DNA of 64,000 nucleotides from a bacterium (GTDB taxonomy: Bacteria > Deinococcota > Deinococci > Deinococcales > Deinococcaceae): contig JAJZIR010000003.1 of the NCBI GenBank assembly GCA_021810505.1, positions 43,565 to 107,564 of the forward strand, given 5' to 3'. Below, one piece after another: positions 1 to 64,000 of the stretch. Below the pieces are notes generated by a model, which had not been told where the DNA came from, made no database searches, and saw nothing but the letters and a program-made list of their open reading frames with translations. Each line of letters begins with the position of its first letter. Position 1 is the first letter of the stretch. The translations under genes and the position numbers were made by a program.

Positions 1-960
1 GCCGTCGGCGCTGCCGCTCCCGAAGCTGTAGATCACTTTCTCGTTCCAGCCGCTGCTGCTCGTGCTGCTAGGGATGAGCTCGAAGACGGTACCGTCACCA
101 CCGCTCGCGCTGCCATTCGCACCGCCTTCTGAGGTCGTCCCGTACAGGTTCCCGTTACTGCTAGGAGTTAGGGAGGCAATGGGGTAGGCGCCGTCAGCAG
201 CGCCACCTGCGAAGTTGTAGATCACCTTCTCGTTCCAGCCGCTGCCGCTAGGGATGAGCTCGAAGGCGGTGCCGTAGCCGTTCGTTCCGCCAACTCCTGC
301 TGTCCCGTACAGGTTCCCACCCATTTGGATCAGGGGGGCATAGGGGCCAGCGCCATCGCTGCCAGTAAAGCTGTGGATCACCTGCTCAGTCCAGCCGCTG
401 CCGCTAGGGATGAGCTCGAAGACGGTGCCGTCATTGTGTGTGCCGCCCCCAGACTGTGTCGTCCCGTACAGGTCCCCGCCCATTTGGATCAGGGAGGCAT
501 AGGGGTGGGCGCTGTCAGCAGCGCTGCTCCCGAAGCTGTAGATCAACTGCTCCCCAGTCACGGTCAGGGGGAAGGTGGTAGACGCGCTCGCCCCCGAGAG
601 GGTAGCGGTCACCTTGACCTGATCGTGACCAGCCAGGTGGGCGGGTGTCGTCGCGGTCAAGGGAACCTGCACGGCCTTGCCGGAAGTGAGCGCCACAGCG
701 GTAGGGCTGAAGCTGAAGTCCGAGCTGGGTAAGGGAGCTCCGTTCTCGCTGACCTGGTAGGTAAGGCTCACCGTCCCGCTCGAGCTGCCGCTGAGCGCCA
801 AGCTTCCCTTGACCGGCTGTCCCTGCGCTACACTGGAGGGACTGGCTACACTCAGGGAAAAGGTGGAGGAGGGCTGGCTAGGTCCAGGTCCCGCACCCTG
901 GCTGCAAGCAGCCAGCAGCAAAGCGGCCCCGGCCAGACCGCCAATGGATCTAATTTTCAT
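1..960 (-). CDS. GloVer-type tandem-repeat lipoprotein (3' end beyond window)
   Basis: The minus-strand frame is open from an ATG at 958-960 to the window edge, so the C-terminus is missing. The N-terminus is a lipoprotein signal (MKIRSIGG, hydrophobic stretch, lipobox LLAAC at about residues 14-18). About 140 residues of Ser/Thr-rich Ig-like sequence follow, then tandem repeats of about 40-50 residues with the pattern Y.SLI...G.LYGTT..GG...GTVFELIPS...W.E.VIYSF. This matches what I know as the GloVer (TIGR03803) repeat, probably a beta-propeller blade; function is unknown. Close paralogue of the gene at 46799 and of the fragment near 30000, sharing the phrase LAGHDQVKVTATLSG. Likely anchored on the cell surface or in the periplasm. 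Confidence 0.8.
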   Translation of the reverse strand, partial: MKIRSIGGLAGAALLLAACSQGAGPGPSQPSSTFSLSVASPSSVAQGQPVKGSLALSGSSSGTVSLTYQVSENGAPLPSSDFSFSPTAVALTSGKAVQVPLTATTPAHLAGHDQVKVTATLSGASASTTFPLTVTGEQLIYSFGSSAADSAHPYASLIQMGGDLYGTTQSGGGTHNDGTVFELIPSGSGWTEQVIHSFTGSDGAGPYAPLIQMGGNLYGTAGVGGTNGYGTAFELIPSGSGWNEKVIYNFAGGAADGAYPIASLTPSSNGNLYGTTSEGGANGSASGGDGTVFELIPSSTSSSGWNEKVIYSFGSGSADG

Positions 961-1052
961 ACAGGAAGTCTAAGAAACTAGCCATGAAAATTGTTATAGC
1001 GCTGCCCTATCCGGGCCAGGGCGTGAAACCGGTAACCGAAGCACAACTCAGC

Positions 1053-1058
1053 TAGAAT
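1053..1058 (+). promoter_or_regulatory. -10 box of a probable leaderless promoter
   Basis: TAGAAT lies exactly 6 bases before the ATG at 1065, so transcription would start at or next to the start codon. There is no Shine-Dalgarno sequence. The same spacing recurs before several other genes here. Confidence 0.55.
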
Positions 1059-1064
1059 CAGAAA

Positions 1065-1400
1065 ATGTTCGGCTTATTTCGCCGCAGCAACCCGCAGGCG
1101 GAAGCCAGCTCCGGCTTGGTCCGCGCCGAGGGGAACAACGTGTTCCGCATGCAGCTGCGCACCCTCCGCCACGGAGAGATCATCCGGCTGCGCTTCACCA
1201 AGAGCGCAGACATCGGCCGGCGCGACCCCGACGAAACCGATGGCAAGAAAGACCCTGGCTACCTGTACCGCAAGGAGATCGTCTCCCCCGAGCATTTCGA
1301 CCGCGGGGAGGTGCAGGTCGAGTTCGACCGTAACTACCGGGTCCTGTCGGTCAAGGCCGAGGGGGCCGAGGTGATCCCGGTCCGGGACTGGGTCGACTGA
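1065..1400 (+). CDS. conserved hypothetical protein, 111 aa
   Basis: Small soluble, charged protein (MFGLFRRSNP at the start). I recognise no domain. It has no signal peptide and no membrane segment. The C-terminal half (about residues 45-111) has alternating beta-like sequence with many Arg/Asp/Glu. The ATG start is supported by a TAGAAT box 6 bases upstream. It stands before the phosphohexomutase operon and after a divergent lipoprotein gene, which gives no functional hint. Codon use resembles its neighbours, so it is probably a real gene. Confidence 0.65.
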   Translation: MFGLFRRSNPQAEASSGLVRAEGNNVFRMQLRTLRHGEIIRLRFTKSADIGRRDPDETDGKKDPGYLYRKEIVSPEHFDRGEVQVEFDRNYRVLSVKAEGAEVIPVRDWVD

Positions 1401-1541
1401 GGCGGGGGCCGCACCGGCCCAGCGCGGCGGATTTGGGTCTATCATGGGAGCGGTGTCCCACCGCGCACATCCGCATACCGGCAGCCCGGGCCGCGAGCCC
1501 GGTCTGGCCGGCGGTCAGGACGCAACAAGGAGGAGTTTCCC

Positions 1542-2945
1542 GTGATCCAGTTCGGGACGGACGGCTGGCGAGACATCATCGCCGAGGATTTCACCTACGA
1601 TAACGTGCGAAAAGTCGCGCAAGCCCACGCGCAGTACCTGAAGAAGCAGGGTGGGACCAGGGTGGTGGTCGGCTACGACACCCGCTTCCAAGCCGACGGC
1701 TTCGCGCAGGTGGCGGCCGAAACCATGGCCGCCAACGGGTTGGAGACCATGCTGGCCAGAGAGTACACGCCCACCCCGGTACTCAGCTTCGCGGTGGTCC
1801 ACTACCAGGCCGCCGGCGGGGTGATGATCACCGCCTCGCACAACCCGCCCAAGTATTGCGGCTACAAGATCAAGGGGGCTTACGGCGGCTCAGCCACGCC
1901 GGCCATCGTCAGCGGCATCGAGGCGGAACTGGCCGGACCGCTCTCCCCCAGCGACTCGGCGCCGATCGACGAGTTCGACGTCCGGGAAGAGTACTACCTG
2001 GCTCTGGACCGCCTCCTCGACCTGGAGCTGTTCCGGCGCTCCGGGGGGCTGATGTACCACGACGCCATGGGCGGAGCCGGAGCCGGGTGGCTGGAGGGCT
2101 ACGTCCGGCACGCCAAGCTGCCGCTGACCCTGCGCCCGCTGCACGGCGTCGCCAACCCCACCTTCTACGGGGTCAACCCGGAGCCGGTCGCCGCCAACCT
2201 GGGCAGCTTGCTGACCGTCCTGCAGGGAGAGGCTCCCCCGGTCTTCGGGGCGGTGACCGACGGCGACGCCGACCGGATCGGGGCAGCGGTGGCCGGCGGC
2301 GCTTACTTCAACAGCCACAAGATCTTCGCTGTCCTGCTCCAACACCTCGCCGGCCGCGGCCTGCGCGGCCGGGTGGTGAAGACCGTCTCGGGAAGCAGGA
2401 TCATCGGTTTGCTGGCCCAGGCGTTGGACCTGGAGCTGCTGGAGACGGCAGTGGGGTTCAAGTACATCACCGACGCTTTCCTGCACGGCCTGCGCCACCC
2501 CGAGCACAGCGTCCTGATCGGGGGCGAGGAATCCGGAGGGATCGCCGTCCAGGGGCATATCCCCGAGCGCGACGGCCTGCTCAACGCGCTGCTGCTCCAA
2601 GAGGCCATCCTCCGCTCCGGGCGCAGCCTGCCCGAACTGTTTTCCGACATCGAGGAGCTCACCGGTTTCCAGCACTTCTACGACCGCAACGACTTACACC
2701 TGCCCCCCGACTTCGATAAGGCCCAGGCCCTACGGGCGGCCCAGGGCTGGAGCGAGCTGGCTGGCGAGCGGATCACCGAGATCTCTACCGCCGACGGGGT
2801 GAAGCTGACCCTGGAGCACGGAGGCTGGGTGCTGCTGCGGGCCTCCGGGACCGAGCCGCTGATCCGGATCTACAGCGAGGCCAACGACTCGGACCTGCAG
2901 CAAGCCACCCTGGCTGAGGCGACGCGGCGCACCCTGGCGGGCTGA
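1542..2945 (+). CDS. phosphoglucomutase/phosphomannomutase family protein
   Basis: 467-residue alpha-D-phosphohexomutase, interconverting hexose 1- and 6-phosphates through a phosphoserine. All four family motifs are visible: the catalytic loop ITASHNPP (Ser99), the Mg loop DGDADR (240-245), the sugar loop GGEESGG, and the phosphate loop [12 protein letters not shown] near the C-terminus. The GTG start has a strong AAGGAGGA ribosome site (about 1527-1534). The next gene, glmM, starts 2 bases after the stop, so the two are co-transcribed. Having two mutases in tandem suggests different substrates (Glc/Man-1-P here, GlcN-1-P for GlmM). Exact substrate cannot be read from sequence. Confidence 0.92.
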
Positions 2946-2947
2946 GC

Positions 2948-4264
2948 GTGCAGCGGCGCTACTTCGGGACCGACGGCGTCCGCGGCGTGGCCGGCAGCCC
3001 GCCCTTGACCGCCGAGTGGGTGGTGCGGCTGGGGCAGGCGGCGGGTCTGGTGATCGGTGCAGCCCACCCGCGCCCTACGGTGGTGGTGGGAAGGGATCCC
3101 CGGGCCAGCGGCCCGATGCTGGAAGCGGCCTTGACCGCCGGGCTGCTCTCCAGCGGCACCGAGGTGCTCTCGGTAGGGGTTCTGCCCACCGCCGGCATCT
3201 CCTACCTGACCAGGAAGCACGGCGCCCAGGCCGGGGTGGTGATCAGCGCCTCGCACAATCCCGCCCAGGACAACGGGATCAAGTTCTTCGGAAACAGCGG
3301 CGAGAAGCTGAGCGATCCCTTGGAGCTGGAGATCGAGCAGGCCATCGACCAGCCCGCCGGGCCGGCCCGCTTCGGGCGCCTACACCATCACCCCGGCGCG
3401 GCTCAGGAATACGCCGATTTCCTCTCCGGGCAGGCCTCCGACCTCTCCGGCCTCAAGGTAGCCATGGACTGCGCCAACGGCGCAGCCCATCAGATCGCCC
3501 CGGAGGTGTTCCAGCGGGCTGGCGCCGACCTCTTCGCCATCTACGCGCACCCCGACGGCCAGAACATCAATAGAAATTGCGGCAGCACGCACCTGCAGCG
3601 GTTGCAGGAGGTGGTGAGGTCGGGAGACTTCGAGCTGGGATTGGCCTTCGACGGGGACGCCGACCGGGTGCTGTTCGTGGACGCTGCCGGCCGGGTAGTC
3701 CACGGCGACCACATGCTCTACCTGCTGGCCCAAGCCAAGCGGCCACCGCTGGTGGTATCGACGGTGATGGCCAATATGGGCTTGGAGGTCGCTCTTCAGG
3801 GGATGGGCATCCGTTTGGGGCGCAGCCAGGTGGGAGACCGCTACGTCCACGAGCAGATGCTGGCCTCGGGCGCCCTGCTGGGCGGGGAGCCCAGCGGCCA
3901 TATCCTGCTGCTGGAGCTGGGGCCTACCGGGGACGGGATCCAAACCGCCCTGCAGGTGCTGGCAGCGCTGGGCCGGAGCGAGCTGACCATGGCCGAGCTG
4001 CACGACAGCCTGACCATGTACCCGCAGCGGCTGGTCAGCCTGCGCTACCGCGACCGCGAGCGGCTGCTGGGAGACCCCCGGCTGCGCGCCACCTTAGACG
4101 AAGCCGAAAAACAGCTCGGCGGCCGCGGGCGGGTCAACCTGCGCTTCTCCGGCACCGAGCCGCTGATCCGGATCATGGTCGAAGGGGAGGACGAAGCGGA
4201 GGTCGAGCGGCTGCTCGCCGAGCTGGTCGCTTCGGTCCAGGCTGCCGACGCGGTACGGGCGTGA
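2948..4264 (+). CDS. glmM: phosphoglucosamine mutase GlmM
   Basis: 438 residues, normal length for GlmM, which converts GlcN-6-P to GlcN-1-P for UDP-GlcNAc and peptidoglycan synthesis. It starts with the typical RRYFGTDGVRG, has the catalytic ISASHNPAQDNGIKFF loop (Ser102), the Mg loop FDGDADR, the GEPSGH sugar loop and the C-terminal [12 protein letters not shown] phosphate loop. GTG start, 2 bases after the upstream mutase. The stop overlaps the thioesterase start (GTGA at 4261-4264), showing a tight operon. Confidence 0.95.
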   Translation: MQRRYFGTDGVRGVAGSPPLTAEWVVRLGQAAGLVIGAAHPRPTVVVGRDPRASGPMLEAALTAGLLSSGTEVLSVGVLPTAGISYLTRKHGAQAGVVISASHNPAQDNGIKFFGNSGEKLSDPLELEIEQAIDQPAGPARFGRLHHHPGAAQEYADFLSGQASDLSGLKVAMDCANGAAHQIAPEVFQRAGADLFAIYAHPDGQNINRNCGSTHLQRLQEVVRSGDFELGLAFDGDADRVLFVDAAGRVVHGDHMLYLLAQAKRPPLVVSTVMANMGLEVALQGMGIRLGRSQVGDRYVHEQMLASGALLGGEPSGHILLLELGPTGDGIQTALQVLAALGRSELTMAELHDSLTMYPQRLVSLRYRDRERLLGDPRLRATLDEAEKQLGGRGRVNLRFSGTEPLIRIMVEGEDEAEVERLLAELVASVQAADAVRA

Positions 4265-4674
4265 GCGACCCGGGGCTCTGGCAGACCCGGGTGCGCTACG
4301 CCGAGACCGATCAGATGGGGGTGGCCCACCACTCGGTCTATGCGGTGTGGTTCGAGGCGGCCCGGGTGTCCCTGTTCGACAGCCTGGGATTGCCGTACCG
4401 CCAGATCGAAGCCGAGGGCTGCTACCTGATGCTGACCCGGTTGGAGGTGGAGTTCCGCAAGGCCGCGCATTTCGACGAGCTGCTCACGGTGACCGCCTGG
4501 CCCGGGGAAGTGGGGAGCCGCAAGTTGCAGGTGCGCTACCGGATTACCCGGCAGGGGGACGAGTTGGCCAGAGGGCACACCGAGCACGTGGCTACCGACC
4601 GCAGCTACCGGCTCACCCGGCTACCGGAGAACCTGCTAGCCCGGCTCAGCCACCCGGGAGGCGACCGGACCTGA
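4261..4674 (+). CDS. acyl-CoA thioesterase, YbgC-like hotdog fold
   Basis: 137-residue 4HBT protein. The motif RYAETDQMGVAHHSVYAVWF (about residues 9-28) is the YbgC/FcbC-type active-site segment, with the Asp that activates water in thioester hydrolysis. The start is GTG at 4261, overlapping the glmM stop by 4 bases; the frame is open further upstream but that part is a shadow of glmM. The 3' end overlaps the convergent proB by 29 bases. Substrate acyl-CoA is unknown. Confidence 0.88.
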   Translation: MSDPGLWQTRVRYAETDQMGVAHHSVYAVWFEAARVSLFDSLGLPYRQIEAEGCYLMLTRLEVEFRKAAHFDELLTVTAWPGEVGSRKLQVRYRITRQGDELARGHTEHVATDRSYRLTRLPENLLARLSHPGGDRT

Positions 4675-5728
4675 ACAGCGCCAGGTGGTTGCGGTGGATC
4701 ACCTCGTCGTAGGTCTTGTAGCCCAGGGCGGCTTCGATCTCCTCGCTGTGCAGGCCCAGGATGCGCTGCAGCTCCTGCGAGGAGTAGTTGCTGAGGCCCT
4801 GCCCCAGCGGCCCGTCCGGGCTGTGCAGCCGCAGGGCCGCGCCGACCTCGAAGCGGCCTTCCACCCGCCGGAGCCCCTTGGGCAACAGGGAGGCGCCCCG
4901 CCGGATGGCCGAGGCCGCTCCGGAATCGACCCAGAGCTCGCCGGCCGGAACCTGGTGGAGCAGCCAGGCCAGGCGGGCGGGTACCTTCTTGGGGATGACC
5001 CGGGTCCCGGCCAGCTCCTGGCTGGCTAGGCGCAACAGCCCCGGGCCGCCCCCACCCAGGATCAAGGTCTCGATCCCGGCGTCCGCGGCGATTTGGGCCG
5101 CCCGCAGCTTGGTGCGCATCCCACCGGTGCCGACGGCGCTGCCCGCGCCGCTGGCCATGGGCCAGGCCGCCTCCAAGTCCCGGACCTCGGCGAGCCGCTC
5201 GGCTTGGGGGTCAGCTCTAGGGTCGCTGCGGTAGAGGCCGTCGACATCGGTGAGCAGGATCAGCCGCTGCGCGCCGAGCAGCTGAGCCACCCAGGCCGAT
5301 AGGGTGTCGTTGTCCCCCAGCTTGAGCTCGGCCGTCGCGACCGTGTCGTTCTCGTTGATCACCGGGACAGCCCCCAGGCCGAAAGCGGCGTCTAGGGCGT
5401 GGCGGGCCTGTAGAAAGCGGGAGCGGTCCTGGATGTCCTCCAGGGTGAGCAGGAACTGGGCCACCGGCCGGGGGGCGAAGGCAGCCGACCAAGCCGACAT
5501 CAGGTCGACCTGGCCGATCGCCGCCAAAGCCTGGCGGTCAGCCAAGGACAGCAGCGCGCCGCGGCCGGTCCTGCCCCGGCCGGCTGCCACCGCCCCGGAG
5601 CTGACTACCGCCACCGCCGCCGGGAGCTGCAAAGCGGCCGCGGCGATCGCGGCCAAGCGGGCCTGGTCCAACGTGCCATCTTGGGCGCTCAGGCTGCTGC
5701 TGCCGACCTTGACGACCCAGCGCCTCAA
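4646..5728 (-). CDS. proB: glutamate 5-kinase ProB
   Basis: 360 residues: an amino-acid kinase domain (RRWVVKVGSSSL at the N-terminus, VVSSGAVAAGR, ENDTVA with SDNDTL-like GDNDTLSAWVA, LLTDVDGLY, GTGGMRTKLRAA) followed by a PUA domain of about 75 residues. It phosphorylates glutamate in the first step of proline synthesis. The start is TTG at 5726-5728, overlapping the proA stop (TTGA). The open frame extends upstream of it but only as a shadow of proA. It is the last gene of carD-proA-proB, and its end overlaps the convergent thioesterase. Confidence 0.93.
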   Translation of the reverse strand: MRRWVVKVGSSSLSAQDGTLDQARLAAIAAAALQLPAAVAVVSSGAVAAGRGRTGRGALLSLADRQALAAIGQVDLMSAWSAAFAPRPVAQFLLTLEDIQDRSRFLQARHALDAAFGLGAVPVINENDTVATAELKLGDNDTLSAWVAQLLGAQRLILLTDVDGLYRSDPRADPQAERLAEVRDLEAAWPMASGAGSAVGTGGMRTKLRAAQIAADAGIETLILGGGGPGLLRLASQELAGTRVIPKKVPARLAWLLHQVPAGELWVDSGAASAIRRGASLLPKGLRRVEGRFEVGAALRLHSPDGPLGQGLSNYSSQELQRILGLHSEEIEAALGYKTYDEVIHRNHLALFRSGRLPGG

Positions 5729-6951
5729 CGGACCTGTCCGCTCCCATCCACCCGGTACTGGGTGGTGACGAGCTGGGCTAGGCCTACCGGCCCCCTGGCG
5801 TGCAGCTTCTGGGTGCTGATGCCGAGCTCGGCGCCGAAACCGAACTCGGCGCCGTCGGTGAAGCGGGTCGAGCTGTTGACGTACACCACCGCCGAATCGA
5901 CCGAGCGCTGGAAGCTGCGGCCGCGCTGCGGCGAGCTGGTCACGATGCCGTCGCTGTGGTGGGTGCCGAAGCGGTTGATGTGGGAGACCGCCTCCTCCAG
6001 GCTGGAAACCACCCGGACAGCCAAGACCAGGTCCAGGTACTCCGCCGCCCAGTCGTCCTCGGTGGCCGGCCGGGCGGCCGGGAAGAGGGCGCGGACCGCG
6101 GCGTCGCCGCGCAGCTCGACGCCGCGGTCTCGGAGCTCCTTGCAGATGGCCGGGAGCAGCCGCTCGGCGCAAGCTCGGTGGACCAGCAGCGTCTCGATGG
6201 CGTTGCAGACGCCGGGCCGCTGGCACTTGGCGTTGACCACCACAGCCTTGGCCATCTCCAGGTCGGCGTCCTCATCCAGAAACAGGTGGCAGACCCCGGC
6301 GCCGGTCTCCAGGACCGGGACCTTTGCCTGCTCCACCACCCAGCGGATCAGCTCCGCTCCGCCCCGGGGGACCAACAGGTCGACCAGGTGACGGGCCGCT
6401 AACAGCGCGGCGATATCCGAGCGATCCTCCAGGCAGGAGTGGGCCAGCAGCGCCTCCGGGAGGCCGAATTCGGCCAAACCGCTCCGCAGGGCCGCCAGGA
6501 TCGCCCGGTTGCTCCGGGCCGCCGCCGTCGAACCCCGCAGGTAAGCGGCGCTGCCGGCCCGCAGGGCCAAGCCGGCCACGTCCACGGTGACGTTGGGCCT
6601 GGACTCGTAGATCACCGCGATCAGGCCGAAAGGCACGGTGACCTGCTGGATCCGCAGGCCGTTGGGGTGCTCCCAGCAGGCCAAAACCTGTTCGAGCGGC
6701 TCCGGGAGGGCGGCGATCTCCTCCAGGCTCCCGGCTACCTGGAGCAGGCGGCCGCGGTCGAGCAGCAGCCGGTCGATCAGCGGGGGCGGTGTCCCGCGCT
6801 GCTCGGCCGCGTCCAGGTCGCAGCGGTTGGCCGAGAGGATCTCAGGCTCGGCCCGCCGGAGGGCAGCGGCCAGGGTGCGCAGCAGCGCGGGGCGGTCTGC
6901 ATCCAGCAGGGTGGGCTGCGCGGCGCGGGCCCGCGCGAGGTCGGGGAGCAC
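5725..6951 (-). CDS. proA: gamma-glutamyl phosphate reductase ProA
   Basis: 408 residues. NADPH-dependent reduction of glutamyl-5-phosphate to the semialdehyde, second step of proline synthesis. Typical motifs: GLIAVIYESRPNVTVD, LRAGSAAYLRGSTAA, VPRGGAELI and the catalytic-Cys region CQRPGVCNAIETLLVH. The GTG start at 6951 directly abuts the stop of the CarD gene with no spacer, so translation is probably coupled. Order here is proA before proB, the reverse of the common proBA order. Confidence 0.94.
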   Translation of the reverse strand: MLPDLARARAAQPTLLDADRPALLRTLAAALRRAEPEILSANRCDLDAAEQRGTPPPLIDRLLLDRGRLLQVAGSLEEIAALPEPLEQVLACWEHPNGLRIQQVTVPFGLIAVIYESRPNVTVDVAGLALRAGSAAYLRGSTAAARSNRAILAALRSGLAEFGLPEALLAHSCLEDRSDIAALLAARHLVDLLVPRGGAELIRWVVEQAKVPVLETGAGVCHLFLDEDADLEMAKAVVVNAKCQRPGVCNAIETLLVHRACAERLLPAICKELRDRGVELRGDAAVRALFPAARPATEDDWAAEYLDLVLAVRVVSSLEEAVSHINRFGTHHSDGIVTSSPQRGRSFQRSVDSAVVYVNSSTRFTDGAEFGFGAELGISTQKLHARGPVGLAQLVTTQYRVDGSGQVR

Positions 6952-7452
6952 TCAGTTGGGCTCTTCGTCCCAGGCGCTCTCCAGGAGCACCCGGACGTCG
7001 TCGGCGCTGCTGCCGCTGATCTCCTGGATCTCCTGGGCCAAGAGCTTGATGGCCCGGCGGTAGGCTTGGCGGTCCAGGTCGGGAAGGCCGCGCTCGCGGC
7101 TCCACTGCCGCAGCTCGGAGGCCAGGGTGGCGATCTCGTAGGGATCCCCACCCACCAAGATCTCGGTCACCTTGCGGTGGCGGGCCGCCCACTGGCGGGG
7201 CAGCTGGACGCGCCCGGTCCGCAGGTAGAACAGCAGCTGGGGCATCTCGTCCTGGGTCAGGGCCAGGCGCATGCCGACTCGGGACAGCGCATCGACCGGA
7301 ACGTACGCCCTGGAGGTCCCATTGGGGAACTCGACCTGGTAGTAGGCGCGGACCGCCTCGGCGACCCGCCTGGTCGCGATACCGCTTACCACACCGACAC
7401 CGTAGGGAGGCAGAACCACCCTATCACCCGTTCTGTACCCGTCCTTCTTCAC
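6952..7452 (-). CDS. CarD family transcriptional regulator
   Basis: 166 residues. N-terminal CarD_TRCF RNA-polymerase-interaction domain (about 1-65: DRVVLPPYGVGVVSGI, YYQVEF, YVPVDAL) and a helical C-terminal DNA-binding half (YRRAIKLLAQEI). Members bind the RNA polymerase beta subunit and stabilise the open promoter complex. GTG start with an AAAGGG-like ribosome site. First gene of an apparent operon with proA and proB. It could be the general CarD of this organism rather than a proline-specific regulator. Confidence 0.9.
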   Translation of the reverse strand: MKKDGYRTGDRVVLPPYGVGVVSGIATRRVAEAVRAYYQVEFPNGTSRAYVPVDALSRVGMRLALTQDEMPQLLFYLRTGRVQLPRQWAARHRKVTEILVGGDPYEIATLASELRQWSRERGLPDLDRQAYRRAIKLLAQEIQEISGSSADDVRVLLESAWDEEPN

Positions 7453-7743
7453 ACTGCCACCCTTTCAACATTGCAACCGCACAAAACCCGGTCAGATCTG
7501 GGAGAGGCGAATGGCGAGTTTGGAAATGGCCCGTGTCCGGAGCGCTAGAGCAATCGATTCCTTGTGCAGATCCGACGATTTTCAACCCCTCTAGCCCATC
7601 TTACTACTAACTTTCACCAGCTCAGCCTATCCTTTTGCTTCATCTTTGACGGCAGCGCACTCCACATTGGCAAAGCCGGCCTGAGCCCCCGTTCTCCGCC
7701 GGGGTTTATACTGAGCCGTCAGTGGTCCACCCACTGCGCTCTC
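7453..7743. other. divergent intergenic region between carD and the CorC-like gene
   Basis: About 290 bases with lower GC than the surroundings and no convincing gene; a frame continues upstream of 7744 but has no ribosome site. A TATACT box at 7707-7712 is a likely -10 for the plus-strand gene, placing its start about 25 bases before the ATG. No matching -35 was found. Confidence 0.5.
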
Positions 7744-9093
7744 ATGGACGTCGGCACCGTGGTCCTCAAACTGTTTGCGACCATCTTGCTGGTGTTCCTG
7801 AATAGTTTTTTCGTCGCCAGCGAGTTCGCCCTGGTTCGGGTACGCCGGACGCAGCTCGAACCTATGCGCAGCGATTCCCGGGCCAAGCGGGCCAGGTACG
7901 CCGTCGAGCACTTGGACCTCTACCTGGCGGCTACCCAATTGGGTGTGACCATGGCCAGCCTGGGTCTGGGCTGGCTGGGCGAGCCGGCCCTGGGGGGTCT
8001 GATCGCCCAGGGCCTGGCGGCGGCGCACCTGCCCCAGGGGGCAGTCTGGGTGGGCGTGATCTCGGTGATCCTGGCCTTCGCCCTGATCACCACCCTGCAC
8101 ATCGTGATCGGGGAGCTGGCCCCCAAGACCCTGGCGCTGGCCAGGCCGGCTGAGGTGATGGGGGCGGTCCTAGGGCCGCTGGGGTTCTTCACCGCGCTGT
8201 TCCGCTGGGCCATCTGGGGGCTCAACCGGCTGGGAAATCTGGCGGTGCGGTGGCTGGGGCTTCCCGAGGCGGCGGACCAGCCCGACTACAGCGAGGAGGA
8301 GCTCAAGCGGCTCCTAGAGGACAGCGAGCGCCAGGGGGTTCTGGAATCCGGCGAGCAGGAGATGCTCTCCAACGTCCTCAAGCTGGCCGACACGCCGGTG
8401 CGCTCGGTCATGACCCCTCGGGTCGAGATGGTCTGCGCCCGCGGCGATCTGAGCTTGGACGCCTTCGTCTCCATCTACGAGCAGGCCGGATACAGCCGGA
8501 TCCCGATCTACAAGGAGAGCATCGACCAGATCGAAGGCCTGGTCTACACCCGCGACCTGATCCGCTACCACGGCAAGCTGGGCGAGATCACCGCCCGGCA
8601 GATCGCCCACCCCGCCCACTTCGTCCCCGATTCGATGCGGGTGATCAACCTGTTTCAGGCCATGAAGGAGCGCAAAAACCACATGGTCATCGTCGTCGAC
8701 GAGTTCGGGGGGACCGCCGGCCTGGTGACCTTGGAGGATATCTTGGAGGAGATCGTCGGCGAGATCTACGATGAGACCGACGAGGAGGAGGAAAAGCCCT
8801 ATCAAGTCCTGGGGGAGGGCCGCTACCGGATCGACGCCGGCATGCCCATCGACGAGTGCTTAGAGCTCTTAGGGATCGCCGAGAGCCCCGAGCTCGAAGA
8901 GGGGGACTTCGACACCTTGAGCGGGTTCCTGAACTGGCGGTTCGGCCGCATCGCCATGGTCGGAGAGAGCGTGGAGTTCGGCGGTTGGAGGTTCACCGTG
9001 GCGCAGGGAGACGACCGGCGCATCGACCGGGTCCAGGTGGAGCGGATCAGCCAGGAAGGTGGTGGGGAGGGCGGTGACGCAGGGGCAGGCTGA
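7744..9093 (+). CDS. HlyC/CorC (CNNM) family transporter-like protein
   Basis: 449 residues. N-terminal DUF21 membrane domain with about four hydrophobic segments (from ILLVFLNSFFVASEFALVRV to the FFTALFRWAIW region), then a CBS pair (from VRSVMTPRVEMV to the DEFGGTAGLVTLEDILEEIV segment) and a C-terminal CorC_HlyC domain (YRIDAGMPIDECLELLG). The family is linked to Mg/Co efflux or sensing in the inner membrane. I chose ATG 7744 because the sequence just after it matches family N-termini. The end overlaps cdd by 20 bases. Confidence 0.88.
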   Translation: MDVGTVVLKLFATILLVFLNSFFVASEFALVRVRRTQLEPMRSDSRAKRARYAVEHLDLYLAATQLGVTMASLGLGWLGEPALGGLIAQGLAAAHLPQGAVWVGVISVILAFALITTLHIVIGELAPKTLALARPAEVMGAVLGPLGFFTALFRWAIWGLNRLGNLAVRWLGLPEAADQPDYSEEELKRLLEDSERQGVLESGEQEMLSNVLKLADTPVRSVMTPRVEMVCARGDLSLDAFVSIYEQAGYSRIPIYKESIDQIEGLVYTRDLIRYHGKLGEITARQIAHPAHFVPDSMRVINLFQAMKERKNHMVIVVDEFGGTAGLVTLEDILEEIVGEIYDETDEEEEKPYQVLGEGRYRIDAGMPIDECLELLGIAESPELEEGDFDTLSGFLNWRFGRIAMVGESVEFGGWRFTVAQGDDRRIDRVQVERISQEGGGEGGDAGAG

Positions 9094-9490
9094 GGGTTGG
9101 GCGGAGCTGGTCGCGCGGGCCCGGGCGGTCCGCAGCCGGGCGTACTGCCCCTATTCGCACTTCGCCGTCGGGGTAGCCCTGGAGACCGATCAGGGAGAGG
9201 TCTATCTGGGGTGCAACGTCGAGAACGCCAGCTACGGCCTGAGCCGCTGCGCCGAGCAGGCTGCGGTGCTGGCCATGATCGCAGCTGGCGGGCGGCGGAT
9301 CCGGCGGCTGGTGGTGAGCAGCGCCGCCGCGCCGCCGGCTACTCCCTGCGGCGCCTGCCGGCAGATCCTAGCCGAGTTCGGGCCGGACGCCGAGGTGCTC
9401 TGCGTCAATCTGGAGGGGGAGGGCTGGCGGGGCAGGGTCGCGGATCTGCTCCCTCACAGCTTCACGCTCCCGGCTGCGCCGGGGATGTAG
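9074..9490 (+). CDS. cdd: cytidine deaminase
   Basis: 138 residues, normal for the small tetrameric type that deaminates (deoxy)cytidine for pyrimidine salvage. Motifs: CPYSHFAVGVAL, CNVENASYG, the zinc/proton-relay segment SRCAEQAAV and PCGACRQ with two zinc cysteines. GTG start at 9074, within the end of the CorC-like gene. That pair is a familiar neighbour arrangement. Next gene begins 8 bases after the stop. Confidence 0.93.
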   Translation: MTQGQAEGWAELVARARAVRSRAYCPYSHFAVGVALETDQGEVYLGCNVENASYGLSRCAEQAAVLAMIAAGGRRIRRLVVSSAAAPPATPCGACRQILAEFGPDAEVLCVNLEGEGWRGRVADLLPHSFTLPAAPGM

Positions 9491-9498
9491 GGTGAGGT

Positions 9499-9744
9499 GT
9501 GGCAGCGGAACAGCTCTTCGACCTGATCGTCAACCGGGCGGCTGACCGCCTGGGCAGCGGGCCGCGGAGCGACTTGGCCGAAGTCCTAGCCTGGCAGAGC
9601 CGCAACCGGCTGGCCAGCCACCTCCCGGCCGATCAGATCTATGCGGCGCTGCGCGCCCGCCCGGCATCGGGCGGGCGCTGGGAGGGGGGCCCCGAGGGGC
9701 GCTGGGTAGAGAGCAGCGCCGGCGCACGGAGAGGAGCCCAGTGA
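9499..9744 (+). CDS. small hypothetical protein, 81 aa
   Basis: GTG start at 9499; the stop overlaps the glgE start (GTGA at 9741-9744). Residues 1-50 look like a short helical domain (EQLFDLIVNRAADRL, DLAEVLAWQSRNRLASHL), while residues 55-81 are Gly/Arg-rich and probably disordered. No family recognised. Tight packing between cdd and glgE, and translational coupling to glgE, argue that it is expressed. Confidence 0.55.
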   Translation: MAAEQLFDLIVNRAADRLGSGPRSDLAEVLAWQSRNRLASHLPADQIYAALRARPASGGRWEGGPEGRWVESSAGARRGAQ

Positions 9745-11672
9745 ACGACGACATCATCTCCCAGCAGCGAGACCGCGTCGCCATCGAGGCGATCTCGCCC
9801 CAGATCGACGGCGGGAGGTTCCCGATCAAGCGCGTCGCCGGAGACCTCTTGAAAGTCGAGGCCGACGTCTTCGCCGAAGGGGCTAACTCCGTGGTGGCCG
9901 CCCTACAGCTGCGCAGGATAGGCGAGGAGCGGTGGCAGGAGCGGCCCATGGCGCACCTGGACAACGACCGCTGGGGCGGCGAGGTGGCGCTGGGCCAGAT
10001 CGGCCGCCACGAGTACCGGGTGATCGCCTGGGTCAGCCCCTACCTGAACTGGCGCAAGAGCATGCTGGGTTGGCTCAGCGACCCGGCCAGCCAGCTGGCC
10101 AGCGATCTGGCCGAGGGCAAAGCGCTGATCGGCGCGATCGCCGCCGAGCTAGGGGCGGGGCGGGAAGCAGTAGAGGCCCTGCTGGAGCAGGCGGAGAAGT
10201 TCGGCGACCGGGAAGCGGCCGCGCTGCTCTGCGCGGACGAGCTGGCCGACCGGGTCGCCTGGCCCAGCGGGCGCCGCTACGCCTCCGCCTCCACCCCCCT
10301 GGAGCTGATCGTCGACCGCGAGCGGGCCCGCTTCAGCAGCTGGTACGAGCTGTTCCCCAGGTCCTACGGCCCGCAGGGCCGGCACGGCAAGCTGCGCGAC
10401 CTGCTGAACGGGCCGCTCCAGCGGGTGGCCGACCTCGGCTTCGACGTCCTCTACCTGCCGCCGATCCACCCGATCGGCCGGATCCATCGCAAGGGGCGCA
10501 ACAACGCCCTGAAAGCGGCCCGGGGAGACCCCGGGTCCCCCTGGGCGATCGGCTCGCGCGAAGGGGGGCACCTGGCCATCCACCCCCAGCTGGGCAGCCT
10601 GCAGGATCTGCAGGACCTGCAGGGCCGGGCGAGGGAGCTGGGGGTGGAGCTGGCCATGGACTTCGCCATCCAGGCGGCGCCCGACCACCCCTGGGTGAAA
10701 GAGCATCCCGGCTACTTCTTCCACCGCCAAGACGGCTCCATCCGCTACGCCGAGAACCCGCCCAAGCGCTACGAGGACATCTACCCCATCCATTTCTACG
10801 GCGAGGAGGCGGAGGCGCTCTGGGCCGAGCTAGAAGATACCGTCGAGTACTGGGTGGCTCAGGGGATCGCCATCTTCCGGGTGGATAACCCCCACACCAA
10901 GCCCTTTCCGTTCTGGGAGCGCCTCATCCGCAACGTCACCTTCCGGCACCCCGAGGTGCTCTTCCTGGCCGAGGCCTTCACCCGCCCCAAGGTGATGCAC
11001 CGCCTGGCCAAATTGGGCTTCAGCCAGTCCTACACCTACTTCACCTGGCGGAACACCAAGCCCGAGCTGGAGAGCTACCTCGCCGAGCTCAGCGCGGGGC
11101 CGGCCACCGAGTACTTCCGCGGCAACTTCTTCACCAACACCCCGGACATCCTGAGCGACTACCTGGTGCACGGCGGCCCGCCGGCTTTCCGGATCCGCCT
11201 GGTCCTGGCCGCCACCTCCTCGGGGAACTACGGGATCTACTCGGGCTTCGAGATCTTCGAGCGCGAGCCCTTCCCCGGCAAGGAGGAGTACCTCGACAAC
11301 GAGAAGTACCAGCTCCGCCACTACGACCTCGGGGGGGGCTTAGACCCGCTGATCCGCCAGCTCAACCAGCTGCGCCGGAGCTATCCGGCCCTGCAGCGCA
11401 GCGACAACCTGAGGCTGCGGCTGACCTCCTCGGAACAGCTGATCGCCTACCTCAAGCAGGGGGAGACCCCGCTGCTGTGCGTGGTCAACCTGGACCCGCA
11501 CCACACCCAGGAGGGGGTGGTGTCGGTGCCCTGGTGGGAGCTGGGTCTAGGGGAGCGCTACACCGCCCACGACCTGCTCAGCGGCGCCTCCTACCCCTGG
11601 GAGGGGGAGTGGAACTACGTCAAGCTGGGTCAAGATCTGCCCGCGCACCTGCTGCGCCTGGAGCCGAGGTGA
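9741..11672 (+). CDS. glgE: alpha-1,4-glucan:maltose-1-phosphate maltosyltransferase GlgE
   Basis: 643 residues, the usual GlgE length. GH13_3 enzyme that transfers maltosyl units from maltose-1-phosphate onto alpha-glucan. N-terminal beta domain (about 1-110), helical insert, then the catalytic barrel from SWYELFPRSYG. Catalytic Asp382 is in FRVDNPHTKP and the acid Glu411 in FLAEAFTRPKV, with the spacing typical of GlgE. The next gene encodes the maltokinase that makes its substrate, and the two overlap by 4 bases (GTGA). No TreS or GlgB is present in the window, so the supply of maltose/trehalose must come from elsewhere. Confidence 0.95.
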   Translation: MNDDIISQQRDRVAIEAISPQIDGGRFPIKRVAGDLLKVEADVFAEGANSVVAALQLRRIGEERWQERPMAHLDNDRWGGEVALGQIGRHEYRVIAWVSPYLNWRKSMLGWLSDPASQLASDLAEGKALIGAIAAELGAGREAVEALLEQAEKFGDREAAALLCADELADRVAWPSGRRYASASTPLELIVDRERARFSSWYELFPRSYGPQGRHGKLRDLLNGPLQRVADLGFDVLYLPPIHPIGRIHRKGRNNALKAARGDPGSPWAIGSREGGHLAIHPQLGSLQDLQDLQGRARELGVELAMDFAIQAAPDHPWVKEHPGYFFHRQDGSIRYAENPPKRYEDIYPIHFYGEEAEALWAELEDTVEYWVAQGIAIFRVDNPHTKPFPFWERLIRNVTFRHPEVLFLAEAFTRPKVMHRLAKLGFSQSYTYFTWRNTKPELESYLAELSAGPATEYFRGNFFTNTPDILSDYLVHGGPPAFRIRLVLAATSSGNYGIYSGFEIFEREPFPGKEEYLDNEKYQLRHYDLGGGLDPLIRQLNQLRRSYPALQRSDNLRLRLTSSEQLIAYLKQGETPLLCVVNLDPHHTQEGVVSVPWWELGLGERYTAHDLLSGASYPWEGEWNYVKLGQDLPAHLLRLEPR

Positions 11673-13117
11673 CCGCCGGCCGGGGGGAGTTGGCCCAGCT
11701 GGCGGGGGCCCTCGGCGCGGGGGTCTCCGAGCTGACCTTGGAGCAGGTCGCCGGCCAGCGCTGGTTCGCCCACAAGGGAGCCCGCCAGCTGAGCGCTGGG
11801 CTGGAGCTGGCCTACTGCCTGGGCCGAGCGGAGCACTGGCTGTTGGTGGTGCGGCTCGACCTGGGCGAGCAGGTAGCGCTCTACAGCCTGCCCATCCGGC
11901 TGCAGGAGGAGAGTAGCCGAGCGGCGCTGTTCCGCTGCGCACACCGGGGCCGCAGCCTGTCGGCGGTGGACGGCCTGGACCACCCAGCCTACCTGAGGGA
12001 CCTGCTGGAAACCGCCCAGCGGGGGCAGGCCACCTACCAGGGAGGGCCGCTGCGCTCGGCCAGCTCGGCCGAGCTGGCCGGCTACCTAAAGAGCAGCGGG
12101 GAGCCCAGCATCCGGCGGATCACCAGCGAGCAGAGCAACTCCTCGGTGATCCTAGACGGGTGGGCCATCGTCAAGCTGTACCGCAACCTGGCCAGCGGGC
12201 TGCACCCCGACCTGGAGATGGCCGAATACTTCGCCGGAACTTCCTTCCGCTCCACCCCAGCTTTCTTGGGCAGCCTGATCCTGGGGCCGGGGGAAGGGCT
12301 GGCCAGCATGCTGGCGGTGCGCTTCGAGCGCAACTCCGGCGACCTGTGGGTGTACCTCACTGGCCTGCTGGGCCAGCTGGCCCAGCAGGCCAACCCCGAG
12401 CTGGAGGCCCAGGTCCGCACGCTGACCGAACAGCTGGCCACCGTGACCGGAGAGATGCACCTGGCCTTGGCCCAAGGGAGCAGCGCGGACTACAAGCCCG
12501 AGCCCACCTCGGCGGAGCAGGTCTCGCAGTGGCAGCAGCAGGTCCTGACCGAGTTCGACCGGACCCTGGAGAGCGCCGCCGCCCAGGGCTGGGAGGGGCT
12601 GCCCTGGCTGTCCGGGCGGCGGGGCCAGCTGCAGCTGCAGCTGCAGGGCCTGAACGCCCTGGTGGGGACCAACTGCATCCGGGTCCACGGCGATTACCAC
12701 CTGGGCCAAGTGCTGGTCGCCGAGCGCGGCTTGCTGGTGCTGGACTTCGAGGGAGAGCCGGCGCGCCCGCTGCGCGAGCGGCGGGCTCGGCAGCCAGCCC
12801 TGCGCGACGTCGCCGGGATGCTGCGCTCGCTCACCTACGCCGCCACCTACGTCGAGCTGAACAGCCGGCCGGCTGCGCAGGGGCTGGCGCGGCTCAGGGA
12901 TTGGGCGGCTTCGGCCCGGGAGCGCTTCGTCCAGGTATACCTAGAGACGGTCGGCGGCGCGGGGGGCCTGCTCCCTAGCCGCCCGCAGGATACCGCGGCG
13001 GCCCTGCGCACCCTCGAGCTGCAGAAGGCCCTCTACGAGCTGCGCTACGAGCTGGCCAACCGTCCAGATTGGGTGGCCGTCCCGCGCCAGACCCTGCAGG
13101 AGACCTTGGGAAGCTAA
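11669..13117 (+). CDS. maltokinase-like protein (Mak/Pep2 family)
   Basis: 482 residues; the ATP-dependent kinase that makes maltose-1-phosphate for GlgE. The N-terminal cap (about 1-120) precedes an aminoglycoside-phosphotransferase fold with catalytic motif RVHGDYHLGQVLV and metal motif VLDFEGEPARPL, then RDVAGMLRSLTYAA, all typical of Mak. GTG start at 11669 overlaps the glgE stop. The frame is open further upstream but there it is a shadow of glgE. A GC-rich hairpin follows the gene. Confidence 0.9.
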   Translation: MTAGRGELAQLAGALGAGVSELTLEQVAGQRWFAHKGARQLSAGLELAYCLGRAEHWLLVVRLDLGEQVALYSLPIRLQEESSRAALFRCAHRGRSLSAVDGLDHPAYLRDLLETAQRGQATYQGGPLRSASSAELAGYLKSSGEPSIRRITSEQSNSSVILDGWAIVKLYRNLASGLHPDLEMAEYFAGTSFRSTPAFLGSLILGPGEGLASMLAVRFERNSGDLWVYLTGLLGQLAQQANPELEAQVRTLTEQLATVTGEMHLALAQGSSADYKPEPTSAEQVSQWQQQVLTEFDRTLESAAAQGWEGLPWLSGRRGQLQLQLQGLNALVGTNCIRVHGDYHLGQVLVAERGLLVLDFEGEPARPLRERRARQPALRDVAGMLRSLTYAATYVELNSRPAAQGLARLRDWAASARERFVQVYLETVGGAGGLLPSRPQDTAAALRTLELQKALYELRYELANRPDWVAVPRQTLQETLGS

Positions 13118-13126
13118 AAGCCAACT

Positions 13127-13146
13127 CCGGCGGCCTGAGCCGCCGG
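13127..13146 (+). terminator. GC-rich hairpin after the glgE operon
   Basis: An 8-bp perfect stem (CCGGCGGC / GCCGCCGG) with a CTGA loop lies 9 bases after the maltokinase stop. There is no U-run, so it may attenuate or stabilise the 3' end rather than fully terminate. Confidence 0.45.
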
Positions 13147-13175
13147 GCACCGAGCCGCGAAGGAAGAGGAGAGCC

Positions 13176-14225
13176 ATGCGCGCACAGCCCGACGATCCAG
13201 CCATGCTCCAAGAGACCCGGCAGTTCCCAGAGGTGGCCGCCCGGCAGCTCCGGGAGAACCGCGCCAGCGTAGCCGAGTTGGCCGGGGCCATCGGGCGCCA
13301 CCCCCCCGCCTTCGCGGTCACCCTGGCCAGGGGATCTTCCGATCACGCCGCAACTTTCTGGAAGTACGCCCTGGAAATCCAGCTGGGCCTGCCCACCCTG
13401 AGCGCCGCCCCCTCGGTGGTCACCCTCTACCGGCGCCAGCCCCGGCTGGCCGGCGCCCTGGCCGTGGCCATCTCCCAGTCCGGCGCCTCTCCGGACCTGA
13501 TCGAGACCCTGGCGGCCGCGGGCCGGGCCGGGGCCCTGACCGTGGCGGTGGTCAACGACCCGGAGTCGGAGCTGGCCGCCCAAGCCCAGTGGGTCCTACC
13601 GATGTGGGCGGGGCCGGAGCGGGCGGTCGCCGCCACCAAGAGCTACCTGGCCAGCTTGCTGGCCGCTACCCAGCTCTGCGCCGCCCTGGGAGAAGACCCG
13701 GGGCTGCGCGCCGCCCTGAGCGGGCTGCCCGAACGAGCCGCCCAGACGCTGGGCTTAGAGGCCTTGGCCGCCGCCCACGCCGAGCGCTACCGCTACGCCG
13801 AGGTGTTCAGCGTGCTGGGGCGCGGCCTGCACCTGGGGATCGCCCAGGAGGCCGCGCTCAAGCTGAAGGAGACCAGCGGCCTGCACGCCGAGGCTTTCAG
13901 CTCAGCCGAGTTCGCCCACGGGCCGGTCCGGCTGATCGAGCCGGGTCACCCGGTGCTGGGCCTGCTGGGCAGGGACGCCACCGGGCCCAGCACCCTGGCC
14001 AGCTACCGGGAGCTGGCCAGCCGGGGCGCCGAGCTGATCGCGGTGGGCGCCGAGCCGGACTTCCCCGCTGCCCTGCAGCTGACCACCCCGGCAGGCGGCC
14101 ACCCCCTGGCCGATCCGCTGCTCAGCGGCTTGGCCACCTACCTCTTGGCCGGGCACGTCGCCCTGGCCCGAGGGATGGACCCGGACGCCCCCCCGGCGCT
14201 GCACAAGGTGACCAAGACCCGCTAG
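13176..14225 (+). CDS. SIS-domain aminosugar deaminase/isomerase (NagB-II/AgaS-like)
   Basis: 349 residues with two SIS domains, resembling the isomerase half of GlmS without the glutaminase half. Motifs: LARGSSDHAATFWKY, ISQSGASPDLIETL, and GPERAVAATKSYLASLL, which is characteristic of GlmS/NagB-II. The C-terminal segment (PDAPPALHKVTKTR) also fits GlmS. NagB-II proteins turn GlcN-6-P into Fru-6-P plus ammonia. That step is missing from the nagA locus at 34.5-42.7 kb, so this gene may complete it. ATG with ribosome site AGGAGAG. Confidence 0.82.
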   Translation: MRAQPDDPAMLQETRQFPEVAARQLRENRASVAELAGAIGRHPPAFAVTLARGSSDHAATFWKYALEIQLGLPTLSAAPSVVTLYRRQPRLAGALAVAISQSGASPDLIETLAAAGRAGALTVAVVNDPESELAAQAQWVLPMWAGPERAVAATKSYLASLLAATQLCAALGEDPGLRAALSGLPERAAQTLGLEALAAAHAERYRYAEVFSVLGRGLHLGIAQEAALKLKETSGLHAEAFSSAEFAHGPVRLIEPGHPVLGLLGRDATGPSTLASYRELASRGAELIAVGAEPDFPAALQLTTPAGGHPLADPLLSGLATYLLAGHVALARGMDPDAPPALHKVTKTR

Positions 14226-14252
14226 CCGGCTCAAGCCCAGCGCTGGCCGGGC

Positions 14253-15224
14253 TCAGGCGTGACCGCGCACCGGGTGCGGGGTGTAGGGGCGCTCCAGCTC
14301 GGCGATCTCCTCCTCGGTCAGGTGGAGGTCCAGGGCCGAGAGGGCGTCCTCTAGGTGGCCCATCTTGGTCGCGCCGATGATCGGGGCGGTAATGTGCGGC
14401 TTGGCCAGCATCCAGGCTAGGGCGACCTGAGCTGGGCGCACGCCGCGGCGCTCCGCGATGTCGCAGACCGCCTGGATGATCTCGGTGTCCCCGGAAGAGT
14501 AGAGCTGCTGGCTGTACGCATCGCTCTTGCCGCGCAGGGTCTCCTGCTGGGCATCCGGCCTCCTGGTCAGGTACCCGCGCGCCAGCGGGCTCCAGGGGAT
14601 CAGGCCGATTCCCTCCTCCTGGCAGAGCGGGATCATCTCCCGCTCCTCCTCCCGGTAGATCAGGTTGTAGTGGTTCTGCATCGAGACGAAGCGGCTCCAG
14701 CCGTGCAGCTGGGAGGTGTAGAGCGCCTTGGCGAACTGGTAACTGCGCATGCTCGAAGCGCCCAGGTAGCGCACCCGCCCCGACCTCACCAGCTCGCTGA
14801 GCACCTCCAGAGTCTCCTCGATGGGGGTATGTGGGTCCCAGCGGTGGATCTGATAAAGGTCGACGTAGTCGGTGCCGAGCCGCTTGAGCGAGGCGTCGAT
14901 CTGCTCCAGAATGTGCTTCCTGGAAAGGCCGCGGCCGTTGGGGTCTTGGCGCATCGGGTTGTAGACCTTGGTGGCGATGACCAGCTCCTCGCGGGGGGCT
15001 AGCTCCTTGAGCGCCCGTCCGGTCACCTCCTCGCTGACCCCCAGCGAGTACATGTTGGCGGTGTCGAAGAAGTTGACCCCGCTCTCCAGGGCGCGGCGGA
15101 AAAATGGACGGCTGGCCGGCTCGTCGAGGACCCAGTCCCGCCACTGAGGGGTCCCGTAGCTCATGCAGCCCAAGCAGATGCGCGAGACGCGCAAGCCGGT
15201 GCGACCTAACTGAACGTAATCCAC
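14253..15224 (-). CDS. aldo/keto reductase
   Basis: 323 residues, NADPH-dependent aldo/keto reductase (YakC/Tas-like). Visible: DYVQLGRTGLRVSRICLGCM, NFFDTANMYSLGVSEE with the catalytic Asp/Tyr, VIATKVYNPM with catalytic Lys, and the YQIHRWDPHTP segment with His. I prefer the GTG at 15224 because a TAGGGT -10 box lies 7 bases upstream and family proteins begin near MDYVQLG. An ATG at 15281 would add 19 residues. Substrate unknown. Confidence 0.88.
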   Translation of the reverse strand: MDYVQLGRTGLRVSRICLGCMSYGTPQWRDWVLDEPASRPFFRRALESGVNFFDTANMYSLGVSEEVTGRALKELAPREELVIATKVYNPMRQDPNGRGLSRKHILEQIDASLKRLGTDYVDLYQIHRWDPHTPIEETLEVLSELVRSGRVRYLGASSMRSYQFAKALYTSQLHGWSRFVSMQNHYNLIYREEEREMIPLCQEEGIGLIPWSPLARGYLTRRPDAQQETLRGKSDAYSQQLYSSGDTEIIQAVCDIAERRGVRPAQVALAWMLAKPHITAPIIGATKMGHLEDALSALDLHLTEEEIAELERPYTPHPVRGHA

Positions 15225-15397
15225 GCGGGGTACCCTACCACGCACCGCCCAGCCGGCCAGTGAAGTGGGCGCCATTGTCAAGGCATCTGGAGCCGTCCTA
15301 GATCGGATACTCCGGAGGCAGCGCTTGGCGCGCAGAAGAGCGAAGCTCGGGGTTAGGGGGGCCTTCCATCTCGCAGGGATGGTTGGAGATTCAGCCC

Positions 15398-15805
15398 TTA
15401 TTCGTCGCTGTAAAGTTGAGCTGGCGCCTTTTCGCCGTCTAATCCCTCATCGGGGAAAACGTCGAAAGGCCCGTGGAAGATGGTGACGAACCGGCAGTGG
15501 TTGCCGGCAGCTGGTTCATGGTGCATCACAACCATTGCCGGAAAGTGGCAGTAGGAGCCAGGTCCGAGGATGTGGCCGTTGGCGGAGAGCAAGCCGTTCA
15601 AGACGATGATGGTGTGGGCCGCGCTGTGGTGGTGCCGAACTGCTCGCATACCCGCGGGGTAATGGACCAGGTAGTGCTCGTCGCCGGTATCCGGGTCGAC
15701 GTACAGTTCGCGGAGCCCAATAGGGATGTCGTAGATGACCGGCCGGGATGATTCCAAGGTGGCGACCAGCAAGTCGGGCAGGATCACGGCATCAGGGATT
15801 GTCAT
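15398..15805 (-). CDS. cupin-domain protein
   Basis: 135 residues. The central part (about 45-110) has the cupin signature: AVRHHHSAAHTIIVLNG with several metal-binding His, then LGPGSYCHFPAMVVMHHEPAAG with a further His pair. Probably a metal-binding ChrR-like or dioxygenase-like single-domain cupin; no substrate can be assigned. It is a stand-alone gene between the aldo/keto reductase and the two-component operon. Confidence 0.75.
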   Translation of the reverse strand: MTIPDAVILPDLLVATLESSRPVIYDIPIGLRELYVDPDTGDEHYLVHYPAGMRAVRHHHSAAHTIIVLNGLLSANGHILGPGSYCHFPAMVVMHHEPAAGNHCRFVTIFHGPFDVFPDEGLDGEKAPAQLYSDE

Positions 15806-15955
15806 GTCGTGGCGGGCCAGTTACCCCCTAGCCCGATATTGTCTGGGGCAGCGATAGCGCCGTAGCGCCCAATGCACGGCACCGCCACCGCTTCCGGCCC
15901 GTCCAGCCGGGACTCTTTCCGGTAACCCACTGGCCCACTCTACCGCGCAGCCGGC

Positions 15956-16555
15956 TCAGCCGGGCGGCAGGTCCAGGAGAAAGCCCAGGTCGCGGGCTTT
16001 GTTGACCGCCTGGACGCGGTCCCCCACCCCCAGCTTGGCGTAGAGCGAGGCGATATGGTCCTTGACCGTGTCCGGGCTGACCCCCAGCTGGGCGGCGATC
16101 CGCTTGTTGCTGAGGCCGCTGGCCAGCAGGGCGAGCACCTGCTGCTCCCGCTCGGACAGCCTAGGGAGGGTTTGGGCGGGCAGCCGAGCCCCCGCGGGGT
16201 TGGAGATCAGCTCCTGCAGGGCAGCGACCAGCTGGTCGAGCGAGAGCTCCTTGGGGAGGAAGCCGTGGAGGCCAGCCAGGCGGGCGGACTCGATCAGGGC
16301 CGGCTCGCTGAAAGTGGTGAGGAGGACCACCAAGACCCCCGGGCGCTCCGACCGCAGCCGCCGCCCCGCCGCCAAGCCGTCCAAGCCGGGCATCTTGAGG
16401 TCGAGCAGGGCCACATCGGGGGACAGCTCCAGGCATAGCCGCAGCGCTTCCCAGCCGTCGGCCGCCTCCCCCACCACGGCGATCCCGCGCGCCTCTAGGC
16501 CCAGGCGCAGGCCCAAGCGGAACAGCGGGTGGTCGTCGGCCAAGACCAGCCTCAT
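15956..16555 (-). CDS. LuxR/NarL-type response regulator
   Basis: 199 residues: receiver domain (acidic pair in ADDHP at 7-8, phospho-acceptor Asp52 in LLDLKMPGLDG, switch Thr in VLLTTFSEP, Lys in FLPKE) and a C-terminal LuxR-type HTH (LSEREQQVLALLASGLSNKR ... VSPDTVKDHIASLYAKLGV). Its ATG overlaps the stop of the histidine kinase (ATGA at 16552-16555), so the two form a cognate pair. DNA target unknown. Confidence 0.92.
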   Translation of the reverse strand: MRLVLADDHPLFRLGLRLGLEARGIAVVGEAADGWEALRLCLELSPDVALLDLKMPGLDGLAAGRRLRSERPGVLVVLLTTFSEPALIESARLAGLHGFLPKELSLDQLVAALQELISNPAGARLPAQTLPRLSEREQQVLALLASGLSNKRIAAQLGVSPDTVKDHIASLYAKLGVGDRVQAVNKARDLGFLLDLPPG

Positions 16556-17580
16556 CGGCGCGCCGCCGCGGGCGCCCGCAGGGCCAGGCAGAGCCGGGCA
16601 CCCGGCCCCGGCTCGGCCTCCAGGCGGCCGCCGTGCGCCTCGGCGATGCTGCGGGCGATGAACAGCCCCAGACCTCCGGCCCCGGCGGCGTAGCGGATTC
16701 CGGCGATCTCGATGGGCTGAGCGGTGAAAGGCTGGCTGAGCAGCGCGAAGGGCGCCGGCAGCCCCGGCCCGTCGTCCTGTACGCGCAGGCGGATCTCCCC
16801 CCCTTCCCGCGCGGCGCTGAGCCGCACCTCGCTGCGGGCGTAGCGCAGGGCGTTGTCCAGGAGGTTGGCCACCGCCCGCTGCAGGGCCGCGGGATCGGCC
16901 AGCACCTCGCCGCTCCCCTGGACCTCCAACCTGAGCCCCAGGGGAGCGGCCCGCGCGGCGTAGCGCTCCCGGAACTCCTCCAGCCAGGGCTCCAGGGCGA
17001 AGCGCTGCGGTTCCAGCTGGACCTGCTGGCGCTCGTAGCGGTGGGCGTCGACCATCTGCTGGACGGTGGCCAGCAGGCGCTGGTTTTCGCTCTGGATCCG
17101 GCCGATCAGCGCCTGCTGCCCGGCCGGATCCAGGGTGGGCAGGGCTTCCAGCAGGTGGCGGGTGGCCAGCAAGGGGGTCTTGAGGTCGTGGGTCAGCGCG
17201 GCCAGAAAGGCGGAGCGACGGTCCTGCTCGCGGCGCAGCCGCCGCAGCAGTGCCAGGAAAGCGGCGCGGAGCCTGGAGACCTCCGCAGGGTCGTCGAGGC
17301 GCGGCTGGAGCTCGCCGCTGCCCTCCCCCAGCGCCGCCAAGTCGCCCTCCAAGCGGGTCACCGGGCTGAGCAAGCTGCCGGAGAGCAGGTACCCGATCAG
17401 CCCGGAGAGCACCCCCACCACCAACAGCCAGAGCAGCAGCGGCCAGAGCAGGCGGCTGGCCAAGGCCAGATCCCTGACCAGCAGGACCAGCAAGACCACC
17501 GAGCTGGGCACGAAGGAGAGCAGGCCGGTGACCACCGCGGCCTGCGCCCGCAGGCTCAGCGGCTTGACCCAGGCGCGCAC
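16552..17580 (-). CDS. sensor histidine kinase, membrane-bound with minimal loop
   Basis: 342 residues from a GTG at 17580, 2 bases after the lepA stop. Two hydrophobic segments (about 12-38 and 45-68) are separated by only a few residues, so there is no extracellular sensor domain. A HAMP-like linker follows. H-box is LTHDLKTPLLATRHLL with His131, then N-box VANLLDNALRYA, G1 VQDDGPGLP and G2 GAGGLGLFIARSIAEAHGG. It likely senses a signal in or at the membrane and phosphorylates the LuxR-type regulator encoded next. HisKA-type kinases usually partner OmpR-type regulators, so the pairing is unusual. Confidence 0.88.
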   Translation of the reverse strand: MRAWVKPLSLRAQAAVVTGLLSFVPSSVVLLVLLVRDLALASRLLWPLLLWLLVVGVLSGLIGYLLSGSLLSPVTRLEGDLAALGEGSGELQPRLDDPAEVSRLRAAFLALLRRLRREQDRRSAFLAALTHDLKTPLLATRHLLEALPTLDPAGQQALIGRIQSENQRLLATVQQMVDAHRYERQQVQLEPQRFALEPWLEEFRERYAARAAPLGLRLEVQGSGEVLADPAALQRAVANLLDNALRYARSEVRLSAAREGGEIRLRVQDDGPGLPAPFALLSQPFTAQPIEIAGIRYAAGAGGLGLFIARSIAEAHGGRLEAEPGPGARLCLALRAPAAARR

Positions 17581-17582
17581 CT

Positions 17583-19376
17583 CTAGTCCGGCTGGGACAA
17601 GACGGCCAAGAAGGCCTCTTGGGGAATCTCCACCGTCCCGATCGATTTCATCCTGGCCTTGCCCTTCTTCTGCTTCTCCAAGAGCTTCTTCTTGCGGGTG
17701 ACGTCGCCGCCGTAGCACTTGGCCAGCACGTCCTTACGGTAAGGCTTCACCGTCGCGCGGGCCAGGATCTTGCCGCCGATGGCCGCCTGGATGGGGACGG
17801 CGAAGAGCTGGCGGGGGATCACCTCGGCCATCTTGTCGACGATCTTCCGGCCCAGGGCGTAGGCCTTGTCCTGGTGGGCGATCACCGCCAAGGCGTCGAC
17901 CAGCTCCCCGTTGACCAGGATGTCGACCTTGGCTAGGTCGCCCGGGCGGTAGCCGATCTGGGTGTAGTCCATGCTGGCGTAGCCGCGGGTCAAGCTCTTC
18001 AGGCGGTCGTGAAAGTCGTAGAAGATCTCCGCGAAGGGGACCTCATAGCTGAGCTCCACCCGCCGGCCCAGGTACTGCAGGTTGCGTATCTGGCCGCGCC
18101 GCTCCTGCAGCAGCTGCATGACCGGTCCGACGTACTCCCCCGGCAGGATCACCTGCAGCCGGATGTAAGGCTCCTCGATCAGGTCGATGCGGTCGCGGCT
18201 GGGGAAATCCGCCGGGTTCTGGGTGTAGAGCTCGCGCCCGTCGCTGAGCAGCAGGCGGTAGACCACCACCGGCGCGGTGGCGATCAGGTCGAGGTCGAAC
18301 TCGCGCTCCAAGCGCTCCTGGACCACCTCGGCGTGCAGCAACCCCAGGAAGCCGCAGCGGAAGCCGAAGCCCAGCGCCAAGGAGGTCTCCGGCTCGAAGA
18401 CCAGGGCGGCGTCGTTGAGCTTGAGCCGCTCCAGAGCTTCCCGCAGGCGGCGGTAGTCCTCGGAATCGGTGGGATAGAGCCCCGAGAACACCACCGGTTG
18501 CGCCGGCTCGAAGCCGGGGAAGGGCTGTTGGGTCGGGCGGGTGAGCAGGGTAACGGTATCGCCGACCTGCGCGTCGTGGATGTCCCGGATCCCGGCGGCG
18601 ATCCAACCCACCTCCCCGGCCTGCAACCCGGAGGCGGGGACCGGTTTGGGGTCGAAAACGCCGACCCGGGTCAACTCGAAGTCCTTGCCGGAGGCCATCA
18701 GCAGGATCCGGTCGCCGGGGCTGAGGCTCCCTTCCAGCAGCCGGACCAGCAGCACCACCCCCTGGTAGCTGTCGTAGAAGCTGTCGAAGATCAGGGCCTT
18801 GGCCGGCGCGCTGGGATCGCCGCCAGGGGGCGGGATTCGGTCGACGATTGCCTCCAGCAGCTCCGGAACACCGGCTCCGGTCTTTCCGGAAGCGAGCAGC
18901 GCCTCCTCGGCGGGGATTCCCAGAACCTCCTCTAGCTGCTGGGCCGCCGCCGCGGGGTCGGCGGCGGGGAGGTCGATCTTGTTGATCACCGGGACGATAG
19001 TCAGATCGTGCTCCAGGGCCAAGTAGGCGTTGACGATGGTCTGGGCCTCCACCCCCTGCGAGGCGTCGATCAGCAAGAGGACCCCCTCACAGGCGGCCAG
19101 GGAGCGCGAGACCTCGTAGTGGAAGTCGACATGGCCGGGGGTATCGATCAGGTTGAAGACGTAGGCCCGGTCGCCGCGGTGGTAGACCAGCCGCACCGGG
19201 GTGCTCTTGATGGTGATCCCGCGCTCGCGCTCCAGCTCCAGGGTATCTAGGGCCTGATCCCTGCGGTCGCGCTCCCCCATGGCCCCGAGCAGCTCCAGGA
19301 TCCGGTCGGCTAGGGTGCTCTTGCCGTGGTCGACGTGGGCGACGATCGAGAAGTTGCGGATATCGGGGGGGTTCAA
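17583..19376 (-). CDS. lepA: elongation factor 4 (LepA)
   Basis: 597 residues, normal LepA length. Ribosome-dependent GTPase. G1 [17 protein letters not shown]3 DTPGHVDF, G4 NKIDLP, and the LepA-specific C-terminal domain ([35 protein letters not shown]). The start is TTG at 19376 ([19 protein letters not shown] region); upstream in-frame sequence is a shadow of ltaE. Between ltaE and the histidine kinase gene in one operon. Confidence 0.94.
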
Positions 19377-19389
19377 GGCCAGTCCCGCC

Positions 19390-20400
19390 TCAGGGGCGCA
19401 GCTCCGAGAAGACCCGCAGGGCCAGCTCCAGGTGCGCATCCGAGATCTGGTGGTGGAGGACCGCCCGCACCTGAGCTGTGCCGACCGCGCTGACCAAAAC
19501 ACCCCGCTCAGCGGCGCGGCGCACCCAGGAAGCCGCCTGCGGAACGCCGAAGTAGACCATGTTGGTCTGGACCCGGCGCCGGTCCAGGGCGTAACCGGCC
19601 CCCGCGAGGCCCTCGGCCAGCCGCCTGGCCCTAGCGTGGTCGGCGGCCAAGCGGGAGGGGCCCTGCCGCAGCGCCAGCAGGCCGGCCGCCGCCAGCACGC
19701 CGGCCTGGCGCATCCCTCCGCCCAGCATCTTGCGGTAGCGGTGGGCTTGGGCGATGAAAGCGGCGGAGCCCAGCAGCAGGCTACCCACCGGAGCCCCTAA
19801 GCCCTTGGAGAGGCAGAGGCTGACCGAGTCGAAGCCGCGGGCCAGCTCGGAGACCGGCTGGCCTAAGGCCACCGCCGCGTTGAAGATCCTGGCCCCGTCC
19901 AGGTGCACCGGCAGCCCCTCTTCCCTGGCCAGCTGCTGGACCGCCTGGCAGGTAGCCAAGGGGATCACCGTCCCCCCAGCTTTGTTGTGGGTGTTCTCCA
20001 GGCTGATCAGGCCGCTGGGGCTCTGGTGGGGGCTGCGGTGGATCGCCGCGCGCAGCTCCTCCAGGTCGGGGATCCCCAGGGGCGCCGGGACGAAGCGCGG
20101 CACCGCCCCGCTGAAAGCGGCCATCATCCCCAGCTCCCACTCGTAGATATGCACCCCTTCCGGGCAGATCACCTCCTCGCCCCGGCGCAGGTGCACCGCC
20201 AGGGCGACTTGGTTGGTCATGGTCCCGGAAGGCATGAACAGGGCCGCCTCCGAGCCGAGCAGAGCGGCTGCCTCCTGCTGCAGGGCGTTGACGGTCGGGT
20301 CCTCCCCGTAGACGTCATCTCCCACTTCGGCCTCGGCCATGGCCTGGCGCATCGCCGGATCCGGCTTGGTGACGGTATCGGAACGCAGGTCCACGGTCAT
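19390..20400 (-). CDS. ltaE: low-specificity L-threonine aldolase
   Basis: 336-residue PLP enzyme cleaving threonine/allo-threonine to glycine and acetaldehyde. N-terminus [20 protein letters not shown] and [17 protein letters not shown] are diagnostic; the PLP lysine is in [16 protein letters not shown]. Two ATGs are possible (20406 and 20400). A TAGACT box sits 7 bases before the second, which also matches family N-termini, so 20400 is preferred. First gene of ltaE-lepA-kinase-regulator. Confidence 0.92.
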
Positions 20401-20407
20401 GGGCATC

Positions 20408-20413
20408 AGTCTA
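20408..20413 (-). promoter_or_regulatory. -10 box of a probable leaderless promoter for ltaE
   Basis: TAGACT on the minus strand, 7 bases upstream of the ATG at 20400 and only 1 base upstream of the ATG at 20406. It supports the inner start codon. Confidence 0.5.
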
Positions 20414-20449
20414 GCAGGGGGAGGTCCCCGCCCAGCCGCGAGGAGACCC

Positions 20450-22120
20450 TCAGGCAGCGGCGACTTGGTTGCGGCCAGCCAGCTTGGCGCGGTAGAGCTG
20501 GCGGTCCGCCTCGGCCAGCAGCAGGGGAAAGGGCAGCTCCAGGTCGCTGCAGACCCCGAAGGAGCAGGTGACCTCCAGGTCCGGAGCCAGCTCGGACCAG
20601 GGGTAGGCGGCCACGTTGCGCCGCAGCTTCTCGCAGAGCTGCACCGCGCCGCAGAGGTCGGTCTCGATCAGGACCAGCACGAACTCCTCCCCGCCGTAGC
20701 GGATCACTAAGTCGGTCTCCCGGCTGCCGCCCCGCAGCAGCTGCGCGACCGTCTGCAGGACCTGGTCCCCCAGGGCGTGGGAGTGGGTATCGTTGACCCG
20801 CTTGAACAGGTCGATGTCGGCCATGGCCAGGCTGAGCGGGTGGTGGTAGCGGCGGGCCCGCTGGATCTCCTGGGGCAGGCGCAGCTCGAGCTGGCGGCGA
20901 TTGCCCAGGCCGGTCAGGGGATCCTCTTGGACCTGGCGGGACAGCTCGGCGTTCAGCCGCTCCAGGTCGGCCTTGAGTTCTCTCTGCTCCGCCAGAAGCG
21001 CTTCCAGCTCCAGCCGGCGCTGCCGCTCCAGCTCGGCCGACTTGCTCAGCTGCTCGACCTGGGAGCGCAGCAGCAGGTCGCGGCGCCCGCGCTGCGCGGC
21101 CTCGCTGAACACCTCGCGCTCCAAGCGGTGCTGAGCTAGGGCGTGCTCCAGGGCCAGGCGATCCTCGCCCCGCTCGCTGTGGAGCTGCACCAGCAGGGCG
21201 TGCAGCTGAGCCTGGTAGTCCTTAGAGCCCACCGCTTCGGCCCGGGGGAGCGCCGCAGCCAGCAGCGCGCCAGCCTGCTGGCTGCGGCCGGTGCGCAGGT
21301 AGAGCGCCGCCAAGCTGCGGGCGAAGTTGACCTGGTAGGCCGGGTAGCCGGCCTGCTCGCAGCCCCTCATGGAGCGGAGCAGCAGCTCTTCCGCCTCCGC
21401 CAGGCGCCCCTGGCGGATCTGCAGCTCGGCCAGGTTCCCGGCCACCACGTAGTCCAGAGCGGTCTTGCGGGGATTCCCGGCCAGCAACTGCTCCGCTTCC
21501 TGCAGCGCGGCTTCGGCCTCCGCCAGGGCGCCCGCGTCGATCTGGGCCAGGCCGATGTTGTTGAGCAGCGCGGCGCGGCGCAGCGGATCGCTCGCATCCA
21601 CCAGAGCCCGCAGGGCCTGGAAGTGCTCCAAGGCCGCGGCCGGGTCGCCGAGCTCGCGCAGGACGATGGCCAAGACGTTGCGAGCTCGGAGCGCGCCCAG
21701 CTGGTAGCCCTCCTGATGGCAGAGCTGGAGGGCCCGGTCAGCCAACTCCAGGGCGGCTGGGTAATCGCTGATCCGGTGCCGCACGATGGCGGCGGCGATC
21801 CAGAGCTCGGCCTGGACTTGACTCCGGGAGAGCGGGGAGGGGGCCGGAGGGGCTTCCAGCAGCGACTCGGCGCCCTGCAAGGTCTGCAGGGCCGCGGCCG
21901 GGTCGCCCAGGCTGACCTGGGACCAAGCCTTGCCGGCTAAGACCCTGGCCCGGAGCAAAGGTTCTAAGTCCGCAGCCAGAGCCTCGGCCTCGCTGAGCGC
22001 AGCCAAAGCCGAAGCCGCTTCGGTGGCTAGCTGCGCGTCGGCGCGCGCGAGCAGGTTCAGTACCGCTTCCCGCCGGTCCTCGTCTCCCACGCCACCACCC
22101 GCTCCCGCTGATCCGGTCAC
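20450..22120 (-). CDS. TPR-repeat GGDEF diguanylate cyclase
   Basis: About 556 residues. The first roughly 340 residues are Ala/Leu-rich helical repeats of the TPR type (for example [20 protein letters not shown]). A coiled coil follows ([20 protein letters not shown]), then a GGDEF domain of about 160 residues with the active site GGEEF and an intact inhibitory RETD motif 5 residues before it. It should make cyclic di-GMP in the cytoplasm; there is no membrane segment. GTG 22120 (10 bases after a TATACT box) and GTG 22090 are both possible starts. Divergent from cinA-recA. Confidence 0.87.
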
Positions 22121-22128
22121 CTTCGGCA

Positions 22129-22167
22129 CCAGTATAGCCGGCCCTCCCCGCGCCCGGGCTATACTGG
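22129..22167. promoter_or_regulatory. divergent promoters in a perfect 11-bp inverted repeat
   Basis: CCAGTATAGCC (22129-22139) and GGCTATACTGG (22157-22167) are perfect inverted copies separated by 17 bases. Each contains a TATACT -10 box, one facing the GGDEF gene and one facing cinA. The arrangement can be a symmetric pair of promoters or a shared operator. Confidence 0.55.
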
Positions 22168-22181
22168 CCCGAGGGGACACT

Positions 22182-23411
22182 TTGATTGCCGAGATCGTCA
22201 GCGTGGGAACCGAACTGCTGCTCGGGGAGATCGTCGACACCAACGCCGCCTACTTGGCCGCCGAGCTGCGCGACCACTCCCTGGCCACCTACCACCGGCA
22301 GACCGTGGGGGACAACCTGGAGCGCATCGCCGCGGCCATCGAGCTGGCGCTCAGCCGCAGCGACCTGATCCTGCTGGGGGGCGGCTTAGGCCCTACCGAC
22401 GACGACCTGACCCGGGAAGCGGTGGCCAAGGTGTTCGGAAAGACCCCCCAGGTCGATCCGGTCCTGCTAGAGCGCTTGGAGGAGCTCTATCGCAGCCGCG
22501 GCCGCAACAGCATGCCCCGCAGCAACCTCAAGCAGGCCTGGCGGATCGAAGGGGCCGAGATCCTGGACAACCCCATCGGCACGGCGCCCGGTTGGTGGTG
22601 TGCCCGGGGGAGCCAGCTGGTGGTGGCCCTGCCCGGTCCGCCGGCCGAGCTGCGCCGGATGTGGAGGGAGCAGGTGCTCCCCCGCCTGCCGGTGGGGGGG
22701 GCGCTGTTCCGCCACGTGACCCTGCACACCTTCGGGGTCGGCGAGAGCCAGATCGCCGACCTGTTGGGCGAGCTCACCCAGCGGGGCAATCCCAGCGTGG
22801 CCACCTACGCCAGGCGCCACGGCGTCGACGTGCGGGTGGCGGCCCAGGGAGCCACGCCGGAAGCGGCTCTGGCAGCGATCACGCCCGCGCTGGAGCAGGT
22901 GCGCCAGATCCTAGGGTCCTACAGCTACGGGGAGGACGACCAGACCCTGGCCGGCGCCGCGCTGGGGGAGCTCCGCCGGCTGGGCCAGACCGTCGCCACG
23001 CTGGAGTCGGTGAGCGGCGGCTGGATCGCCAGCCAGCTCACCGACGTGCCCGGAGCCAGCGCGGCCTTCGTGGGCGGGGCGGTCTCCTACCAGACCCGCA
23101 GCAAGCTGATCTTCCAGGTCACCCCCTATACCCTGAGCCAGCACGGGGCGGTCTCGGCCGAGACCGCCGCCGAGATGGCCCGCGGCATCCGGGAGACCCT
23201 GGGGAGCGACTGGGGGGTGGGCACCACCGGTGTCGCTGGACCCAGCCCCTTCGAGGGCCACCCCCCCGGCCTGGCCTACGTCGCGGTGGCTGGACCAGGA
23301 GGAATGGTGCGCACCAAGACCCTGAACTGGCCCGGGGAGCGGGAACAGATCAAGGAGCGGGTGGCCGGCAACGCGCTGATGCTGCTCTTCGAGGAGCTCC
23401 GCGGGCGTTGA
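22182..23411 (+). CDS. cinA: competence/damage-inducible protein CinA
   Basis: 409 residues: N-terminal MoCF-biosynthesis-like domain (IAEIVSVGTELLLGEIVDTN, LGGGLGPTDDDLTREA) and C-terminal nicotinamide-nucleotide amidase domain (TLESVSGGWIASQLTDVPGA, VGTTGVAGPSPFEGHPPG). In the amidase domain the usual AES..TGG reads LESVSGGW. CinA is recruited with RecA in competence and recycles NMN. TTG start at 22182, with GAGGGG as possible ribosome site and a TATACT -10 box at 22160. The stop overlaps thpR (TTGA). Confidence 0.94.
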   Translation: MIAEIVSVGTELLLGEIVDTNAAYLAAELRDHSLATYHRQTVGDNLERIAAAIELALSRSDLILLGGGLGPTDDDLTREAVAKVFGKTPQVDPVLLERLEELYRSRGRNSMPRSNLKQAWRIEGAEILDNPIGTAPGWWCARGSQLVVALPGPPAELRRMWREQVLPRLPVGGALFRHVTLHTFGVGESQIADLLGELTQRGNPSVATYARRHGVDVRVAAQGATPEAALAAITPALEQVRQILGSYSYGEDDQTLAGAALGELRRLGQTVATLESVSGGWIASQLTDVPGASAAFVGGAVSYQTRSKLIFQVTPYTLSQHGAVSAETAAEMARGIRETLGSDWGVGTTGVAGPSPFEGHPPGLAYVAVAGPGGMVRTKTLNWPGEREQIKERVAGNALMLLFEELRGR

Positions 23412-23928
23412 GGATCTTCTTCGCCATCCGGATCGCCGGGGATCTGCAGCGCGAGCTGAGCCGGGCCCAGCGGTCGCTGCAGGGGAACTGGCGCTGCGTG
23501 CGCGCCGACCACTTCCACGTCACCTTGGCGTTCTGGCCGCACCTGGAAGCCACCCAGCTCCCAGATCTCATCCAGCACGGCGTCTCGGTAGCCCGCCGCC
23601 ACACCCCTTTCCCGGCCCTGCTGGGGGGGACCGGCTACTTCCCGGCCCAGGGAAGCCCTAGGGTCTGGTTCGCCAAGCTCGACGCCCCGGAGCTGGGCGA
23701 GCTGGCTGGAGCGCTCCGGGACTACCCGACTCCCCCCGAGGCGGCGGCGTTCCTGCCGCACATCACCCTGGCCCGCAAGAAGGGGCCAGCGCCCCGGCCC
23801 CGCCCGATCTACTTCGGGTTAGGGATGCGGGTACGGCAGTACGGGCTGTTCCAGAGCAAGCTCGGGCCCACCGGTCCGGAGTACACCCAGTTGGCCGCGT
23901 TCGGCCTGCGCCCGCCCAAGGAGGCTCC

Positions 23929-23932
<4 letters not shown>
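23408..23932 (+). CDS. thpR: RNA 2',3'-cyclic phosphodiesterase (ThpR/LigT)
   Basis: 174 residues of the 2H phosphoesterase superfamily. Both catalytic motifs are present: HVTL (His37) and HITL (His118), 81 residues apart. It opens 2',3'-cyclic phosphates on RNA ends; older names call it 2'-5' RNA ligase. TTG start overlaps the cinA stop, and its own stop overlaps the recA ATG (ATGA). The middle position in cinA-thpR-recA is the arrangement known from Deinococcus. Confidence 0.93.
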
Positions 23933-24978
<1,046 letters not shown>

Positions 24979-26098
24979 TCCGGCCGGCGAAGGCCAGGGT
25001 CACTGCCACCACCGCCACCAGGAGCAAGCCGCTCCCCAGCAGGCCGACCGGGATCATGGACAGACCCCCAGCCTGTACCAGCAAGCCCACCGCTCCGGGG
25101 AGGACCGCTCCCCCCAGGCTCCCCAAGGCCAGGAGGAGGGAGACCTGGTGCTGCTGGCTGGGCAGCGATCGGGTGAACCAAGCCAGAGTCGTCGGGAAGA
25201 TCGGAGCCAGGGCCAGGCCGGTCAGGACGTAGGCCGTAGGGGCCAGGTTCAGGTCCAGGGCCAAGGCCAGGGCCGCAGCGGCCAGGAGGCTGGCCCAGAG
25301 CACCAGCTTCCCGGGGTGGATCCGGCGGGGCAGGGCCGCCGCCACCAGGCGGCCCACCGTCAGGGCCGCCCAGAACAGCGAGGTCATCAGCGCCGCCTGG
25401 GATAGGCCCAGGCGCGGCGCCAGCAGGCTAGCCTCCCAGGTACCTGGACCGGTCTCGCAGCCGACATAGACGAAGAGGGCGGCCACGAACAGCGCCAAGG
25501 GCCCGAACCGGAAGGTCCCGGCTCCGCTCCCGGGCGCGGACCCTCGGAGGCGGGGGGTGGGCGCCGGCCACACGGCCAGGGCGGCGGTCAGGAGCAGGCA
25601 GGTCAGGCCCAGGGCGGCGAAGATACCGGTAGGGCCGGCGCCGGGCCAGAGCACCAGCAGCAGCGGCCCCGCCACCGAACCGGCTCCGAAGAGCGCGTTG
25701 ACCAGGTTGAGGGCTGCGACGCTGTGGCCCTCCACCTGGCTGGCCATGACGTTGAAGCCGGTGCTGAAGCCCCCGTAGCCGATGCCGGCGAGCAGGGCGC
25801 CGACCAGCACCCAGCCCCAGGGCCCCAGGGCAGAGATGGTCAGCAGGCCGACCACCTGCAGCAGGCCCGAGGCTACCAGCATGGGGCGGAAGCTGCGGGA
25901 GATCAGCAGGCCACCCAAGTAGGACCCGGCCATCTCCGCGACGAAGCGCAAGACCACCAGGGTAGACAGGTCGGCGGCGCCCAGCTGGTAATGCCGCTGG
26001 AGGACCGGCAGCAGGGGGCCGATGACCGCTTGGATGGTCCCGATCAGAAAGAAAGCGGTGAACCCTAAGACGAAGAAGTAGCCCCGGCGCACCGGGGT

Positions 26099-26104
26099 AT
26101 CCTA
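26099..26104 (-). promoter_or_regulatory. -10 box of a probable leaderless promoter for the MFS gene
   Basis: TAGGAT on the minus strand, 6 bases before the GTG at 26092, with no Shine-Dalgarno sequence between. Confidence 0.45.
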
Positions 26105-26182
26105 ACCGAGCGGACCGGGCAGGCAGCGGCGTTGGGTGGCATCGGGTACAGACCCAGGGGGCAGCCGACCGACAATAGGGCT

Positions 26183-27478
26183 ATGGACCTCCGCTTGGTC
26201 TGGCACCGCGGCGACCTCCGCACCCACGACCACCCCGCGCTGCAGGCCGCACAGGCCGCTGGACCGGCGGTCGGTTTGGTCATCTTGGATCCAGCCAATC
26301 TCCAGACCAGCCCGAGGCGGCGGAGTTGGTTTTTTCAGAATGTCTCGGCGCTGCGCGCCGCGTACCGGCAGCGGGGCGGCGAGCTGCTGGTCCGCAGCGG
26401 GGTCCCCTGGGAGGTCCTGCCGCAGGTGGTCGGCGAGCTGCAGGCCGTGGCGGTGCACGCGGTCACCAGCTACACCCCCTACGGCCGCCACCGCGACCGC
26501 AGGGCTGAGGGAGCCGCAGGGGTTCCCGTGCACTGGCACGGCGGCAACTACCTGCGGGAACCCGGCTCGCTGCGCAGCCAGAGCGGGCAGCCTTTCCGGG
26601 TCTACACCCCCTACGCCAGGCAGTGGTGGGCAGCGGCCTGGCCGAAGATCTGGGACCAACCGGAACGCCTGGAAGCCGGGGGAGTCCGGGACACCCAGGA
26701 GTGCCCGCAGGAAAGCAGCGACGTCCCCCTGCCCCCCGCCGGCGAGGAAGCCGCCCTCTCGGCCCTGGACCGGTTCCTGGAGACCGGCCTGCCCGACTAC
26801 GCCACCCAGCGGGACGCGCTGGACGGGCGAGGGGTCTCCCGGCTGTCCAGCTACTTCAACATCGGGGTGCTCTCGGTGCGCCTGGCAGCCAGCAGGGCGC
26901 TGCAGCGCGGGGGCCAAGGCGCCACCAAATGGGTCGCGGAGCTGGCCTGGCGCGACTTCATGGCCGACCTGCTCTATCACCGGCCCCAGCTGCTGACCGA
27001 GACCTTCGATCCGCGCTGGGAGGAACTTCCCTGGCAGGAAGACCCCGAGGCCTTCGCTGCCTGGAAGGCGGGTCAGACCGGAATCCCGGTGATCGACGCC
27101 GGGATGCGCGAGCTCCGGGCCACCGGGTTCCTCTCCAACCGCGCCCGGATGGTGGTCGCACAATTCCTGGTCAAAGGCCTGCTGTTGCCCTGGAATTGGG
27201 GGGAGGCGACCTTCAAGGAGTGGCTGGTCGATGGGGACAGCGCCAGCAACGCCCTGGGATGGCAGTGGGCGGCAGGCCTGGGCGTCGACGCAGCGCCCTA
27301 CTTCCGCGTCTTCAATCCGGTGCGGCAGGGCGCGGAGCACGACCCGGAGGGCAGCTGGCTCAGGCGCTGGGTCCCGGAGTCCGGAGGCAGCCCAGAACCT
27401 TACCAGGACCGCTTCGACCTGCAGCGCCTGCGCCAGCGCTACCTGCAAGCCGCCCAGCAGCTGCACGGAGCGCGGTGA
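26183..27478 (+). CDS. phr: deoxyribodipyrimidine photolyase
   Basis: 431 residues, cryptochrome/photolyase family; repairs cyclobutane dimers with blue light. N-terminal antenna domain begins [18 protein letters not shown]. The FAD domain shows [58 protein letters not shown] and [11 protein letters not shown], all canonical for class I CPD photolyases. ATG at 26183; the weak -10 GACAAT lies 6 bases before it. The stop overlaps the DUF2256 start (GTGA). Confidence 0.94.
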
Positions 27479-27621
27479 ACCGAACCTCGCTCCCCGAGAA
27501 AGTCTGCCCAGTCTGCCACCGCCCGTTCCGCTGGCGCAGGCGCTGGGCCCGCTGCTGGGAGGAGGTGCGCTACTGCTCTAGGGCCTGCAGGGAGCGCCGC
27601 TCGGCAGCCCGCCCCGGGTAG
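27475..27621 (+). CDS. DUF2256 small cysteine-rich protein
   Basis: 48 residues, GTG start overlapping the photolyase stop by 4 bases. The core [16 protein letters not shown] ... [14 protein letters not shown] matches DUF2256, with C-x2-C ... C ... C-x3-C spacing suggesting one zinc site. Genes for this family are often next to or fused with photolyase/cryptochrome genes. The role is unknown; coupling here suggests it works with Phr. Confidence 0.85.
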
Positions 27622-27825
27622 CCGGCAGGACAGCGCCACCTTCCTCAAGGTCTGACTCAGAAGATCGGCCTCACAATTCACCGTTCACATCCCTCCGGTC
27701 CGCTATTCTCGAACCGACTTGGACAGGGCGTCGCGTCGCCACCTCGCGGTGACTTGACCCCGGACTGGTCCGGCCAAAGCACCTCCGGCCGCAGCACCTC
27801 ACATCTCGCTCTCGGAGGAAGTCTC

Positions 27826-29757
27826 ATGCGCCGCTCCCCGCTCCCTGTACTGCTGCTGACCGCCGCTCTCGGACAGGCTTCAGCGCATCTCGCGACCGTT
27901 CTTCCCGGAGATACCCTCAGCGGCTTGGCCGTGCGCTTCGGCGTCTCCAGCCGCAGCATCGCCGATGCGAACCACCTGGTGGGCTCCAACCCGGAGCTGA
28001 GGGCTGGCCAGACCCTCGACATCCCGGGAGCCGCCCATTACACCGTCCAACCGGGGGACACGCCCTGGTCTATCGCCCAGCGGGCCGACATGCCGCTGAC
28101 CCAGCTGGAAGCGCTCAACCCGAGCATCGCCAGCGGCATGGTCCAGGTAGGCATGGTCTTGCAGCTCAGCGGCACCGCCCTGCCGGCGGTCCAGGCGGCG
28201 CCGGCCAAGGCGGCGGCGGTAGCAGCGACCAGCTACGTGGTCCGGAGCGGGGACACCCTCTGGGGGATCGCTCAGAAGCTGGGGATCAGCGTGGCCACCT
28301 TGACCGCGCTCAACCCGCAGGCCGCCACGGCGATGCTGCAGCCGGGGATGATCCTCAAGCTGCGGGGCCGGCCGGCCCCGCCTTCCCTGCCGACCTCCGG
28401 CTACCGGGTCGCCAGCGGGGACACCCTCTGGGGGATCGCCAGCAGCCTGGGGATCAGCGTGGCCGAGCTGGAGCGCCTCAACCCGCAGACGGTCTACCAG
28501 AACCTGCAACCCGGGACGGTCCTGAGAGTCCCCGCGCAGGTCCAGGCCAAGAGCAGCCCGGCCAAGGCGGCGGCGGTAGCAGCGACCAGCTACGTGGTCC
28601 GGAGCGGGGACACCCTCTGGGGGATCGCTCAGAAGCTGGGGATCAGCGTGGCCACCTTGACCGCGCTCAACCCGCAGGCCGCCACGGCGATGCTGCAGCC
28701 GGGGATGATCCTCAAGCTGCGGGGCCGGCCGGCCCCGCCTTCCCTGCCGACCTCCGGCTACCGGGTCGCCAGCGGGGACACCCTCTGGGGGATCGCCAGC
28801 AGCCTGGGGATCAGCGTGGCCGAGCTGGAGCGCCTCAACCCGCAGACGGTCTACCAGAACCTGCAACCCGGGACGGTCCTGAGAGTCCCCGCGCAGGTCC
28901 AGGCCAAGAGCAGCCCGGCCAAGGCGCCGGCGATCCCGACCTCCGGCTACCGGGTCGCCAGCGGGGACACCCTCTGGGGGATCGCCAGCAGCCTGGGGAT
29001 CAGCGTGGCGGAGCTGCTCCGGCTCAATCCGGAAATCGCCTCCTCCACCCTGGTGGCGGGAAGCACCCTGCAGGTCCCAGCCCGCCCCGGGAAGCGCAAG
29101 CGCCCCGCCCCCGCCCCGACCAATCGGGTACAGACCGCCCATCGGGTACAGATCAAGGACGCGCCCAACTACCAATCGGCCGTCGTCGCCCGCCAGGTCG
29201 CCGCGGCAACAGCGCATCCCGGCCTGGCCAGCGCCACCTATACCGTGCGGCCAGGGGACACCCTCAGCGCCATCGCCAGCCGCTACCACGTCAGCGTCGT
29301 CCAGCTAGAGGCGGACAACCCCCAGGTACAATCGGGGGTACTCCAGGTCGGGCAGCAGCTGCACGTACCTACCTTCCTGGACCGGTTGCGCAGCTTCGGG
29401 AGCCGAGTGGTGTCGGTCGCCGAGCGCTTCCTCGGTGTCCCCTACGTCTGGGGGGGTAGCTCCCCCACCGGCTTCGACTGCTCGGGCTTGGTGCAATACG
29501 TGTACCGGCTGCTCGGGTACCAGCTGCCCAGAACCTCGGAAGCGCAGTGGAATGCTGTCCAGCACGTCTCCAAGCCGAAGCCCGGGGATCTGATCTTCAT
29601 GAATTTCCCTGGGGACTATCAGGCCGCCCCCAACCACGTCGGGCTCTACGTCGGTCACGGGAAGATGCTCAACGCCCCCTACCCCGGCCAGCCGGTGCAG
29701 ATCGACAGCGTCCCCTGGGGGAACGTCATGGGTTACGGGCAGCTGACCAGCCAGTAG
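27826..29757 (+). CDS. LysM-repeat NlpC/P60 cell-wall hydrolase
   Basis: 643 residues, secreted: Sec signal (MRRSPLPVLLLTAALGQASA). Eight LysM peptidoglycan-binding motifs follow, recognisable by YxVxxGDTLWGIA, then an NlpC/P60 endopeptidase domain of about 120 residues with catalytic Cys in GFDCSGLVQY and His in PNHVGLYVGHG. It should cut peptide cross-links in peptidoglycan. ATG at 27826 has ribosome site GGAGGA. LysM 3-4 and 5-6 are encoded by an exact 357-bp tandem DNA duplication. Confidence 0.93.
   Translation: MRRSPLPVLLLTAALGQASAHLATVLPGDTLSGLAVRFGVSSRSIADANHLVGSNPELRAGQTLDIPGAAHYTVQPGDTPWSIAQRADMPLTQLEALNPSIASGMVQVGMVLQLSGTALPAVQAAPAKAAAVAATSYVVRSGDTLWGIAQKLGISVATLTALNPQAATAMLQPGMILKLRGRPAPPSLPTSGYRVASGDTLWGIASSLGISVAELERLNPQTVYQNLQPGTVLRVPAQVQAKSSPAKAAAVAATSYVVRSGDTLWGIAQKLGISVATLTALNPQAATAMLQPGMILKLRGRPAPPSLPTSGYRVASGDTLWGIASSLGISVAELERLNPQTVYQNLQPGTVLRVPAQVQAKSSPAKAPAIPTSGYRVASGDTLWGIASSLGISVAELLRLNPEIASSTLVAGSTLQVPARPGKRKRPAPAPTNRVQTAHRVQIKDAPNYQSAVVARQVAAATAHPGLASATYTVRPGDTLSAIASRYHVSVVQLEADNPQVQSGVLQVGQQLHVPTFLDRLRSFGSRVVSVAERFLGVPYVWGGSSPTGFDCSGLVQYVYRLLGYQLPRTSEAQWNAVQHVSKPKPGDLIFMNFPGDYQAAPNHVGLYVGHGKMLNAPYPGQPVQIDSVPWGNVMGYGQLTSQ
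28201..28914 (+). repeat. 357-bp tandem duplication inside the LysM gene
   Basis: The DNA of 28201-28557 is repeated directly at 28558-28914, and I saw no mismatch by eye. Each unit encodes 119 residues with two different LysM motifs plus linkers. A further partial copy of the second LysM follows from about 28933. The identity indicates a very recent duplication or ongoing homogenisation. Confidence 0.85.
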
Positions 29758-29794
29758 CCGCTCGGCGCCCCGCCCCCGCAGGCCTAGAGGGCAC

Positions 29795-29990
29795 CTAGTG
29801 TCGCGCACCCAAAGTTCGTGGACGGGTGGCTCCGGTGGGAATCTCGCTGGCCGCTTCGGTCCAGCCGGTTTTTCGGTCCAGGTGATCGGTCCAGGGGAAC
29901 GGCTTGCAGCGGTCGTTGTAGGCGCCGGTGAACGCACGGCTACCCGAGGTGCGCAGATCGCCGCTGCAGCGCAGCTCACCGGGTACGCCG
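29795..29990 (-). pseudogene. IS630-family transposase C-terminal remnant (left arm)
   Basis: Minus-strand translation shows FTGAYNDRCKPFPWT, the signature near the end of IS630 transposases, followed by a short insert and TRPRTLGARH before the stop. The catalytic domain is absent, so it is not functional. Confidence 0.65.
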
Positions 29991-30590
29991 CGCCTTGCTG
30001 GAAGATATACACCGCTTGGGACGACGGCGCGAGGCGGCGCTTCTGGTGACGGCACCGTCTTCCAGCTCTCACCCCCGGCCTCCTCTGGGGGGAGCTGGGC
30101 CGAGACAGTGCTGTACAGCTTTGGGAGTGGGAGTGACGGCGCCTTCCCCTTCGGCTCCATGATCTTTGACAGCAAGGGGGAGCTGTACGGGACGACGGCG
30201 TATGGTGGCAGTTCCGGTGGCGGTACCGTCTTCCAGCTTTCGCCTCCGACCTCCTCTGGGGGGAGCTGGGCCGAAACAGTGCTGTACAGCTTCGGGGGTA
30301 CCGGTGACGGCGCTCACCCCCGCGCCTCTCTGATCCTCGGCAGCAACGGGGACCTGTACGGGACGACGTATGGCGGCGGCACTCCCGGTGGCGGCACCGT
30401 CTTCCAGCTCTCGCCTCCGGCTTCCCCTGGGGGTAGCTGGACTGAGGCGGTGCTGCACAGCTTTGGGAGTACCGGTGGCGGCAACCTCCCCCGCGCCTCC
30501 CTGATCTTCGGCAGCAACGGGGACCTGTACGGGACGACACTTTCCGGCGGCGCTTCTAATGACGGAACCGTCTTCAAGATCGTCCTCTGA
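29928..30590 (+). pseudogene. truncated GloVer-repeat protein fragment
   Basis: The frame from 29928 encodes 220 residues, but the first 30 or so are read from the transposase remnant and are not protein-like. From about residue 36 there are four GloVer repeats, the first eroded, with the pattern GTVFQLSPP...GSWAETVLYSFG ... GDLYGTT, ending GTVFKIVL like the complete gene at 46799. The lipoprotein signal and Ig-like domains are missing, so the protein would not be exported. Most likely a remnant moved or left behind by recombination with the flanking insertion sequence. Confidence 0.65.
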
Positions 30591-30839
30591 TCCGGCCGAT
30601 CCGGCTGGACGCCCGTAGGGTGGGAATTCAGATAGAGCGACCGGGAGCGTGAGTTGGAATTGAGTGCGCAGGAAGGACTTCCGGCCGCCTTCGGTGCCAG
30701 GTGCCCACCACGGTGCGCTGGAGTTGCGCGCGCTGGGACTCCCGGGGTCAGGGGCCGGGAGCCGGACCGCCGGGGAGTTCCTGTAGGGAGCTACTGCCGC
30801 GCGGCTCAAGTTCGTTGGCAGTTTGGGCCGGGGTCCGGA

Positions 30840-31079
30840 CAACTGGTCTACGATCCCAGCCTCCGGGTCATGGCTGAAACTCGCCGAGCTGTCCTTCGGG
30901 ATCATCACCCGACAGGCAACCCGCAGCGGAATCCGCGGCGGCGCCCAGCAGATGACCACTGCGACCCGCGCGTCCACCGGCGCCTACAGCGACCGCTGCA
31001 AGCCTTCCCCTGGACCGAAGTAGCCGGCGAGATTCCCGCCCAAGTCACCCGTCCACGAGCTTCAGGCGCGCGGCACTAG
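30840..31079 (+). pseudogene. IS630-family transposase C-terminal remnant (right arm)
   Basis: Plus strand. SWLKLAELSFGIITRQATRS (about 30880-30940) is the segment carrying the last acidic residue of the IS630 DDE triad, followed by STGAYSDRCKPS. A frameshift then moves to the frame reading FPWTEVAGEIPAQVTRPRAS and GARH with stop at 31079. The N-terminal catalytic part is missing and the reading frame is broken. Confidence 0.65.
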
Positions 31080-32263
31080 GTGCCTAAGGCTTCCCAGGCC
31101 GCCCGCACCGCCGCGCCCCGCTCGAAAGGGCAGCCCAACGCGGCCAGAGCTTCCTCGAGCAGGCCAGCTACCGCCAGAGCGTCGTAGCGATCGAAGTAGC
31201 CCATCAGCGAGATCCGGAAGGTGAGGTCCTTGTAGGCGTCCTGGCCCGCGGCCGCCCTAGCACCCAGGGCTTGCAGGCTGCGGGTGACCTCGGTCGCGGC
31301 CCAGCCCGGCGGCGGGCAGAGGGTGGCTACCGCCGGGCTGGGCCGCTCCGCGAAAGGCCGGCAGCCCAGGGCTACTCCAGCCTCCAGCAAGGCGCGGCTC
31401 ATCCGCGCGCGCTCACCCCAGAGCACCTCTAGGTCCAGGCTGAGCAGGCGGTCCAGGCTGTAGTCGAGCGCGGCGATCAGGTTGATCGCCGGGGTGTAGG
31501 CGGTCTCCCCTAGGCGCTGGCTGCGCAGTTCCCGGGCTAGGTTCAGGCTGAAGCCTTGCGCCTCCAGGAGGCGCTCGGCCGCGGCGGGCGAGAGGGCCAC
31601 GAAGCCCAGGCCAGGGGGAATCGCGGCGCCCTTCTGGGAGCCGGCGATCACCGCGTCCAAGCCCCAGGCCAGCGGGAGCAGCGGGGCGACCGCAAAGCTG
31701 GTCACCGCATCGACCAGGATGAGCAGATCCGGTTCGGTCGCCCTGGCGGCGGCGGCGATCGCCTCCACGTCGTGCAGCACGCCCGTACTGGTCTCGCTGT
31801 GGGTCAGCAGCAAAGCTGCCTTGCCGGAAACCGCCGCCGCTACCTGCCCTGGATCTAGGGCCTGGCCCCAGGGGGCCTCCAGGCGCTCGACCCGGTAGCC
31901 CAGCCGCTCGGCCATCTGGCCCCAGCGCGCGCCGAATTTGCCGGCGCTGGCCGAGAGCACCGGGGCTTCCCTGGGGACCAGGCTGGTCAGGGCCGCCTCG
32001 AAGGCCCCGGTACCCGAGCTGGTGGTGAGCAGAACCTCGGCGCCGGCGAACAGGCGCTGCAATTTGGCGCGCACCGAAGAGATCAGGGCCCTCGCCTCTG
32101 GGCTGCGGTGGTGGATCTGGGGCTGGGCCAAGCGCAGCAGCGCGCGCGGATCCACTTCGACCGGCCCAGGGGCGAGCAGCCGCGGGCGCAGCCACCCGGT
32201 CAGGTCGGGGTAGGGGGAGCCGCCCCGGTCGGGGCGGTCAGGGTCGGGTAGAGGGGTCGGCAC
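31076..32263 (-). CDS. class V aminotransferase, probable phosphoserine/serine-type
   Basis: 395-residue PLP enzyme. LLAPGPVEVDPRALLRLAQP is typical of the SerC/serine-pyruvate/alanine-glyoxylate group, LLTTSSGTGAFEAAL binds PLP, VDAVTSFAV holds the Asp, and the PLP lysine is in AGSQKGAAIPPGLGF. GTG start with AAAGGAG ribosome site. It lies just downstream of serA on the same strand, so I infer phosphohydroxypyruvate aminotransferase in serine synthesis; alanine-glyoxylate activity is the alternative. The stop lies in the edge of the IS remnant, so the last residues may be altered. Confidence 0.85.
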   Translation of the reverse strand: MPTPLPDPDRPDRGGSPYPDLTGWLRPRLLAPGPVEVDPRALLRLAQPQIHHRSPEARALISSVRAKLQRLFAGAEVLLTTSSGTGAFEAALTSLVPREAPVLSASAGKFGARWGQMAERLGYRVERLEAPWGQALDPGQVAAAVSGKAALLLTHSETSTGVLHDVEAIAAAARATEPDLLILVDAVTSFAVAPLLPLAWGLDAVIAGSQKGAAIPPGLGFVALSPAAAERLLEAQGFSLNLARELRSQRLGETAYTPAINLIAALDYSLDRLLSLDLEVLWGERARMSRALLEAGVALGCRPFAERPSPAVATLCPPPGWAATEVTRSLQALGARAAAGQDAYKDLTFRISLMGYFDRYDALAVAGLLEEALAALGCPFERGAAVRAAWEALGT

Positions 32264-32292
32264 AGGGCGCTCCTTTGGGAATCCGTGGGGTC

Positions 32293-33858
32293 TCAGACCT
32301 CGACCAAGAATAAGGAATCGACTACCGGAAGCCGCCGGAGCTCTTCCATCTGGGCAGCGCTGGGCCGGTCGTCTAAGGTCAGGGTGAAGAGGGCTAAGCC
32401 TCCCCTGGCCTCCCGGCCCAGCGACATACCGGCGATGTTGATCCCCCAGTCCCCCAGCCGGCTGCTCAGCTGTGCCACCGCCCCGGGCCGGTCGCGGTTG
32501 GAGACGATCAGGATGTATCCCTCCGGAACAACCTCTAGGCGGTAGTTGCGCAGCCGGGTCAGGCGCGGGGAGCGCCCGAAGACGGTCCCCGCCACCGACC
32601 GCACGCTTCCCTCGGTGCGGGCGGTGAGGACCAGCTCGCTCTGGTAGTCGTCGACGTCCTCGCAGGTCTGGACGCTGACCTTCAGGCCGCGCTCGCGGCA
32701 GAGCGCGCGGGCGTTGATCGGATTGGCCGGCTCATCGGTCACCCCGCTCAGGTAACCTACCAGGACCTGGGGCACCAAGGGAGCGGGATCTGCCGGAAAG
32801 CGGCCGCACAGCTCGACCTCCAGCGCCGAAGCGGCCGGGAGCAGCTGGCCGGCGATCTTGCCGAGCTTTTCCGCCAGCTCCAGGTAGCCCCCTAGGACCT
32901 GCTTGGTGTGGGGGTCCAGGGCCGGTGCGTTGACCGCCCCCCTGGAGATGTCCCCATCCAGCGCGGCCAGCACCCGCGAGACGATCTCCTCGCCGACCCT
33001 GGACTGGGCCTCGAGGGTGTTGGCCCCCAGGTGGGCGGTGAAGCTCAGGTTGGGGACCGATACCAGGGGGTGGTCCGCCCCCGGCGGCTCGTCCACGAAG
33101 ACATCGATGGCCGCAGCGAACAGCTGCCCAGCTCGTAGGGCGGCGGCCAGAGCGGGCTCGTCGATGATCCCCCCGCGGGCGGCGTTGACCACCACGGCGT
33201 CCCTGGGCAGCAGGGCCAGCTCGGCGCTGCCGATCATCCCCCGGGTCTCCTCGGTGAGGGGGGTGTGCACGGTCAGGAACTGTACCGCCCCCAGCAGGGC
33301 AGGCAGGTCGGCGGCGCGCTCGGCGCCGACGCGGTCGAAAGCTAGCTGGGCGATGTAGGGATCATAGGCCAGAACCGACATCCCCAGGCCCCTGGCGCGC
33401 TGGGCTACCGAGCTGCCGATCCGGCCCAGCCCCACGATCCCCAGGCGTTTCCCGGCCAGCTCTAGACCCAAGAACTTGCGGTCCCAGGTGCCAGCCCGGA
33501 TCTTGGCGTCGCTGCGGGTCAGGCCGCGGGCAGCCGAAAGCAGGTGGGCGATGGCCAGCTCGGCCGCCGAGATGGTATTGGCCTCGGGGGCGTTCAGGAC
33601 CAGGATCCCGCGCCTGGAAGCCGCCTCTAAGTCGATGTTGTCCACCCCGACGCCGCCGCGGCCGATGACCCGCAGGCGGCTGCCGGCCGCGAGCAGCTCG
33701 GCATCGACCTTGGTCCTGGAACGGGTGATCAGGGCGTCGTACTGCGGCAGGGCCTGCAGCAGGTCAGGTCTGGGCATATTGGCCAGGTAATCCAGCTGAA
33801 CTCCGGGGAAATCCAGCGGGCCGAGTTTCATCTCGTCGCAGATCAGGACGCGGTGCAC
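32293..33858 (-). CDS. serA: D-3-phosphoglycerate dehydrogenase SerA
   Basis: 521 residues: first step of serine synthesis. NAD-binding fold GLGRIGSSVAQRARGLGM, substrate loop VGVDNIDLEAASRRGI and NAPEANTISAAELAIAHLL, an intervening ASB domain, and a C-terminal ACT domain (ILIVSNRDRPGAVAQLSSRL) that usually mediates serine feedback. GTG start at 33858 (HRVLICDEMKLGPL); 13 further codons are open upstream. A TAAGCT box is 5 bases before the GTG. Thirty bases separate it from the aminotransferase. Confidence 0.94.
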   Translation of the reverse strand: MHRVLICDEMKLGPLDFPGVQLDYLANMPRPDLLQALPQYDALITRSRTKVDAELLAAGSRLRVIGRGGVGVDNIDLEAASRRGILVLNAPEANTISAAELAIAHLLSAARGLTRSDAKIRAGTWDRKFLGLELAGKRLGIVGLGRIGSSVAQRARGLGMSVLAYDPYIAQLAFDRVGAERAADLPALLGAVQFLTVHTPLTEETRGMIGSAELALLPRDAVVVNAARGGIIDEPALAAALRAGQLFAAAIDVFVDEPPGADHPLVSVPNLSFTAHLGANTLEAQSRVGEEIVSRVLAALDGDISRGAVNAPALDPHTKQVLGGYLELAEKLGKIAGQLLPAASALEVELCGRFPADPAPLVPQVLVGYLSGVTDEPANPINARALCRERGLKVSVQTCEDVDDYQSELVLTARTEGSVRSVAGTVFGRSPRLTRLRNYRLEVVPEGYILIVSNRDRPGAVAQLSSRLGDWGINIAGMSLGREARGGLALFTLTLDDRPSAAQMEELRRLPVVDSLFLVEV

Positions 33859-33915
33859 AAGCCAGCTTAGGCGAGGTTCCCTGCGCCCGGACTGCATTGC
33901 TTAGACACCCATCAG

Positions 33916-33945
33916 TTGACAAAACTTAGTGCTCAATTTTATGAT
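33916..33945 (+). promoter_or_regulatory. sigma-70-type promoter for the YceI gene
   Basis: TTGACA (33916-33921) and TATGAT (33940-33945) are separated by 18 bases. This is one of the best -35/-10 pairs in the window. The gene has an AGGAGG ribosome site, so the transcript has a leader. Confidence 0.65.
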
Positions 33946-33983
33946 GCAAAGGCGCGGGGAAACCCTACGCCATAGGAGGCAGA

Positions 33984-34508
33984 ATGCAGTGGATCATCGA
34001 TACCAGCCACAGCGGCGTTGAATTTTCGGTCCGGCACATGGGGATCTCGACGGTCAAGGGCAAGCTCAAGACCATCGAGGGGAGCTTGGAGGCCGACGCG
34101 AGCGGACACCCCAGCCGCCTCGAAGCCAAGATCGATCTGAACGGGATCGACACCAACGACGCCCAGCGGGACGGGCACCTCAAGTCACCCGATTTCTTCC
34201 ACATCGAGCAGTACCCGCACATGACCTTCAGCGCCTCCAAGTTCACCCCCAAGGGGGAGCACGTCTACGTGGTCGACGGGGAGCTGACCATCCGCGGTCA
34301 GACCAAGCCGGTCCAGTTCGAGGTGGAGGTGTCCGGGCCGGTCAAGGATCCCTGGGGCAACCAGCGGATGGGCGCGACCGCTTCCGGCAAGATCAACCGC
34401 AAGGACTTCGGCCTGACCTGGAACCAGGTCCTGGAGTTCGGCGCCCTGCTGGTAGGCGAGGAGGTCAAGTTCAACCTCGACGCCGAGCTGGTAGCCAAAC
34501 CGGCCTGA
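33984..34508 (+). CDS. YceI family protein
   Basis: 174 residues covering one lipocalin-like YceI domain: WIIDTSHSGVEFSVRHMGIS at the start, KSPDFFHIEQYPHMTFSAS in the middle, and NRKDFGLTWNQVLEFGALLV near the end. The family binds isoprenoids in a beta-barrel. No signal peptide, so probably cytoplasmic, as in the Thermus homologue. Monocistronic, with its own strong promoter and ribosome site. Confidence 0.92.
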   Translation: MQWIIDTSHSGVEFSVRHMGISTVKGKLKTIEGSLEADASGHPSRLEAKIDLNGIDTNDAQRDGHLKSPDFFHIEQYPHMTFSASKFTPKGEHVYVVDGELTIRGQTKPVQFEVEVSGPVKDPWGNQRMGATASGKINRKDFGLTWNQVLEFGALLVGEEVKFNLDAELVAKPA

Positions 34509-34513
34509 GCGCC

Positions 34514-35407
34514 CTACCCGGCCTCCATCCGGGCTCGCAGCGCCGCCAAGTCGGGTAAGGCTTCCACCGCACCCAGCCTGGTGGCGGCGAGAGCCCCGGC
34601 GGCGTTGGCCCAGGGCAGGGCCTGCGCGGCCGGATACCCGGCCGCCAGCCGCTCGGCCAGAACCCCGCAGAAGGCGTCTCCCGCCGCGGTGCTGTCTACC
34701 GCCTGCACCGCAATGCCGCCCAGGTAGCGCGGCCCTTCCCCCTCGGTCCAAATCAGCCCCTCTGGGCCGAGGGTGATAACCAGGCTGGGGGCGAGACCGC
34801 GCAGAGCGGCGAGCAGCTGTTCCGGGCGGGCAGTTGGAGCTAGGCCGGCCAGCTGCGCCGCCTCGGTGCGGTTGACCACCAAGACGTCGAGGCAGCCGTC
34901 CCAGAGCGCGGGGTGCAGCTCGGTCGCCGGGGCGGCGTTGAGGATCACCGCCGCCCCGGCGGCTTTGGCCAGCTGGGCGGCCCGCAGCGCCGCGCGCTCC
35001 GGGATTTCCAGCTGGACCAGCAGGACTCGGCAGCCGGCTAGCCAGGCGGGGTCTAGATCTTCCGGCCGCAGCGAGGCGTCCGCCCCCGGGACCACCAAGA
35101 TGGTGCTCTGCGCCCCACTCCTGAGGATCACGGCGCTCCCGCAGGGCTGATCCTCCGACACCGGGCCGCAGGGGGTCACCCCCTCGGCTTCCAAGGCGGC
35201 CCGGAGCTGGTCGCCGCCGGCCCCCCAGGGAGCGATCAGGCGGACCGTACCCCCCATCCGCGCGGCGGCGGCGGCCTGGTTGGCGCCTTTACCTCCCAGA
35301 CCGCGGTGTACCCCGCTGGCCAACAGGGTCTCCCCCGGCTGGGGCAGCCTGGGGAGGGACAGGCTGAGGTCCAGGTGGCAGCTCCCTACCACCACCAAGC
35401 TGGCCAC
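34514..35407 (-). CDS. PfkB-family (ribokinase-like) sugar kinase
   Basis: 297 residues. Substrate motif GGKGANQAAAAARMGG and ATP/catalytic motif VDSTAAGDAFCGVLAERL, with the TAAGD variant seen in ribokinase. GTG start 3 bases after the nagA stop; it is the last gene of the nanE-nagA operon. The context suggests an amino-sugar kinase (GlcNAc or ManNAc) rather than ribokinase, since no other kinase is in the locus and no ribose genes are present. This is inference; sequence alone says ribokinase-like. Confidence 0.87.
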   Translation of the reverse strand: MASLVVVGSCHLDLSLSLPRLPQPGETLLASGVHRGLGGKGANQAAAAARMGGTVRLIAPWGAGGDQLRAALEAEGVTPCGPVSEDQPCGSAVILRSGAQSTILVVPGADASLRPEDLDPAWLAGCRVLLVQLEIPERAALRAAQLAKAAGAAVILNAAPATELHPALWDGCLDVLVVNRTEAAQLAGLAPTARPEQLLAALRGLAPSLVITLGPEGLIWTEGEGPRYLGGIAVQAVDSTAAGDAFCGVLAERLAAGYPAAQALPWANAAGALAATRLGAVEALPDLAALRARMEAG

Positions 35408-35410
35408 CGC

Positions 35411-36529
35411 CTAGCCGGCCCCGGAAGCCGCCGGCATCCCCGGTACCGGAAGGCCGGCCACGAAGACCTCTAGGAGCTCCAGCTTGCTGTTCAGGACCAC
35501 CAGGTCGGCGCGGGAGCCGGCAACCAGGTGACCCCGGTCCGGGAGGCCCAGGTAGTGGGCGGGCCGCGCCGAGAGCAGCGCGCTGGCCAACTCGATCCCG
35601 ATCCCCCAGGAGACCAGGTTGCGCAGGGCTTGGTCCAAGGTCAGCACGCTGCCGGCTAGGGTACGGCCGTCCCCCTCGAGGTAGGCGCCCGCGCCGCGGC
35701 GCAGGACAGCCTGCCCGCCCAGGTGGTAGCGCCCAGGCGGCATCCCGGCCGCGGCCATGGCGTCGGTGATCAGGTAGAGCCCGGGGATGGCCCGCAGAGC
35801 CGCCAGCAGGGCCAGGCGCTCGACGTGCAGGCCGTCTCCGATCACCTCGGCCCAGCGGCCGCGGGCCAGGGCCGCGGCGACCACGCCGGGCTGGCGCTGG
35901 CGCAGGCCGGTCATGGCGTTGTAGAGGTGGGTGAACCCGCTGGCGCCGGCGCGGAGGGCAATTTCAGCCTGCTCGGCGGTGGCCGCGGTGTGGCCCAGTT
36001 GGACCCGGATCCCCCGAGCGGCCAGCTCGGCAGTGAGCTCCAGAGCCCCTGGCAGCTCCGGGGCGAGGGTGAGGGCCCGCAAGGTCGCCAGGCGCTCCAG
36101 GGAGCGAACCTCCCCTGGATCCGGGTCCCTAGCCCAGGGCGGCTGCGCCCCCAAACGCTCCGGGTTCAAGAAGGGGCCCTCTAGGTGCACCCCCAACACC
36201 GCCGACTCCGCCGGGCCCGGGGCGCGCTCCACCCGGCCGGCGGCGCGCACCGCGCGCTCCAGCTCAGGTGGCGCCGCGGTCAGGGTGGTCGCCAGCAGAG
36301 CGGTCGTCCCGTGGCTGGCGTGGAAGCGAGCCATCTGGCGCAGCGCCTCTTCGCCGTCCATGCAGTCGGCGCCACCCCCGCCGTGCACGTGCAGGTCGAT
36401 AAATCCGGGAAGCAGGTAAGGAGAGTCCTGCCCTACCGGCAGCGGGCGGAAGGCGACGACGCGCTCCGCGAACTCCAGCTCGCCTTCCTGAAGGCCCAGC
36501 GGGGTGAGCACCCGGCCGGAGCGCTTCAC
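35411..36529 (-). CDS. nagA: N-acetylglucosamine-6-phosphate deacetylase
   Basis: 372 residues, amidohydrolase superfamily; removes acetate from GlcNAc-6-P. Motifs: PGFIDLHVHGGGGADCMDG, metal Glu in HLEGPFLNPERLG, His in LGHTAA and GFTHLYNAM, substrate His in GDGLHV, and catalytic Asp in LITDAMAAAG. GTG start overlaps the permease stop by 3 bases. It receives GlcNAc-6-P either by phosphorylation of imported GlcNAc or from NanE. Confidence 0.94.
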   Translation of the reverse strand: MKRSGRVLTPLGLQEGELEFAERVVAFRPLPVGQDSPYLLPGFIDLHVHGGGGADCMDGEEALRQMARFHASHGTTALLATTLTAAPPELERAVRAAGRVERAPGPAESAVLGVHLEGPFLNPERLGAQPPWARDPDPGEVRSLERLATLRALTLAPELPGALELTAELAARGIRVQLGHTAATAEQAEIALRAGASGFTHLYNAMTGLRQRQPGVVAAALARGRWAEVIGDGLHVERLALLAALRAIPGLYLITDAMAAAGMPPGRYHLGGQAVLRRGAGAYLEGDGRTLAGSVLTLDQALRNLVSWGIGIELASALLSARPAHYLGLPDRGHLVAGSRADLVVLNSKLELLEVFVAGLPVPGMPAASGAG

Positions 36530-37380
36530 TTCACCGCCCCTTCCAGGCCGCGCATGAACAGGCGCTGGGCGGCGACGAAGACGATCAGGACCGGCACCAT
36601 CATGATCACCGCGCCGGCGGCGATGTTGAAAGGGTCGTAGACGAACTGCCCCTTCAGCTTGAGCATCCCCACCGCCAGGGGCGCGAGCCTAGGCGCGGGC
36701 AGCAGGGCCACCATCGGCCAGAAGTAGGAGTTCCAGGTATTCACCAGCGTGAAGATACCAAGAGCGGTCAGGGAAGGAGAGGACAGCGGCACCATGATCC
36801 GCCACAGGATCTGCCAGTCGGTCGCCCCGTCGATGATGGCCGCCTCGGTCAGGGCGGCGGGAACCCCCAGGTAGGCTTGCCGCATCAGGAAGATCCCGAA
36901 GGCGGTGGAGATCAGCGGCAGGACCACCCCCCAGTAGGTCCCCAGCAGGTGGACGCGTTTCAGGGTCAGGGTGTTGACGATGAAGTTGATCTCGCTGGGT
37001 AGGACCAGGGTGGAGATGATGGCCGCGAACAGGAAGTTCTTGAGCGGGAAGCGCATCCTGGCCAGCGGGTAGGCAGCCAGGGCGGAGACCAGCAGGGTAC
37101 CGGCGATGGTGAGGCCGGTGATCACCACCGAGTTCAGGAAGTAGCGAGCCAGGTGGAAAGTCCGGAAGACGTTGAAGAAGTTGTAGAGGGTGAGCGAGCG
37201 CGGGAACAGGCTGGCCGGAAAATCGTAGATGCTCACCCCCGGCGCCGCCTTGTTGGTCAGGCTGATGGCCAGGGTCCACAGGAAGGGAAAGACGGCGAAG
37301 AGGAGGATCAGGAGCAAGACCAGGTAGCTGAGCAGCGAGCTCAGGGCCCTGCGGGGGCGGAAGCGCCGCCGAGCGCTCAT
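36526..37380 (-). CDS. carbohydrate ABC transporter permease (MalG type)
   Basis: 284 residues, six predicted membrane segments. The cytoplasmic EAA loop is EAAIIDGATDWQILWRIMVP, where the ATPase docks. ATG at 37380 overlaps the stop of the partner permease (ATGA). The frame is open upstream but only as a shadow. With the partner it forms the channel of a CUT1-type sugar importer; the locus context points to amino sugars or their oligomers. Confidence 0.92.
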   Translation of the reverse strand: MSARRRFRPRRALSSLLSYLVLLLILLFAVFPFLWTLAISLTNKAAPGVSIYDFPASLFPRSLTLYNFFNVFRTFHLARYFLNSVVITGLTIAGTLLVSALAAYPLARMRFPLKNFLFAAIISTLVLPSEINFIVNTLTLKRVHLLGTYWGVVLPLISTAFGIFLMRQAYLGVPAALTEAAIIDGATDWQILWRIMVPLSSPSLTALGIFTLVNTWNSYFWPMVALLPAPRLAPLAVGMLKLKGQFVYDPFNIAAGAVIMMVPVLIVFVAAQRLFMRGLEGAVK

Positions 37381-38318
37381 CCCTTCACCCCGCTGCTCTC
37401 GCGCATCAGGCGGAAGTTGAGGACCGAGAGGATCACGCCGACCACCGCCACGATCAGCCCAGCGGCCGAGGCCTCGCCGAAGTTGAAGCTGAAGCCCTGG
37501 AAAGCCTTGTGGTAGACGTACATCAGGGCGGTGTAGGTGCTGTGCAGCGGCCCGCCGCCGGTCAGCACCAAGATCTCCTCCAGGACCCGGATGGCCGCCA
37601 AGGTGGAGAGCAGGGTGCAGAGCAAGGTGGTCGGCTTCATCAAGGGGACGGTGACCCGCCAGAAGATCTGCCAGCTGCTGGCCCCATCCAGCTGGGCGGC
37701 CTCGTCGATCTCCTTGGGGATGGACTGCAGGCCAGCCAGGTAGAGGACCATGTAGTAGCCAAACCCCCTCCAGAAAGTGACCAGCATGATCGCCCACAGC
37801 GCCGTCCCGGTGTTGGTCAGCCAGTTGAATCCCTGGCCACCAGCCAGCAGGTGGAGCAGGCGCAGCGCCCAGTTGAGCGAGCCGCTGCGCTGGTAGATCC
37901 AACTCCACATCACCGCCGCCAGCGAGATCGAGGTGATGACCGGGACGTAGAAGCTGGCCCGGAAAAAGGTCATGCCCGGAAGCTTGCGGTTCACCAAAAC
38001 CGCGACCGCCAGCGAGGCCACCTGCAGGGCCGGGACCACCGCCAGGTACTTCAGGGAGTTGATCAGGCCGGTCTGGAACAGCGAGTCGGAGAAAACCCTG
38101 GAGAAGTTGTGGAGGTCGTTCCAGCGGGGGGAGCGCCCGTGGGCGAAGTCGATCGCGGTGTAGTGGGTGAAGCCCAGGTAGCTGCCGTAGATCACCGGAT
38201 AGAAGGTGAAAACGACCAGCAGCAGCAGGGCTGGGAAGAGCAGGCTGTAGGCCACGATCCAGCTGCGGGGGATCGCTCCGGCCCTAGCAACCCTGACCCT
38301 CGGGGCAGCGAGCTTCAT
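37377..38318 (-). CDS. carbohydrate ABC transporter permease (MalF type)
   Basis: 313 residues with six membrane segments and the EAA loop EAAQLDGASSWQIFWRVTVP. First permease after the binding-protein gene; separated from it by a perfect palindrome (38331-38356). ATG start at 38318 with GGAGG-like upstream sequence. No nucleotide-binding subunit is encoded in the operon, so a shared MsmK/MsiK-type ATPase elsewhere is expected. Confidence 0.92.
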   Translation of the reverse strand: MKLAAPRVRVARAGAIPRSWIVAYSLLFPALLLLVVFTFYPVIYGSYLGFTHYTAIDFAHGRSPRWNDLHNFSRVFSDSLFQTGLINSLKYLAVVPALQVASLAVAVLVNRKLPGMTFFRASFYVPVITSISLAAVMWSWIYQRSGSLNWALRLLHLLAGGQGFNWLTNTGTALWAIMLVTFWRGFGYYMVLYLAGLQSIPKEIDEAAQLDGASSWQIFWRVTVPLMKPTTLLCTLLSTLAAIRVLEEILVLTGGGPLHSTYTALMYVYHKAFQGFSFNFGEASAAGLIVAVVGVILSVLNFRLMRESSGVKG

Positions 38319-38330
38319 GCGGCCTCCTGG

Positions 38331-38356
38331 AGGGGGTCCGCCGCGGCGGACCCCCT
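38331..38356. promoter_or_regulatory. intercistronic stem-loop between binding protein and permeases
   Basis: A 26-base perfect palindrome (AGGGGGTCCGCCG and its inverse) lies 5 bases after the binding-protein stop and 12 bases before the MalF-type permease start. No U-run. It fits the hairpins that protect binding-protein mRNA and lower permease expression in sugar ABC operons. Confidence 0.6.
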
Positions 38357-38361
38357 ACCGG

Positions 38362-39612
38362 TCACTTGAGGTGGGAGTTCCAGTAGGCGACCGCGTCCTT
38401 GAGAGCCTGCGCCGGGGTCATCTTGCCGAGCAGAGCAGCCTCGATATCGTTGTTGAGGTGACCGATGACCGCCGAGGAGTGCGCCGGCGGGGTGTAGCCG
38501 GGGGTGATGTAGCGGCCCTTGGTCGAGACCAAGGCGGTGGCCACCGCCACCGGCGAGCTGCCGTGGGTCTGGAAGAAGGCGTTCTGGGCGGCCAGCCTGG
38601 TGGTGGGCACGATGGGGGTCTGCTCGGCGAACAGCACCTGGTTGTGGTTGTCGGACATGAAGGAAGCGAACAGGGCGGCGGCGTGGGGATGCTTGGAACT
38701 GGCCGGGATCACCAAGTCCATGCCGCCGCCGGTCTCGTTGCGGGCCCTCCCCAGCGGGGCGGGCACCACCCGGGTAGCGGCGTAGAGCGCCGGGTTGGCG
38801 GTCTTGATGCGGGTCAGCGCCTGGGGACCACCGATGATGAAAGCCAGCTTCCCCTGGGTGTAGAGCTGGATCTGCAGCTGGAAGTTGTCGGTGGTGAGGA
38901 TCCGGGAGGGCATGTTGCCGGAACGGTAGTACTTGACGTAAGCGGCCAGGTCGGCGATGTTGGCCGGCGTATCGAAGACCGCCTGGCCCTTGGAGTTGAC
39001 GATCGGCAGGCCGTCGCCGTAGAAGATGCCCAGAATGGCCGGATCCTGGGGCTGCGAGGGGTCGATGATCAGGGGGATCCAGCCATAGGCGCCGGTCTTG
39101 CGGTGGATGGTCTCCGAGTCGGCCATCAGCTGGGTCAGGGTCTTGGGGAGGTGGGTGATTCCAGCCTGCTTCAGCAGCTTGGAGTTGTAGACCATGGCCC
39201 CTTGGTTGAGCCAGCCGTACCAGGGGTAGCCGTAGACCTGCCCGCTGTCGGTGAAGTTGTGCAAGGGGTCAGACCAGTAGATCTTCTTGAGCTTGGGGAG
39301 CGGGGTGAAGTCGGTGACCGGTGCGAGGAAGCCATTCTGGGCGGCCGAGGCGGTCTCTGGGATGTTGAGGTTGACCACGTCGGGGGTGCTGCCCAAGTTC
39401 GCGGCAGCCACGAAGTCCTGGACCATGTTGGCCTGCTTGTCCTGCCAGTGCACCACGATGTTGGGGTGCAGCTGCTCGAAGGCGTGGATCCTGCCCTCGA
39501 TGTAGCTGTTGAACTTGGGGCTGAGGTACCAGCTCCAAAAGGTGATCTGGGTGGGGGCGGCCAGCGCCGTACCTCCCAGGGCGAGCAGTCCGACCAACGC
39601 GGCTTTGTTCAT
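38362..39612 (-). CDS. sugar ABC transporter substrate-binding protein
   Basis: 416 residues, family 1 solute-binding protein. Sec signal NKAALVGLLALGGTALAAPT without a lipobox Cys, so it is freely exported. The mature protein starts TQITFWSWYLSPKFNSYIEG. The ATG at 39612 has an AGGAGG ribosome site 6 bases upstream; a TTG two codons earlier overlaps that spacing and is less likely. Ligand presumably GlcNAc, chitobiose or a muropeptide sugar by context. Confidence 0.92.
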   Translation of the reverse strand: MNKAALVGLLALGGTALAAPTQITFWSWYLSPKFNSYIEGRIHAFEQLHPNIVVHWQDKQANMVQDFVAAANLGSTPDVVNLNIPETASAAQNGFLAPVTDFTPLPKLKKIYWSDPLHNFTDSGQVYGYPWYGWLNQGAMVYNSKLLKQAGITHLPKTLTQLMADSETIHRKTGAYGWIPLIIDPSQPQDPAILGIFYGDGLPIVNSKGQAVFDTPANIADLAAYVKYYRSGNMPSRILTTDNFQLQIQLYTQGKLAFIIGGPQALTRIKTANPALYAATRVVPAPLGRARNETGGGMDLVIPASSKHPHAAALFASFMSDNHNQVLFAEQTPIVPTTRLAAQNAFFQTHGSSPVAVATALVSTKGRYITPGYTPPAHSSAVIGHLNNDIEAALLGKMTPAQALKDAVAYWNSHLK

Positions 39613-39654
39613 ACCCAACCTCCTGCGCTTACGGGCGAACCCGGAAAGCCTAAC

Positions 39655-40491
39655 TCAGTAGTTCCTGTCGGCGACCACCGCCGCCGTCCGGGCGATCGAG
39701 GTCGCCGCCCTGGGGTGGTTCAGGGCGATCAGGGTGAAGAGCAGGTCGAGGACCAGGAGCTGGCCCATCTTGGCGCTCACCGAGCCGCCGGCCAGCGGCG
39801 ATTCGGCGATCGAGGTGGCCAAGACCAGGTCAGCGGCCTGGGCGATCCCCCCGCGGGTGCGGTGGGTGATCGCCACCACCGCCGCACCCGAACGCCTAGC
39901 CGCCTCCAGGGCTTTGACCGTGTCGATGGTGGTTCCTGAGCGGGAGATACCGACCGCCACCATACCCGGCTGCAAGCTCACCGCCGCCATGGCCGCCAGG
40001 TGGGGGTCGCGGTAGGCCTGGGCGTTGAGTCCCAACCGCAGAAATTTATAGGCGAAGTCCTCGGCGGTGACCCCGGAGGCTCCCGCGCCGTACAGGTCGG
40101 TGCGCGGCGCCGCGGCGATCAGCTCGGCGGCGCGCTCGACCGCGTCCAGATGCACCAGCTGGCAGGTCGCCTCGATGGCTTGATGGGCGTGGCGGACCAC
40201 GTAGTCCAGAATCTCCGCGGGCCGCTCCGGAACCGGCTGGGTCCCCAGCTCGACCGGACTCAGGGCCAGGTCGCCGGCCAGGGCCAGCTTGAACTCCTGG
40301 AAGCCGGAGAATCCCAGATCGCGGCAGAAGCGGATCACCGAGGCGTCGGAGCTCCCGGCCGCCTCGGCCAGGTCGCTGACGGTGTGGTAGAGCACCTGAT
40401 CGGGATGGTGCTGGACGAAATCGGCGATCCTGCGCAGGGCCGGGGTGAGCTGCGACTCCTGGTTCTTCAGGCTGATCAGGGCGCTGGGCAT
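39655..40491 (-). CDS. MurR/RpiR family transcriptional regulator
   Basis: 278 residues: N-terminal HTH_6 domain (ALRRIADFVQHHPDQVLYHT ... AGSSDASVIRFCRDLGFSGF) and C-terminal SIS domain that senses a phosphosugar (DLYGAGASGVTAEDFAYKFL, GISRSGTTIDTVKALE). MurR-like members respond to MurNAc-6-P or GlcNAc-6-P. It is inside the operon, one base after the nanE stop, so autoregulation is likely. The presumed operator is in the nanE-nagZ spacer. Confidence 0.92.
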   Translation of the reverse strand: MPSALISLKNQESQLTPALRRIADFVQHHPDQVLYHTVSDLAEAAGSSDASVIRFCRDLGFSGFQEFKLALAGDLALSPVELGTQPVPERPAEILDYVVRHAHQAIEATCQLVHLDAVERAAELIAAAPRTDLYGAGASGVTAEDFAYKFLRLGLNAQAYRDPHLAAMAAVSLQPGMVAVGISRSGTTIDTVKALEAARRSGAAVVAITHRTRGGIAQAADLVLATSIAESPLAGGSVSAKMGQLLVLDLLFTLIALNHPRAATSIARTAAVVADRNY

Positions 40492-40492
40492 C

Positions 40493-41197
40493 TCAGACTC
40501 CTACCGCAGGCAGGGCCGCAGCGAAGCGGTGGACCATCTCCTCCAAGCGGGTCAGAGCGCCCCCCACCACCACCGCGAAGGCACCCAGCGCGATGGCCCG
40601 GGCGGCTTGGCCCGGCTGGGCGTAGCGCCCCTCAGCCAGGGTGCGGACGCCGGAGCGGGCCAGGGCGGCGACCAGGTCGAGATCGGGGTCCTCAGGGACC
40701 GGACCCCCCCGGTAACCGGCCAAGGTGGTGGCCACCAGGTCGGCGCCCAGCGACCAGGCCGACAGCCCTTCGGCCTCGCTGGACACGTCGGCGACCGCCA
40801 GCGCGCCCGCGGCGTGCACCTCGGCGATCAGCTGGCCGACCGGGCAGGGCCTGGCCCGATCGGTCGCGTCGATGGCCACCAGGTCGGCGCCGCAGGCCAG
40901 CACCGCGCCGACGTCGGCCGGAGTGGGGGTGATGGCCACCTGTCCCGCGCGCTTGATGAGGCCGAGGATCGGCGCCGCCGCGGCCGCCCGCACCGCGAGG
41001 AGGTCAGGGGTCCCTTCGACGCGCAGCCCCGCCGCGCCCCCGATCAGGCAAGCCCGCGCGGCGGCCGCGACCCACTCCGGGCAGTCTAGGGGCCCTCCGC
41101 GGACCGGCTGGCAGGAGACCAGGAGCTTGCCGCTCAGCGCACCGAGTAGGTTTTCCGAAAACCGCCGCCCGTTCAGACTCTCCTCCGCTGCTGTCAA
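40493..41197 (-). CDS. nanE: putative N-acetylmannosamine-6-phosphate 2-epimerase
   Basis: About 234 residues, TIM-barrel. LLVSCQPVRGGPL, GLRVEGTPDLLAVRAA, PILGLIKRAGQVAITPT, ADLVAIDATDRARP, IAEVHAAGALAVADVSS and LGADLVATTLAGYRG match NanE throughout. It converts ManNAc-6-P to GlcNAc-6-P, the substrate of NagA. The TTG at 41197 is the outermost start, but homologues begin near the LSGKLLVSCQ segment, so the true start may be up to 20 codons inside. First gene of the operon. Confidence 0.87.
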   Translation of the reverse strand: MTAAEESLNGRRFSENLLGALSGKLLVSCQPVRGGPLDCPEWVAAAARACLIGGAAGLRVEGTPDLLAVRAAAAAPILGLIKRAGQVAITPTPADVGAVLACGADLVAIDATDRARPCPVGQLIAEVHAAGALAVADVSSEAEGLSAWSLGADLVATTLAGYRGGPVPEDPDLDLVAALARSGVRTLAEGRYAQPGQAARAIALGAFAVVVGGALTRLEEMVHRFAAALPAVGV

Positions 41198-41242
41198 AAA
41201 ATTATTTCACTGACTCTACTTTATCGTGTAATATTTTGTCAA
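41192..41242. promoter_or_regulatory. divergent nanE/nagZ promoter region
   Basis: AT-rich spacer. For nagZ: TTCACT (41206-41211), 17 bases, TAATAT (41229-41234). For nanE on the minus strand: TTGACA (41242-41237), 18 bases, TAGAGT (41218-41213). The two promoters overlap, so one bound regulator could control both. TGTCAA occurs at 41192-41197 and 41237-41242 in the same orientation, a possible RpiR-type operator pair. Confidence 0.5.
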
Positions 41243-41252
41243 GAGGTGTACC

Positions 41253-42737
41253 TTGGAGTACCGACAGCTGGCCAGCCGCCTGATCGCCATCGATTTACCG
41301 GGCCCGACCTTAGACCCCGCCCACCGGGAATTCCTGTCCCGCCACCGCTTCAGCGCGGTCTGCCTGTTCCGCAGGAACATCGAAAGCCGGCCGCAACTGC
41401 TGGCCCTGATCGCCGAGCTCAAGGAGCTCCTGGGGGAGGAGCTGCTGATCGCCACCGACCAGGAGGGGGGCTCGGTGACGCGGATCCCCTTTCGGCCTAC
41501 CCCGCCTTCGCCCATGGCGCTGGGGGCGGGCGGTAAGAGCGAGCTGAGCAGGGAGGTAGGGCGGTGGGTCGGCGAAGACCTGGCCAGCTTGGGCATCCGC
41601 TGGGACTTGGCCCCCTGCCTGGACGTGAGCAGCAACCCGGCCAATCCGGTCATCGGGGAGCGCAGCTTCGGCAGCGATCCGCGGCAGGTAGCCGCGCACG
41701 GCTTGGCCTGGGCGGAGGGCCTGCAGCAGGCCGGGGTCATGCCCTGCGCCAAGCACTTCTGCGGCCACGGCAACACCGCGGTGGACTCCCATCTGGACCT
41801 GCCCACCGTGGCCGCCAGCCGCGCCGAGCTGGAAGCGACCGAACTGCTCCCCTTCCAGCTGGCCGCGGCGGCGGGGATCCCGGCGCTGATGACCGCACAC
41901 ATCCTCTACCCGGCCCTGGATCCGGTCTACCCGGCCACCCTGTCGCGGGCCATCCTGCACGACCTGCTGCGCGGAGAGTACGGCTACCGCGGCATCGTCG
42001 TGACCGACTCGACCGACATGCAGGCCATCGCCGCCCGCTACTCTCCGGGCCAGGCTGCGGTGCGGGCTCTGCGAGCCGGCGCCGACCTGGTGTTGGGCCT
42101 GGGGGACCTAGCGGTCAAGGAGGAGCAGGTGCAGGCGGTCGCGGCGGCGCTGAGCGGCTCGGAGCTGCGGGCCAGCGCCGAGGCCAGCTTGGGACGGATC
42201 GGGGCCGCCTACGAGCGGTTTCGGGGGGCCTCCCCCACCCGCCCCTCCGACCCCTCCAGCACTTACCGGGCCGCCTGGGAGGCTGGCGTCACCCGCTTCG
42301 GAGAGCCGCCGGTAGCCCGGCGCGGCCAGCGGGTGCTGCTGCTGTGCCCGCTGCGCGCCCCGGGGAGCGGGGCCTACCAGGAGGGGCCCAGCGGCCAGGC
42401 GGTCCTTCGCTGGCTGGCCGAGGACTTCAGCGTTCTCCCGCTGCTCTACACCGAGGCGGCTAGCCTGGCGCTGCCGGCCGCCCCGGAGGCCGATCTCTTG
42501 CTCTTCGCGACCACGGGGAGCAAGCTGATGGGCCCAGCCGAGCTGGAGCTGGCCAAGCGGGCTTTCGGCCTGGGGCTGCGCGGCCTGCACCTAGCTCTCT
42601 GGAACCCCTACCACACCTGGCAGCTCCGGCGGCCGGCCCTGGCCAGCTACGGGTTCAGCGAAGAGGCCCTAGGCGCCCTCAAGGCGGCGCTGCTGGGAGG
42701 GGAGGCGCCGGGCCACTTCCCTTTCTCCATGGACTGA
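41253..42737 (+). CDS. nagZ: beta-N-acetylhexosaminidase (NagZ-like, GH3)
   Basis: 494 residues. GH3 barrel with ATDQEGGSVTRI, NPVIGERSFGSDP, and the NagZ-specific dyad segment KHFCGHGNTAVDSH (residues 167-180). The nucleophile Asp lies in GIVVTDSTDM. A C-terminal domain of about 150 residues follows, longer than minimal NagZ (about 340). No signal peptide, so it acts in the cytoplasm on imported GlcNAc-containing disaccharides or muropeptides. TTG start with GAGGTG ribosome site; divergent from the nanE operon. Confidence 0.9.
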   Translation: MEYRQLASRLIAIDLPGPTLDPAHREFLSRHRFSAVCLFRRNIESRPQLLALIAELKELLGEELLIATDQEGGSVTRIPFRPTPPSPMALGAGGKSELSREVGRWVGEDLASLGIRWDLAPCLDVSSNPANPVIGERSFGSDPRQVAAHGLAWAEGLQQAGVMPCAKHFCGHGNTAVDSHLDLPTVAASRAELEATELLPFQLAAAAGIPALMTAHILYPALDPVYPATLSRAILHDLLRGEYGYRGIVVTDSTDMQAIAARYSPGQAAVRALRAGADLVLGLGDLAVKEEQVQAVAAALSGSELRASAEASLGRIGAAYERFRGASPTRPSDPSSTYRAAWEAGVTRFGEPPVARRGQRVLLLCPLRAPGSGAYQEGPSGQAVLRWLAEDFSVLPLLYTEAASLALPAAPEADLLLFATTGSKLMGPAELELAKRAFGLGLRGLHLALWNPYHTWQLRRPALASYGFSEEALGALKAALLGGEAPGHFPFSMD

Positions 42738-42804
42738 GCGGGGAGCGGTCCGGCGAGGGCGCGGTTCCCGGGGCTGAGGGGCGGGAGCGTGTCAAGATGC
42801 GGGC

Positions 42805-43695
42805 GTGACCAAGGTCAGCGCGGAGCAGCTGCTCACCCTGCTGAAGGTGGCTGAGACCGGCAGCCTGAGCGAGGCGGCCAGCCAGCTCGGCCTGACCCAG
42901 CCGGCGGTCTCCAGCCAGATGAAGGCGCTGGCCGAGGCCGCCGGCGAGCCGCTGTGGAAGCGCCACCGCTACGGGGTGGAGCTGAACTCGCTGGGGCAGT
43001 CGCTGCTCGGGCCGGCCGGGACAGTCGCAGCGGCGCTCAGCGCCGCCGAACAGCTGTGCGCCGAGCACCTGGGCCTCGGCACCGGCGAGCTCCGGCTGGC
43101 CGCCAGCGGGACTCCGGGCACCTATCTGCTGCCGAGCTGGCTGGCCCGCTTCCACCGGGCCCACCCGGGGGTCCTGCTCACAGTCCGGTCGGCCAACAGC
43201 GGGGGCTGCCTGCGCCAGCTCCAAGCCGGTGAAGTCGACCTGGCCCTGGTCGAGAACCCCAGGCTGGAGATCCCCGCCGGTTTCCAGCGGCGGACAGTGG
43301 GGTACGACCGGCTGATCCTGGTGGTGCCGCCCGGCCACCCCTGGGCCGGGCGGGCGGTAGATCTGCGGGAGCTGGGGGAAGCCGAGATGCTGTGGCGCGA
43401 GCAGGGCTCCGGTTCTCGGGAGATCGCCTGGCAAGCCCTCACGGAGGCCGGGATTCGCCCCAAGGCCTTTCTGACCCTCAGCGGACCCGAAGCGGTGAAG
43501 GAGGCGGTGCACCAGGGCCTAGGGGTCGCTTTTCTCTCCGAGATCAGCGCCAGGGAGGAGCTGGCGTCCGGCCGGCTGCAGCAGGCCCACCCCGGGCTGA
43601 GCGGTCTGGAGCGGCCGCTCTGGTTGATCGCGCCCCGCAGGGGCCTACGCCGCGCCGCCCTAGGTTTCTTGGAGCTGCTGGAAGGAGCCGTCTAA
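42805..43695 (+). CDS. LysR family transcriptional regulator
   Basis: 296 residues: N-terminal winged HTH (LLTLLKVAETGSLSEAASQL, LTQPAVSSQMKALAEAAGEP) and LysR effector domain (GELRLAASGTPGTYLLPSWL ... VVPPGHPWAG). Resembles the CysB/CbbR-like group but the effector is unknown. GTG start; a weak CAAGAT box preceded by TG sits 6 bases upstream. It converges with the VOC gene 4 bases downstream. Confidence 0.92.
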   Translation: MTKVSAEQLLTLLKVAETGSLSEAASQLGLTQPAVSSQMKALAEAAGEPLWKRHRYGVELNSLGQSLLGPAGTVAAALSAAEQLCAEHLGLGTGELRLAASGTPGTYLLPSWLARFHRAHPGVLLTVRSANSGGCLRQLQAGEVDLALVENPRLEIPAGFQRRTVGYDRLILVVPPGHPWAGRAVDLRELGEAEMLWREQGSGSREIAWQALTEAGIRPKAFLTLSGPEAVKEAVHQGLGVAFLSEISAREELASGRLQQAHPGLSGLERPLWLIAPRRGLRRAALGFLELLEGAV

Positions 43696-43699
43696 CCAG

Positions 43700-44536
43700 C
43701 TAGAGCGCAGCGACGCGCAGCAGGATCCCCGCAGGGTCGCGCAGCAGCAGGTCGTCTCCGGCGCGCGCTAACGGCCAGCCTTCCCGCTCCAAGCGGGAGA
43801 GCAGGCCAGCTAGGTGGTCGGGGCGCAGGCGCAATCCGGCCGAGACCAGGCCGAGCCGGTCGGCCTGGACCGGGGGGGCGTGCAGGCTCTGCCAGACGTT
43901 GAGGCCCAGGTGGTGGTGGTAGCCCCCCAGGGAGACGAACAGCGCTCCCGGCCAACGCGCTACCACGGCGAAGCCCATCAGGTCTCGGTAGAAGTGCTCG
44001 GTAGCGGCTAAGTCGCTGACGCGGAAGTGCAGGTGGCCCAATTCGGTCTGCTCGCCCAGGCCGGACCAGTCCGGCCTGGCCAGGTCGATCAGCTGGGGAT
44101 TGAGCGGGTCGCTGGCCATGCGCACCTGGCCTTCCGACCAGGTCCACTCAGCGCGCGGGCGGTCGCGATAGATCTCGATGCCGTGGCCGTCCGGATCGTG
44201 GATGTAGAGCGCCTCGCTGACCAGGTGGTCGGCCTGGCCCAAGCGCTGGCCGGAGCGCTGGAAGTGAGCCCACCAAGTAGCTAGGTCCTCCCGGCTGGGC
44301 AGCAAGAAGGCGGCGTGGTAGAGCCCAGTCCCGGCCGGAGGCGCCAGCTCGGGGGACTGCTCGAGCTGCAGCAAGGGAGCGTCCGCGACTCCCAGGTCGG
44401 CGCGGGCGCCCTCCTCCGCGAGCACCCGCAGGCCGACCCATTCGGTATAGAAGGCCAGGCTGCGGGCTAGGTCGCGGACGGTCAGCCGCACTGGGCCCAG
44501 AACCAGCGGCGGCGCGGCGTCATGCTGTGCGGTCAT
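43700..44536 (-). CDS. VOC-family ring-cleavage dioxygenase/glyoxalase (CatE-like)
   Basis: 278 residues with two vicinal-oxygen-chelate modules. Module 1 begins PVRLTVRDLARSLAFYTEWV and has LYHAAFLLPSRED and HGIEIYRDRP; module 2 has LGHLHFRVSDLAATEHFYRD and GGYHHHLGLNVW. The CatE subgroup is annotated as catechol 2,3-dioxygenase, but the Bacillus-type members often lack proven substrates. ATG with GGGAGG ribosome site. Confidence 0.85.
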   Translation of the reverse strand: MTAQHDAAPPLVLGPVRLTVRDLARSLAFYTEWVGLRVLAEEGARADLGVADAPLLQLEQSPELAPPAGTGLYHAAFLLPSREDLATWWAHFQRSGQRLGQADHLVSEALYIHDPDGHGIEIYRDRPRAEWTWSEGQVRMASDPLNPQLIDLARPDWSGLGEQTELGHLHFRVSDLAATEHFYRDLMGFAVVARWPGALFVSLGGYHHHLGLNVWQSLHAPPVQADRLGLVSAGLRLRPDHLAGLLSRLEREGWPLARAGDDLLLRDPAGILLRVAAL

Positions 44537-44593
44537 AGCTTCGGTCCTCCCTTACCCGGCCCGATGGCCGGGCACAACCAGCAACTACGCCGT

Positions 44594-44599
44594 TAGAAT
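44594..44599 (+). promoter_or_regulatory. -10 box of a probable leaderless promoter
   Basis: TAGAAT, 6 bases before the GTG at 44606; identical box and spacing to the gene at 1065. Confidence 0.55.
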
Positions 44600-44605
44600 A
44601 ACAGG

Positions 44606-45259
44606 GTGAACCTCAGCTTGCACTCCGGACCGAGCGGTCTCCCCTACGCGCTAGCCACCCCAGAAGGCCAAGCCCCCAGCGGCGGTTGGCCGCTGCTGCT
44701 TTTCCTGCACGGCGCCGGAGAGAGGGGGGCCGACCAGCGCCAGGTCCGCTCCGGGCTCTACCCCGCGGTCTTGGAGGCGGAGGCGCGTTGGCCGGCCCTG
44801 ATCGCCATGCCGCAGTGTCCCGAGGGACGCAGCTGGTCCGGTGCGAACAGCGTCGAAGACGCAGTCGTCGCGTTACTGGATCAGCTGGAGGCCGAGCATG
44901 AAACCGACCCCGAACGGCTCTATCTGACCGGTCTGTCCATGGGTGGGCACGGGAGTTGGAGCTTGGCTTGCCGCTTCCCCCAGCGCTTCGCTGCGGTGGT
45001 CCCGATCTGCGGCGGGGGTGACTCCTTCGCGGTGATGCGGAATCTGGGTAAAATGCCCATCTGGTCATTCCACGGATCCGCCGACAGCGTCATCCCAGTG
45101 GGGTCGAGTCGGGCCTTGGTCGATTCCTTGGCCAGAGCCGGCAATCAGCTCTCTAGGCACACCGAGTACCCAGGGGTAGGGCACGCTTGCTGGGACATGG
45201 CCTATCGGGAGCTGGGGTTAGCCGAGTGGATCTTCAGCCACAGGAGGGCTGCGGACTAG
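44606..45259 (+). CDS. alpha/beta hydrolase (esterase/phospholipase-like)
   Basis: 217 residues, cytoplasmic. Oxyanion region LLLFLHGAGERG, nucleophile Ser in GLSMGGHGSW, acid Asp in FHGSADSVIP and His in GVGHACWD form the triad. This arrangement is typical of the carboxylesterase/Poly(3-hydroxybutyrate) depolymerase-like group annotated as dienelactone hydrolase or prolyl-oligopeptidase-like. Substrate unknown. Leaderless GTG start. Its stop codon is in the centre of a perfect palindrome. Confidence 0.88.
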   Translation: MNLSLHSGPSGLPYALATPEGQAPSGGWPLLLFLHGAGERGADQRQVRSGLYPAVLEAEARWPALIAMPQCPEGRSWSGANSVEDAVVALLDQLEAEHETDPERLYLTGLSMGGHGSWSLACRFPQRFAAVVPICGGGDSFAVMRNLGKMPIWSFHGSADSVIPVGSSRALVDSLARAGNQLSRHTEYPGVGHACWDMAYRELGLAEWIFSHRRAAD

Positions 45260-45274
45260 TCCGCAGCCCTCCTG
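45241..45274. terminator. 34-base perfect palindrome at the hydrolase stop
   Basis: CAGGAGGGCTGCGGACT followed by its exact reverse complement. The TAG stop lies at the centre of symmetry. It sits between convergent genes and can form the same hairpin in both transcripts, a bidirectional terminator candidate although no U-run is present. Confidence 0.6.
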
Positions 45275-45289
45275 TGTAGCTGCGCCGGC

Positions 45290-45964
45290 TCAGCTGCCCT
45301 TGACCACCAGGGTTCCCACCATGTAGCCGGGGGTCATCATCGCGCCGAACATACTGCCTGGACCGGTGCCGCAGGGAGCGAGGCAGTTCCAAGTGTAAGT
45401 GCCGGCCTTGCCGGTCTTGAAGGTCACGGTCACCACGCTGAGCGGGGGGATGGGGACGTTGATGCCCAGAGCCGCCACCGTGAAGGTGTGGCTGAGCAGC
45501 CGGCCGGGAAGGTTGCTGAAGTGCATGGAGCGCTGGATGGTGAGCAGCTGGGCCTTGAGGGCGGGGATCAGGTCGGGGCGGTACTCCTTGGCGATGTTCT
45601 CCGAAGTCTCCAGGTGCTCGGTGTCGCTCACCCTAGCCAAGTTCTGGGCGATCAGGGCCTGGTTATCCTGGACCCCGCTGACGGCTAGGGCGCTGCTGCC
45701 ATCCGGCAGGGGCGCTGCGCCGTCGTCGTAATTGACGATGGTCATGGTGACGATGCTGTCCGCCGGGACGGTGATGGTCGCGGGGGAGAACTCCGGCCAG
45801 CCCGGCTTGCCGATCATCTTGCCGGTTACGATCTGCTCGACCAGGTAGACGTGGTGCGCAGGAGCAGCTGCAGCCAAGGCCGGCGCAGAGCCGAACGCGG
45901 GCAGAGCTAGGGCCAAGGCGACTCCCATTCCCATCCAAGGCGCTCCTGAAATCTTGCTGTGCAC
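45290..45964 (-). CDS. exported cupredoxin-like protein with CuA-like motif
   Basis: 224 residues. Sec signal with cleavage near ALAAAAPAHH (about residue 35). The C-terminal half is cupredoxin-like: LLSHTFTVAALGINVPIPP gives His159, and TWNCLAPCGTGPGSMFG gives Cys194, Cys198 and Met205. The spacing C-x3-C and Met at +11 equals the CuA motif of cytochrome oxidase subunit II, but the His expected at +8 is Pro202. It may bind one copper by His/Cys/Cys/Met, or act in copper delivery. GTG start with AAGGGAGGG ribosome site. Confidence 0.72.
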   Translation of the reverse strand: MHSKISGAPWMGMGVALALALPAFGSAPALAAAAPAHHVYLVEQIVTGKMIGKPGWPEFSPATITVPADSIVTMTIVNYDDGAAPLPDGSSALAVSGVQDNQALIAQNLARVSDTEHLETSENIAKEYRPDLIPALKAQLLTIQRSMHFSNLPGRLLSHTFTVAALGINVPIPPLSVVTVTFKTGKAGTYTWNCLAPCGTGPGSMFGAMMTPGYMVGTLVVKGS

Positions 45965-46093
45965 GGTGGTCCCTCCCTTTCTAGAGGCCGGGGCTTGCCC
46001 CCGGACGGTTTCAGGCTAGAAGGCAGGCGTTACCCCGGCGTTACGGGACATCGGGCTGATCCGCTAGGGCCTGATGGTTTTCAGGAGGCTGCC

Positions 46094-46499
46094 GTGTTTC
46101 AGAGAATTCTGGTCGCCATAGACTTCTCGCCCCGCTCCGAGCGAGCGCTCCAGTCGGCACGCAGCAATTTCCCTGGGAGCAAGCGCCTGCTCCTCCACGC
46201 TACCCCCGACTTTTGCTCCCAGCCTACGGAGAAGGGTACCTGCCGGCGGTCCCAGCGAGCGAGATGACCGAGGGTAGCCGTAAGCGGCTCGCGGACCTCA
46301 CCGGGGAAGGCGAGGAGGCCCAGGTGGAGTGGGGACACCCCGCTGGCCAGATCCTGCGAACCGCTGAGGGTTGGGCTGACCTGATCGTGATGGGCACCCA
46401 CGGGCGCAAGGGGTTGTCCACCTGCTGTTCGGTTCGGTAGCCGAGACGGTGCTGCGGCAGGCGGCATGCCCAGTGCTGGTGGTGCGGGGGCGAGGGTAA
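46094..46499 (+). pseudogene. universal stress protein UspA family, two frameshifts
   Basis: Starts at GTG 46094 (AGGAGG ribosome site) as FQRILVAIDFSPRSERALQS. The frame shifts near 46205 into LLPAYGEGYLPAVPASEM..., which includes the ATP-loop start DLIVMGTHGRKGLS. It shifts again near 46420 into FGSVAETVLRQAACPVLVV and stops at 46499. All parts of a normal USP of about 135 residues are present, so the gene was recently inactivated, or the sequence has two indel errors. Confidence 0.75.
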
Positions 46500-46798
46500 G
46501 AAGGGCAGGTAGCGCGCGTCCGGGGGCTCAGCGTATAGAGCTGAGATCCAGGAACGCCGGAGCATACAGCCACCCTACGGGACGGGGCAGTAGGCCACTC
46601 CGATCGGCTGCCTGGACGAGCTGGACTGCCTAAAGGCGTAGCAGCTTTACCTTAACTCGCCCACCTCCGGTTCCCCCGGGTAGCCCGCAGAACCACCCCG
46701 GAAGTCGAGCAGTGGACTCCCAGCCCCACCCCCGCAGTTCGGTTCTTTTCACGAATTTTTTAACATATTCATAGCTTAACCTTTTTGAGTGGAGTTCT
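46500..46798. other. intergenic region upstream of the GloVer lipoprotein
   Basis: No gene found. The last 60 bases (from about 46740) are AT-rich with several A/T tracts and likely hold the promoter of the next gene, but no clear -35/-10 pair stands out. The first 200 bases are GC-rich and featureless. Confidence 0.45.
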
Positions 46799-48643
46799 AT
46801 GAAACCCAGCCTGCTGATAGGGACCATCCTGCTCCTGGCCGCCTGCAACCAAGGGGGGATCCCCGGCCTCTCTCTCTCTCCGCAGCAGGGAGCCGCCCTC
46901 AGCGTCCCCGCCGGGGGGAGCGCTCAGGAGAATCTTCAGCTCTCCTCCCTCCACGGGATCAACGGGACAGTGCAGCTGAGCTATCAGGTGCGCCAAGGGG
47001 GAAAGAGCGTCTCCGGCTTCAATTTCAGCCCTAGCTCGGTAACCAGGCCGAACAGCTCTCCTCTCAACCTGCAGATTAGGGTGAGCGTCTCGGCGCAGGT
47101 GGCTCCCGGGACCTATCAGGTCCAAGTGACGGCTCAGGAAGGGGGAGCCAGCAGCCAGGCTGGCTTCCAGGTCCAGGTCAGCTCGGCTTTGTCCTTAACT
47201 GGAGCTACTGCTCTCTCCGTCTCCCAAGGAAGCAGTGGAAGTGAGAGCTTGAGCTTGAGCAGTCAGGACTCAAGCGGGACCGTGCAGCTGAGCTATCAGG
47301 TCAGCGAGAACGGAGCTTCCTTACCCAGCTCGGGCTTCAGCTTCAGCCCCACTACCGTGAACCTCTCTGCTGGCAAGCCAGTGCAGATCCCCTTGAAGGT
47401 CCAAACTCCTTCCAACCTGGCCGGTCACGATCAGGTCAAGGTCACCGCTACCCTCTCGGGGATGAGCACCTCAGCTACCTTCCCCCTGACCGTGACCGGG
47501 GAACAGGTGATCCATAACTTCAGCGGTAATTACGACGCCTACCCCTATGCCTCTCTGATCAAAGGCAGCAACGGGGACCTGTACGGGACGACCATTGGTA
47601 CGTATAACGCACCGAAAGAATTCGGCACCACCTTCCAGCTCGCGCAGAGCGGGAACGCCTGGGCCGAGACGGTGCTCCACATATTTCAGGGTGCAACCAG
47701 CGACGGCGCCCAGCCCTTCGCCCCCCTGATCTTTGGCAGCAACGGGGACCTGTACGGGACGACGGAAAATGGCGGAGCGAACTATAAAGGCACCGTCTTC
47801 CAGCTCGCGCAGAGCGGGGGTTCCTGGACTGAAACGGTGCTCTACAGCTTCAGCAGCAGTAGCGGCGCCTTCCCCCAAGCCCCACTGATTCTCGGCAGCA
47901 ACGGGGACCTGTACGGGACGACATCTGGATCCGGTAGCGGAACGAACGGTAACGGCACCGTCTTCCAGCTCGCACCTCCGAGCTCCCCGGGAGGCAACTG
48001 GACCGAGACGGTGCTCCACAGCTTTCAGGGTGGGAGTGACGGCGCTACCCCCCTCGCCGCTCTGATCCAGGGAAGCAACGGGGACCTGTACGGGACGACG
48101 GAGGATGGCGGAACGAACGGTGACGGCACCGTCTTCCAGCTCGCACAGAGCGGGGGGGCCTGGACCGAGACGGTGCTCCACAGCTTCGGGAGTGGCAGCG
48201 ACGGCTTCCACCCTCTTGCCTCCCTGATCAAAGGCAGCAACGGGGACCTGTACGGGACGACGGCAGGCGGCGGAGCGAACAGTTACGGCACCGTCTTCCA
48301 GATCTCGCCCAGCGGAGCCGAGACGGTGATCTATAGCTTCAACAGTAGTAGCGGCGCCTTCCCCCAAGCCCCGCTGATTCTCGGCAGCAACGGGGACCTG
48401 TACGGGACGACGTTCGGTACGTATAACGGCGGAGCGAACAATGTAGGCACCGTCTTCCAGCTCGCACCTCCGAGCTCCCCGGGAGGCACCTGGACCGGGA
48501 CGGTGCTCCACAGCTTTCAGGGTGGGGCCGACGGCGCCAACCCCGTCGCCGCTCTGATCCAGGGAAGCAACGGGGACCTGTACGGGACGACGGAGTACGG
48601 CGGAGCGAGCGGTGAAGGCACTGTCTTCAAGGTGGTGCCCTGA
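46799..48643 (+). CDS. GloVer-type tandem-repeat lipoprotein (complete)
   Basis: 614 residues. Lipoprotein signal MKPSLLIGTILLLAAC (Cys16). Two Ig-like domains of about 110 residues follow (both with GTVQLSYQV), then seven repeats of about 45-55 residues, each with SNGDLYGTT and GTVFQLA...W.ETVLHSF. The repeats match the GloVer (TIGR03803) family, probably beta-propeller blades; seven would make a typical propeller. Ribosome site GTGGAG. Paralogue of 1-960 and of the fragment at 30000. Base composition is a little less GC-rich than its neighbours. Function unknown; surface binding or adhesion is a guess. Confidence 0.85.
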   Translation: MKPSLLIGTILLLAACNQGGIPGLSLSPQQGAALSVPAGGSAQENLQLSSLHGINGTVQLSYQVRQGGKSVSGFNFSPSSVTRPNSSPLNLQIRVSVSAQVAPGTYQVQVTAQEGGASSQAGFQVQVSSALSLTGATALSVSQGSSGSESLSLSSQDSSGTVQLSYQVSENGASLPSSGFSFSPTTVNLSAGKPVQIPLKVQTPSNLAGHDQVKVTATLSGMSTSATFPLTVTGEQVIHNFSGNYDAYPYASLIKGSNGDLYGTTIGTYNAPKEFGTTFQLAQSGNAWAETVLHIFQGATSDGAQPFAPLIFGSNGDLYGTTENGGANYKGTVFQLAQSGGSWTETVLYSFSSSSGAFPQAPLILGSNGDLYGTTSGSGSGTNGNGTVFQLAPPSSPGGNWTETVLHSFQGGSDGATPLAALIQGSNGDLYGTTEDGGTNGDGTVFQLAQSGGAWTETVLHSFGSGSDGFHPLASLIKGSNGDLYGTTAGGGANSYGTVFQISPSGAETVIYSFNSSSGAFPQAPLILGSNGDLYGTTFGTYNGGANNVGTVFQLAPPSSPGGTWTGTVLHSFQGGADGANPVAALIQGSNGDLYGTTEYGGASGEGTVFKVVP

Positions 48644-48766
48644 GGTGACCAGGAAATCAGAAAAGAGAGCTCCGCTCAGACCAGAAGCCCTCTTCAAACC
48701 AAAGGTGGGTCCGAAGAAATCCTGATCCTCTGCGGGAGATCTGGGCGGTGGCTGGGGTAAAGAGGC

Positions 48767-49231
48767 TTAGAAATTCTCTGGACTGCCCGCCGCCCGGCTG
48801 TCCAACCAAAAGGTCGCCGGGCCATCGTTGACCAGAGCCACCTGCATATGCGCCCCGAAACGACCCTCGCAGACGCGCAGGCCGCGACCGCGCAGGGCTT
48901 GGTTGTAGGCGCGCCACAGCGCTTCGGCGAGTCCAGAGGCGGCTGCTTCGGTGAAGTCAGGGCGCCGCCCGCGCCAGAGCTGAGCGTAGAGGGTGAATTG
49001 GCTCACCGACAGCACCTCGCCGCCGCGCTCGAGGAGTGTGTGCTGCATCTTACCCTGTGCACCAGCAAAGATGCGCAGCTCGGCGGTCTTGGCTGCCAGC
49101 CGTTCAGCGTCAGCCAGCAGGTCCGCCCGGTGCACAGCGACCAAGGCCAGGAGGCCGGGGCCGACCGATCCCAGGAGCTCCCCGTCCACCGAGACCTCCG
49201 CTCGGAGCACCCTCTGCAACAAGGCGCGCAC
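48767..49231 (-). CDS. dtd: D-aminoacyl-tRNA deacylase
   Basis: 154 residues, normal DTD length. Motifs: MRALLQRVLRAEVSVDGE start, LSVSQFTLYAQLWRGRRPDF with the SQFTL active-site segment, and ALVNDGPATFWLDS, the NxGP motif (Gly-cisPro). It removes D-amino acids (and Gly) from tRNA. GTG start 4 bases after the UDG stop; last gene of a minus-strand operon from about 50280. Confidence 0.94.
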   Translation of the reverse strand: MRALLQRVLRAEVSVDGELLGSVGPGLLALVAVHRADLLADAERLAAKTAELRIFAGAQGKMQHTLLERGGEVLSVSQFTLYAQLWRGRRPDFTEAAASGLAEALWRAYNQALRGRGLRVCEGRFGAHMQVALVNDGPATFWLDSRAAGSPENF

Positions 49232-49235
49232 GGGA

Positions 49236-49862
49236 TCAGAACAGGGTCGGGCCGGACATCCCGGGAGAGTGTTGACCGTCCAGAACCGCCTTGACCTCGC
49301 GGATATCCCGCCAGGTCAGGCTCTTGGGTCCCCCTACCACCCTGGTCGCGTTCCGCAGCAGGTAAGCCGGGTGGAACATCGGAAGCACCCAGGCGTTCCA
49401 GCCCCCTGCGTGGCGGTAGGGGTACCAGCGCCCCCGGCTGCGGGTGATGCCGTCTTGGATCCCCAGCAGGGACTGGGTGGGCACATTGCCCAGCGTGACG
49501 ATCAGCTCCGGGCGCACCAGGTCCATCTGGGTGTCCAGCCAGCCGCGGCAAGCTGCAATCTCGCCGGGTTCCGGGTTGCGGTTCCCGGGCGGGCGGCACT
49601 TCACCATGTTGGTGATGTAAACCTGGCTGCGCTGCAAGCCGACAGCAGCCAGGATCTGGTCCAGCAGCTGACCGGCCTTCCCGACGAAAGGGCGGCCGGT
49701 GGCGTCTTCGTCGGCCCCCGGTCCCTCCCCCAGCAGCAGCAGGCGGGCGCTGGGATCTCCCTCCCCGAAGACGACCTGCCGGCGCGCCTTGGCCAACTGG
49801 CACTTCTGGCAGGACGCACAGGAGTGGGCCAGCTGGTCCAACGCTTCAGCGGGCGAGGGCAT
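49236..49862 (-). CDS. uracil-DNA glycosylase, family 4 (Fe-S)
   Basis: 208 residues. Removes uracil from DNA. Motif [20 protein letters not shown] and motif [10 protein letters not shown] are those of family 4. Cysteines at 15/18/21, 89 and 105 ([22 protein letters not shown]) supply the [4Fe-4S] ligands. Overlaps the upstream small gene by 17 bases and is followed by dtd. Common in thermophiles and Deinococcota. Confidence 0.94.
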
Positions 49863-50220
49863 CGAGAGGCGGGCGCTCCCTCCTGGCTTCTCGGCGCAGC
49901 TTGGGATCCAGGCCGACCATCAGGAAAAAATTCTCCAGGGCGTTCTCGCGGCCGCGGATGTCCGGGTACTGGGTGTCCCCGCTACCCGACACGAAGGGCA
50001 GCTCCCGGTAGAGCGCCAGCGCAGCGGCGACCACGTCCTCGGGAGCAGAGCGCTCCGCGCATTCGGCCAGTTCGGTATAGACGGCGCGGCGAGCTTCGGC
50101 GTGGCGGCGGACCTCTTCGGGATGGCTGGATTCGTCTGCGCGCAGCAGGTCCTGCTTGGCGATCCTCCGGTAGTGTTTGAGTCCGCGCACGATCTCCTCG
50201 CTGCCCATCAGTTCCTTCAT
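49846..50220 (-). CDS. hypothetical helical protein, 124 aa
   Basis: Starts at ATG 50220 behind GGAGAGGTGGCC. Charged, mostly helical ([40 protein letters not shown]), no recognised domain and no membrane segment. First gene of the UDG-dtd operon, overlapping UDG by 17 bases, so a link to DNA or nucleotide maintenance is possible but unproven. An upstream in-frame extension to 50307 would cover the promoter and is unlikely. Confidence 0.65.
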
Positions 50221-50279
50221 GGCCACCTCTCCTTCAGACGACGGCTGCGGCTGATTCCAAGCGCTCCCCGATTCCCCAC

Positions 50280-50307
50280 AGTATAAATCGGCCCGCCGGG
50301 CTGTCAA
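50280..50307 (-). promoter_or_regulatory. promoter of the hypothetical-UDG-dtd operon
   Basis: Minus strand: TTGACA (50307-50302), 16 bases, TATACT (50285-50280). Good consensus match, with about 60 bases of leader before the ATG at 50220. Confidence 0.6.
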
Positions 50308-50315
50308 CGGCGCCC

Positions 50316-50645
50316 TCAGAGCGGGACGTCTGCGTCGAGTTCCTCGCTCTTCAGCAGGCGGTAGGTCCCTTCCAGGCCCGTCTCCAGTTGGTGCTGGGGG
50401 GTCACCTCCACCAGCAACCGCTGCTTGAGCTTAGGGACGTCCAGCCTGGCCAGGAAGACCGAGCGGGGCCTGGGCCCTTCCACCTCCAGGCGGCACTCCC
50501 GCAACACCCCAGCGCCGATGGCCTCTTCGGAGTTGGGGCGGCGCGCGGTCAGCTCGGTGACGATCAGGATGCCGCGCACCCACCAACCTCCCTCCACCAG
50601 ACGGCCCTCGCAGGCGAACCCTTGGCTGTAGCTAGCCTCCACCAT
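50316..50645 (-). CDS. hypothetical protein, 109 aa
   Basis: Beta-rich soluble protein (VEASYSQGFACEGRLVEGGW, GILIVTELTARR, LRECRLEVEGPRPRSVFLAR, LKQRLLVEVTPQH). No family recognised. A TATGCT box lies 8 bases before the ATG, compatible with leaderless expression, and the gene is divergent from the VC0807-type gene. It ends 9 bases before the -35 of the next minus-strand operon. Confidence 0.6.
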   Translation of the reverse strand: MVEASYSQGFACEGRLVEGGWWVRGILIVTELTARRPNSEEAIGAGVLRECRLEVEGPRPRSVFLARLDVPKLKQRLLVEVTPQHQLETGLEGTYRLLKSEELDADVPL

Positions 50646-50675
50646 CAGGGCCCAGCATAGCCCAGCCAGCCCAGG

Positions 50676-50681
50676 TAGGCT
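50676..50681 (+). promoter_or_regulatory. -10 box of a probable leaderless promoter
   Basis: TAGGCT, 6 bases before the GTG at 50688, without a Shine-Dalgarno sequence. Confidence 0.45.
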
Positions 50682-50687
50682 GGTGCG

Positions 50688-51413
50688 GTGAAGGCGCGGA
50701 GCTACCTACCTGCCCAGCTGGGAAAATTTGCTCTGGACGTGCTCTTCACCCTGGGAATCCCTCTGGCAATCTTGAACTCGCCGCTGCGCCGTCTATCCGG
50801 ATTCCCGCACTGGAGCGGTGCGGTGCTGGCCTACCTGCTCTCTGCGCTCGTCCCGGTGGGCTACATCCTGATCGATACGCTGCGCAGCCGCACCCTCAAC
50901 CCCGTCTCTCTGGTGCTAGCTAGCTTGGCGCTGCTGGGGGGAGGGCTAGCCTTCCTGCGGATCAGCGGACCCTGGTTCGCCGCCAAGGAGTCGGCGCACG
51001 CGATCTTCCTGGCGGCGGTGACCCTGGGATCCCTGCTGCGGGGGAGGCCGCTGGCCGGAACTTTCGTGCGGGTGGTCTTAGTCCCCAGAAAAGCCCCCGC
51101 CCAGCAGGCGGCTCTGAAAGTCCTACACCGGCCGGAGATCCAGCGCAGCCTGATGCTCGCGACCGGGCTGGTCTGCGCCAAGTCCCTCCTCCTGGCCCTG
51201 ATCACTTTCCTGGCCACCGCTGCCCTGGTCACCGCTCCCTTCGGATCGGCTCGCTTCGACGCGGAGCTGGTCACCGCCCACCTCAGGTTGGCCGGCGTAT
51301 CGCTGATCACCGACACCCTGGGCTACGGCTCCGCCCTAGTCGTCGTCGAACAGGCCCTGCGCAAGCACTTCGGCTTCGGGCGCCTGCTCGGCGGGGAATT
51401 CTGGAAGGGTTGA
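50688..51413 (+). CDS. VC0807-type integral membrane protein
   Basis: 241 residues with about six hydrophobic segments: LDVLFTLGIPLAILNSPL, AVLAYLLSALVPVGYILIDT, PVSLVLASLALLGGGLAFLR and others. The layout (GIP..IL..., ALVPVGY, and a C-terminal re-entrant region with Arg/Lys loops) resembles the VC0807 family of unknown function. Leaderless GTG start. Convergent with ppk1 by 2 bases. Confidence 0.7.
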   Translation: MKARSYLPAQLGKFALDVLFTLGIPLAILNSPLRRLSGFPHWSGAVLAYLLSALVPVGYILIDTLRSRTLNPVSLVLASLALLGGGLAFLRISGPWFAAKESAHAIFLAAVTLGSLLRGRPLAGTFVRVVLVPRKAPAQQAALKVLHRPEIQRSLMLATGLVCAKSLLLALITFLATAALVTAPFGSARFDAELVTAHLRLAGVSLITDTLGYGSALVVVEQALRKHFGFGRLLGGEFWKG

Positions 51414-51415
51414 GC

Positions 51416-53500
51416 TCAGGGCTGCAAGGTACCGTGCCGGCGCATCAGCTCCAGTTGGGCGCTCAAGCCGTCCTGCCCAACCCGCCGGTAGTGGCCATCC
51501 CCTAGAAGTACCCAGGAGCCGGCCTGGTCCCGCCACTGCAGGTCCAAGATCCCCAGGAGTTCTCGGCGGACCCCAGGGTCGCGGACCTGCAGGGCCAGCT
51601 CGAAGCGGCGGTCCAGGTTCCTGGTCATCCAGTCGGCGCTGCTCAGGTAAACCCGGGTGCGGCGCCCGACCCCGAAAGCCCAGATGCGGGCATGCTCCAA
51701 AAAGCGCCCCAGCAGGCTGTGCACCTCAATGGTCTCGGATAGGCCGGGAACCCCCGGCCTCAGGCAGCAGACCCCCCGCACGATCAGCTGGACGCGAACC
51801 CCACAGCGGGCGGCCCGGTACAGCTGCGCGATCAGCGCGGGGTCGGTCAGGCTGTTCATCTTGGCTAGGATTCGGGCCGGTAAGCCGGACCGGGCCTGGT
51901 CGGCCTCGCGGCCGATCAGCTCGGTCAGGTAACCGCGCAGGGCCTCAGGGGCGACTACCAGGCGCCGGTAGCGCACCCTGGCGTAGCCGGTGAGGTGGTT
52001 GAACAGAGCGCTGGCGTCTTGGCCGATCAGAGGGTCTGCGGTCAGCAGCGCGACGTCGGTGTAGATCCCAGCGGTCACCGGGTTGTAGTTACCAGTCCCG
52101 ACGTGGACGTAGCGGCGCAGGCCGCCGGCTTCGCGGCGGACCACCAGGAGGATCTTGGCGTGGGTCTTGAGGCCGGGAAGCCCGTACACCACGTGGACGC
52201 CAGCCTGCTCCAACATCCTGGCCCAGCTGATGTTGCGCAGCTCGTCGAAGCGAGCTTTCAGTTCGACCAGGGCGACCACCTGCTTGCCGGCCTCCGCCGC
52301 CCGGATCAGGGTGTTGAGGATGCGGGGATCGTTACCGGTCCGGTAGAGGGTCTGCTTGATGGCCAAGACGTCCGGATCCTCCGCGGCGCTCTGCAGAAAA
52401 CCCATTACCGCCTCGAAGGACTGGTAGGGGTGGTGGAGCAAGACGTCGTGATCTTGCAGGGTCGCGAAGACGCCCTCTTCCCCTTCCAGGTCAACCTGCT
52501 CCGGAAGGTAGCTAGGGTCGTGCGCCCCAGGGCCAGCCGGCTTGGCGGCCTCGGCCAGCAGGTCAGCTAATCCCAGGGGGGCGGGCAGGACGAAGACCTC
52601 CTGGGAGCCGACCTCCAACCACTCGATGAGGTCAGCCAGGACATCTTCCGGCATGCTGGTGTCGACCTCTAGGCGGACCACCGGGCCGAAACGGCGGCGG
52701 CGCAACCCGTCCTCGACGGTGGCCAGCAGGTCCTCGGCCTCGTCCTCGTCGAACTCGTAGTCGGTATTCCTGGTCACCCGGAAGGGGTAGCTGCCGAGCA
52801 CCCGGCGGCCGCGAAACAGCTCGCTCAGGTGCAGGGCGATCACCTCCTCCAGCCACAGGCAAGCCCCTCCGGGCAGGCGGAACAGCCGGTCGAGCGGCCC
52901 GACTGGGATCTTGACCCTGGCGAACTCCGGCTGGTCTCCCTGCCCATCCAGGACCACCGCCAGGTTGAGGGACAGGTTGCTGATGTAGGGGAAGGGGTGG
53001 CTGGGATCGACCGCCAGAGGGGTGAGCACTGGCTGGATCTCTTCGAGGTAGCGGGCCCGCAGCTGGGCCCGCTGGTCGGCCGAGAGCTGGTCTGGGTGGC
53101 TCAGGACCAGACCAACGCCGGCGGATTTATCCAAAATCCCGCCCAGGACTCGGTGCATATCCCGCAGCATGGCCAGGGCCCCGCTGCGGATCCCCTGCAG
53201 GTTCTGCTCCAGGGTCAAGCCGTCGGGGCTGGCGGACCGCAGACCTAATCGGACCTGGCGGTGGAGCCCTGCGACCCGGACCATGAAAAACTCGTCCAGG
53301 TTGGCCGCCGCGATGGCCAGGAACTTGAGCGCCTCGTAGACCGGCAGGCCAGGCCGCTCCGCCTCGGCCAGGACCCGCCAGTTGAACTCCAGCCAGGAGA
53401 GCTCGCGGTTGAGGTAGGACTGGGGAGCATCTGGATCCAAGGGAACATCGGGAGAAGGGCGCATAGGGTAGGGCGCGAGAACCGCCCGCGCCTCCCCCAT
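51416..53500 (-). CDS. ppk1: polyphosphate kinase 1
   Basis: Up to 694 residues, normal for PPK1, which makes polyphosphate from ATP at the membrane. N-terminal SYLNRELSWLEFNWRVLAEA, substrate loop AIKQTLYRTGNDPRIL, the phospho-His segment YGLPGLKTHAKILLVVRRE, and RYVHVGTGNYNPVTAGIYTD. Start is uncertain: a TAGAAT box at 53504-53499 overlaps the ATG at 53500, so the ATG at 53464 (682 residues) may be the real one. It follows the DUF1634-TauE gene by 13 bases. Confidence 0.94.
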   Translation of the reverse strand: MGEARAVLAPYPMRPSPDVPLDPDAPQSYLNRELSWLEFNWRVLAEAERPGLPVYEALKFLAIAAANLDEFFMVRVAGLHRQVRLGLRSASPDGLTLEQNLQGIRSGALAMLRDMHRVLGGILDKSAGVGLVLSHPDQLSADQRAQLRARYLEEIQPVLTPLAVDPSHPFPYISNLSLNLAVVLDGQGDQPEFARVKIPVGPLDRLFRLPGGACLWLEEVIALHLSELFRGRRVLGSYPFRVTRNTDYEFDEDEAEDLLATVEDGLRRRRFGPVVRLEVDTSMPEDVLADLIEWLEVGSQEVFVLPAPLGLADLLAEAAKPAGPGAHDPSYLPEQVDLEGEEGVFATLQDHDVLLHHPYQSFEAVMGFLQSAAEDPDVLAIKQTLYRTGNDPRILNTLIRAAEAGKQVVALVELKARFDELRNISWARMLEQAGVHVVYGLPGLKTHAKILLVVRREAGGLRRYVHVGTGNYNPVTAGIYTDVALLTADPLIGQDASALFNHLTGYARVRYRRLVVAPEALRGYLTELIGREADQARSGLPARILAKMNSLTDPALIAQLYRAARCGVRVQLIVRGVCCLRPGVPGLSETIEVHSLLGRFLEHARIWAFGVGRRTRVYLSSADWMTRNLDRRFELALQVRDPGVRRELLGILDLQWRDQAGSWVLLGDGHYRRVGQDGLSAQLELMRRHGTLQP

Positions 53501-53513
53501 TCTATGCGCCAGC

Positions 53514-54788
53514 TCAGCCCAGCAGCCCCAGGCCCCGCAGCAGCATATTCAGGGCGACCAGAACGATGATCGGGACGAAGATGCGCTTGACCCACACGTT
53601 GGACAAGCCGGTCAGGGTCACCGCGCCGACGGTCGCGCCGATCAGCACCCCCAAGGCGACCGGAGCTGCGATCAACGGGTCGATGTCGCCGCGCTGGAAG
53701 TAGATCCCGGCGCTGGCGGCAGCGGTCACCCCGATCATGAAGTTGCTGGTGGTGGTCGAGACCTTCATGGGTAAGCGCATGGCCGTATCCATAGCCAAGA
53801 CCTTGAAGGTCCCGCTCCCGATGCCCAGCAACCCGGAGATCAGGCCAGCGACATACATCATCCCGAAACCGGCTGGGACGTGGCTGACCTGGTAGGGCAC
53901 CTCGCGGTGCATGCGGTGATCCGGGTAGGTCGAGGCGAGCCGGAGGCGCTGAGCGAAGCGATCGTCCTTCACGCCCTGAGGCAGCTCCTCGCCGAGCTTG
54001 GCGACCAGGGGGAGCGCCGAGATCATCAAGACCACCCCGAAGACGATGAACAGCACGCTGGCGTTGAGCACCGCCGAGAGCAGGGCGCCGCAGATGGCTC
54101 CCAGGGTCGTGGCGATCTCCAGGAACATCCCCACCCGCAGGTTAGTCATGTGGTCCCGGACGTAGGCGGCGGCGGCCCCGCTGGAGGTGGCGATCACCGA
54201 GACGATGGAGGCTCCGATGGCGATCCCGAAGGGCACGTGGAAGATCAGGGTCAGGATCGGGACGATGAAGACCCCACCGCCCAGCCCTACCAGGGCGCCG
54301 ATCAGGCCCGCCGCCACGGAGGAGAGCAGCATCTCGAAGAAGAAGAGGAGGGAGCTGTTGTGCAGGTTGTAGAGGGTAGCCTGGCTGCCGGAGCCGACCA
54401 CGAAGATGCTGAACAGCAAGATGATCAGGACCAGCAGGGTGATCAGGACGTAGGCCCGGTCGCGCTCGACCGCGAAGGCCAGGATGGAGATGGCCACCCG
54501 CAGGACCGGGGTGGCCAGCAGGATCACTAGGCCCAGAGCGACGATGGCCAGGGGTTGTCCCTGCAACAGGGCACTCCAGACCCCGCTGAGGCTGTGCAGT
54601 TGGCTGAAGCCCGAGGAGAGTTGCCCTGTAAGCCTCCGGATATAGAAGTCCGCGATTCCGAGCAGGATCACGGCGGCACTGACCACCACGCCGCCGCGCA
54701 GAACGCCGCTGACGATCAGCTCGGTCTGCCGTACCACGCTGCCTTGGGCCGGGGTGGCCTTCATTCCGCTGTCCTCCGTCGTAGCCAT
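53514..54788 (-). CDS. DUF1634-TauE/SafE fusion, putative sulfite/sulfonate exporter
   Basis: 424 residues. The N-terminal about 140 residues carry three hydrophobic segments of the DUF1634 type (VVVSAAVILLGIADFYIRRL, AIVALGLVILLATPVLRVAI, VLITLLVLIILLFSIFVVGS). The rest is a TauE/SafE permease with two repeats (AAGLIGALVGLGGGVFIVPI and YVAGLISGLLGIGSGTFKVL). In most genomes these are two adjacent genes; here they are one. With the oxidoreductase genes upstream, export of sulfite or import/export of a related anion is likely. ATG with AAGGAG; overlaps the chaperone gene by 28 bases. Confidence 0.86.
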   Translation of the reverse strand: MATTEDSGMKATPAQGSVVRQTELIVSGVLRGGVVVSAAVILLGIADFYIRRLTGQLSSGFSQLHSLSGVWSALLQGQPLAIVALGLVILLATPVLRVAISILAFAVERDRAYVLITLLVLIILLFSIFVVGSGSQATLYNLHNSSLLFFFEMLLSSVAAGLIGALVGLGGGVFIVPILTLIFHVPFGIAIGASIVSVIATSSGAAAAYVRDHMTNLRVGMFLEIATTLGAICGALLSAVLNASVLFIVFGVVLMISALPLVAKLGEELPQGVKDDRFAQRLRLASTYPDHRMHREVPYQVSHVPAGFGMMYVAGLISGLLGIGSGTFKVLAMDTAMRLPMKVSTTTSNFMIGVTAAASAGIYFQRGDIDPLIAAPVALGVLIGATVGAVTLTGLSNVWVKRIFVPIIVLVALNMLLRGLGLLG

Positions 54789-55636
54789 TCTCGTCTCTCC
54801 TTAGGGGGTCCCGCCGGGCCGCCGCGCACAGCTCGCAGCAATTGAGCCCTGCCGCGATCCGCCAGGCCCTGCCAGTGCTCGGCGATAGGTCCGAGCCAGC
54901 TCAGATGCCTCAACTCGGCCGACCACTCCCCGGCTAACTCGGAGAGGGCCTGCAAGGTGGGCAGCGGAGCCGCTCTGAGCAGTCCAGCCAGCAAGGAAAC
55001 GCGCCCCCCGAAAGCGGGTAGGCCCTCCGAACGGCTCAGGTCGATCAGAAGCTGGCGAGTTAGCCACAGACCGCTGCGGGCAGGAGACAGGAGTTGGGAC
55101 GCCACCGCCTGCAGCGAAGCCTCCCAATCGACCGGCGGGTACACCGGCAACACCTCCGCCCGACAGAACACCGACATCTTCGCCTCACCGAGCATCGCGT
55201 CCGAGAGCTCCGCGCACCAGGGCCGGAATCCACCCGGAACGACCCGCACCAGTGTACTCAAATAGAGCGGGACCCAGGGCAACAGGTGTTCCCAGACCAG
55301 CGTCTCCCGCAGGTGGCGAAAGGTCTGGCGCTGGCGGCCGACCGCCTCTCCGTCGGCCAACCAGGCCAACAGGTCCAGCAAGCTGGCCAGGTGGTCGGGT
55401 TCAGGCGGGATGGGCAGGTCCAGGACCTGGAAGAAACCGGCGGCTCGCTGGCGCAGCTCTCCCCCGATCTCACCCGACGGGCTCAGGTAGCGCGAGGCGT
55501 AGGGCGGCAGGTCCAGATCGAACAGCGCGGTGCGCTGCTCGGCGGTCAGCGGGATGACGCCCAAAGCGGCGGCCAGCTCCGGCCGGCTCGGTGCTGCCGG
55601 GCCGATCAGGTAGGCCAGGGCGCGGTAGAGCTCCAC
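54761..55636 (-). CDS. TorD/NarJ-type molybdoenzyme chaperone
   Basis: 291 residues, soluble and helical. PYASRYLSPSGEIGGELRQR and DHLASLLDLLAWLA followed by LVWEHLLPWVPLYLSTLVR match the TorD/DmsD fold, where such proteins bind the molybdoenzyme subunit during cofactor loading. It is longer than usual (about 200-220), with an extra C-terminal 60 residues rich in Arg/Gly. GTG start one base after the oxidoreductase stop, and the end overlaps the exporter gene. Confidence 0.82.
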   Translation of the reverse strand: MELYRALAYLIGPAAPSRPELAAALGVIPLTAEQRTALFDLDLPPYASRYLSPSGEIGGELRQRAAGFFQVLDLPIPPEPDHLASLLDLLAWLADGEAVGRQRQTFRHLRETLVWEHLLPWVPLYLSTLVRVVPGGFRPWCAELSDAMLGEAKMSVFCRAEVLPVYPPVDWEASLQAVASQLLSPARSGLWLTRQLLIDLSRSEGLPAFGGRVSLLAGLLRAAPLPTLQALSELAGEWSAELRHLSWLGPIAEHWQGLADRGRAQLLRAVRGGPAGPPKERREWLRRRTAE

Positions 55637-55637
55637 T

Positions 55638-58565
55638 TCAGGAAACCCGGTAGGCGTCCCGGGAAGGCCGCAGCGGGCGCAGCAACCAGTAGGGGCGGCG
55701 CAGGCCGCCGGGGGACTGCGGCGTAGCCGGCCTGGTCAGGGCCAGCCACTCCAGATAGATCTGGTGAGCCCGCTCGGTATCGACTGCGATATCGCCGTAG
55801 CGGTCTCCTGGGTCCGCCGCCCGTACCGAGACGGCCTGATGCCAGCAGTGCATCCCGGAGATCGGATCAGGGTGCACCGGGAAGATCAGGTTCTGATGCA
55901 CCCCGACGTCGCTCCACCAGACCGGCGCACCGCCTGAGCCGCTGGGCCGGCGTCCCGCGCCAGCTAGGCGGCTCAGGCGGTGCAGAGGCCCCTCCTGGCT
56001 GCGCTCGACCGTGGCCATCAGGGCGTTGGACCCACCGGTCTCGCCGGCAGGCCGCCAGCGACCCATGTGATGGCTGCAGGCCACCACGCCGGGACGGATC
56101 CCCTCGGTCACCCAGGCCTTGAGGACCATGTGGCCGATCGGCGTCTCCACCCGGACCAAGCTCCCGGTGCGCAGGCCCAAGCGGGCAGCGTCGCTGGGGT
56201 GGATCCACAGGGGATTGGTGTGGGCGATCTCGTCGAGCCACTTGGCGTTGGCGCTGCGGGTGTGGATCTGGACCGGGACGCGGAAGGTCGGGATCAGGGG
56301 CATCTCGCCGGGCTTGAGCTTATCCGGGTGCACGTGGCTGCGCAGGTACCCGGGGACCGCCTGCTCCGGCCAACCCCACTCGGCCAGCGTCTTGGAGTAG
56401 AACTCCAGGCGCCCGCTGGGGGTGGGAAAGCCCAGGCAGGCGCGGCCGTCCACCTGCACCCCTACCGCCCTCCTACCCGCCGCGTCCGGACCGGGAGCGG
56501 GCAGAGGCGCGGCGTTGGGCGAAGGGCGCCGGGCAGCCGGGCTGTAGATCCGGCCATCCGGCGCGACTACAGCGCCCTCTAGATCCTCTGGGTCCAGCGG
56601 CCGCTCGTGCAGTGGGCCCACGTCGCGGCAGATCTCGAAGGAGCCGTAGCGGCGCATGTAGTCCAGCGGGCTCAGGCCCGCGGCGGCGGCCGCTTCCGGC
56701 AGGCCGGGAACCGAGTGCTCGAAGATGTAGGCGTAGTACTCGTCGACCGAGAGCTTCTGGCCGGGCTGGACCTTGGACTCGAACCAGCGCCGGATCCCCA
56801 GGGAGCCGTCCGGATCGATCCGCCAAGACAGCTCGATCCAGAACTCGTTCTCCTCCCAGACTTCGCCGGGGTTGACGCTGCGGGTATCCGAGACCGGCTC
56901 CCCGGCCCTACGGCGGGCCTCGCGGAGCACCGGCTGGCGGAAACCGATCCACTGCCCGTCGTACTGCTCGTAGCTGAACAGGTCGTGGCGCTCAGAGGCG
57001 TGCCCCATCGGCAGGATCAGGTCGGCGAGATAGGCGGTCTCACTCCAGGTGGGAGTCAGAGCGACGTGCAACCCCACCTGCTCGGGGTCGGAGAGCATCT
57101 CGATCCAGGAGAATCCATCGGGGTTGGTCCAGACTGGGTTGTAGACCCGGCTGAAATAGGTGTCGATGCGGCCGCGCCCCTCCTTCAGGAAGTGGGGCAG
57201 CAAGAAGGACATCTCGTTCTGCCCTAAAGGGTACTCCAGAGGGTAGGTGAGCGCATTCCAGGAAGTGGGGTGGGGAGGCTCATGGATCGGCCTGGGCACG
57301 AACTTGTTCCAGGTGTTGGGGTAGGTCCCTCCCTCGGTGGCGATGGCCCCCAGCAGGGCTGGGAGCAGGACCAGAGCCCTGGAGATCTGCCAACCGCCCA
57401 GGTTCCCGGCGGCAGCCGAGCGCCAGATGTGCGCGGCCAAGCGGTGGCCGGCCCCGGCGATCACCTCGGCGACTTCCCGCAGCCGCTCGGCCGAGATACC
57501 GGACTCGCGGGCGGCGAAGTCGAAGCTGTAATCCCGGTACAGCTGGTCCAGAGCGATCAGAAAAGATTCGAAAGTGACCGGAAGATCGGAGCGGCACTCC
57601 CGCAGGTACTCTTCCCAGTTCCACCAGCGGCGGATGAAGTCCTGGTCGATCCGCCGCTCGGCGATCAGGTGCGCGGCGATGGCCAGCAGGATCGCCGCCT
57701 CGCTGCCCGGGTAAGGCGAGAGCCAGTAATCCGCCTGGCTGGCAGTGTTGGAGAGGCGGACGTCGAGGACGATCAATCTGGCCCCGCGGGCCCTGGCCTC
57801 CACGATGCGTTGGGCGTGGGGGTTAAAGTAATGCCCCGACTCCAGGTGAGCGCTGATCAGGAGGATGACCTCAGCCCGAGCGAAGTCCGGGCTGGGGCGG
57901 TCGAAGCCCATCCAGAACTGGAAGCCAGCCCTTCCCCCGGAGGAGCAGATGTTGGTGTGCGAGTTGTGCCCGTCGACGTTCCAGGCCGCCAGCATCCGCT
58001 CGGTGAAGCCGTCCTCGCCGGGGCGGCCGACGTGGTACATGATCTCGTTGTTCCTGCCCTCCGAGAGCGCCCGGCGGATCCTGGCAGCGACGGTATCCAG
58101 GGCTTCCTCCCAGCTGATCCGCTCCCACCGGCCCTCCCCGCGGCCGCCGGCCCGGCGCAGCGGCCAGAGGATCCGGTCCGGGTCCTGGATCTGGTTGAGG
58201 GTCGCCGGCCCCTTGGCGCAGTTGCGGCCGCGCGATCCAGGGGAGAGGGGGTTTCCCTCGAACTTGCGCACCTGCTGGGTCTCCGCGTCGACGTAGGCCA
58301 GCAGGCCGCAGGCGGACTCGCAGTTGAAGCAGGTGGTGGGGATCAGGCGGTGATGGCGCTCCAGCCGCCTGGGCCAGGCCTTGGAGTCCAGCTCGATCCA
58401 ATCGTCCCAGCGCTCCTTGGGCGGAAAGGCGGCCAGTTGGAGCTGAGAAGGGCCGGGATAGAAGGTCTCCCCCCGGGCCTCGCACTCCACCCTGAGCGCG
58501 CGCAATCTGCTCTCCAACTCCGGCAAGCGTCCACCCGGTCCGGTCTCGCGCGACCGATCATCCAT
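55638..58565 (-). CDS. molybdopterin oxidoreductase catalytic subunit (Soe/Psr-like)
   Basis: 975 residues, CISM superfamily. Iron-sulfur ligands Cys79, Cys82, Cys86 and Cys116 (TTCFNCESAC ... GRNCAKGP). The probable Mo ligand is Cys207 in SHTNICSSGGRAG. The C-terminal MoCo-binding beta domain begins near HTNPLWIHPSDAARLGLRTG. There is no Tat signal, so the enzyme should face the cytoplasm, as in SoeA sulfite dehydrogenase and unlike PsrA/PhsA/TtrA. Neighbouring TauE exporter and BC fusion support sulfite as substrate. Tetrathionate, polysulfide or other oxyanion chemistry cannot be excluded. ATG start with GGGAGG. Confidence 0.88.
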   Translation of the reverse strand: MDDRSRETGPGGRLPELESRLRALRVECEARGETFYPGPSQLQLAAFPPKERWDDWIELDSKAWPRRLERHHRLIPTTCFNCESACGLLAYVDAETQQVRKFEGNPLSPGSRGRNCAKGPATLNQIQDPDRILWPLRRAGGRGEGRWERISWEEALDTVAARIRRALSEGRNNEIMYHVGRPGEDGFTERMLAAWNVDGHNSHTNICSSGGRAGFQFWMGFDRPSPDFARAEVILLISAHLESGHYFNPHAQRIVEARARGARLIVLDVRLSNTASQADYWLSPYPGSEAAILLAIAAHLIAERRIDQDFIRRWWNWEEYLRECRSDLPVTFESFLIALDQLYRDYSFDFAARESGISAERLREVAEVIAGAGHRLAAHIWRSAAAGNLGGWQISRALVLLPALLGAIATEGGTYPNTWNKFVPRPIHEPPHPTSWNALTYPLEYPLGQNEMSFLLPHFLKEGRGRIDTYFSRVYNPVWTNPDGFSWIEMLSDPEQVGLHVALTPTWSETAYLADLILPMGHASERHDLFSYEQYDGQWIGFRQPVLREARRRAGEPVSDTRSVNPGEVWEENEFWIELSWRIDPDGSLGIRRWFESKVQPGQKLSVDEYYAYIFEHSVPGLPEAAAAAGLSPLDYMRRYGSFEICRDVGPLHERPLDPEDLEGAVVAPDGRIYSPAARRPSPNAAPLPAPGPDAAGRRAVGVQVDGRACLGFPTPSGRLEFYSKTLAEWGWPEQAVPGYLRSHVHPDKLKPGEMPLIPTFRVPVQIHTRSANAKWLDEIAHTNPLWIHPSDAARLGLRTGSLVRVETPIGHMVLKAWVTEGIRPGVVACSHHMGRWRPAGETGGSNALMATVERSQEGPLHRLSRLAGAGRRPSGSGGAPVWWSDVGVHQNLIFPVHPDPISGMHCWHQAVSVRAADPGDRYGDIAVDTERAHQIYLEWLALTRPATPQSPGGLRRPYWLLRPLRPSRDAYRVS

Positions 58566-58583
58566 GCGGTACCTCCCTGCCCA

Positions 58584-60101
58584 TCAGGCCAGCGGGACGG
58601 ACTGCCCGGCCTGAAGATAGGCGTGTTCGTGGAGAAAAAGGCCGACCAGAACCGCGGCGGCGGCTACTCCCCCCCACCAGGGGGCCAGCAGGCCGACGGC
58701 GCTGAGCAGCAGGCCGGCCCTAAACCAACCGGCCCAGCGGCCGCGGGTCATCTCCCAAGCGGCCAGTTCGGCGTGCGCTGTGGCGTGGGAGCCGAGCTCG
58801 GCGGCGACGAACAGCAGGTGCGCGGCGGTCGCGGCGGCCAGAGCGGCGGCAACCCATCCCCACAGGGCTGGGTAGAAGGCGGCGAGCAGCGGCAGCAGCG
58901 CGGCCGACCCCACCATCCCCGCCTGGACCGCCAGGTGCGGCGGGAGCAGGGGGCTCTGCCAGAGGTCCCTGGCCCGGGCCTGCGCCAGCAGGTAGGCGGT
59001 GTAGACCGCCACCGAGAGGGCCAGCGGGAGGCCGAACCAAGCGAACAGGGCGCTGCCCAGACCCAGCAGGCCCAACAGGAACTGCAGCGCCAGCAGGGCG
59101 GCGTAGGCCGAGATCAGGTAGGCGCCCCGGACCAGCCAGCTCTGCGGGCGCCCCCTGGTCAAAACCAGATAGAAGCGCTCGGGGTGCTCCAGGTCGAGGA
59201 CCAGCAGCCCTCCGGTCAAGGCCAGGAAAACCCCCGAGATCAGCGGGACGTAGATCCTCCAGAGCACCGAGGCGACGGGGAGCCGGCCGGCCAAGACCAG
59301 CAGGGCGGCGACCAGAAAGACGCCGGCCGCAAGGCCCTTGGTCCAGGTATAGGCGCTCACCCGCCAGTCCCAGGGAACGCTGTGGGGTCCGTCGTAGGCC
59401 AACAGCGCCGCCGCCGAGCTGTTGGGGTGCTGGGGGTGACCGCCGACCTGGTGGTGCGGCCCGCGGCGCTGCTGGCTCCACAGGAACAGCCCCCCGGCCG
59501 GTCGCCTGGCCGCCAAGGGGTCCAAGGTGGCCTGGTGGGCGCCCTTGTAGAACAGCTTGGGCCTGGTCCCCTTCTCCGGACGGCGCACCGCCACCACGTC
59601 GCGGTTCACCAGCTGGGACACCTTGGAGGAGGGGTCGTTCAGGTCCCCGATCAAGATGGCCTCGGTGGGGCACACCACCACGCAGGCCGGCTCAAGACCT
59701 AGGTCGAGCCGGTGGGCGCAGAAGTTGCACTTCTCGGCCGAGTGGTCCTCAGGATTGATGAAGATGGCGTCGTAGGGGCAGGCGGCGATGCAGGCCTTGC
59801 AGCCGATACAGATGCTCTTGTCGAAGTCCACGATCCCGTCCGGCCGGCGGTGCATGGCTCCGGTAGGGCAAGCGGAGACACAGGGGGCGTCCTCGCACTG
59901 GTTGCAGCGGGTGACTTGGACCGAGCGGCGTACCTCCGGGAAGACCCCGACCTCGACGTACTTGACGTAGGTCCTGCTGACCCCTACGGGCACTTCGTTC
60001 TCGGACTTGCAGGCCACCGTGCAGGCGTGGCAACCGATGCAGCGGGTCTGGTCGATCAGCTTGGCCCAGCGCGGCGATTCAGTGGATCCGGCTCCGGTCA
60101 T
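58584..60101 (-). CDS. fused four-cluster ferredoxin and NrfD/DmsC-type membrane anchor
   Basis: 505 residues. Residues 1-about 190 form the electron-transfer B subunit with four complete [4Fe-4S] motifs: Cys21/24/27/31, 66/69/74/78, 98/101/104/108 and 125/128/140/144. A linker (about 190-235) leads to a C-terminal C subunit with eight or nine hydrophobic segments (from AYTWTKGLAAGVFLVAALLV to GVAAAAVLVGLFLHEHAYLQ) of the NrfD/PsrC type that binds quinone. In most relatives B and C are separate genes. ATG 60101 with GGAGGAG is preferred to an ATG at 60167 that has no ribosome site. First gene of the operon. Confidence 0.88.
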   Translation of the reverse strand: MTGAGSTESPRWAKLIDQTRCIGCHACTVACKSENEVPVGVSRTYVKYVEVGVFPEVRRSVQVTRCNQCEDAPCVSACPTGAMHRRPDGIVDFDKSICIGCKACIAACPYDAIFINPEDHSAEKCNFCAHRLDLGLEPACVVVCPTEAILIGDLNDPSSKVSQLVNRDVVAVRRPEKGTRPKLFYKGAHQATLDPLAARRPAGGLFLWSQQRRGPHHQVGGHPQHPNSSAAALLAYDGPHSVPWDWRVSAYTWTKGLAAGVFLVAALLVLAGRLPVASVLWRIYVPLISGVFLALTGGLLVLDLEHPERFYLVLTRGRPQSWLVRGAYLISAYAALLALQFLLGLLGLGSALFAWFGLPLALSVAVYTAYLLAQARARDLWQSPLLPPHLAVQAGMVGSAALLPLLAAFYPALWGWVAAALAAATAAHLLFVAAELGSHATAHAELAAWEMTRGRWAGWFRAGLLLSAVGLLAPWWGGVAAAAVLVGLFLHEHAYLQAGQSVPLA

Positions 60102-60506
60102 CGCTCCTCCGGCGGCGCGCGTCCCTGGGCGCCGTTGGGCATCATGGTAGCGGTGGAACTCATACAAATCAAATCAATATCCATATTTTTATTATCAATT
60201 AAAAAAATATCTCAAGTAAGCTCGACCGATGGCGCGCTCAGCGCTAGGGAGTGCTGTCCGGCGGCAAACCCGGGCCTGTCTGAAATCCGCCGCCACCCGG
60301 GTCGGGTGCGCCGCGCCGGATCCGGGCGCCCGGAGAGAGCCAACCGCCTGCGGCCGCGTTCAGCGCCTAGCGCGCGGCGCAGGGGCCGGCCATTCCGCAA
60401 CCAGGGGGGACCCCCCACTGAGGCGGAGAGCAGCTCCACTGGCGGCGCCAGCAGAACCCTACCCGGTCCGCGGCAGAGGTGGGTCTCAAGGGGGCGGCTG
60501 AGCGGG
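60102..60506. promoter_or_regulatory. 405-base intergenic region with an AT-rich control segment
   Basis: 60158-60215 is strikingly AT-rich for this DNA and lies 57 bases before the oxidoreductase operon. It contains ATCAA three times in one orientation (60168, 60173, 60194), the last two 21 bases apart, two helical turns. Minus-strand TTGAGA and TAATAA-like boxes suggest the promoter. The rest (60216-60506) is GC-rich and I see no gene in it. Confidence 0.5.
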
Positions 60507-60821
60507 TCAGTGATCGAAATTCACGAAGCCGGCAGCGTTGCGGTGATGGGCGCCGAGGGCGTAATCGAGCTGCTCTTCCAGGCTCTTCAGCTGCGCCGAG
60601 AACACGATGTGGTCAGGAATCCAGTAGTTGAGGCGCACGGCATCGAATTGGATCCAGAGCTTGGACCCATTGGGCCCTTCTCTCCAAAAAACCAAGCGCG
60701 AGAAGCCGTTGCGGTCGGCCCAGGCGCTGGCGCACCGCCGCAGCGCCTCGGGAAGCTGGCAACCTTCGGTCTCTGCCAGGCTCTCTCCAGTGGTGACGTC
60801 CCGGATCTCAATCGTCGTCAC
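60507..60821 (-). CDS. hypothetical protein, 104 aa
   Basis: Starts at GTG 60821 (TTIEIRDVTTGESLAETEGC). A TACAAT -10 box (60843-60838) overlaps the next upstream ATG at 60839, so that ATG is unlikely to be on the message. Mixed alpha/beta sequence with Trp-rich segments (CASAWADRNGFSRLVFWREG, KLWIQFDAVRLNYWIPDH). No domain recognised, no signal peptide. Stands alone. Confidence 0.6.
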   Translation of the reverse strand: MTTIEIRDVTTGESLAETEGCQLPEALRRCASAWADRNGFSRLVFWREGPNGSKLWIQFDAVRLNYWIPDHIVFSAQLKSLEEQLDYALGAHHRNAAGFVNFDH

Positions 60822-60941
60822 GGCGCACCCCGACTGCATTGTACGCCACCGCAGAGGTCTCGGCGAGAAGTTCGCCGGAGCCCGCCAGAAGCCAGGCCCC
60901 AGCGCCGCCCGCGAGCAGGCGGCTCCTGGCATACTCAGCCC

Positions 60942-61733
60942 ATGCGCGTCACCACCCTGAATCTCAACGGCCTGCGCAGCGCGCGGGCTAAGGGCTTGCT
61001 GCCCTGGCTGGCTACCCGGGCGCCGGACCTGCTCTGCCTGCAGGAAGTGCGCAGCGAACCGGAGCCGGAGCTCTTCGCCGAGCTGGGCTACCACAGCGCC
61101 TGGGCGCCAGCTAAGCGCCCCGGCTACAGCGGCGTGGCCCTGCTAGCGCGCTGGCCGCTCGAAGACGTTCAGATCGGCATCGGCGACCCCCTCATCGACG
61201 AGGAAGGCCGCTGGATCGCCGCCCGGATCGGCCGGCTACGCCTGGTCAGCCTCTACCTGCCCAGCGGCAGCAGCGGAGCCGAGCGGCAAGCCGCCAAGGA
61301 GCGGGCCATGCAGCTCTTGACCCCCCACCTCCTAGCTCCTGGGCCGCGCATCCTAGCCGGCGACTACAACATCGCCCACCGCGAAGTCGACCTCAAGAAT
61401 TGGCGCTCCAATCGCCAGAACAGCGGCTTTCTCCCCCAGGAAAGAGCCTGGCTGGACCAACTCACCTCCTACAGCCTCAGCGATGTCCACCAGCGGCTGC
61501 TGGGGGAAGGCAGCTGCTACACCTGGTGGAGCCAGCGGGGGCAGGCCTACCAGAAGGACGTGGGCTGGCGCATCGACCTGCAGCTGGCCAGCCCGGACGT
61601 GGCTGAGGGAGCCAGAGCCTGGCTGGTGGACCGCGCGATCCGGCTCAGCGACCACGCCGCGCTCAGCATCGATTACGACCTTCCCGCTGGGCTGCTGCCG
61701 CAGCTGCCGAGCGGCGAGGAGGCGGGGGACTAG
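60942..61733 (+). CDS. xth: exodeoxyribonuclease III (AP endonuclease)
   Basis: 263 residues, ExoIII/APE1 fold for base-excision repair. LNLNGLRSARAKGLLPWLA, metal Glu in LCLQEVRSEP, GYSGVALLAR, catalytic GDYNIAHREVDLKNW, and the terminal DVGWRIDLQLAS (instead of the usual GWRIDY) with SDHAAL. ATG at 60942 has a CATACT box exactly 6 bases upstream. An open frame extends far upstream (from 59712) but it is a shadow of the oxidoreductase operon. Confidence 0.94.
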   Translation: MRVTTLNLNGLRSARAKGLLPWLATRAPDLLCLQEVRSEPEPELFAELGYHSAWAPAKRPGYSGVALLARWPLEDVQIGIGDPLIDEEGRWIAARIGRLRLVSLYLPSGSSGAERQAAKERAMQLLTPHLLAPGPRILAGDYNIAHREVDLKNWRSNRQNSGFLPQERAWLDQLTSYSLSDVHQRLLGEGSCYTWWSQRGQAYQKDVGWRIDLQLASPDVAEGARAWLVDRAIRLSDHAALSIDYDLPAGLLPQLPSGEEAGD

Positions 61734-61754
61734 AGGGCTCTCACCAAATTCGGC

Positions 61755-61760
61755 TAGACT
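61755..61760 (+). promoter_or_regulatory. -10 box of a probable leaderless promoter
   Basis: TAGACT, 6 bases before the GTG at 61767. Confidence 0.5.
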
Positions 61761-61766
61761 GAACCC

Positions 61767-62153
61767 GTGCAGCCGTACCACATCCTTGCGGCCAGCCCAG
61801 AGCAGACCACCCGAGACATGCTCGACCTGATCCTGGGGTCAGATGGCCACCAGGTCACCTGCTTCGGGAGCGGGGGAGAATTGTTGACCGAGCTGCGGCG
61901 CGCGGTGCCCGACGGCTTGATCCTCGATGACGCTCTGGACGGGCCGAGTGCGCTGGAACTGTGCCGGCGTATCCGTAAGGTCGGCAGGTTGAAACAGGTA
62001 CCGATCATCCTGCTGGCCAGCCCTGGCCGGGACCAGACCCTGCTCGCTTCGGCCCGGCAGGCCCAGGCCAACGAAGTCCTGGGGCGCCCGCTGATCGGAA
62101 AGAACGTGCGGGCCAGGATCCGGCGGATCATCGAGGAGAGCAGGGTCTCCTGA
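61767..62153 (+). CDS. degenerate single-domain receiver protein
   Basis: 128 residues, CheY-like fold. The phospho-acceptor position is kept (Asp54 in GLILDDALDG), and LLASPG matches the switch region. The acidic pair at residues 8-10 is replaced (ILAASPEQ) and the conserved KP is RP (VLGRPL). Magnesium binding and phosphorylation are therefore doubtful, so it may be a pseudo-receiver that works by protein binding. Leaderless GTG. It is 47 bases before the PBP1A gene and may be co-transcribed with it. Confidence 0.8.
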   Translation: MQPYHILAASPEQTTRDMLDLILGSDGHQVTCFGSGGELLTELRRAVPDGLILDDALDGPSALELCRRIRKVGRLKQVPIILLASPGRDQTLLASARQAQANEVLGRPLIGKNVRARIRRIIEESRVS

Positions 62154-62200
62154 GGCGGACGCCCCGACCCGGCTCCAGCTACCCCTGAGAGGTTTTAGAA

Positions 62201-64000
62201 GTGCAAACGCTACGAATCATCTGGGCGGTCTTCATCAGTTTGGTGCTGTCGGCAGCGGCTGCCTTCGCGGTCTTCGCCACCCACTGGCTGAAAGACCTGC
62301 CCGATTACCGGCAGCTCGACACCATGCAGCTCTCCGGTACCACCAGGATCTACGCCCGCAACGGTAGCCTGATCGGGACGCTGAGCCCCAGCCTGCCCGG
62401 CGGCGGCTCGGTCGACCGCACCGTGGTGGCGCTGAACCAGGTCAGCCCCTACCTGATCGCCTCGGTGGTGACCAGCGAGGACCACCGCTTCTTCTACAAC
62501 TACGGGGTCGACCCGATCGGAATGCTGCGCGGTCTGATCAGCACGCTATTCCACCACCAGCTGCAAGGGGGATCGACCCTGACCAATCAGCTGGTCAAGA
62601 GCACGCTGCTGGCCAGCTTCCACGGCGCGCGCACCCTGCGGCGCAAGGTCAAGGAGGCGGTGCTCTCCCTGGAAGTGGGCCGCAAGCTGACCAAGAACGA
62701 GATCCTGCAAGATTACCTCAACGTGATCTACTGGGGGGCCAACGGGAACTCCAGCATCGTCGGCGCTTACGCCGCGGCCAAAGCCTACTTCGGTGTCCCG
62801 CCCAGCCGGCTCAGCCTGGCCCAGAGCGTCTATCTGACCACCCTGATCCCAGCACCAGCGCGCTATTACCATTATCCGGCCTACCGGCCGCTGATGCACA
62901 ACCTGCTGCAGCGCATGGTCAAAGACGGCTGGATCAGCCAGAGCCAGGCCAAGGCCGCCTTCGACCAGCCCATCGAGCCCTCTGGTTGGAAGATCCGCTA
63001 TGGGCCGGGCGGCCAGGTCCTGAGCGCGCAGTTCACCGGTGTTCCCAGGGCCACCCAGGCCGTCTCCACCGAGCAGGCCCCCTACTTCATGCAGCAGGTC
63101 AAACTCGACCTGCTCAAGCGCTTCGGGCGCCACCTGGTCTACGGTTCGGGGGGTCTGGACGTGATCACCACCTTGAGCCCCCAGGCTCAGGCGGCCATGG
63201 ACCAGGCTTCTCTGGACGCGGTGCTACCCCCGGGGGCCACCCTGGGGATGGTGGCCATGCAGCCGCAGACCGGCCAGGTCCTGGCCATGGTCGGCCAGAA
63301 GCTCTACCCGGGCAAGACGCCGCCGCAGTGGAACAACGCGGTCAACGCCTATAGGCAGATCGGCAGCTCGATCAAGCCGTTCCTCTACACCACCGCCCTG
63401 GGGATGGGCTTCACCCAGCTGAACACCGAGCCGGATTTCCCTGCGACCTTCCCCTGCGTCGGCTGCCCGGGCGGCGTGTACAAACCACATGACTACGACT
63501 ACATCTACCAGCACCGCGACGTCACCCTGCGCTACGCCTTGGACCACAGCCTCAACCTACCCACCCTGCACCTGCTCACCCAGGTCGGTATCCCCAATCT
63601 GGTCCACACTCTTCACCTGGTCCACCTGCCGGTCTATCCCCACCCTTATCTGGCCCTGGGTCTAGGTGCTCTGCAGGCCAGCCCGCTGCAGATGGCCGCG
63701 GCTTACTCGGTTTTCGCCGACCAGGGCGTCTATCACCGCCCCAGCTACCTGCTCAAGGTCACCACCGCGTCCGGCAAGGTGCTCTACGACGCCAAGCGAA
63801 CTCCCCCCAAGGGGCAGCGGGTCTTCAGCCCACAGCTGGCCTACATGGGGCTCAACATGATGCTCGGGTACGTCAACGACCTGACCATGGCCCAGGGGGG
63901 CCTGGGCCAGCTGGGCAAGGTCCCCGGCTGGCAGACTGGGGGCAAAACCGGGACCAGCAACAGCATCCGCGACCTGTGGTTCGACGGAGTCACCCCCAAG
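62201..64000 (+). CDS. class A penicillin-binding protein (3' end beyond window)
   Basis: At least 600 residues; the frame is open to the window edge. N-terminal membrane anchor (about residues 6-28). GT51 transglycosylase with catalytic Glu93 in TSEDHRFFYNYG, then GGSTLTNQLVKS and LEVGRKLTKNEILQDYLNVI. The transpeptidase domain has SxxK at Ser389 (GSSIKPF), SLN at 450 and KTGTS at 582. It polymerises and cross-links peptidoglycan. GTG start with GAGAGG upstream. Some 47 bases downstream of the receiver-like gene. Confidence 0.93.
   Translation, partial: MQTLRIIWAVFISLVLSAAAAFAVFATHWLKDLPDYRQLDTMQLSGTTRIYARNGSLIGTLSPSLPGGGSVDRTVVALNQVSPYLIASVVTSEDHRFFYNYGVDPIGMLRGLISTLFHHQLQGGSTLTNQLVKSTLLASFHGARTLRRKVKEAVLSLEVGRKLTKNEILQDYLNVIYWGANGNSSIVGAYAAAKAYFGVPPSRLSLAQSVYLTTLIPAPARYYHYPAYRPLMHNLLQRMVKDGWISQSQAKAAFDQPIEPSGWKIRYGPGGQVLSAQFTGVPRATQAVSTEQAPYFMQQVKLDLLKRFGRHLVYGSGGLDVITTLSPQAQAAMDQASLDAVLPPGATLGMVAMQPQTGQVLAMVGQKLYPGKTPPQWNNAVNAYRQIGSSIKPFLYTTALGMGFTQLNTEPDFPATFPCVGCPGGVYKPHDYDYIYQHRDVTLRYALDHSLNLPTLHLLTQVGIPNLVHTLHLVHLPVYPHPYLALGLGALQASPLQMAAAYSVFADQGVYHRPSYLLKVTTASGKVLYDAKRTPPKGQRVFSPQLAYMGLNMMLGYVNDLTMAQGGLGQLGKVPGWQTGGKTGTSNSIRDLWFDGVTPK

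Follow-up and report, generated by a model that had tools for sequence, protein, structure and literature searches.

The gene at 46799-48643 encodes a protein in which a lipoprotein-type signal sequence is followed by two Ig-like domains and then by seven GloVer repeats. We favour, at somewhat better than even confidence, the reading that it specifies an acquired and multiplied surface lipoprotein propeller that probably binds a ligand. The gene (hereafter the focal gene) was found in a 64,000-nt stretch of DNA (the window) from a draft assembly of 26 contigs and 2.31 Mb. The RpoB of the host genome is closest to Thermus chains of the PDB (885 bits, against 718 for the next group; entries such as 1iw7, which we take to be Thermus RpoB), and the host is therefore Deinococcota-like.

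Results

The focal gene and its product

The TIGR03803 (GloVer, NCBIfam) model matched the 614-aa product in seven stretches with 302.7 bits (E 2.2e-92), against a curated cut-off of 44 bits, as the family name given in the first-pass annotation had implied. The same model matched none of 14 well-known control genomes; the GloVer match is therefore not a chance result. The protein begins MKPSLLIGTILLLAACNQGG, a short hydrophobic signal in which the lipobox L-A-A-C forms residues 13-16, and the lipobox regions of paralogues read VACSQGG, VGCSQGG and AACSQGA. The lipobox is followed by the Ig-like domains and then by the repeats (Table 1). By a simple hydrophobicity rule, a signal sequence is present in 58 of 62 GloVer members, and nearly all relatives consist of an export signal and one propeller, often with no other part. 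The product is very likely an exported lipoprotein, and the lipobox together with the secretion signals on nearly all relatives points to display at the cell surface. A consensus scan found neither a sigma-70 promoter nor a terminator.

Table 1. Features of the GloVer loci in the window (positions as numbered in the window)
Feature	Position	Strand	Basis
5' part, with signal, one Ig-like domain and repeats 1-3, of second GloVer lipoprotein gene that runs past window	1..960	-	
Left arm, imperfect inverted repeat around 30-kb GloVer fragment	29790..29971	.	arms 75-84% complementary
5'-truncated GloVer fragment, about 3.4 repeats, without signal or Ig domain	30033..30590	+	
Right arm, imperfect inverted repeat around 30-kb GloVer fragment	30934..31084	.	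arms 75-84% complementary
GGAG, likely ribosome-binding site, 4 nt upstream of ATG	46791..46794	+	direct sequence reading
GloVer-repeat lipoprotein gene, 614 aa	46799..48643	+	ORF; TIGR03803 302.7 bits; AlphaFold2 whole protein pLDDT 90.5, pTM 0.81
Signal peptide of lipoprotein type with lipobox LAAC, residues 1-16	46799..46846	+	sequence; same layout in paralogues
Ig-like domain 1, residues about 24-128	46868..47182	+	model strand pattern; relatives in other proteins of order
Ig-like domain 2, residues about 131-234	47189..47500	+	model strand pattern; conserved in paralogues
N-terminal strand EQVIHNF, proposed to close last blade as its strand D	47501..47521	+	DSSP strand 2-8, propeller model
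Repeat 1	47501..47665	+	own profile HMM, seven domains
Repeat 2	47666..47830	+	own profile HMM
Repeat 3	47831..48001	+	own profile HMM
Repeat 4	48002..48163	+	own profile HMM
Repeat 5	48164..48319	+	own profile HMM
Repeat 6	48320..48496	+	own profile HMM
Repeat 7, ends GTVFKVVP without W-T-E-T-V-L strand	48497..48640	+	own profile HMM

Repeat number and predicted fold

Repeats were counted in the open reading frames of the fetched loci with our own profile of 216 repeat units. Exactly seven were present in 58 of 67 complete GloVer open reading frames, with 14 in one and 13 in another, and the exceptions at three to five repeats include fragments, the host genome's own C23 copy and its own gap-broken copy (see below). 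Five annotated GloVer proteins from plasmid records, outside the profile set, were counted as well: those of Granulicella, Methylocystis, Paraburkholderia and Novosphingobium have 7 repeats each, weak at the termini in the Novosphingobium protein, and that of Adhaeribacter has about 14, or roughly two sets of seven. Across proteins, blades are 50.3% identical at the same index versus 49.4% at different indices, and the mean identity within one protein is 54.9%. Since the memory of index is near nil and likeness within a protein is higher, blades appear to turn over within proteins, yet their count stays at seven, as would be expected under selection for a closed ring.

The AlphaFold2 model of the propeller alone (residues 233-614, 59 sequences) is all-beta, with a pLDDT of 93.6 and a pTM of 0.92, and DSSP assigns four strands to each repeat, three of them clear and one short; the alignment for the whole 614-aa protein held 57 sequences. 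Foldseek searches of the PDB with the propeller alone returned beta-propellers, including designed Cake proteins (Cake8) and the seven-bladed Photorhabdus lectin PLL5, and searches with the whole protein returned mostly Ig-domain proteins. No entry significantly related to the GloVer protein was retrieved by a sequence search of the PDB. The earlier suggestion that seven repeats would close one propeller fits the repeat counts as well as the modelled blades and their Foldseek matches, and a seven-bladed beta-propeller is predicted for the focal repeats with near certainty. Neither outcome that the first-pass annotation had named as contradicting its reading, a missing TIGR03803 match or a model devoid of blades, was observed.

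In the arrangement that we propose, each GloVer repeat would form one blade with strands A (ASLI), B (DLYGTT), C (GTVFQL) and D (WTETVLHSF), the names of strands and loops being our own assignment. A lone D strand (EQVIHNF) would open the chain and an A-B-C blade would end it, so that the N-terminal strand completes the ring. The first repeat of GloVer proteins indeed opens with an ExVLxSF strand. The last repeat stops at GTVF.xxP, lacking the following WTExVL strand in the focal protein and in nearly all relatives. In combination with the DSSP assignment, these termini fit a "velcro" closure of the predicted ring. The exported lipoprotein would accordingly display a single seven-bladed propeller atop a stalk of two Ig-like domains, though the four-repeat C23 paralogue does not fit a one-chain ring and was counted against the explanation.

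Among viral models, the best structure match was BFVD A0A481Z910 (Pithovirus LCPAC304; 27% identity, TM 0.77), which may be a GloVer protein in a giant virus. Phage records encoded no relative.

Kinship and origin

TIGR03803 matched none of the 110 other genomes of the host phylum that were examined, three of the same family included, and relatives of the Ig-like stalk occur in 26 of the 41 genomes examined from the order (own genome counted). The best 80 of 327 loci related to the propeller belong mostly to Acidobacteriota and then to Pseudomonadota, a distribution biased by the search pattern; the first-pass annotation had placed the family mainly in Gloeobacter and Verrucomicrobia, which is not what these loci show. 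The host's own copies form one clade (100/97), next to which stand gammaproteobacterial GloVer lipoproteins with weaker support (88/96). In a four-protein group that includes both, half of the repeats have a glycine in loop AB replacing the common aspartate.

Compared with other TIGR03803 proteins, the focal protein shares the far-above-cut-off match and the seven repeats. It differs in its N-terminal lipobox and two Ig-like domains, in a loop AB that reads GSNGD and not the common DxAGN, and in its host phylum, otherwise devoid of the family in the genomes examined. The lack of TIGR03803 elsewhere in the phylum and the stalk relatives in the order together suggest that the propeller was gained horizontally, fused to a lipoprotein stalk native to the lineage and then expanded locally. 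The propeller was in all probability acquired from outside the phylum, and the simplest reading of the sequences is one horizontal gain followed by expansion: the propeller would have entered the Deinococcota-like lineage, joined the native Ig-like lipoprotein stalk and then been copied, as a GloVer gene, to several sites in the genome.

Other copies in the genome

The assembly holds 44 GloVer repeats in eight genes or fragments (by contig, C17:43k, C17:73.6k, C17:91k, which is the focal gene, C22:99k, C2:29k, C8:332k, C8:337k and C23:132k), in keeping with the small paralogous family proposed in the first-pass annotation. Seven repeats each are present in the focal gene and in the C22, C2 and C8:332k copies, and four in the C23 copy; the C17:73.6k (window 30033-30590) and C8:337k (C8:337.4k) copies are truncated.

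All three GloVer loci that had been recognized in the window match TIGR03803: besides the focal gene, locus 1-960 (-) gave 108.2 bits in three stretches within the window, and locus 29928-30590 (+) gave 147.5 bits in four stretches. The homology of the latter begins near 30033, and this locus is a 5'-truncated fragment, not a working member. A lipoprotein signal and Ig-like domains had correctly been read in two of the loci, the focal gene having two such domains and the 1-960 copy one. The long identical phrases reported for them exist at the protein level but do not extend to the DNA, where the longest exact tract between the focal gene and any other copy is 34 bp; the idea that the focal gene is a recent product of gene conversion was rejected on this ground.

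The gene at 1-960 extends outside the window to C17:42.9k, with three further repeats beyond a 100-N assembly gap (L031:3466-3565, just left of the window). The gap lies inside the GloVer gene, has an identical 126-bp stretch at its flanks and is an assembly overlap; the gap-broken gene has at least six repeats. The inverted repeat around the 30-kb fragment has the ends GGCACCTAGTG/CACTAGGTGCC, and a relative of it was found 3' of the C23 GloVer gene. Inverted repeats and fragment together (29790-31084) possibly form a small mobile element.

In the C2 and C8:332k copies, a TAG directly follows the lipobox (MKTSLASCLAGAALILVGCS*GG; L035:2640-2800 and L036:3680-3840). This stop falls in a 5' block of 726 bp that is identical in the two copies; beyond it, identity between their repeats falls to roughly 50-90% in windows of 60 bp, a gene-conversion signature unless it is an artefact of the gapped draft assembly. 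Furthermore, a 216-bp identical block is shared with the C23 copy. In the reading that we favour, blade duplication, gene conversion, truncation and the shared stop codon now reshape or inactivate part of the copies. By NG86, a crude method here applied to few sequences, dN/dS is 0.29-0.32 among the focal, C22 and C23 copies (0.32 for the focal gene versus each of the two other copies tested that carry a signal), 0.63-0.76 within the young subfamily (C2, C8 and C23 copies) and 0.53-0.74 for the 30-kb fragment. These differences suggest constraint on the intact lipoproteins, and relaxation or diversification in the young set.

Further repeated sequences were observed near GloVer loci. Similar short sequences (translated CAVTGPQDHAATHYCQ / YAVTSPQDHFATHHCQ) precede both C8 copies (L036:3340-3400 and L036:9330-9400) and perhaps mark the boundary of a copied unit. 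A coiled-coil-like open reading frame near the C23 gene (L037:94-587) has a 254-bp direct repeat at 98% identity. In the window, 27754-29757 encodes an NlpC/P60 protein with about eight LysM domains and includes a 218-bp direct repeat whose 92% identity indicates recent LysM duplication.

Discussion

Probable ligand binding and related propellers

Of 57 relatives, 27 have a Pfam Tachylectin (PF14517) match at E <= 0.01 (best 2e-15), and the 30-kb fragment has one with 32.6 bits (gathering score 29.8), whereas a Pfam search with the focal protein itself gave no PF14517 match. In the loop before strand D of the blade profile, G is conserved at 93% and W at 96% of the blades that have the respective column. 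Conservation of G and W also characterizes loop CD of the VCBS/tachylectin supercluster, whose lectin-type members are marked by GW in loop DA' and DxDxDG in loop AB (PMC8023676). Neither a GW in loop DA' nor the calcium-type DxDxDG of loop AB occurs in the blade profile, and its loops from DLYGTT to GTVF are highly variable. Thus, the resemblance to tachylectin-like propellers lies in the G...W loop and in the sequence similarity of relatives and fragment, and the difference in the five blades of tachylectin-2 against seven and in the lack of a loop DA' GW. The seven-bladed PLL/PVL lectins (PLL5, 8q83) are alike in fold and blade number (Foldseek E 1.9e-9, TM 0.58/0.65), albeit at about 15% identity, and PVL has the DxDxDG calcium loop that GloVer lacks. 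PLL lectins are not known to have an Ig stalk or a lipid anchor.

The tachylectin-like similarity of relatives and the presence of a lectin propeller among the fold matches suggest ligand binding, and the GloVer propeller is most likely a multivalent, surface-displayed binding module. Intact copies would use equivalent sites spaced around the ring to retain a ligand, perhaps a glycan, at the cell surface; that the ligand is a glycan is a tentative proposal, to which we give somewhat less than even weight.

Alternative explanations

The same surface propeller could instead bind proteins, or serve the envelope or biofilm as a spacer with a structural or adhesive role. Many propellers act as scaffolds for protein interactions (PMC8023676), and the missing lectin motifs of loops AB and DA' and the variable DLYGTT-GTVF loops would suit such a role. 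Still, the tachylectin similarity in 27 of 57 relatives, the conserved G...W loop and a lectin as the best natural fold match in the PDB make it rather unlikely. Catalysis deserves least credence: lactonases, sialidases and PQQ propellers also appear in the Foldseek list, with weaker but comparable scores, and the fold therefore does not choose the function. However, the conserved residues, mostly glycine, aromatic or hydrophobic ones, recur from blade to blade, no asymmetric set of active-site type was observed, and the repeats have no enzyme family match, so that a lactonase, sialidase or PQQ-like enzyme is hardly to be expected.

The condition of the copies bears on two further readings. 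Two truncated fragments (window 30033-30590 and C8:337.4k), the TAG that two copies share immediately behind the lipobox and a dN/dS of 0.53-0.76 in the young subfamily would be compatible with a mostly decaying, proliferating gene family of little function, maintained by duplication. This is improbable as an account of the whole set, in which the focal and C22 copies are intact, with seven repeats and a dN/dS of about 0.32, and even the stop-bearing copies retain long open frames after the stop. Alternatively, truncated and stop-bearing copies could serve as silent donors to expressed lipoprotein genes, blades being reshuffled by gene conversion for surface variation while seven are kept. The C2/C8 block, ending sharply in much less similar repeats, and the block shared with the C23 copy speak for such a system, which we nevertheless consider very improbable: exact tracts between the focal gene and the other copies do not exceed 34 bp, neither a recombinase nor a switching signal was identified, and the identical blocks could be artefacts of the gapped draft.

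Meaning for the family

The preferred reading, a ligand-binding surface propeller gained from outside and then multiplied, resembles the highly repetitive, re-amplified and disrupted propellers described by Pereira and Lupas 2022 (PMC9218822) in its near-identical blades, their turnover and the disrupted copies. That set has diverse blade numbers, whereas GloVer strongly prefers seven; the main text of that paper does not name GloVer, and no paper about TIGR03803 or proteins with GloVer repeats turned up in our full-text literature search. The family label was already known; the present analysis contributes the repeat-number evidence, the predicted fold and the likely supercluster, together with an isolated, multiplied and partly damaged GloVer set in the host phylum.

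GloVer proteins are frequent in soil Acidobacteriota and Pseudomonadota. With a repeat that comes in sevens and a predicted propeller with VCBS/tachylectin features, an unexplained repeat becomes a testable candidate for a ligand-binding module, and the Deinococcota-like copies would provide an example of such a module captured across phyla, fused to a native lipoprotein stalk and multiplied.
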